Shown one piece after another: positions 1-26,801 of a stretch of DNA of 26,801 nucleotides. The stretch covers positions 1 through 26,801 of the IMG/VR virus record IMGVR_UViG_3300001460_000115, one strand, 5' to 3'. The stretch comes from a virus. Every line of letters begins with the position of its first letter. The first letter of the stretch is position 1. The position numbers were made by a program, and so were the translations under genes. The notes under the pieces were generated by a model. It saw only the letters and a list, made by a program, of their open reading frames with translations, ran no database searches and was not told where the DNA came from.

Positions 1-1
1 A

Positions 2-1483
2 GCTGATGGTAATAAGTTATCCATACAAGATAGTGCAGGAGCAACCGCTGGTATTACAGCAGCCACTCTTGGAACATTAGGTACTGATGATCTAGCCGAA
101 GGTTCAACGAATCTTTTTACTACAGCAGCTAGAACTCGAAGTCATCTTCAAGTAACAGATGCAGGTGGTGATGGTTCTTTTGCTTTTGATTCTGCTTCTG
201 GAAAATTTACATATACAGGACCAAGTGCAGCTGAAGCAAGAGCTCATATATCGGTTACTGACGCAGGTGGCGATGGTTCAGCCGCATACAATGCTTCAAC
301 AGGTGTTATCACATACACTGGGCCAAGTGCAACTCAAGTAAGAGCTCATATGAATGTTGCTACTGGTAGCGGATTAGGAAGTTTAGATTATGATTCAGCT
401 ACAGGCCGATTTACACTGACTGGAATAACACAAGCTAATGTTATGTCAACTATGCAAGCGGGCACAGGAGTAGGTATCGATTCTGCCAGCGGTACACTTT
501 CTATTGGTCAAGCTGTAGGAACAACTGACTCAGTAACATTTGCTGGTTTATATGCTTCAGGTAACGTAATTCTTGGTGGTAATCTCACAGTTAATGGAAC
601 AACCACTACTGTCAATTCAACAAATAGTTTAGTTGCTGATCCTTTAATTGAATTAAATACAGGCGCAACTTCGAACGCTAACGATCTTGGATTTGTCTTT
701 GAACGTGGTTCAACTGGTAACAACGCAGCAATTATTTGGGACGAGTCAGAAGACAAGTTCAAAATGGGTACAACTACTGCTACAGGTGCTTCAACTGGTA
801 ATATGACCGTTGCAACTGGATCTCTTATCGCAAACATTGTTGGTAACGTAACAGGTGATGTAACAGGTGATGTGTCCGGTACGGCTGGAGTTGCAACAGC
901 AGTTACAGTCTCAGATAACGAATCTACTAACGAGAATAACGTAATTTTATTTGCTGCAGGAGCTGCAGGTTCTGGTAACCTTGGCGTCGAAGCCGATGGC
1001 AATATGACATATAATCCTAGCACAGGTAAAATAACTGCAACAGGATTTGTTGGAGCATTAACTGGTGATGCATCAGGCACAGCAGCTATAGCAACAACAG
1101 TTACAGTTAGCGATAACGAAAATACTAACGAAAATAATGTGATTCTCTTTGGTGCTGGAGCCGCAGGATCTGGTAATATTGGTGTTGAAGCTGATGGAAA
1201 TATGACTTATAATCCAAGTACTGGAAAAATAACTGCTACTGGATTTGTTGGAGCTCTAACAGGTAACGCTGACACTGCAACAGCACTTGCAACTGCTCGA
1301 GCGATTCAAATTTCTGGAGATGTAACTGGAACAGCTAACTTTGATGGGTCAGCAGCAATTAATATTACAGCTGCTATTGCTGCTAATACAATTTCTTCAA
1401 CAGAATTACTAAGTGCAAGTACGTTGTTAATTAAAAATACTGCAGGTTCAACTCTGAAAACAGTGATTGGAGCTGGTAGTTAA
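2..1483 (+). CDS. Fibre/whisker-like virion structural protein, 5' end missing
   Basis: The frame is open from the first full codon at position 2 to the TAA at 1481-1483, so 493 residues of a longer protein are visible. Composition is dominated by G, A, T, S and N, as in fibrous phage adhesins. Three 34-residue repeats (VTDAGGDGS... then TYTGPSA..., third copy diverged) are followed by a region with NLTVNGTTTTVNST and IIWDESEDKFKMGTTT, then two 66-residue repeats starting VTVSDNE. Such modules are common in structural proteins of marine T4-like phages. In T4 the genes just before 13 are 10-11-12-wac, so position suggests a short-fibre or fibritin-like role; that assignment is inferred from place, not fold. 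The stop overlaps the ATG of gene 13. An ATG at 350 is internal, not the start. Confidence 0.75.
   Translation, partial: ADGNKLSIQDSAGATAGITAATLGTLGTDDLAEGSTNLFTTAARTRSHLQVTDAGGDGSFAFDSASGKFTYTGPSAAEARAHISVTDAGGDGSAAYNASTGVITYTGPSATQVRAHMNVATGSGLGSLDYDSATGRFTLTGITQANVMSTMQAGTGVGIDSASGTLSIGQAVGTTDSVTFAGLYASGNVILGGNLTVNGTTTTVNSTNSLVADPLIELNTGATSNANDLGFVFERGSTGNNAAIIWDESEDKFKMGTTTATGASTGNMTVATGSLIANIVGNVTGDVTGDVSGTAGVATAVTVSDNESTNENNVILFAAGAAGSGNLGVEADGNMTYNPSTGKITATGFVGALTGDASGTAAIATTVTVSDNENTNENNVILFGAGAAGSGNIGVEADGNMTYNPSTGKITATGFVGALTGNADTATALATARAIQISGDVTGTANFDGSAAINITAAIAANTISSTELLSASTLLIKNTAGSTLKTVIGAGS
152..457 (+). repeat. Three tandem 102-bp (34-residue) coding repeats
   Basis: Units begin at 152, 254 and 356, exactly 102 bases apart and in frame. 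Units 1 and 2 share VTDAGGDGS and TYTGPSA with a following R-A-H motif. Unit 3 is more diverged (VATGSGLGS, then FTLTG) but keeps length and hydrophobic pattern. They probably encode repeated beta modules of the fibre shaft. Confidence 0.8.
902..1297 (+). repeat. Two tandem 198-bp (66-residue) coding repeats
   Basis: Units start at 902 and 1100. The first 55 residues of each, from VTVSDNE to GALTG, are nearly identical in protein with a handful of substitutions (S/N, A/G, L/I), while synonymous positions differ more. The last 11 residues diverge. The protein is therefore held constant while the DNA drifts. Confidence 0.85.
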
Positions 1484-2238
1484 TGGCTAATCCTAACTCT
1501 AGAGATACTCTTATCGATTATTGTAAGCGTCGATTAGGAGAACCAGTGCTCGAGATTAATGTTGATGAAGATCAACTTGAAGATAGAGTTGACGAAGCGA
1601 TACAGTATTACCAAGAGTATCATTCTGACGCAACATATCGTGCATATAAATCTCATCAGTTAACCGATACTGATATAACGAATAAGTATATTACTACTGC
1701 TGCAGATGTGCAATACGTAACTCGAGTTTTTCCGTTTATTTCAAGTGCTAGTGCATCTAAAAATTTATTTAATTTAAGATATCAAATGCATTTATCAGAA
1801 CTTACTGACATGTCTCAGTTTGCTGGTGATATCGCGTATTACGAACAAATTCAGCAATATCTTTCTCTATTGGATCAAACACTTAACGGTCATTCTATGG
1901 TTGACTTCGCTCGTAAACAAAACAGACTTTATATTTTCGGACACATCGAAGATTTAGACATTAAAGCTGATGATTACGTAGTGTTCGAGTATTATAGCAC
2001 AATCACAGCAGATTCATTTACTGCGATTTATAACGACATGTGGCTAAAAGAATATACAACTGCATTAATAAAACAACAATGGGGAATGAACTTAATGAAG
2101 TTTGAAGGTATGCAATTACCAGGTGGAGTTATTATTAATGGCAGACAACTTTATGACGACGCTTTAGGTGAAATTGCAGACCTACGAGAAAGGATTAGAT
2201 TAGAACACGAAATGCCAGCTGACTTTTTTATAGGATGA
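1483..2238 (+). CDS. gp13: Neck protein gp13
   Basis: The 251-residue product matches the gp13 family (309 residues in T4). The N-terminal region, residues 5-50, with RDTLIDYCKRRLGEP and then DEAIQYYQEYH, is the characteristic part. With gp14 it forms the neck that seals the filled head and provides the site for tail attachment. The ATG overlaps the upstream stop (TAATG), and gene 14 begins four bases after the stop, so the genes are probably translationally coupled. The gene order 13-14 is as in T4. It is shorter than the T4 protein, as is usual in marine relatives. Confidence 0.9.
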   Translation: MANPNSRDTLIDYCKRRLGEPVLEINVDEDQLEDRVDEAIQYYQEYHSDATYRAYKSHQLTDTDITNKYITTAADVQYVTRVFPFISSASASKNLFNLRYQMHLSELTDMSQFAGDIAYYEQIQQYLSLLDQTLNGHSMVDFARKQNRLYIFGHIEDLDIKADDYVVFEYYSTITADSFTAIYNDMWLKEYTTALIKQQWGMNLMKFEGMQLPGGVIINGRQLYDDALGEIADLRERIRLEHEMPADFFIG

Positions 2239-2242
2239 TAAT

Positions 2243-3136
2243 ATGGCTCGCAATTATTATATAAGAGACAATGTAAAAGCAGAACAGAATCTATATGAAG
2301 ATCTCGTTATTGAATCTCTAAAAATATATGGTCAAGATGTATACTATTTGCCACGAGAAACTGTATTTGAAGATAGAGTTTTTGGTGATGAAATACCTGC
2401 GACATATAATTCAAGTTATAAAATAGAAATGTATATTGACAATATCGAAGGTTTCGATGGAGAAGGAGACTTATTTACTCGATTTGGAGTTGAAATAAGA
2501 GATGAAGCTACTTTTGTAGTATCAAGACGCAGATGGAATGCAACAATAGGTGCCGATAACTCTATTAATAGCGAACGTCCACGTGAAGGTGATTTGATAT
2601 ATTTACCACTTTCTAAATCAATGTTTCAAATAACACACGTGGAACACGAACAGCCGTTTTACCAATTAGCAAACCTTCCAACATTTAAATGTCGTGCTCA
2701 GTTATTCGACTTTAATAGTGAAAACTTTGATACTGGTATTGAAGAAATTCAAGACATTGAAAAAGATCACGGGTATACATATCTGTTAAAAATACAAGGG
2801 GCAGACGTTCTTAATAGAAAGCCAATTGAAGTTGGAACAACTATAACTCAAAATCAAAGTGGCATACTTGTTACAGCAGAAGTTGCTAAATATTCAGATT
2901 CAGACGGCACGGTGCATGCGATCAATCTTGCATCTTCAGACGCAACGTTTAAACTATTTCAAGCAGACAGCACAGTTACTGTTGATTCAGCTACTAACAT
3001 ACACACATTGCAGACAGTTAGTGAATTAAATAAACTTGCTGAAAATGAACAAAACACAGATTTTGGAACTTTTGGTGATGACTTTCTCGATTTTAGTGAG
3101 TCAAATCCATTCGGTGATCCATCAGGGAATGACTAA
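2243..3136 (+). CDS. gp14: Neck protein gp14
   Basis: The 297-residue product belongs to the gp14 head-completion family (256 residues in T4). Diagnostic stretches are ENLYEDLVIESLKIYG-like sequence near residue 15, the YYLPRE motif near 35 and the LPTFKCRAQLF segment near 145. The final 60 residues are acidic and probably flexible. gp14 acts with gp13 at the portal after packaging, in head-tail joining. Its stop overlaps the next ATG (TAATG). Confidence 0.9.
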   Translation: MARNYYIRDNVKAEQNLYEDLVIESLKIYGQDVYYLPRETVFEDRVFGDEIPATYNSSYKIEMYIDNIEGFDGEGDLFTRFGVEIRDEATFVVSRRRWNATIGADNSINSERPREGDLIYLPLSKSMFQITHVEHEQPFYQLANLPTFKCRAQLFDFNSENFDTGIEEIQDIEKDHGYTYLLKIQGADVLNRKPIEVGTTITQNQSGILVTAEVAKYSDSDGTVHAINLASSDATFKLFQADSTVTVDSATNIHTLQTVSELNKLAENEQNTDFGTFGDDFLDFSESNPFGDPSGND

Positions 3137-3399
3137 TGGCAGATGATTTTTTTGATTTTGGCTTTACAGCTGTAGACGAAAACGAACTCGAAGCAGTTCA
3201 AAAAACACAAGCAAAAGCAGCAGAGGTTGAAACGACTGCAGTTGCAACTCAAGATAAGATAGATAAACTATATAATGCAATTATTCCACTACTGAATAAT
3301 TTAAAGAAAAACCCAGAAAAGGAGTATATTCTCTGGCCAGATAGGTTAACAAAGGTGGAATCCTTTGAAGATCATTTGACTAAAATATATAATAGCTAA
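3136..3399 (+). CDS. Small conserved-position protein between genes 14 and 15
   Basis: This 87-residue acidic, helix-rich protein starts MADDFFDFGFTAVDE and ends with a short basic/aromatic tail. Residues 15-60 look able to form a coiled coil. T4 has nothing between 14 and 15. A small ORF here is, from memory, a feature of marine T4-like phages. It overlaps both neighbours by one base (TAATG at each side), so it is surely translated with the neck genes. A role in neck or tail-terminator assembly is a guess from position only. Confidence 0.75.
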   Translation: MADDFFDFGFTAVDENELEAVQKTQAKAAEVETTAVATQDKIDKLYNAIIPLLNNLKKNPEKEYILWPDRLTKVESFEDHLTKIYNS

Positions 3400-4193
3400 T
3401 GTTTGGCGGACACTTTTATCACGAAAAGACTAGACGTGCGGTTGCAATTTTTGGCAAACTGTTTAATAATATATACGTCATTCGTAAAAATCAAACGACT
3501 GGTGCGTCAACTTCTCAAGTAAAAGTACCTCTTGCATATGCTCCAAAAGTAAAATATCTTGATCGTATCCGCGAGAATCCGAGTTTACGAGACAATACTA
3601 AAGTTGCAATCAAACTTCCACGTATGTCTTTTGAAATAACTTCGTTATCATACGACAATGCTAGACAAATTGCAAAAACAAATACGTTTCAAAAAGTTGG
3701 TACTACAGTCAACGATAGAGCTAAGTTTTTTACTGGTGTTCCGTATATACTTACTTTTCAATTAAATATTTACTGTAAAACTCAAGACGATGCTTTGCAA
3801 ATAGTAGAGCAAATTTTACCAACATTTAATCCTCAATATTCAATAACTTTAAAACCTTTCACAGATTACCCAGATATATTAGAAGACATTCCAATTACAA
3901 TTGCTGGAGTCACTTTTCAAGATGATTTTGAAAGTGAATTAGGATCTCGTAGAACAATTATATACACAATGGATTTCGAAATGAGAGTCAGATTCTATAG
4001 TGGTTTATCTAATTCTAAAATTGTACGTGATGTTAGAGCTAAAGTTTTTGATATAGGATCAGGATTAGCTGATTCAGATTTAAGAATAAAAACAATACAA
4101 ATTGAACCTAACCCAACAACATTGAACATTTTAGGTGATTCCGATTTCGGATTTTTAAGGACAGATTATGATGCAGACTCCGACGCTCCGTGA
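3399..4193 (+). CDS. gp15: Tail sheath stabilizer / tail terminator gp15
   Basis: The 264-residue product is close in length to T4 gp15 (272). It opens with MFGGHFYHEKTRRAVAIFG, typical of the family, and has the central VPLAYAPKVKYLDRI stretch. gp15 forms a hexameric ring at the head-proximal end of the tail, capping tube and sheath and binding the neck. The coding sequence ends 26 bases inside gene 16, in another frame. Confidence 0.92.
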   Translation: MFGGHFYHEKTRRAVAIFGKLFNNIYVIRKNQTTGASTSQVKVPLAYAPKVKYLDRIRENPSLRDNTKVAIKLPRMSFEITSLSYDNARQIAKTNTFQKVGTTVNDRAKFFTGVPYILTFQLNIYCKTQDDALQIVEQILPTFNPQYSITLKPFTDYPDILEDIPITIAGVTFQDDFESELGSRRTIIYTMDFEMRVRFYSGLSNSKIVRDVRAKVFDIGSGLADSDLRIKTIQIEPNPTTLNILGDSDFGFLRTDYDADSDAP

Positions 4194-4551
4194 TAGCGAC
4201 AAAGCAAGCCGTGACTATGATTACTCTCGTGAAACATATTATGAATTAATTGAAAGAGGCAAAGACGCTCTTGAAAATATGATAGAAGTAGCAAGAGAAT
4301 CTGAGCATCCTAGAGCTTATGAAGTTCTATCAGGAATGATTAAAAATATTTCTGATGTGAATGATCGCCTTATGATATTAAATAAAGGCAAAAAAGAACT
4401 TGAAAAAAAGAATGATATAACTAAAGTAGAAAATACTCAAAATAATTTTTACTTAGGTTCAACTGCAGACGTTCAACGTTTGCTAAAAGGCGATGTAATT
4501 AATGGAACAGCAACGACAGACTCAGCCGACTCGGGATACTTATCTAGGTAA
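4168..4551 (+). CDS. gp16: Small terminase subunit gp16
   Basis: The 127-residue product sits just before gene 17, as in T4 (164 residues there). Central helices, around residues 20-95, with a charged coiled-coil stretch (LMILNKGKKELEKKND), match the oligomerising core of small terminases. It recognises the packaging substrate and stimulates gp17 ATPase. AAGGA at 4157-4161 lies six bases before the ATG at 4168; a second ATG follows at 4171 and either could be used. It overlaps gene 15 by 26 bases and gene 17 by 50 bases. Confidence 0.85.
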   Translation: MMQTPTLRDSDKASRDYDYSRETYYELIERGKDALENMIEVARESEHPRAYEVLSGMIKNISDVNDRLMILNKGKKELEKKNDITKVENTQNNFYLGSTADVQRLLKGDVINGTATTDSADSGYLSR

Positions 4552-6130
4552 TCCAAACGTAAAGCGTGACGGTGTTTCCGAGCAGTGGACAGCTGAAAGT
4601 ATTACGGAATATAAAAAATGTATGGACAATCCCATATATTTTGCTGAAACACATTTAAAAGTAATTAATCTTGATGAAGGTTTAGTCCCATTTAAACTAT
4701 ATCCTTATCAAGAAGAAATGTTTGGGAGGTTTAATGAGCATAGGTTTAATATCATATTGGCTTGTCGACAATCGGGTAAATCCATATCGGTATGCGCCTA
4801 CTTGCTCTGGTACGCGTTGTTTCATCCGGAAAAAACTGTGGCCATACTCGCTAACAAAGCATCAACTGCGAGAGAAATGCTCTCCAGGATCACGCTTATG
4901 CTTGAGAACTTACCGTTCTTTTTACAACCCGGAACTAAAGCTCTTAACAAAGGTTCACTTGAGTTTGGCAATAATTCTCGAATTATTACTGCGGCAACCA
5001 CTGGTTCTTCTATCCGTGGTCTTAGTATCAACCTGCTTTATTTAGACGAATTTGCATTTGTAGAAAAAGCTTCAGAATTTTATACTTCAACATATCCGGT
5101 TGTATCTGCTGGTAAAGATACTAAAGTTATTATTACGTCTACCGCAAATGGTATTGGTAATATGTTTTATAAAATATGGGAAGGCGCAGTTCAAGAAGTC
5201 AATGAGTTCAATCATTTTAGAGTAGATTGGTACGATGTTCCAGGTCGCGATGAAGCTTGGAAACAACAAACAATTAATAATACTTCGAAGCTGCAATTTG
5301 ATCAAGAATTCGGTAATACTTTTTTTGGAACTGGTGATACATTAATTGGTGCAGAAGCTCTTATGGAATTAAGAGCAGAACAATCTAAAAGATATATTGA
5401 ACAAGGTGATGGATTAATATACGAAGAACCTATGAAAGATCACGAATATATTATGTGTGTTGATGTTGGTAAGGGAAGAGGACAGGACTACTCTACTTTT
5501 ACTTTAATCGATATTAGCGTAAAACCGTTTAAACAGGTAGCTGTGTATCGGAACAATGCTATCTCTCCATTGCTCTTCCCTAGTATTATATATAAGTATG
5601 CAGTTTCTTACAACAAAGCTTATGTTGTAGTCGAGTCAAATGATCAAGGTTCAATGGTAGCAAATGGTTTATACCATGAACTTGAATATGATAACGTGCA
5701 TGTCGAGTCAGCTGTTAAAGCGAATGCTATTGGGCAAGCTATGACTCGTAGAGTAAAGCGTCTTGGTTGTTCAGGTCTAAAAGATCTTTTGGAGACAAAC
5801 AAATTAAAAATAGTTGATGAGCAGACTATTCTTGAAATATCTACTTTTGTTGGTAGAGGTAACTCATATGAAGCTTCAGAAGGTAATAACGATGATTTAG
5901 TTATGACCTTAGTTATGTTTGGTTATTTTGCTCAAACACAATTTTTTAACGATATGACAGATATCAACCTAAAAGAAATGTTGTTTAAACAAAGAATGGA
6001 CGAAATAGAAGCAGATATTGTTCCGTTTGGCTGGGTAGATGACGGATCAGAATATAGTAAACATCTTGAAGATGCTGAAAACACTAAACCTGACTGGTAT
6101 GTTGATTTTGAGCGAGAAGATCATTATTAA
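4502..6130 (+). CDS. gp17: Large terminase subunit gp17
   Basis: This 542-residue protein is the packaging motor ATPase and headful nuclease (T4: 610). The ATPase domain has Walker A CRQSGKS at residues 88-94, Walker B LLYLDE ending at D182-E183, and the coupling motif TSTANG near 213-217. The C-terminal RNase H-like nuclease domain shows the acidic triad candidates D321 (VDVG), E378 (VVVES) and D464/D465 (DDLVMTL). The protein docks on the portal gp20. The start lies 50 bases inside gene 16, with only a weak Shine-Dalgarno, so translation probably depends on ribosomes from gene 16. The first 20 residues are poorly conserved. Confidence 0.97.
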   Translation: MEQQRQTQPTRDTYLGNPNVKRDGVSEQWTAESITEYKKCMDNPIYFAETHLKVINLDEGLVPFKLYPYQEEMFGRFNEHRFNIILACRQSGKSISVCAYLLWYALFHPEKTVAILANKASTAREMLSRITLMLENLPFFLQPGTKALNKGSLEFGNNSRIITAATTGSSIRGLSINLLYLDEFAFVEKASEFYTSTYPVVSAGKDTKVIITSTANGIGNMFYKIWEGAVQEVNEFNHFRVDWYDVPGRDEAWKQQTINNTSKLQFDQEFGNTFFGTGDTLIGAEALMELRAEQSKRYIEQGDGLIYEEPMKDHEYIMCVDVGKGRGQDYSTFTLIDISVKPFKQVAVYRNNAISPLLFPSIIYKYAVSYNKAYVVVESNDQGSMVANGLYHELEYDNVHVESAVKANAIGQAMTRRVKRLGCSGLKDLLETNKLKIVDEQTILEISTFVGRGNSYEASEGNNDDLVMTLVMFGYFAQTQFFNDMTDINLKEMLFKQRMDEIEADIVPFGWVDDGSEYSKHLEDAENTKPDWYVDFEREDHY

Positions 6131-6216
6131 TCATAAATATGAAATAGTATAAATACATATGAAATTGAAAAACAATCGTATTATGCACCATATAAATAAC
6201 CGAGTGAGGTAGACTA
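6131..6216 (+). promoter_or_regulatory. Tandem T4-type late promoters before gene 18
   Basis: TATAAATA, the T4 late -10 octamer recognised by gp55, occurs at 6148-6155 and again at 6191-6198. A 7/8 copy, CATAAATA, is at 6132-6139. With the usual distance, the starts would fall near 6161 and 6204. The second would leave a leader of about 13 bases that still contains the GAGG ribosome-binding site (6206-6209). This is the first real gap after seven tightly packed genes. Confidence 0.8.
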
Positions 6217-8013
6217 ATGGCACTTTTTACACCATCTCAAAGTCCTGCGGTAATTGTTAAAGAGGTTGATGTTACAGGCGGCGTGCCTAACGTTCAATCC
6301 TCAGTTGGCTGTTACACAGGCAAATTTATGTGGGGTCCGGCGGATGAGAGAACTCTTATTTCAAATGAAGAAGAGTTATCAGAAACATTTGGAACTCCAG
6401 ATGATAATCATTCAATTGACTACCACGACGCAGCGTATTTTTTACGCTATTCAGGATCGCTACAAGTTAGTCGTATTGTAGATACTGGCGCTAAAAACGC
6501 AGTTTCTACTTCAGGACAAACTTCGGCATATAATGTGGGAACATATACTCTCCCACAAGTAACTAATTCAGCTAATTTTAACTCTCAGCAAGCTTCCTTA
6601 GATTCTGACGGTCATACCTTTATAGGTAGAGTCCCAGGGACTCTAGGAAATTCTTTAAGAGTTTCAATTTGTCCACCATCAATTAACGATTCAGCTTTCG
6701 ACGGTTGGACCTACAAAGGTTCATTCGATGCTGCACCAGGGACATCACAATTTGCAACTAACACTGATGGAACAAACGATGAAATCCATGCTGCAGTTGT
6801 CGATGTAAACGGAGCGTTTACAGGCACAAAAGGCACTGTTCTTGAAACATATCCTTTCATGTCTGTTGCAAGTAACGCGATTAATACTGTCGATGGATCA
6901 AACATCTATGTTAAAGATGTAATAAATCTAAATTCAAAATATGTACACTTTATTGATTTTGATTCTAACTTTAACTCCTTTAACGCTGGAACAGCTACTA
7001 CAGCCGGAACAGCTAAAGACTTTTTAGGCACTCATGCTGATGTGTCTGCAGTAGTTAACTTCGGATTTGATTCAGGCGTTAACGCAGGTATTCTTTCAGC
7101 TGGAAATTATCAAACTGCATTCGACTTATTTGAAGATAAAGAAGTCGTTGAAATTGATTTCTTAATTGCGCCAGGGATGACAACAAGATCAGATCAAACA
7201 ACAATTGTTAATGATTTGGTTGCAATTGCAGAATCGCGTAAAGATTGTATCGTAGTATCTGGTCCAGCTAGAAACGATATTGTGAATGTATACCAAGCTT
7301 CAACTATTATTACAAATGTAACTGCAACTGCTAATACATTTACAAGATCTAGTTATAATACAGTAGCTGGTAATTATCTAAAAGTTTACGATAAATACAA
7401 TGATAAATTTATTGATATTCCAGCAAACTCTTCAGTAGCAGGTCTCATGGCTGAAACTGATAGAACAGCTGCACCATGGTTCTCACCAGCTGGTTCAAGA
7501 CGAGGACAGCTACTTGGCGTAACTGGACTAGTCTTTAATCCAAATAAAGCACGTAGAGACACGCTTTACAAAAATGGTATTAATCCAATTGTTAATTTTG
7601 CAGGTCAACCAGATCTGACAAGATCAAGCATACTATTATTTGGTGATAAAACAGGTCTCGCAAGACCTTCTGCGTTCGATCGTATTAACGTACGTCGATT
7701 ATTTTTAACAATTGAGCGTGCAATCGCAAGAGCTGCTCAAAACGTACTCTTTGAATTCAACGATGAATTTTCAAGAGCTGAGTTCGTAAATATTATCGAA
7801 CCTGTTTTACGTGATGTTAAAGGTAGACGTGGTATTACAGACTTCCGTATTATTGCGGATGAAACTGTAAATACTGCAGCAGTAGTAGATAGAAATGAGT
7901 TCATAGCTAATATCTTTATTAAGCCAGCTCGTTCTATTAACTTTATCACTCTTAACTTTGTCGCAGCTAGAACTGGCATTTCCTTTGAGGAAGTCGCTGG
8001 CGCTGGCATATAA
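6217..8013 (+). CDS. gp18: Contractile tail sheath protein gp18
   Basis: The 598-residue product (T4: 659) starts MALFTPSQSPAVIVKEVDVTG, typical of gp18. Its last 150 residues are the strongly conserved sheath core, with NPIVNFAGQPDLTRSS, LFGDKTGLARPSAFDRINVR and an ending in SFEEVAGAGI. The middle, around residues 95-330, is variable and probably forms the exposed protruding domains. gp18 polymerises around the gp19 tube and contracts on infection. It is driven by the tandem late promoters just upstream and followed after 16 bases by gene 19. Confidence 0.97.
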   Translation: MALFTPSQSPAVIVKEVDVTGGVPNVQSSVGCYTGKFMWGPADERTLISNEEELSETFGTPDDNHSIDYHDAAYFLRYSGSLQVSRIVDTGAKNAVSTSGQTSAYNVGTYTLPQVTNSANFNSQQASLDSDGHTFIGRVPGTLGNSLRVSICPPSINDSAFDGWTYKGSFDAAPGTSQFATNTDGTNDEIHAAVVDVNGAFTGTKGTVLETYPFMSVASNAINTVDGSNIYVKDVINLNSKYVHFIDFDSNFNSFNAGTATTAGTAKDFLGTHADVSAVVNFGFDSGVNAGILSAGNYQTAFDLFEDKEVVEIDFLIAPGMTTRSDQTTIVNDLVAIAESRKDCIVVSGPARNDIVNVYQASTIITNVTATANTFTRSSYNTVAGNYLKVYDKYNDKFIDIPANSSVAGLMAETDRTAAPWFSPAGSRRGQLLGVTGLVFNPNKARRDTLYKNGINPIVNFAGQPDLTRSSILLFGDKTGLARPSAFDRINVRRLFLTIERAIARAAQNVLFEFNDEFSRAEFVNIIEPVLRDVKGRRGITDFRIIADETVNTAAVVDRNEFIANIFIKPARSINFITLNFVAARTGISFEEVAGAGI

Positions 8014-8029
8014 TCTAAGGAGGTAACTT

Positions 8030-8566
8030 ATGGCACTAGGTAGTGTAGACGAATTTAAGTCCAGGCTTACTGGCGGCGGTGCACGTGGTAATCTCTTTCA
8101 GGTTACACTTGCAAATCCAAGAGGCGGTTTAGGCGTAAACCTTGATATTGATTTCACAGCCTTTATGTGTGAAGCAGCTCAATTACCAGCTTCGAATGTT
8201 GGTACAATTGTAATTCCATTTCGTGGACGTCAATTGAAAGTTGCTGGGGATCGAACATTCGATTCTTGGAACGTCACAATAATAAACGATGTTGAAATGA
8301 AAGTCAGAAATGAAATGGAAAGATGGATGAACGCGATCGCTAATCATGCAGATGCTGGCGGTGTGCAAAATCCAGAACTCTATTTTGCTGATTTAAAAGT
8401 CGAACAATTTGATCGTGACGAAAGTGTTGTTAAGACATACACGTTCAAAGATGCTTGGCCTTCAGCTATATCTCCAATTGAATTGAGTTATTCTGATGAT
8501 AATATCGAAAGATTTACGATAGAATGGCAATATCAATATTGGACATCAAATACCACTGATGGATAA
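8030..8566 (+). CDS. gp19: Tail tube protein gp19
   Basis: The 178-residue product (T4: 163) has the tube signature IPFRGRQLKVAGDRTFDSW around residues 63-82 and the closing YQYW-type strand. It stacks as hexameric rings inside the sheath. A perfect Shine-Dalgarno, AAGGAGGT at 8017-8024, sits five bases before the ATG. This is one of the best in the window and fits the high copy number needed. A paralogue lies at 13951-14451. Confidence 0.96.
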   Translation: MALGSVDEFKSRLTGGGARGNLFQVTLANPRGGLGVNLDIDFTAFMCEAAQLPASNVGTIVIPFRGRQLKVAGDRTFDSWNVTIINDVEMKVRNEMERWMNAIANHADAGGVQNPELYFADLKVEQFDRDESVVKTYTFKDAWPSAISPIELSYSDDNIERFTIEWQYQYWTSNTTDG

Positions 8567-8579
8567 ATGATATATAGAT

Positions 8580-8601
8580 GGAGAGCGGAAAATCGCTCTC
8601 C
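8580..8601 (+). terminator. Stem-loop between genes 19 and 20, possible weak terminator
   Basis: GGAGAGCG (8580-8587) pairs with CGCTCTCC (8594-8601) around a six-base loop, giving eight perfect pairs. Only TCTTATAAAA follows, without a long T run, so termination may be partial. It could instead protect the 3' end of sheath/tube mRNA. Confidence 0.55.
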
Positions 8602-8621
8602 TCTTATAAAAGGAATTATTA

Positions 8622-10124
8622 ATGGCAGACACTGATGGCTTTAAGCTATTTGGCTTTGAGATAAAAAGAGCTTCAACTGTTGGATCGGAGAACCCGAAAG
8701 CTCCTTCCATTGTTCCAGCTCGAGATGAAGACGGTGCAGGTTATGTTACTGTATCTGGATCACACTATGGACAATATATTAGTCAAGACGGTACTGACGC
8801 AAAAGACAATCATGCGTTAATAATGAAATACCGTGGCGTGGCTATGCACCCTGAAGTTGATATGGCAATTGAAGATATCGTTAACGAATCGGTTGTTGGC
8901 GGACAAGAACCTATTGCTTTAGACATGGAAAATTTAAAAGTTTCTGAATCAATAAAAAATAAAATTAGAGAAGAATTTGATACAGTATTAAATAAAATGA
9001 ATTTTGTCGAACTGGGGCACGATATTTTTAGACGATGGTATATCGACGGTAGATTATATCACCACCTTGTAGTAGATGAAACTAATCAAAAGCAAGGCAT
9101 TCTCGATATTAGACCGATTGATTCTGCAAGAATTCGTAAAGTAAAACAAGTAAAGAAAAAGAAAGATCCAAAAACTGGAGCTAATTTAATACAAAAAGTA
9201 GATGAATATTTTATTTACCAAGAAAAACCTGGGTATCAATCTGCTGGAGTTAAATTAAGTCTAGACTCAGTTTCGTATATCACATCTGGTTTGTTAGATG
9301 AAAAACGGCAAAAAGTTTTGTCATACTTACACAAAGTACTTAAGCCACTTAATCAGTTAAGAATGATGGAAGACTCTTTAGTCATTTATCGTTTAGCAAG
9401 AGCACCAGAACGTAGAATTTTTTATATTGATGTTGGTAACTTACCACGTGGTAAGGCTGAGCAATATATGAAAGACATTATGACTCGTTATCGTAACAAG
9501 CTTGTTTACGATGCTAGTAGCGGTGAAATCAAAGATGATAGAAAACATCAGTCTTTGCTTGAAGATTTTTGGTTACCACGAAGAGAAGGTGGTAAAGGTA
9601 CTGAGATTTCTACATTACCAGGTGGTGACAATCTTGGACAGATGGATGATGTATTATATTTTCAAAAGAAAGTGTATCGTTCACTTAATGTACCATTAAA
9701 TCGTTTAGAACAAGAACAACAGTTTTCACTTGGTAGATCTACAGAAATTAGTCGTGACGAATTGAAGTTTCAAAAATATATCGATCGACTACGTACAAGA
9801 TTTGGAACTTTATTTCTTGATATTTTAAAAATACAACTAATATTAAAAGGTATTATATCTGAAAATGATTGGATAGATATGCGAAATCACATTATTGTTG
9901 ATTTCTCTAGAGATAATCATTTTACAGAATTAAAAGATTCTGAACTTTTAAGAGAAAGACTTACAACGCTAGATGCAGTAAGTCAATACGTTGGACCTGA
10001 CGGTTACTTCTCAAGACTATGGGTGATGAAGAACGTTCTTCATTTAACTGATGACGAAATTGAAAATATGCAAAAACAATCGCAAGGTGACGAACCACCA
10101 GAGCAACAAGGAGATGAAGAATGA
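8622..10124 (+). CDS. gp20: Portal vertex protein gp20
   Basis: The 500-residue product (T4: 524) is the dodecameric portal at the packaging vertex. It nucleates prohead assembly, is the channel for DNA and binds gp17. Recognisable stretches are MKYRGVAMHPEVDMAIEDI near residue 70, the RAPERRIFYIDVGNLPRGKA region near 263-282 (highly conserved in T4-like portals), and the following RYRNKLVYDA. AAAAGGAATT before the ATG is a usable Shine-Dalgarno. The stop overlaps the next start (ATGA). Confidence 0.97.
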   Translation: MADTDGFKLFGFEIKRASTVGSENPKAPSIVPARDEDGAGYVTVSGSHYGQYISQDGTDAKDNHALIMKYRGVAMHPEVDMAIEDIVNESVVGGQEPIALDMENLKVSESIKNKIREEFDTVLNKMNFVELGHDIFRRWYIDGRLYHHLVVDETNQKQGILDIRPIDSARIRKVKQVKKKKDPKTGANLIQKVDEYFIYQEKPGYQSAGVKLSLDSVSYITSGLLDEKRQKVLSYLHKVLKPLNQLRMMEDSLVIYRLARAPERRIFYIDVGNLPRGKAEQYMKDIMTRYRNKLVYDASSGEIKDDRKHQSLLEDFWLPRREGGKGTEISTLPGGDNLGQMDDVLYFQKKVYRSLNVPLNRLEQEQQFSLGRSTEISRDELKFQKYIDRLRTRFGTLFLDILKIQLILKGIISENDWIDMRNHIIVDFSRDNHFTELKDSELLRERLTTLDAVSQYVGPDGYFSRLWVMKNVLHLTDDEIENMQKQSQGDEPPEQQGDEE

Positions 10125-10474
10125 GTGAAAATTTAGAACTAGATGATAATGAAGTTGAAGTACAAGAAAATCCTTTAGCTGGTTTAGTTGATGCTGCTTT
10201 AGCAAAAGACTACAACAAAGCGAATGAAATTTTTGGACAAGCAATTTCTGTTAAACTGGATGATGTGCTTGATCAAGAAAGAATTCGTTTGTCTGGGGCC
10301 ATTTATAACGGTGCCGAAGACGAAGACGAGGAGGAAGATATCGATGAAGACGATACTGAAGATAACGAAGACGTATCTGATGATGATATTGATGTGGAAG
10401 ATCCTGATCTGGAAGACGATATTGAAGATGACGATGAAGATCTTGAAGAAGACGAAGAAGAAGTAGAAAATTAA
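10121..10474 (+). CDS. gp67: Prohead core protein gp67 with long acidic tail
   Basis: Residues 19-68 (LAGLVDAALAKDYNKANEIF... to IYNGAEDEDEEE) align with the helical part of T4 gp67, a small prohead core protein processed by gp21. It is 117 residues against 80 in T4. From residue 65 onward, 39 of 53 residues are Asp or Glu. The acidic tail presumably fills the core and is degraded to peptides retained with DNA. It overlaps the gene 20 stop by four bases, which suggests coupled translation of portal and core. Confidence 0.88.
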   Translation: MSENLELDDNEVEVQENPLAGLVDAALAKDYNKANEIFGQAISVKLDDVLDQERIRLSGAIYNGAEDEDEEEDIDEDDTEDNEDVSDDDIDVEDPDLEDDIEDDDEDLEEDEEEVEN

Positions 10475-10479
10475 AATCA

Positions 10480-10487
10480 TATAAATA
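10480..10487 (+). promoter_or_regulatory. T4-type late promoter between genes 67 and the next ORF
   Basis: TATAAATA is an exact late octamer in the 43-base gap after gene 67. The predicted start is near 10493, ahead of the AGAGGAAA ribosome-binding site at 10503-10510. It would supply transcripts for the 90-residue gene and the protease, scaffold and capsid genes behind it. Confidence 0.75.
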
Positions 10488-10517
10488 ATATTAATAAATT
10501 TAAGAGGAAAGCGCAAA

Positions 10518-10790
10518 ATGGTACAATATTATAAACCATTGCAAGCAGAAATTGCATCACCTACTTTAGCAAGTGCTGCTTCAACTGTGAGTGACTGTAC
10601 TTTAGTTCGAGCAGTTAATTCATCAACTACAGCTTATCAGGTTGTTTTAATAAACACTGCTTTAGCTGATAGTGCTACTATGACACTAACTGGTGGTGAA
10701 ACTGTGTTGATTCCAAAAGATTCAACTACTAAAATGTATGCTGCTAATGCTGCGATTAAACTAACGTCTGTTAGTCATCCTCGCGGATAA
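10518..10790 (+). CDS. Small beta-rich protein in the capsid cluster, function unknown
   Basis: The 90-residue product lies where T4 has gene 68, but it does not look like the helical, core-forming gp68. Sequence is rich in T, S, A and V with alternating hydrophobic residues (CTLVRAVNSSTTAYQVVLIN, then MTLTGGETVLIPKDSTTKMY), suggesting a small beta barrel or sandwich. The pattern recalls small head-decoration or virion-surface proteins, but I do not recognise a family. It has its own late promoter and a good ribosome-binding site, which fits a virion protein needed in many copies. Confidence 0.7.
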   Translation: MVQYYKPLQAEIASPTLASAASTVSDCTLVRAVNSSTTAYQVVLINTALADSATMTLTGGETVLIPKDSTTKMYAANAAIKLTSVSHPRG

Positions 10791-10807
10791 AAAAGAAAGT
10801 TTGTGCA

Positions 10808-11464
10808 ATGAAACTTATTTCTGAATTTGTAGACCATCAAATTGGCTATAACATTATTACTGAAGAGAAAAGTGGTAAGAAAAAGTATGTAATTGAAGGT
10901 GTATTTGCACAGGCAAATATGAAGAATCGTAACGGTCGTATATATCCGAAAGACATTATGGAATCAGCTGTTGGTAAATACAACGATATGCAGGTTGCTA
11001 AAGGTCGAGCGGTTGGTGAGTTAAATCACCCTGAAGGACCGACCGTTAATTTAGACAAGGTTTCACATAAGATCGAAGAACTGAAATTTCAGGGAAATGA
11101 TGTTATGGGAAAAGCTACAGTATTGAATACTCCAATGGGAATGATCGTTCAAGGTCTACTCGATGGCGGCGTTCAGCTGGGCGTTTCGACTCGTGGTATG
11201 GGAAGTTTGATACAACAAAACAACGTAATGGTCGTCAAAGACGATTTTATTCTTAACGCTATTGATATAGTACAAGATCCATCTGCACCATCAGCATTTG
11301 TTAATGGGGTTATGGAAGGTGTTGACTGGATTTGGAATAACGGTATTTTGGAAGCTCAAACAATTGAAAAAATGGAGACTGAAATCAAGAAAGCTCCGCG
11401 GAAAGATCTCTATGAGGTTCAAGTTCGTGAGTTCAAAAATTTCCTCTCGTTAATCAAAAATTAA
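10808..11464 (+). CDS. gp21: Prohead maturation protease gp21
   Basis: The 218-residue product (T4: 212) is a serine protease of the herpesvirus-assemblin fold. The catalytic His is expected at H74 (GELNHPEGP) and the Ser at S127 (LGVSTRG), both inside their family motifs. The N-terminal MKNRNGRIYPKDIM segment is also diagnostic. It cleaves scaffold gp22, core proteins, the gp23 N-terminus and itself after (L/I)-x-E. The ribosome-binding site is weak, only A/G-rich AAAGAAAG, consistent with a low-copy enzyme. Confidence 0.95.
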   Translation: MKLISEFVDHQIGYNIITEEKSGKKKYVIEGVFAQANMKNRNGRIYPKDIMESAVGKYNDMQVAKGRAVGELNHPEGPTVNLDKVSHKIEELKFQGNDVMGKATVLNTPMGMIVQGLLDGGVQLGVSTRGMGSLIQQNNVMVVKDDFILNAIDIVQDPSAPSAFVNGVMEGVDWIWNNGILEAQTIEKMETEIKKAPRKDLYEVQVREFKNFLSLIKN

Positions 11465-11481
11465 TAATAGGGAGTCAATTA

Positions 11482-12519
11482 ATGACTGATCAAAATCAAA
11501 TAGAAGATCAAGATGTTGAGCTCCATGATGATAACGTCGTGGAAATGAACACCGGAGATCAAGAAGCACAGTCAGTTGCAAGTGTTGATAAAGCCGGAGA
11601 TGCTAGTGGGTCAGCCCCAAAGCGTAAAGGCGATCAAGCTAAACAAGATCCAATGCCGAAAACTAAAGCAGCTATGATTACTGCTATGGTTGGTAAAATG
11701 CAAAAAATGGATAAAAAAGCATTAAATGCTATGTATCACTACAATGGCACTTCTGAAGAAGATTTCGATGGCGAATTTGTTGCTGAGCAAGAAATTCAAT
11801 ACGAAGCAAACTTCGAAGAAGACTTAAATGCTCTAGTATCTGAAGAGGCAACACTTTCAAGTGAGTTTAAAGGAAAAGCTGCTACAATTTTTGAAGCTGC
11901 TATTAAAAATAAACTTGCAACAGAAGTGGATCGTTTAGAAGAGAAATATAACGAGGAACTGTCTGAAGAAATCTCATCAACTAAAGCTGAGCTAATAGAA
12001 AAGGTAGATTCATACCTTAACTACGTAGTTGAGCAATGGATGGAAGATAATAAGGTTGCTGTACAATCAGGCCTTCGTACAGAGATAGCTGAGAAATTCA
12101 TGAACAATCTAAAAGATCTGTTCACAGAGTCTTACATCGACGTACCAGAGTCAAAAGTCGACCTAGTTGACGAACTCGCTGGTGAATGTGAAGAGTTAGA
12201 AGAACAAGTTAACTCATCCACTCATAAAATAATCGAAATGACTGAGGAGTTAGAAAATTATAAGCGTAACGAAGTAATTCGCGAAGCTTCTAAAGATTTA
12301 GCTGATACTCAAGTTGAGAAGTTAAAAGGATTAACTGATGATATTGACTGGAGCGATAATTTCGCAGAAAAAGTTAAGACAATCAAGGAATCTTACTTCA
12401 AAAATCAAGCGGTAGACAATACAGCCGATGATACACAAGTTGACGAAGCTTTCGAAGTTGAATCATCTGAAATCATGGGACAGTACTTGAGTGCCATCAA
12501 ACGACAAAACAAATCCTAA
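11482..12519 (+). CDS. gp22: Prohead scaffold protein gp22
   Basis: The 345-residue, strongly acidic and helical protein occupies the gene 22 position between protease and capsid. It is longer than T4 gp22 (269), mainly by an N-terminal extension: residues 1-45 are acidic and low-complexity, residues 45-80 are Lys-rich (PKRKGDQAKQDPMPKTK). Residues 115-320 have heptad-like coiled-coil character. It forms the internal scaffold around which gp23 assembles and is destroyed by gp21. Several L/V-x-E sites are visible. Start chosen at the first ATG after GGGAGT. Confidence 0.9.
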   Translation: MTDQNQIEDQDVELHDDNVVEMNTGDQEAQSVASVDKAGDASGSAPKRKGDQAKQDPMPKTKAAMITAMVGKMQKMDKKALNAMYHYNGTSEEDFDGEFVAEQEIQYEANFEEDLNALVSEEATLSSEFKGKAATIFEAAIKNKLATEVDRLEEKYNEELSEEISSTKAELIEKVDSYLNYVVEQWMEDNKVAVQSGLRTEIAEKFMNNLKDLFTESYIDVPESKVDLVDELAGECEELEEQVNSSTHKIIEMTEELENYKRNEVIREASKDLADTQVEKLKGLTDDIDWSDNFAEKVKTIKESYFKNQAVDNTADDTQVDEAFEVESSEIMGQYLSAIKRQNKS

Positions 12520-12532
12520 GGGAGTTATCTAA

Positions 12533-13870
12533 ATGCAAAACGCAGTATCATACGATCAGCTCGTTGAGAAATGGGCACCAGTATTGAATGAAGAATCATC
12601 TGGTCAAATTCAAGACGCGCACAGAAGAGCAGTTACAGCTGCTGTTCTAGAAAACCAAGAAATTGCTCTTAGAGAAGAGCAAAGTCTTACCGAAATCACT
12701 CAAGCAGGCAGCGTTGCTAACTGGAATCCAGTATTAATCGCACTTGTAAGACGTGCAATGCCTAACCTTGTTGCATACGACATATGTGGTGTACAACCAA
12801 TGACTGGTCCAACAGGTCTTATCTTCGCGATGAAGTCTGTATTCCAAAAGTCAAAAGCTGGTGTTGTTGTTGGTGAAGAAGCACTATTCAACGAAGCTCC
12901 AGTCGGTTACTCAGGTGACTCAGCAACAACAGCTAACGGAGCAGCTGGCCCATCAGGTCTTGCTGGTACATTAGACGGTGACAATGACTCAACAATCATT
13001 GACTCTGAAGGCGTACACGTACCTTACATAGGTGACGCGTATACCACAGCTGAAGCTGAAGCATTAGGCGCAGGCTCATCACCAACTGAGACTTTTGCTG
13101 ATATGGGATTCACCATTGAAAAAGCAACTGTGACTGCTAAGTCACGTGCTTTAAAAGCAAACTACACTCTTGAACTTGCTCAAGACTTAAAAGCAATTCA
13201 TGGATTAGATGCTGAAACAGAGTTGGCTAATATCTTGTCAACTGAAATTCTTTCAGAAATCAACCGTGAAGTTGTACGTACAGTGAACAGACAAGCAAAA
13301 ATCGGTTCACGTCAAACTTCAAACCAGACATTAGGTATTTTTGATTTATCAACTGATGCTGATGGTCGTTGGAGTGTTGAGAAGTACAAAGGCTTGATCA
13401 TGCAGATTGAGCGTGAGTCTAACGTAATTGCTAAAGAGACACGTAGAGGTAAAGGTAACTTTATTCTATGTTCATCTGACGTAGCTGCTGCACTTAACGC
13501 AGCTGGTATGTTAGATTATACTCCAGCACTTAGCTCTAACTTAAACGTTGACGATACTGGTAATACATTTGCTGGTACTCTTAACGGTAGAACTAGAGTC
13601 TACATTGATCCTTATTCAACACGTGATTATATCAACGTTGGATATAAAGGTACAAACCCGTATGACGCAGGTTTATTCTATTGCCCATACGTACCACTAA
13701 CAATGGTAAAAGCTGTTGGCGAAGAAGACTTTCAGCCAAGAATAGGCTTTAAGACACGTTATGGAATGGTATCAAACCCATTCGTTGGAGCTACTCCAGC
13801 TAACGGTCTTGCTTCTGACAGAACCAACCAATACTACAGAATCTCTGCTGTTAATAACTTGCTTACTTAA
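12533..13870 (+). CDS. gp23: Major capsid protein gp23
   Basis: The 445-residue product (T4: 521) is the HK97-fold hexamer protein. Residues 1-54 form the assembly propeptide, and L52-T53-E54 is the likely gp21 cleavage site; the mature chain would begin at I55. Conserved stretches include WNPVLIALVRRAMPNLVAYDICGVQPMTGP-like sequence (residues 64-93), SRALKANYTLELAQDLKAIHG and a C-terminal SNPF segment. Codons favour T- and A-ending forms with some optimisation. GGGAG precedes the ATG. A strong terminator follows the stop. Confidence 0.98.
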   Translation: MQNAVSYDQLVEKWAPVLNEESSGQIQDAHRRAVTAAVLENQEIALREEQSLTEITQAGSVANWNPVLIALVRRAMPNLVAYDICGVQPMTGPTGLIFAMKSVFQKSKAGVVVGEEALFNEAPVGYSGDSATTANGAAGPSGLAGTLDGDNDSTIIDSEGVHVPYIGDAYTTAEAEALGAGSSPTETFADMGFTIEKATVTAKSRALKANYTLELAQDLKAIHGLDAETELANILSTEILSEINREVVRTVNRQAKIGSRQTSNQTLGIFDLSTDADGRWSVEKYKGLIMQIERESNVIAKETRRGKGNFILCSSDVAAALNAAGMLDYTPALSSNLNVDDTGNTFAGTLNGRTRVYIDPYSTRDYINVGYKGTNPYDAGLFYCPYVPLTMVKAVGEEDFQPRIGFKTRYGMVSNPFVGATPANGLASDRTNQYYRISAVNNLLT

Positions 13871-13894
13871 TAGTAAACTAACCATTGATTCACT

Positions 13895-13920
13895 AAGAGG
13901 TCCTTCGGGACCTCTTTTTT
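13895..13920 (+). terminator. Strong rho-independent terminator after gene 23
   Basis: AAGAGGTCC (13895-13903) pairs with GGACCTCTT (13908-13916), nine base pairs closed by a C(UUCG)G tetraloop, and is followed by a T run and ATT. It is a textbook intrinsic terminator that would end the head-gene transcript just after the capsid gene. Confidence 0.93.
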
Positions 13921-13924
13921 ATTG

Positions 13925-13932
13925 TATAAATA
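13925..13932 (+). promoter_or_regulatory. T4-type late promoter directly behind the gene 23 terminator
   Basis: TATAAATA begins four bases after the terminator T run. The predicted start near 13938 leaves a short leader carrying AAGGAG (13940-13945) ahead of the ATG at 13951. Terminator plus promoter separates the capsid transcript from the next unit. Confidence 0.82.
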
Positions 13933-13950
13933 AAGGTATAAGGAGTTGAT

Positions 13951-14451
13951 ATGGCAAAACTTACAACTAATTTAAATTATCTACAACCTACCGGTTTTAA
14001 AGTTATCATAGATAGAGAAAATTATCCAAACCTCGAATATTTTGTTCAAAGTTTTCAACACCCAGATGTGTCACTAACTCCATCAGAATTACCGTACAGA
14101 AAAGTTAGATCTATACCATTAGCAGGTGGAAGTTTAGATTTTGGTGAATTATCAATGTCAATTATACTTGACGAAGATTTAAAAGGTTATCAAGAAATGC
14201 ACGACTGGATGATAAGAATTATTGATCAGCCGTTAAAGGGCGCGATCGATCGTAGTAAAACTGTGGTTCCTTCAAGCGCTGATATTACTTTAAGTATTTT
14301 AAATAGTCAAAATAACAAAACTAAAAATATAAAATACAATGGAGCTATACCCACAAATCTTGGAGGCATTCAATTTGAAACAACGTCAGGCGGCGGAGAG
14401 TTCTTAACAGCATCAATGACCTTTAGATTTCAGACTTTTGAGCTGTTATAA
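13951..14451 (+). CDS. Tail-tube-fold protein, gp19-like paralogue
   Basis: The 166-residue product resembles gp19 from this same window. A shared pattern runs P[YF]R..R.[IL].[LV]AG....F, then [TS]I[IL].D, then EM..WM, at the same spacing (PYRKVRSIPLAGG here, PFRGRQLKVAGD in gp19). The fold is therefore probably that of the tail tube family, which in T4 includes gp19 and the tube initiator gp54. Marine T4-like genomes often have a tail-completion gene (labelled gp3) at this place, so that is an alternative name. It has its own late promoter and a good Shine-Dalgarno. The function, whether tube initiation, termination or baseplate, cannot be decided here. Confidence 0.7.
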   Translation: MAKLTTNLNYLQPTGFKVIIDRENYPNLEYFVQSFQHPDVSLTPSELPYRKVRSIPLAGGSLDFGELSMSIILDEDLKGYQEMHDWMIRIIDQPLKGAIDRSKTVVPSSADITLSILNSQNNKTKNIKYNGAIPTNLGGIQFETTSGGGEFLTASMTFRFQTFELL

Positions 14452-14454
14452 ATA
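14447..14454 (+). promoter_or_regulatory. T4-type late promoter overlapping the stop before uvsY
   Basis: TATAAATA at 14447-14454 contains the TAA stop (14449-14451) of the gp19-like gene. The predicted start near 14460 precedes GGAG (14466-14469) and the uvsY ATG at 14477. It would make UvsY and UvsW available late. Confidence 0.75.
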
Positions 14455-14476
14455 ATTTTAATAATGGAGTTATATC

Positions 14477-14920
14477 ATGATTGATTTGAAAGAAGTCCTT
14501 GCTGATTGGGCAGGGGACAGCAAACTTAGTATGCAACTAGACGAAGATTCTCGTAACACACCGTTACTTCATGCAAAATATCTTGAAAAACTAGCCAATT
14601 CAAAGCTATTGTTGAGACGCGCAGAGTTTACGCAAAAGACTTTACTAAAACAAAAATGGCTATATTATAATGGTAAAATGGATAAAGAAGAACTTGAACA
14701 AACTGGTTGGAAACAAGATCCGTTCAACGGACTTAAAGTATTAAAAGGTGATATGGAATACTATTACGATGCTGATCCTGAAATACAAAAATCTGAAGAA
14801 AAAATACAGTATTACAAAACATTAGTAGAAACATTAACTGAGATAGTATCAAATTTAAATTGGCGACATCAAACTATAGGTAATATAATTAAATGGAAGC
14901 AATTCGAGTCCGGCGCTTAA
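14477..14920 (+). CDS. uvsY: Recombination mediator UvsY
   Basis: The 147-residue product is close to T4 UvsY (137). Typical features are the N-terminal LKEVLADWAGDSKL stretch, the KYLEKLANSKLLLRRAEF helix and the C-terminal WRHQTIGNIIKWKQFE segment. UvsY forms a hexamer that loads the recombinase UvsX onto gp32-coated single-stranded DNA. UvsX and gp32 are not in this window. The last 28 bases overlap uvsW, suggesting coupled translation of the two recombination proteins. Confidence 0.93.
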   Translation: MIDLKEVLADWAGDSKLSMQLDEDSRNTPLLHAKYLEKLANSKLLLRRAEFTQKTLLKQKWLYYNGKMDKEELEQTGWKQDPFNGLKVLKGDMEYYYDADPEIQKSEEKIQYYKTLVETLTEIVSNLNWRHQTIGNIIKWKQFESGA

Positions 14921-16365
14921 ATCACGCTAATTTACACGTAGATTGCGATTTTGGTCAAGCAGCTGAAATAAAAGAGTTCTTTTCTTTTTTTGTACCTGGT
15001 TACCAATGGATGCCAGCGTTTAAGCGCAAAATCTGGGATGGAAAAATACGGCTGTACGATACAAACAGTGGTGAACTTCCAGCTGGGCTTATTCATCATT
15101 TAGTTAAGTTTATTGAAAGTCGTGGATATAACTACGAATTGATTGAAACTAAATATGGTACACCGCTCGAAGAAGAACGACCTGATCCGAAAGAAGTTGT
15201 TAATTTTATTAAAGATTTAAGTCTTCCATTTGATCCGCATGATTATCAGTTTATTGCAATAATGGAAGCATTACATCGAACTCGTGGTATTTTATTATCA
15301 CCAACAGGTTCTGGTAAATCTTTAATTATATACGTATTAGCTCAGTATTTTTTACATTTAATTGGTGAAGGAAAGGTACTAGTTATTGTACCTACGACTT
15401 CTCTTGTTGAACAGATGTATAACGATTTTGCTCAATACGGTTGTAAAAAAGAATATATACATAGGATATATTCTGGAAGAGATAAGAGTTTTGAACAACC
15501 TATCTGTGTAAGTACATGGCAATCAATTTATAAATTACCGAAAGATTGGTATAATCAATTTGGAATGGTAGTTGGTGATGAGTGTCATGGATTTAAATCT
15601 AAATCGTTAATGAACATTATGAATAAAGCGACAGAAGCAAAATACCGATATGGAACAACTGGAACTTTAGACGGAACTCAAACACACGAACTAGTGCTTC
15701 AAGGACTGTTTGGTAAAACATTTAAAGTTACTACTACAAAGCGGTTACAAGACTCAGGCACTTTAGCTGAGTTAAATATTAAAAGACTTATTCTTAATTA
15801 TTCTGCAGAAGCAAGAAAAGAATGTGAAGAAAAAAGTTATCAAGATGAAATTGAGTATATAGTTACAAGTGAAAAGAGAAATAGATTAATTCGAAATTTA
15901 GCACTTGATCAAAAAGGTAATAGCCTTGTGTTATTTAATTTTGTTGAAAAACATGGAAAGCCTTTATTTGATTTAATTAGAGATAAAGCAGAAGATGGCC
16001 GCAAGATTTTTTTCGTATCAGGCAGTGTAGCTACTTCAGATCGTGAAGCAATTCGTGGAATAGTTGAGAAACAGAAAAATGCTATTATTGTTGCTAGTTT
16101 AGGCACTTTCAGTACTGGTATTAATATTAGGAATCTGCATAATATAATATTCGCATCTCCGTCGAAAAGTCAAATTAGAGTTTTACAATCGATAGGGAGA
16201 GGATTACGAAAATCTGATAATGAAGAACCAACTCAACTTTACGACATTATAGATAATATTAGTACAGACAAAAGAAAGAACTTTGCTTGGTTACACGGCG
16301 AAGAACGACTTAGAATATATAATAAAGAAAAATTTAATTGCAAAACTTACAAAGTTGAATTATGA
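14893..16365 (+). CDS. uvsW: Superfamily 2 helicase UvsW
   Basis: The 490-residue product (T4: 503) is the RecG-like branch-migration helicase that unwinds Holliday junctions and R-loops, favouring recombination-dependent over origin-dependent replication. The N-terminal domain has the family stretch near residues 25-55 (EFFSFFVPGYQW, KIWDGKIRLYD). Helicase motifs are Walker A SPTGSGKS at 136-143, DECH at 229-232 and motif VI QSIGRGLR at 432-439. The start lies inside uvsY, and the stop overlaps the next gene by four bases (ATGA). Confidence 0.96.
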   Translation: MEAIRVRRLNHANLHVDCDFGQAAEIKEFFSFFVPGYQWMPAFKRKIWDGKIRLYDTNSGELPAGLIHHLVKFIESRGYNYELIETKYGTPLEEERPDPKEVVNFIKDLSLPFDPHDYQFIAIMEALHRTRGILLSPTGSGKSLIIYVLAQYFLHLIGEGKVLVIVPTTSLVEQMYNDFAQYGCKKEYIHRIYSGRDKSFEQPICVSTWQSIYKLPKDWYNQFGMVVGDECHGFKSKSLMNIMNKATEAKYRYGTTGTLDGTQTHELVLQGLFGKTFKVTTTKRLQDSGTLAELNIKRLILNYSAEARKECEEKSYQDEIEYIVTSEKRNRLIRNLALDQKGNSLVLFNFVEKHGKPLFDLIRDKAEDGRKIFFVSGSVATSDREAIRGIVEKQKNAIIVASLGTFSTGINIRNLHNIIFASPSKSQIRVLQSIGRGLRKSDNEEPTQLYDIIDNISTDKRKNFAWLHGEERLRIYNKEKFNCKTYKVEL

Positions 16366-16817
16366 AATCATTTAAACAATTTAAATTAACTAACGGTGAC
16401 GAGATAGTTGCAGATATAGTTGATAGCCAAGAAGATCTTCTTATTATTCGAGCAGCAATGAAGATAGTTGAAACTGAACATTTTGAAGATGGAATGAGTT
16501 ATTTTGCGCTTAGACCGTACGTGGCTTTTCAAGATAGTTTAGATCAATTACAATTATTAAATACAAAACACATTATTGCTGAAAATCAGCCATCGAAATA
16601 TATAATGAGGCATTACGCTAAATCCGTAAGTGCAATGGGTAAATTTTTAAAAAATGGTAAAACTTTAGAAGAATTTGAATCCATGGGAGATCAAGAACTT
16701 AACGATTGGATATATAATTTTATAGACGATGAAATTAAAGAACAAGACAAAATAAGAGAAGAGCTTGGCGAAAACGTGCTCATCTTTCCATCAATAGATA
16801 AGGATAAACTACATTGA
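16362..16817 (+). CDS. Conserved unknown protein with Sm-like N-terminus
   Basis: The 151-residue product begins MKSFKQFKLTNGDEIVADIVD; the LTNGDEIVA stretch followed by hydrophobic strands resembles the Sm1 part of Sm/Hfq-like barrels. The middle (MSYFALRPYVAFQDS) and the acidic helical C-terminus are unassigned. I know similar proteins only as unnamed conserved products beside uvsW in marine T4-like phages. It is coupled to UvsW by ATGA and to the next gene by TTGA. RNA binding would be a guess from the weak Sm-like look. Confidence 0.7.
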   Translation: MKSFKQFKLTNGDEIVADIVDSQEDLLIIRAAMKIVETEHFEDGMSYFALRPYVAFQDSLDQLQLLNTKHIIAENQPSKYIMRHYAKSVSAMGKFLKNGKTLEEFESMGDQELNDWIYNFIDDEIKEQDKIREELGENVLIFPSIDKDKLH

Positions 16818-17446
16818 GTTTTTTAGTACACCCACTTCCACCTGAAAACGTGTTTGTAAGAAAAGAATATTTGTACGATTTAGAGTACGGACATGGCGAG
16901 TTTACTCCCGGCTTATGGATATCAGTTAAATCAACTCAACATAAAGCTCTTTACTTTGAAACTTTGTTAACAGAATATGGAGCACTATACGATAAACTTC
17001 CTCTCTCAGCTTTCGTCTGGAAAACTGATCACGGCGACCTTCCTCTTGATGTTTTGCAGCTTTGGGATTGTTTTGATTATCATTTAACAGTAGTTGAAAA
17101 ACCTATTCTTTCTCGTTGTGAGTTTTTTGGCAAAGATAAAAAAATGCATGGAGGCGAGTATCTTTTTACAATTGATAATGCTCATCCTGATAAATCAATA
17201 ACTGATGTAAATTTTAGTGAACACGATCCAGAACATAAATCTTTTAATATAATACAACTAGATAACGGACAGTTTGCTGCACAACCCAATAATCGAGTTA
17301 TTTGGAACGACTCAAGTTTAACACCTAGTAAATTATTAAAACCAGATTTTAAAGTTTGTACACAGAACTATAGAGTAGAAACAGAATCAAAATGGTCTGT
17401 TGGACACACTGATGAATGGCAATACACAACCGAAGATGGAAGATAG
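16814..17446 (+). CDS. Conserved phage protein of unknown function, TTG start
   Basis: The 210-residue product starts at a TTG overlapping the previous stop (TTGA), with the sequence (M)SFLVHPLPPENVFVRKEYLYDLEYGHGEFTP. The beginning, with LEYGHGEFTPGLWISVKS and then GALYDKLPLSAFVW, is familiar from marine T4-like phages, where it carries no name. Later the GKDKKMHGGEYLFTID and NGQFAAQPNNRVIW stretches look like beta strands with turns. No transmembrane segment, signal peptide or catalytic motif is visible. The next in-frame ATG is far inside, so TTG is the only start that keeps the conserved N-terminus. Confidence 0.75.
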   Translation: MSFLVHPLPPENVFVRKEYLYDLEYGHGEFTPGLWISVKSTQHKALYFETLLTEYGALYDKLPLSAFVWKTDHGDLPLDVLQLWDCFDYHLTVVEKPILSRCEFFGKDKKMHGGEYLFTIDNAHPDKSITDVNFSEHDPEHKSFNIIQLDNGQFAAQPNNRVIWNDSSLTPSKLLKPDFKVCTQNYRVETESKWSVGHTDEWQYTTEDGR

Positions 17447-17614
17447 TATATCTCCTCTCCCCGAATACTTACTTTATTATACCATAATAATGATGTATTG
17501 TAAACAAAATAATGAGCAAATATAAAATTATATTTACGATTTAAAACAAAATTTAATTATGTACTTTTAGGGCTTTTAGTGATATAATTATACTTAATAA
17601 TGAAGGAGACCCTA
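17447..17614 (+). promoter_or_regulatory. Longest gene-free gap: two sigma70-type promoters before gene 55
   Basis: TTGTAA (17498-17503), a 17-base spacer and TATAAA (17521-17526) form a fair host-type promoter. Closer to the gene, TGATATAAT (17580-17588) is a perfect extended -10 with no clear -35; its start would be near 17595, just ahead of AAGGAG (17603-17608). A weak, all-AT hairpin, TTATTAT/ATAATAA (17474-17490), lies upstream. No late octamer is present, which fits expression of the late sigma factor before the late phase. Confidence 0.65.
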
Positions 17615-18208
17615 ATGCGTGAAAAAAGAAAAAGTATTCACTACGTTAATAATGCAGAGTTTTCACAAGCTGTTGTAGACTATGTTTACACAGTAATCAC
17701 AGCAAAAAAATCTGAAATATCAATTCCAAAGGTACCAGATTATGTAGCTCAATGTTTCTTAAGAATAGCTGAAGGATTATCGCACAAAGCAAATTTTATT
17801 CGATATACCTATCGTGAAGAAATGGTTATGGACGCAGTAGAAAATTGTTTGAAAGCTATAAACAATTACGATATTGAAGCAGCAACACGAACTGGTAAAC
17901 CAAATGCATTTGCGTATTTCACACAAATAACTTGGTATGCTTTTCTTCGTAGGATTGCAAAAGAAAAAAAACAACAAGAAATCAAAATGAAATATATTGC
18001 TAATTCTGGTGCAGAAGATTATATGATTAACGAAAATGGTGATGCTACTTCTGGTTTAGTAGCAGGTGCTTTTGTTGATACACTTAAAACTAGAATCGAT
18101 AGAATTAAGTTTGTTGATACTCAAGTAAAAGAAATTGTTAAAACTGAAAAGAAGAAAAGAAAAAAGAGAACAGCATATGCTGATTCTGATTTATCTGAGT
18201 TTTTGTAA
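17615..18208 (+). CDS. gp55: Late-transcription sigma factor gp55
   Basis: The 197-residue product (T4: 185) directs host RNA polymerase to TATAAATA late promoters. The central stretch (YREEMVMDAVENCLKAINNY, then NAFAYFTQITWYAFLRRIAKEKKQ, about residues 68-125) is the sigma region 2-like part shared by gp55 proteins. The C-terminal SDLSEFL resembles the acidic-hydrophobic tail with which gp55 binds the sliding clamp. An upstream in-frame ATG at 17600 is rejected as start because AAGGAG (17603-17608) lies behind it and six bases before the ATG at 17615. Gene 45, encoding that clamp, is in the same block. The stop overlaps the next start (TAATG). Confidence 0.93.
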   Translation: MREKRKSIHYVNNAEFSQAVVDYVYTVITAKKSEISIPKVPDYVAQCFLRIAEGLSHKANFIRYTYREEMVMDAVENCLKAINNYDIEAATRTGKPNAFAYFTQITWYAFLRRIAKEKKQQEIKMKYIANSGAEDYMINENGDATSGLVAGAFVDTLKTRIDRIKFVDTQVKEIVKTEKKKRKKRTAYADSDLSEFL

Positions 18209-18435
18209 TGACAGTCACATATATGACAAATGGATCTCCTAAGTCGTGGGATAAGAAACTACGCACTTATGAAATTACGTATCCTAGTGGACAAAAAGTA
18301 TTTTGGAAAAATATCACTGCTCGTGATTGTTTAACAAAATATGAAGGCCATAACTCTATGTACGATAATAAATGTCAACTAAGAGAGTTAGGCGGCAAAG
18401 AATTGCAATTGCAAAAGATAATGGAAGATAAATGA
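18208..18435 (+). CDS. Small conserved-position protein between genes 55 and 47
   Basis: The 75-residue product has an N-terminal half that reads as short beta strands (RTYEITYPSGQKVFWKNIT) and a helical C-terminus. I do not recognise a family. It overlaps gene 55 by one base and gene 47 by four, so it is translated with the late-transcription and recombination genes. It lacks an acidic-hydrophobic C-terminal clamp-binding tail, so it is unlikely to be the coactivator gp33. Small ORFs at this point occur in marine T4-like genomes. Confidence 0.7.
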   Translation: MTVTYMTNGSPKSWDKKLRTYEITYPSGQKVFWKNITARDCLTKYEGHNSMYDNKCQLRELGGKELQLQKIMEDK

Positions 18436-19493
18436 AAATAGCAATATTGAACGATACACACACTGGAATTCGTAATTCTTCTCAAATCTTTTTAGATAAT
18501 GCAGAAGATTTTTATGCGAATATATTCTTTCCGGAATGTGAAAAACATAACATTACTCAGATTGTGCACTTAGGTGATTATTATGACAATCGTAAAGTAG
18601 TAAATATAAAAGCTTTAAATCATAATCGTAAACATTTCTTAAATGAAATGCGTAAACGTGGTATGTCTATGGATATTATTCCAGGTAACCATGACACTTA
18701 TTTTAAGAATACAAACGACATGAATAGTTTAAAAGAACTATTAGGTCACTTCATGAACGAAGTGAACATTGTTATGGAACCAACTGTAATGAATTATGGT
18801 TCATTAAAAATGGCTATGTTACCATGGATATGTTCTGATAATTATGAAAAATCTATGGATTTTATTAATAATTGTAAAGCTGATTGGCTAGCAAGTCATT
18901 TAGAACTTGGTGGTTTTGAAATGATGAGAGGCGTAGAAAATACTCATGGTATGAGCGCTGAATTATTTAAAAAGTTTGAATTAGTTTTAACTGGTCATTA
19001 TCACGTATCATCGAGAAAAGATAATATCTGGTACTTAGGTTCTCAAATGGAATTTTTTTGGTCAGATGCGCATGATCCTAAATTCTTTTCTATTGTTGAT
19101 ACAGAAACTCGTAATGTTGAACGTATTAGAAATCCATATACTCTATTTCATAAAGTATTATATAATGATAAAGAAACAGATTATAATGATTACGACGTAA
19201 AACAGTTAACAGGTAAATTTGTTAAAGTGGTAGTTGTTGATCGATCTGATACTTTTCTGTTTGATAGGTTTATTGATAGAATCCAATCACAAGACATTTA
19301 TGATTTAAAAATATCAGAAAATTTTAATGAATTTATTGGTGAAAATGTTGAAGATGAAGGATTACAAATCGACGATACTCCACGTTTAATGGATGATTAT
19401 GTTGACGGTGTTGACACTGATCTTGATAAAGACAAGATCAAAGTAATGATGAGAGACCTGATGACTCAGGCCCAAGCTTTAGAAATAGTATGA
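18432..19493 (+). CDS. gp47: Mre11-like recombination nuclease subunit gp47
   Basis: The 353-residue product (T4: 339) is a calcineurin-type metallophosphoesterase. Metal ligands are visible in order: D8 and H10 (NDTHTG), D49 (GDYYD), N86-H87 (PGNHD), and H189/H191 (TGHYH). With gp46 it resects DNA ends, feeding recombination-dependent replication and host DNA degradation. The ATG overlaps the previous TGA, and the gene 46 start overlaps its own stop (ATGA), which should balance the amounts of the two subunits. Confidence 0.96.
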   Translation: MKIAILNDTHTGIRNSSQIFLDNAEDFYANIFFPECEKHNITQIVHLGDYYDNRKVVNIKALNHNRKHFLNEMRKRGMSMDIIPGNHDTYFKNTNDMNSLKELLGHFMNEVNIVMEPTVMNYGSLKMAMLPWICSDNYEKSMDFINNCKADWLASHLELGGFEMMRGVENTHGMSAELFKKFELVLTGHYHVSSRKDNIWYLGSQMEFFWSDAHDPKFFSIVDTETRNVERIRNPYTLFHKVLYNDKETDYNDYDVKQLTGKFVKVVVVDRSDTFLFDRFIDRIQSQDIYDLKISENFNEFIGENVEDEGLQIDDTPRLMDDYVDGVDTDLDKDKIKVMMRDLMTQAQALEIV

Positions 19494-21199
19494 TAAAATT
19501 CTTAAATATAAAATATAAAAACTTTCTATCAACCGGCAATAATTTTACTGAGATAGATTTTACACGACACAAAACTACGTTAATTGTTGGTCAAAATGGT
19601 GCTGGTAAATCAACTGTTCTAGATGCTTTATCTTTTGGTTTATTTGGCAAAGCGCATCGAAAGATTGGTAAGTTACAACTCATAAATTCAATAAACGGTA
19701 AAGGTAGCTTAGTTGAAGTTGAATTTACAGCTGGCACTGCGCACTTTAAAATAAAACGTGGTGATAGGCCAGTTATATTTGAAATTTACAAAAATGGTGA
19801 AATGATTAATCAATCATCGCACTCAAAAGAATATCAACGTATATTAGAACAAAACATTCTTAAACTCAATCATAAATCATTTCATCAAGTTGTAGTACTA
19901 GGTTCATCTAACTTTGTACCTTTTATGCAACTGAATGCACATGCTCGTAGATCAGTTATTGAAGACTTACTTGATATTGGTGTATTTTCGAGAATGAACC
20001 AATTACTAAAAGAAGAAACTAGTGCTTTAAGAGAAAATATAAAAGACATAAATTATCAAATTGATCTTACAAAAAATAAAGTTGAAACTCAAAAAAAATA
20101 TATAGGTGATGTTTCGATTTTAACTGAAGAAAATAAGAAAAATTATGAATCTAGAATATCTGCATCGCAGAGTACTATCGATCAATTACAGGCTGAAAAT
20201 AGTGAACTTAGCGTAGGACTTGCTGAATCGGTGTCTGAATCTGAACAAAATTTACGATCGTTGCAAGATAAGAGACAAGGTTTAATGCTTAAAAGTCAAG
20301 ACAGGCGTACACATATTAGTAACTTAGAAGAACGCGTAAACTTTTTTAAGCAGAATGACGAATGTCCTGTGTGTGATCAATCTATTTCAGATAGCCATAA
20401 ATCTGAGATTTTGCTTACAACAGAAGAAGATCGCGATAAAGGTAAATCAGATCTTAAAAAAATAGGTGTTGAAGGCCAAGGAGTAGAATTAAGAATTACA
20501 GAACAGACTAGTGTACTTTCAACGCTTCGAGATAAAGTACATAAACTGACTTCTAACTCACAAGAGATATCGCGTATTCAAAAAGATATATCTGATAACC
20601 AAAAGTTTTTAGAAAAAGATGTGTCTGCTGATCTTAATAAAGCAAATAAAGACCTAACATCAATTAAAGAAGAATTACAAGATCAACATGATTCTAAGAT
20701 TAAATTAAACGAAGAATACTCTTACAAACTAGCAATTGCAGAGATGTTAAAAGATACTGGTATAAAAACTAAAATTATTAAGCAATATTTGCCAGTGATG
20801 AATCAGTTAATAAATAAGTATTTGCAAATTCTAGATTTTTACGCTAACTTTAATTTAAACGAAGAATTCGTAGAAACAATTAAGTCTCGACACAGAGATG
20901 AATTTACATATGATTCATTTTCTGAGGGAGAGAAACAAAGAATCGATTTGGCTTTACTATTTACGTGGAGGCAAATTGCTAAGATGAAGAACTCGGTTTC
21001 AACTAATTTATTATTATTAGATGAAACTTTCGATTCTTCTCTTGATCACGATGGTGTAGATAATTTAATTAAGATTCTCTATACTTTAGGCAACGACACG
21101 AACGTGTTTATTATATCACATAAAGGCGAAATACTTGACGGTAGGTTTGAAAACAAAATTGAATTCATTAAAGAAAAGAATTTTTCAAAAATCAAATAA
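19490..21199 (+). CDS. gp46: Rad50-like recombination nuclease subunit gp46
   Basis: The 569-residue product (T4: 560) is an SMC-type ABC ATPase. Walker A GQNGAGKST is at residues 34-42. A coiled coil with the zinc hook CPVC at 292-295 occupies the middle. The ABC signature SEGEKQR begins at 478, and Walker B LLLLDE ends at D511-E512. It partners gp47 in end processing. It is the last gene of this transcript segment before a new promoter and gene 45. Confidence 0.97.
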   Translation: MIKFLNIKYKNFLSTGNNFTEIDFTRHKTTLIVGQNGAGKSTVLDALSFGLFGKAHRKIGKLQLINSINGKGSLVEVEFTAGTAHFKIKRGDRPVIFEIYKNGEMINQSSHSKEYQRILEQNILKLNHKSFHQVVVLGSSNFVPFMQLNAHARRSVIEDLLDIGVFSRMNQLLKEETSALRENIKDINYQIDLTKNKVETQKKYIGDVSILTEENKKNYESRISASQSTIDQLQAENSELSVGLAESVSESEQNLRSLQDKRQGLMLKSQDRRTHISNLEERVNFFKQNDECPVCDQSISDSHKSEILLTTEEDRDKGKSDLKKIGVEGQGVELRITEQTSVLSTLRDKVHKLTSNSQEISRIQKDISDNQKFLEKDVSADLNKANKDLTSIKEELQDQHDSKIKLNEEYSYKLAIAEMLKDTGIKTKIIKQYLPVMNQLINKYLQILDFYANFNLNEEFVETIKSRHRDEFTYDSFSEGEKQRIDLALLFTWRQIAKMKNSVSTNLLLLDETFDSSLDHDGVDNLIKILYTLGNDTNVFIISHKGEILDGRFENKIEFIKEKNFSKIK

Positions 21200-21203
21200 A
21201 AGG

Positions 21204-21232
21204 TTTACAAATTGTCAAAAACGTGTTATAAT
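21204..21232 (+). promoter_or_regulatory. Strong sigma70-type promoter for the clamp gene
   Basis: TTTACA (21204-21209), an exact 17-base spacer and TATAAT (21227-21232), preceded by TG to give an extended -10 (TGTTATAAT), make the best bacterial-type promoter in the window. The start would be near 21239, ahead of AGAGGT and the gene 45 ATG at 21265. Confidence 0.82.
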
Positions 21233-21264
21233 ATACATATTAAATAATTAAAAAGAGGTATATA

Positions 21265-21942
21265 ATGGAACTCAGCGAAAATACTCTTAATGTCCTAAAA
21301 AACTTTAGCGGCATTAATCCTAACATGATGATTCGATCAGGGAATACTATTAAAACTATTAGTGAAGCAAGAACGGTACTATCAACTGCAGTAGTTGACG
21401 CCGACTTTCCTAAAGATTTTGGTATCTATGATTTGAATGAATTCATGGGCGTCCTTCAATTAGTTGACACACCTAATCTTAAATTCGAAGATGATTACGT
21501 GATTGTTAACGATTCAACTGGACGTTCGAAGGTTAAATACTTCTATTCATCAGAAGAAACTTTAACAACACCGCAAAAAGATATCACAATGCCAGATGCA
21601 AATGTGAAATTCAAACTAGACAATGAAACTTTAAGTAAACTCAAACGAGCTGCTTCAGCTTTAGGTCATACTGAAATTTCTATTTCTGGTAAAGATGGCG
21701 TACTCAGTCTTTCTGTGGTTGATTCTAAAAACAAAACATCTAACGTATTCTCTATCGACGTAAGTGGTGAATTTGATAATGATGTAGCGTTTAACTTTAT
21801 ATTGAGTACAAATAACTTGAAAATTCTACCAGGCGATTACGAAATAGAAATTTCATCTAAACTAATCTCGCAATTCAAACATACTAGTCTAGACGTAAAG
21901 TATTGGATTGCACTTGAAAAAACATCTACATTCGGAGTGTAA
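21265..21942 (+). CDS. gp45: Sliding clamp gp45
   Basis: The 225-residue product (T4: 228) is the trimeric PCNA-type processivity clamp. It tethers the DNA polymerase and, uniquely in T4-like phages, activates late transcription by contacting gp55. The typical start (ELSENTLNVLKNFSGINPNMM) and the DFPKDFGIYDLNEFMG stretch around residues 48-63 identify it. It has its own promoter and a good AGAGGT ribosome-binding site. A terminator lies two genes downstream, before the loader gene 44. Confidence 0.95.
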   Translation: MELSENTLNVLKNFSGINPNMMIRSGNTIKTISEARTVLSTAVVDADFPKDFGIYDLNEFMGVLQLVDTPNLKFEDDYVIVNDSTGRSKVKYFYSSEETLTTPQKDITMPDANVKFKLDNETLSKLKRAASALGHTEISISGKDGVLSLSVVDSKNKTSNVFSIDVSGEFDNDVAFNFILSTNNLKILPGDYEIEISSKLISQFKHTSLDVKYWIALEKTSTFGV

Positions 21943-21947
21943 AAAAA

Positions 21948-22169
21948 ATGTCGACAGAAACCGCTACCCAACTACGTGAAGTATCAAACAGAACAGCTCG
22001 TTCAATGATTGCTGTTATTGATGCAATGACTCAACGTGGTGCAATTAAAGGTGAAGAACTATCAACTATCGGTGGTCTTCGCGATCAAGCAATTCAGATT
22101 ATTCAGTTGTGTGAACAAGCTGAGCAAGAGCAAGCAATGGAAGACGCTGAAAAAGAATCTGATGGATAA
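21948..22169 (+). CDS. Small helical protein between genes 45 and 44
   Basis: The 73-residue product is almost entirely helical and ends in an acidic tail (EQEQAMEDAEKESDG). The middle QRGAIKGEELSTIGGLRDQ is the kind of stretch seen in unnamed proteins at this position in cyanophages (from memory). GGAG inside the end of gene 45 serves as Shine-Dalgarno. No function is known to me. It is not RpbA, which is longer and precedes 45 in T4. Confidence 0.75.
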   Translation: MSTETATQLREVSNRTARSMIAVIDAMTQRGAIKGEELSTIGGLRDQAIQIIQLCEQAEQEQAMEDAEKESDG

Positions 22170-22195
22170 TAAGATTAGTCGCTTAATAGACTCGC

Positions 22196-22223
22196 GGGGA
22201 GTCATGGTTAACTCCCCACTTTT
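22196..22223 (+). terminator. Intrinsic terminator between the gene 45 unit and gene 44
   Basis: GGGGAGT (22196-22202) pairs with ACTCCCC (22211-22217) around an eight-base loop and is followed by ACTTTTATT. The GC-rich stem and T tract fit an intrinsic terminator that would be partly read through, since no clear promoter is seen before gene 44. Confidence 0.72.
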
Positions 22224-22247
22224 ATTATTATATTATGGAGAACGTGA

Positions 22248-23162
22248 ATGTCAAAAGATTTCTTATGGGTTGAACTATATCGCCCAAAAACAGTTGCAGA
22301 CTGTATACTGCCAAGCGCCTTAACTGATACATTTGAAAAGATTGTAAAGTCTGGTGAAGTACCAAATATGTTATTTACTGGTACAGCTGGCACTGGTAAA
22401 ACTACTGTAGCAAAAGCAATATGTAATCAATTAGGTCTTGACTGGATTATGATTAATGGTTCAGAAGACGGCAATATTGATACATTACGTGGAAAGATAA
22501 AACAATTCGCATCTAGCGTTTCTTTATCAGGTGGTCTTAAAGTTGTAATACTTGATGAAGCTGATTATCTAAATCCACAATCAACACAACCAGCTCTTCG
22601 TGGTTTCATCGAAGAATTTTCAAGCACATGTCGATTTATTCTAACTTGTAATTTCAAGAATAGAGTTATTGAACCATTACATTCTCGTTGTGGTGTGTAC
22701 AATTTTAACACTTCTAAGAAAGATATGGCTGAACTATGCAAAAGATTCATGATAAGATGCCAAACAATCTTAGCTGAAGAAAATATTGAATACAGCGATA
22801 AAGCGCTAGCTAATATTATTATGAAACACGCGCCTGATTGGCGTAGAGTTCTTAATGAATTACAACGTGGTGAATCATCAGACGTATCTGAAACCAAAAA
22901 CTTTGATGATCTTTTTGTACATTTGAAAAGTAAAGACTTTAAGAAAATGCGTACATGGGTTGTTAACAATATAGATACTGATGTAGCAGCAATATTTCGT
23001 GGTCTATATGATCGTATGTCTGAGCACGTTGAACCACAATCTATACCACAGCTTGTTTTAATTCTCGCAGACTATCAATATAAAAATGCATTTGTAGCTG
23101 ATCATGAATTAAACGTAGTAGCTTGTTTAACGGAGGTAATGGCAAATGTCAAATTCAATTAA
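22248..23162 (+). CDS. gp44: Clamp-loader ATPase large subunit gp44
   Basis: The 304-residue product (T4: 319) is an AAA+ ATPase that opens gp45 and places it on DNA, as a gp44(4):gp62(1) complex. Walker A GTAGTGKT spans 45-52, Walker B with the DEAD box is at 103-106, and the SRC arginine-finger motif is at 146-148. GGAGAA precedes the ATG. The 3' end overlaps the glutaredoxin gene by 17 bases. Confidence 0.96.
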   Translation: MSKDFLWVELYRPKTVADCILPSALTDTFEKIVKSGEVPNMLFTGTAGTGKTTVAKAICNQLGLDWIMINGSEDGNIDTLRGKIKQFASSVSLSGGLKVVILDEADYLNPQSTQPALRGFIEEFSSTCRFILTCNFKNRVIEPLHSRCGVYNFNTSKKDMAELCKRFMIRCQTILAEENIEYSDKALANIIMKHAPDWRRVLNELQRGESSDVSETKNFDDLFVHLKSKDFKKMRTWVVNNIDTDVAAIFRGLYDRMSEHVEPQSIPQLVLILADYQYKNAFVADHELNVVACLTEVMANVKFN

Positions 23163-23433
23163 ATTAACACTATATACTCAATACAGCTGTAATTATTGCG
23201 ATCATATGAAAATGGATCTAGATAAATGGGGTTATAACTATAACGTCATTAATATTATGGAAGATACTAAAGCAAAAGAGTTTATGAGAAGTAAAGGCCA
23301 CAAAACAGTTCCTCAGCTATATTGGAATAAAACTCATCTGAATACAGTAAGCACAATAGCGTTTACTAAAGAAATACTTGAAACTAATTTAGATTTAGAT
23401 AATTACACTGGTGGTGTGGAGATGTGGAAATGA
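23146..23433 (+). CDS. Glutaredoxin-like thiol-disulfide protein
   Basis: The 95-residue product has a thioredoxin-fold pattern: strand IKLTLYTQ, redox motif CNYC at residues 15-18, and the cis-proline motif TVPQLYW with P56. Glutaredoxins of T4-like phages (T4 NrdC) give electrons to ribonucleotide reductase. No reductase gene is in this window, so that partner is inferred. CNYC in place of the usual CPYC may change its redox potential. It overlaps genes 44 and 62 on either side; AACGGAGGTAA inside gene 44 is its strong ribosome-binding site. Confidence 0.85.
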   Translation: MSNSIKLTLYTQYSCNYCDHMKMDLDKWGYNYNVINIMEDTKAKEFMRSKGHKTVPQLYWNKTHLNTVSTIAFTKEILETNLDLDNYTGGVEMWK

Positions 23434-23807
23434 ATCCATTCGTATACGTAAATGAAATAACAAATGGTAAAAAAAATATTATGGTTGATGATATCGCTGA
23501 AAAAGCATACAATCCATTTATGGTAAATCGCGGTCTTTCGTATTTTCATGACACAGTTTTAATGGCAAATGAAATGAACCGCTATCATCACATTGACAAA
23601 CGTTTACAATTCGATTTTCTTATAAATATCATTAGAAAGAAAAAACGTTTCTCTAAATGGTTAAAACCAGAAGAAAACGCAGAGATTGAAGTGATTAAGG
23701 AATATTATAGTTATAGCAATGAAAAAGCAAAACAAATCCACTCCCTTCTGTCTGCTGATCAGATTAATGAATTAAAGAAGAAGGTATATCGAGGTGGAAA
23801 AAGATAA
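23430..23807 (+). CDS. gp62: Clamp-loader small subunit gp62
   Basis: The 125-residue product matches the short gp62 of marine T4-like phages (T4: 187). Conserved stretches are YNPFMVNRGLSYFHDTVL near residues 30-47, then LQFDFLINIIRKKKRFSKW. It completes the clamp loader with gp44. I place the start at the ATG at 23430, which overlaps the glutaredoxin stop (ATGA) and lies eight bases after GGAG (23418-23421). A GTG at 23424 would add two residues and is less well placed. The gene contains an exact late octamer at 23621-23628. Confidence 0.9.
   Translation: MNPFVYVNEITNGKKNIMVDDIAEKAYNPFMVNRGLSYFHDTVLMANEMNRYHHIDKRLQFDFLINIIRKKKRFSKWLKPEENAEIEVIKEYYSYSNEKAKQIHSLLSADQINELKKKVYRGGKR
23621..23628 (+). 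promoter_or_regulatory. Possible internal late promoter inside gene 62
   Basis: An exact TATAAATA lies within the coding region (reading TCT TAT AAA TAT C). It could add late transcripts of regA and hsp20, which have no late octamer of their own directly upstream. A chance match in AT-rich coding sequence is quite possible. Confidence 0.35.
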
Positions 23808-24207
23808 CAACATTGTCGAATGGACGACTTCATCTATGTTAGAAGTTGTTTTAGACGAACCTGACGATTTTCTCAAAGTGAGAGAAACATTAACTCGCAT
23901 AGGTGTAGCATCAAGAAAAGACAATACGCTCTTTCAATCATGCCATATTCTGCATAAACAAGGGCGATACTTTATCGTGCATTTTAAAGAGCTCTTTTTA
24001 CTCGATGGTAAGAAGTCTAATTTAGAAGAAAATGATATTGCTCGACGTAACACAATAGCTACTCTTATGAGCGATTGGGGATTACTGTCAATGGAAGACA
24101 GAAATCAAGCTCAACCATTAGCACCATTAAGACAAATTAAAATCATTCCCTTTAAAGAAAAAAATAATTGGATATTACAACCAAAATATAATATTGGGAA
24201 TAAGTAA
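23794..24207 (+). CDS. regA: Translational repressor RegA
   Basis: The 137-residue product matches T4 RegA (122) along its length: PDDFLKVRETLTRIGVAS, QSCHILHKQGRYFIVHFKE and the terminal PKYNIGN. RegA binds start regions of many early mRNAs, including its own and genes 44/45/62 in T4, and blocks their translation late in infection. The best start is a GTG at 23794, adding a 14-residue N-terminus before the Met that corresponds to T4 residue 1. No Shine-Dalgarno precedes that inner ATG (23836), while AAGAAGG lies before the GTG. The order 62-regA is as in T4, but the DNA polymerase gene does not follow. Confidence 0.93.
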   Translation: MEKDNNIVEWTTSSMLEVVLDEPDDFLKVRETLTRIGVASRKDNTLFQSCHILHKQGRYFIVHFKELFLLDGKKSNLEENDIARRNTIATLMSDWGLLSMEDRNQAQPLAPLRQIKIIPFKEKNNWILQPKYNIGNK

Positions 24208-24255
24208 TACGAGTCAAATCGTATATATAGTAATGAACGCCGCATTAGCGGGTTC
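24207..24255 (+). promoter_or_regulatory. Two RNA hairpins in the leader before hsp20
   Basis: The 82-base gap after regA contains ATACGA/TCGTAT (24207-24212 with 24219-24224). Next comes a GC-rich stem, GAAC-g-CCGC / GCGG-GTTC (24235-24255), with an ATTA loop and one bulged base. No T run follows, so a terminator is unlikely. A thermosensor, protein-binding site or processing signal is possible. The Shine-Dalgarno AGGAGG is 26 bases further on and not occluded by these stems. Confidence 0.5.
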
Positions 24256-24289
24256 ATACAATAACCTTGCTAGTCAATAGGAGGCACAT

Positions 24290-24700
24290 ATGACTAAAAA
24301 CTTTATTTACCCGAGAAACGCTTTCTTGGGATTCGATCACATTTTCGACCAGCTAGAAAATATTCATAGCCATGCGAAAGATACTTATCCACCATATAAC
24401 GTTGTTAAGCACAGCAATATGACATATGAAATTGAGATGGCTGTAGCCGGATTCAAAAAAGAACATATCGATATTGAAGTAAAAGACCACGTTATGAACA
24501 TTACTGGTGATAGACCTAAGCGTAGAGAACAAGACGCATATGTCCATAAAGGTATTAGTGCTCGAAAGTTTTCAAGATCATTTAGACTGTCCGAATATAC
24601 GGAAGTAGACGGTGCAGACATTCAGGATGGAATACTATCTGTTCAATTAAAGGTAGTCCTACCAGAAGAGAAGCGACCTCGTAAAATTACAATTAATTAA
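24290..24700 (+). CDS. hsp20: Small heat-shock chaperone Hsp20
   Basis: The 136-residue product is an IbpA-like small heat-shock protein. The alpha-crystallin domain spans about residues 36-125: YNVVKHSNMTYEIEMAVAGF, then IDIEVKDHVMNITGDRP. The C-terminal I-T-I (133-135) is the I-x-I motif used in oligomer formation. Hsp20 genes are core in T4-like cyanophages, where a role in scaffold assembly or host protein protection is assumed. AGGAGG ahead of the ATG is strong. Confidence 0.93.
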   Translation: MTKNFIYPRNAFLGFDHIFDQLENIHSHAKDTYPPYNVVKHSNMTYEIEMAVAGFKKEHIDIEVKDHVMNITGDRPKRREQDAYVHKGISARKFSRSFRLSEYTEVDGADIQDGILSVQLKVVLPEEKRPRKITIN

Positions 24701-24713
24701 CGAGGAAAATTAA

Positions 24714-24944
24714 ATGACAACTTTAACTACAACATACAATGCCACATGTCAAATATGTGAATATGTTGCGAAAGCAATTAAAAATACTGTCCAATCTATG
24801 GTAAGAAACAGACAATTGGCTGCAAATGCAGAAGTTGCTAGACAACTACAGCAACTTGGATTCTATGGCAAAGATGAAGATTTAAAGCATATTATTATGC
24901 AATTAAATGACAAAACTGCAGCAGAATACGAAAAGAGATCGTAA
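24714..24944 (+). CDS. Small helical protein with a CxxC motif, unknown
   Basis: The 76-residue product has a Thr-rich start, C12-x-x-C15 (CQIC), and a helical remainder with VARQLQQLGFYGKDEDLKHI and a charged end. One CxxC alone is not enough for a zinc finger, though a dimer could share a metal. Family not recognised. GAGGAA precedes the ATG. The stop overlaps the ATG of the 16-codon ORF (TAATG). Confidence 0.65.
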   Translation: MTTLTTTYNATCQICEYVAKAIKNTVQSMVRNRQLAANAEVARQLQQLGFYGKDEDLKHIIMQLNDKTAAEYEKRS

Positions 24945-24994
24945 TGTGGCCATATACTGAAGACGAAAACGACTACTTGTCTAAAAAAGTATAA
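24944..24994 (+). CDS. Sixteen-residue ORF, coupled micropeptide candidate
   Basis: The ORF reads MWPYTEDENDYLSKKV. Its ATG overlaps the preceding stop (TAATG), and AAAGAG lies upstream, so translation by coupling is plausible. The W-P-Y-T-x-(D/E)-E...YL pattern seems familiar from tiny unnamed proteins of marine T4-like phages, but I am not certain. The stop codon lies inside the late promoter octamer that follows. Confidence 0.45.
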   Translation: MWPYTEDENDYLSKKV

Positions 24995-24997
24995 ATA
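24990..24997 (+). promoter_or_regulatory. T4-type late promoter for the lysis/accessory genes
   Basis: An exact TATAAATA. With the normal spacing the start falls near 25003, inside the left arm of the terminator hairpin at 24999-25018. Late transcripts would contain only about four bases of that arm and so lack the terminator. Confidence 0.8.
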
Positions 24998-24998
24998 G

Positions 24999-25020
24999 AA
25001 GGGACAGCAATGTCCCTTTT
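24999..25020 (+). terminator. Intrinsic terminator nested with the late promoter
   Basis: AAGGGACA (24999-25006) pairs with TGTCCCTT (25011-25018) around a GCAA tetraloop (GNRA class), with a TTTT run starting in the stem. It should stop transcripts coming from regA, hsp20 and the genes after it. Confidence 0.85.
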
Positions 25021-25038
25021 AATATTCTAGGAGTCAAC

Positions 25039-25155
25039 ATGGAAAAATACTGTAATAACTGTAAATGTGTTTGTCATTGCGATAATCAAGAATGTCTTAA
25101 CTGCGTTAATGAAATATGTACTAATTGTGATTGTGAGGAAACAAATGAATATTGA
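25039..25155 (+). CDS. Cysteine-rich 38-residue protein
   Basis: Ten of 38 residues are cysteine (5, 8, 10, 12, 14, 19, 22, 27, 30, 32), with His13 among them. The order is CNNCKCVCHC, then CLNC, then CTNCDC. Such density suggests a metal-binding knuckle or metallothionein-like protein, or a disulfide knot if exported; no signal peptide is present. AGGAG (25029-25033) sits five bases before the ATG, the optimal place, so translation is likely. It is the first gene after the late promoter and overlaps the lysozyme start by 11 bases. No family recognised. Confidence 0.7.
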   Translation: MEKYCNNCKCVCHCDNQECLNCVNEICTNCDCEETNEY

Positions 25156-25609
25156 TACATTAAGAGAAGAATTAAAAATCGATGAAGGAGTCAAATACGA
25201 AATATATTTGGATCACCTAGGCTTACCTACTTTTGGTATTGGCCATCTCGTTCTCGATAGCGATGTAGAGCACGGAGAAGATGTTGGAACACCTGTATCA
25301 GAAGATAGAGTCAATGAGTGTTTCGAAAAAGACGTAGAAATTGTGTTATCAGAATGCACACATCTATATTCTGACTTTATTGGTCTGCCTGAAGAAGTTC
25401 AGCTGATTATTGCAAATATGATGTTTAATATGGGTAGACCGAGATTATCTCAATTCAAAGGTATGAAGCGCGGAGTAGATGCTCAAGATTGGGATGCAGC
25501 TGCAGACGAAATGGTAGACTCACGTTGGTACAAACAAGTAACAAATCGCGCAGATCGCTTAGTAGAAAGAATGAGAGCAGTAACAATTTCTCAAATACCG
25601 TATGGCTAA
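25145..25609 (+). CDS. e: T4-type lysozyme (endolysin, GH24)
   Basis: The 154-residue product (T4 lysozyme: 164) hydrolyses the peptidoglycan glycan backbone for lysis. The catalytic triad of T4 lysozyme, E11/D20/T26, corresponds to E14 (KIDEG), D23 (YLD) and T29 (LPTFGIGH). The C-terminal helices include NMMFNMG and the SRWY motif. I chose ATG 25145, giving MNIDTLREEL like the T4 start, over upstream in-frame codons that run through the Cys-rich gene. GAGGAA precedes it. No signal peptide is present, so a holin elsewhere is expected. The stop overlaps the next ATG. Confidence 0.94.
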   Translation: MNIDTLREELKIDEGVKYEIYLDHLGLPTFGIGHLVLDSDVEHGEDVGTPVSEDRVNECFEKDVEIVLSECTHLYSDFIGLPEEVQLIIANMMFNMGRPRLSQFKGMKRGVDAQDWDAAADEMVDSRWYKQVTNRADRLVERMRAVTISQIPYG

Positions 25610-26214
25610 TGAAAAATTTTAAAACACATTTAGAAGAAGCTGCAGGAAAAGGATTAACGATCTTTGACATAGACGAAACTATGTTTATAACTAAAGCTAA
25701 AGTACATGTGGTAAAAAACGGTAAAGTTGTTAAGAGACTTGATAACCAAGAATTTAATACTTATAAGAAAAAACCTGGTGAAGAATACGATTTTGGAGAA
25801 TTCAAAAATGCTGAAGTCTTTCAAAAGACATCCACACCAATTGCAAGAATGATTAACAAAGTTAGAGCAATACTTAAGAATGCTACAAAGGCAGGATCTA
25901 AAGTTATTATTGTAACTGCAAGACCTAACTTTGACAATAAGAAAACATTTTTAGACACATTTAGAAATCAAAGAATTGACATAGATAGAATCTATGTTGA
26001 ACGCGCTGGAAACCTTGGAGGTGGACCAGCAGCTGATAATAAGAAAGTTATCTTTAAGAAGTACTTAGATCAGAAGATATATAAACGTATAAGACTCTTT
26101 GATGATGCTATGTCGAATTTAAAGATGTTCTTATCATTACAAAAAGACTACCCGGATGTTTCTTTTGAAGCATTCCTAGCAAAACCAAACGGCTCTGTTT
26201 CTAGAGTACGATAA
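25609..26214 (+). CDS. HAD-family hydrolase with probable capsid-targeting leader
   Basis: The 201-residue product has HAD motif I FDIDET (D20, D22, T24), motif II T103 (IIVTAR), a Lys candidate for motif III near K145/K146, and motif IV D165-D166 (LFDDA). All phosphatase residues are present; the substrate is unknown. The first 15 residues, MKNFKTHLEEAAGKG, resemble the leader of T4 internal proteins (MKTYQEFIAEA...) and contain L-E-E followed by A, a consensus gp21 cleavage site. So it may be packaged in the head and injected. The start at 25609 overlaps the lysozyme stop (TAATG). Related HAD proteins exist in marine T4-like phages without a known job. Confidence 0.85.
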   Translation: MKNFKTHLEEAAGKGLTIFDIDETMFITKAKVHVVKNGKVVKRLDNQEFNTYKKKPGEEYDFGEFKNAEVFQKTSTPIARMINKVRAILKNATKAGSKVIIVTARPNFDNKKTFLDTFRNQRIDIDRIYVERAGNLGGGPAADNKKVIFKKYLDQKIYKRIRLFDDAMSNLKMFLSLQKDYPDVSFEAFLAKPNGSVSRVR

Positions 26215-26226
26215 CAGGAGATTATA

Positions 26227-26801
26227 ATGAATATGAAGACAATCGCGGCAGTGGCGACACTGGCATTTTTGTTTTGTTTTTCGGCATTTGCTGATAAAAT
26301 AAAAGTAGGTTTTATCTATATTGGCCCAACAGGCGATCATGGATGGACTTATAGACACGATATTGGAAGACAAGATATCGAAAAACATTTTGGCGATAAA
26401 GTTGAAACAACTTTTATAGAAAGTGTGAAATACGGACCTGATGCTGAAAGAGCAATCAGAGCTATGGCAAAAGAAGGTATGGATATTATATTTGCTACTT
26501 CATTTGGTTACATGGAACCAATGTTGAAAGTTGCTAAAGAATTTCCAAATATTAAGTTTGAGCATGCTACTGGTTATAAGACTAATGATAATATGTCAGT
26601 TTATTCTGGTATGTTTTATCAAGGCAGATACATTCAAGGCGTAATCGCTGGCCATATGAGTAAAAATGGTAAAGCAGGTTACATTGCTTCTTTTCCAATA
26701 CCTGAAGTTGTAAGAGGTATTAATGCTTTTTACTTAGGCGCTAAAAGTGTAAACCCTGACTTTGATATTGATGTAGTGTGGGTTAATAGCTGGTACGATC
26801 C
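26227..26801 (+). CDS. BMP-family periplasmic substrate-binding protein, 3' end cut by window
   Basis: The frame stays open from the ATG at 26227 to the window end, giving 191 residues. Residues 1-22 form a type I signal peptide (Lys4, hydrophobic core, AFA before D23). Then comes VGFIYIGPTGDHGWTYRHD (residues 27-45), the start typical of proteobacterial BMP/PnrA-like ABC-transporter binding proteins. Later stretches also match: FATSFGYMEP, FPNIKFEHATGY, YIASFPIPEVVRGINAF and VVWVNSWYD. Family members bind purine nucleosides or related compounds. AGGAG (26216-26220) sits six bases before the start, 12 bases after the HAD gene. The signal-peptide codons (GCG, GTG, CTG) are richer in G/C than the rest. 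No transporter subunits are in the window. Confidence 0.93.
   Translation, partial: MNMKTIAAVATLAFLFCFSAFADKIKVGFIYIGPTGDHGWTYRHDIGRQDIEKHFGDKVETTFIESVKYGPDAERAIRAMAKEGMDIIFATSFGYMEPMLKVAKEFPNIKFEHATGYKTNDNMSVYSGMFYQGRYIQGVIAGHMSKNGKAGYIASFPIPEVVRGINAFYLGAKSVNPDFDIDVVWVNSWYD

Follow-up and report, generated by a model that had tools for sequence, protein, structure and literature searches.

The PstS proteins of T4-like cyanophages are phage-borne substrate-binding proteins that come without a permease and are expected to load an ABC importer of the host. Where two reviews (PMC6359870, PMC5083919) treat transport, they name pstS and ammonium transporters among the phage genes for nutrient uptake and describe a rise of PstS expression in phosphorus-limited hosts, but do not mention BMP-family solute-binding proteins (PF02608). 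Within the BMP family, AtzT (6PI5) binds guanine and 2-hydroxyatrazine and is encoded together with a whole transporter; its affinity for guanine is about 20-fold higher than for adenine, and guanine is contacted by Tyr45, Ser97, Phe98, Glu165, Trp194, Asn218 and Asn220 (PMC6834077). Adenine was modelled in the unpublished structure 3S99, a 'basic membrane lipoprotein' of Brucella melitensis (PMC6834077). PnrA/TmpC and BmpD are lipoproteins of the same Pfam family with nucleoside ligands.

Here, we analysed a BMP-family gene in a window of 26,801 bases, which corresponds to bases 1-26801 of a virus record of 30,692 bases. On balance, we consider it probable that this gene encodes a secreted, soluble periplasmic protein binding a purine base, most likely adenine, and that it is cargo of a T4-like marine phage, feeding an importer of the host during infection. 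No close relative was found among named phages; INPHARED yielded only unannotated gut contigs with at most 37% identity, and a search of PHROGs returned no family for the protein. A literature search, conducted mostly outside subscription papers, found no phage BMP gene named as such, and a pelagimyophage survey and a viral-enrichment study contain no mention of BMP; these absences carry little weight.

Results and discussion

A complete and conserved phage gene

The open reading frame starts with ATG at position 26227 on the plus strand, remains open to the window end (26227-26801) and is completed at record position 27246, giving a protein of 339 amino acids; the whole gene is contained in L002:2228-3247. 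None of the 339 codons is a stop, and two codons just past the window end hold an N. The protein matches PF02608 with 189 bits (cut-off 24.1) over profile positions 2-294 of 301 and contains the motifs GPTGDHGWTYRHD and FPIPEVVRGINAF, most residues of which are invariant among 34 phage homologues. Its first 22 codons (26227-26292, plus strand) encode a predicted signal peptide, MNMKTIAAVATLAFLFCFSAFA followed by D, with clear n, h and c regions by inspection, a probable AxA-type cleavage between AFA and D, and no lipobox. The model of the orthologue in contig L005 has low pLDDT at residues 1-20. From the signal peptide and the missing lipobox, the product is probably a soluble periplasmic protein. 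The original prediction of a secreted BMP-family binding protein with hallmark N-terminal motifs is thus supported, and the 12-base spacing and the good Shine-Dalgarno sequence (AGGAG, 26216-26220, plus strand) it described are present.

Upstream on the same strand lies a HAD-like phosphatase gene (25609-26214, stop codon 26212-26214), which is itself preceded in the same gene run by a phage lysozyme gene (25145-25609; PF00959, 41.5 bits). Location and spacing of the HAD gene are as predicted, but its assignment is weak (PF03767 with 21.9 bits, below the cut-off of 27; phrog_415, polynucleotide kinase, E 1e-7). The late promoter assumed upstream of the run does exist as a T4-late-promoter-like box, TATAAATA, at 24990-24997 (plus strand); however, this is the only match in 6.7 kb, compared to a chance mean of 1.2, and thus not above chance. 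Sigma-70-like sites likewise occurred at chance frequency. A short cysteine-rich open reading frame (MEKYCNNCKCVCHCDNQECLNC...) is located at 25039-25155, between the box and the lysozyme gene.

Given a metagenomic record and a gene cut by the window end, a chimeric assembly or a decaying passenger from a host was a legitimate concern, and both had been named as outcomes that would overturn the prediction. Extension past the window speaks against them: the gene is intact and overlaps by four bases (ATGA) with a gene for an A-type Fe-S carrier (TIGR00049, 74 bits, threshold 58.8), which is followed by the T4-type DNA polymerase gp43 (PHROG 262, 1012 bits) and a MazG-like gene. Phage genes therefore flank BMP on both sides, and no bacterial gene follows it in the rest of the record. 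A scan of IMG/VR yielded 93 relatives, and 80 loci were retained; the HAD gene is immediately 5' of BMP in 37 loci, and the order HAD-BMP-Fe-S-gp43 recurs in independent contigs of different metagenomes. Using conserved motifs, a second scan detected 428 stretches that encode a relative, not all of which necessarily belong to T4-like phages. Every uncut copy among the loci examined has an intact reading frame. Codon comparison gave dN/dS values of 0.05-0.15 for pairs of distinct alleles and of 0.26 for one near-identical pair with few changes. Judged by these sequence comparisons, the gene is genuinely phage-borne, complete, conserved and under strong purifying selection, and we regard chimerism or decay as barely conceivable.

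Binding pocket and predicted ligand

Among solved proteins, 3S99 comes closest by sequence with 443 bits, followed by AtzT with 334 bits; PnrA/TmpC score at most 27 bits. For the L005 orthologue, which is 93% identical to the window protein, AlphaFold2 returned a model with a pLDDT of 91.4 and the two-lobe fold of cluster B-I periplasmic-binding proteins. Foldseek aligned this predicted structure to 3S99 with E 6.5e-43, a TM-score of 0.90-0.93, an rmsd of 1.3 and 58% identity. The contacts known from AtzT were transferred to the window protein through the printed alignment (offset 5), which yielded W40, S92, F93, E160, W189, H213 and D215 as pocket residues. None of the seven mapped positions varies among the 34 phage and 24 bacterial rows; seven of seven agree with 3S99 and four of seven with AtzT. 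The phage protein shares fold, pocket and, by prediction, periplasmic location with 3S99, but is encoded by a phage gene outside a transporter operon, and most phage copies are shorter by about 15 residues near the C-terminus. AtzT, at 49% identity, belongs to the same branch and shares the pocket Ser, Phe, Glu and Trp, whereas its Tyr is replaced by Trp and its two Asn by His and Asp in the phage protein; unlike the phage gene, it comes with its transporter. PnrA/TmpC and BmpD have the overall fold in common with the phage protein, but only 16-18% identity. The NCBIfam model NF047927 (putative B6 ABC transporter binding protein) scored 66.8 bits, under its threshold of 400.

By sequence and mapped pocket, the window protein is thus assigned to the 3S99/AtzT purine-base branch and not to the nucleoside branch of PnrA, and its 3S99-type purine pocket is intact at the sequence level. 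Since the nearest structures are 3S99 and AtzT and the invariant pocket is the same as in 3S99, the ligand is likely a purine base rather than a nucleoside, with adenine as first guess; guanine is possible by analogy, as AtzT prefers it so clearly over adenine. The phage cassettes with adenine phosphoribosyltransferase (see below) agree with a purine base.

Genomic contexts and companion genes

The record nearest to the window phage by gp43 among those showing the BMP site (L219; 98% protein and 95% DNA identity) lacks the BMP gene and nothing else. Its HAD gene, 97% identical at the DNA level to that of the window, is joined directly to the Fe-S gene through an ATGA overlap of the HAD stop with the Fe-S start, like that of the BMP stop in the window, and the Shine-Dalgarno sequence AGGAG is missing along with BMP. 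Because a near-identical phage is without this gene alone, we consider BMP to be clean cargo. Its carriage is patchy, as only 2 of 15 searched records of the gp43 family hold it.

The original prediction had called a position next to lysozyme odd for a nutrient gene. This is true for the window, but the position is not fixed: BMP occurs in at least six genomic contexts, in several of them with a leader of its own (see below). Some contigs have it between the Fe-S gene and gp43 (L070, L074-L078). In others, it separates the gene of the major capsid protein from that of the tail tube (L043, L060-L062; in L058 and L059, only the capsid flank is visible). Further copies come after ThyX (e.g. L031, L039, L044, L048) or after RNR/primase genes (L046, L050-L052), and in L041 PstS is a neighbour of BMP, two genes upstream. 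On the 3' side, PstS follows in L051 and L052 and a Na+/Pi cotransporter (60 bits) in L046. The uptake genes beside BMP appear exchangeable (L041:5933-7897, L050:3184-4152, L046:8982-9461, L052:9073-10020) and comprise PstS, the Na+/Pi cotransporter and a membrane protein with weak, below-cut-off similarity to PHO4 (E 0.064). Two contigs (L022, L030) have a two-gene insert in this same variable slot, between BMP and the Fe-S gene, one of the two genes being a PAP2 phosphatase (L030, 40 bits).

In several phages (L033-L036, L065-L067, L210, L213, L215-L217), a 2OG-Fe(II) oxygenase gene and then a phosphoribosyltransferase gene come after BMP in one operon. For L033, the phosphoribosyltransferase scored 177 bits on an adenine phosphoribosyltransferase model (cut-off 125), and the remaining phage copies are 51-100% identical to it; from most BMP phages searched, a phosphoribosyltransferase is missing. 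Bacterial BMP genes are part of ABC operons, with the order ABC ATPase-permease-permease-BMP-adenosine deaminase and XdhC nearby in L083, and permease-permease-BMP-phosphoribosyltransferase in SAR11.

Proposed function and alternatives

Why should a phage carry a binding protein without the corresponding transporter? No permease of the BMP type (BPD_transp_2, PF02653) was found in 12 BMP phage records, two of them of about 145 kb, although the same search was positive in 12 of 14 control genomes. Since the phage carries no permease, we propose delivery to a BMP-type ABC permease of the host, so that the earlier suggestion of the host's own permease as partner now appears probable. Following this argumentation, the Sec system of the infected cell would export the protein to the periplasm, where it would bind adenine or another purine base and pass it on to the host permease. 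Imported adenine would be converted to AMP by the host's adenine phosphoribosyltransferase, or by that of the phage where relatives carry one, and AMP would feed the ATP and dATP supply for phage replication. We infer uptake of a purine base via the host permease as the simplest reading; a host without a BMP-type permease would gain nothing from the phage protein. By analogy, we propose phage BMP as the purine counterpart of phage PstS: it belongs to another protein family and has another predicted ligand, and thereby adds a new family and ligand class to the class that PstS represents.

Three other readings deserve consideration. The transport role could be as proposed with a purine nucleoside (adenosine, inosine or guanosine) as true ligand, as in PnrA and BmpD and close to the nucleoside uptake initially suggested. 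The family as a whole binds nucleosides (adenosine in 6SHU, inosine in 2FQW, guanosine in 7X0R), and an adenosine deaminase gene follows BMP in the bacterial operon of L083. Yet both the bit scores and the pocket place the protein in the purine-base branch, and the phage partner enzyme, adenine phosphoribosyltransferase, takes the base; we therefore regard a nucleoside ligand as unlikely. Imported purines might also serve as nitrogen or carbon source for the host instead of nucleotide salvage. XdhC among the bacterial neighbours, a hydantoinase-like reading frame (judged from its sequence) near the SAR116 copy and the adjoining 2OG oxygenase, which could act on a purine derivative, would fit such catabolism, but the genes beside phage BMP (adenine phosphoribosyltransferase, ThyX or RNR) all concern nucleotide supply and no purine-degrading gene was seen beside a phage copy, making this option quite unlikely.

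A third alternative dispenses with import and assumes a late role in the envelope, e.g. exclusion of other phages, chemosensing or timing of lysis. It would account for the window gene being placed behind lysozyme and a late-type box, and for the lineage with BMP between major capsid and tail tube genes, even though BMP there has its own terminator and leader. A ligand pocket invariant at seven of seven positions, PstS and the Na+/Pi cotransporter as neighbours and the widely varying contexts argue against it, and we consider an envelope role very unlikely. Uptake of a purine base for phage replication thus remains our preferred reading. Its weakest point is timing: the placement of the window gene fits an early nutrient supply poorly, although late or constant expression would be compatible with continued DNA synthesis.

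If a purine scavenger is indeed widespread among phages, these viruses would steer the import of preformed DNA building blocks and not only of elements. The case lends itself to testing: a single gene is involved, the fold of its product is known and the ligand predicted, L219 offers a near-isogenic phage that lacks it, and related copies have a conserved leader RNA.

A leader RNA in front of free-standing copies

Free-standing BMP genes are often preceded by a leader of the form GGCRG-AGTATCTCCTTACGATC-CYGCC...ACMCCCTCGAAAGGA-ATG; the window phage does not have it, as only the 12 bases after HAD precede BMP. An exact scan of IMG/VR for this leader gave 28 stretches, from which 21 distinct leaders were read out, 18 in front of BMP and three as chance matches elsewhere. 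A covariance model, likewise with 21 distinct sequences, matched exclusively in front of BMP among the loci searched. Three stem pairs were changed on both sides, compared to 0.9 in shuffled and 0-1 in slid controls, and the conserved covarying hairpin is present at L211:2740-2798 and in 26 further matches. All matches to Rfam were far below the gathering scores. The leader was not found in 53 SAR11-family genomes and the other bacterial genomes tested, a search run without a positive control for bacteria. A pseudoknot between loop and Shine-Dalgarno sequence was rejected, as one of its five pairs never forms and the others do not covary. The leader is possibly a new cis-regulatory RNA and may act as a riboswitch or protein operator. 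Tentatively, and with less confidence than in the uptake function itself, we suggest that marine phages maintain a self-contained, mobile purine-uptake cassette: the gene of an adenine-binding protein with a phage-specific leader RNA, whose hairpin and conserved downstream stretch overlap the ribosome-binding site and could, as a new riboswitch or protein-binding leader, adjust uptake to the available purines. In some phages, the cassette would also include adenine phosphoribosyltransferase or phosphate uptake genes. Phages of the capsid-linked lineage have a terminator-like hairpin between gp23 and BMP, together with a TATATATA or similar box, so BMP may form its own transcription unit there.

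Lineages, probable gene exchange and possible host

When phage and bacterial BMPs are placed in one tree, the phages keep together only in part. In the full-length tree, phage and bacterium have to switch four times; one of its rows, L086, was misread (branch length 10) and omitted from the trees of protein halves. The tree of the C-terminal part unites 31 of the 34 phage representatives in a single clade on a long stem (SH-aLRT 100), and a C-terminal deletion of about 15 residues is common to its members. Of the remaining three, L033 and L064 are placed beside a second SAR116 BMP and L082 beside SAR11, which by these trees makes at least three phage BMP lineages. The window allele itself reads as a mosaic of N- and C-terminal parts: compared to L033, residues 1-120 are 90-97% identical and later blocks only 30-77%, whereas against L005 identity is 77-90% over the first 90 residues and 87-100% in later blocks.

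Five of 58 SAR116-family genomes (L325-L329) possess, beside an ordinary BMP, a second, phage-like BMP, accompanied by the 2OG oxygenase also found in phages L033-L036, and the N-terminal part of this second BMP falls inside the phage group. The shared gene pair suggests gene exchange between these phages and SAR116. BMP is common in the SAR116 family, with 43 of 58 genomes, and rare in the SAR11 family to which L159 belongs, with 2 of 53. By capsid, the nearest named phages are C48C1 (65%, Kyanoviridae) and Pelagibacter phage HTVC008M (59%), and five related BMP phages carry alphaproteobacterial or permuted tmRNA genes near BMP. Our guess is an alphaproteobacterial host, perhaps SAR116. The tmRNA genes are located near or right behind BMP, at L071:9028-9221, L063:7084-7327, L053:8999-9388, L041:9412-9759 and L037:9964-10378.
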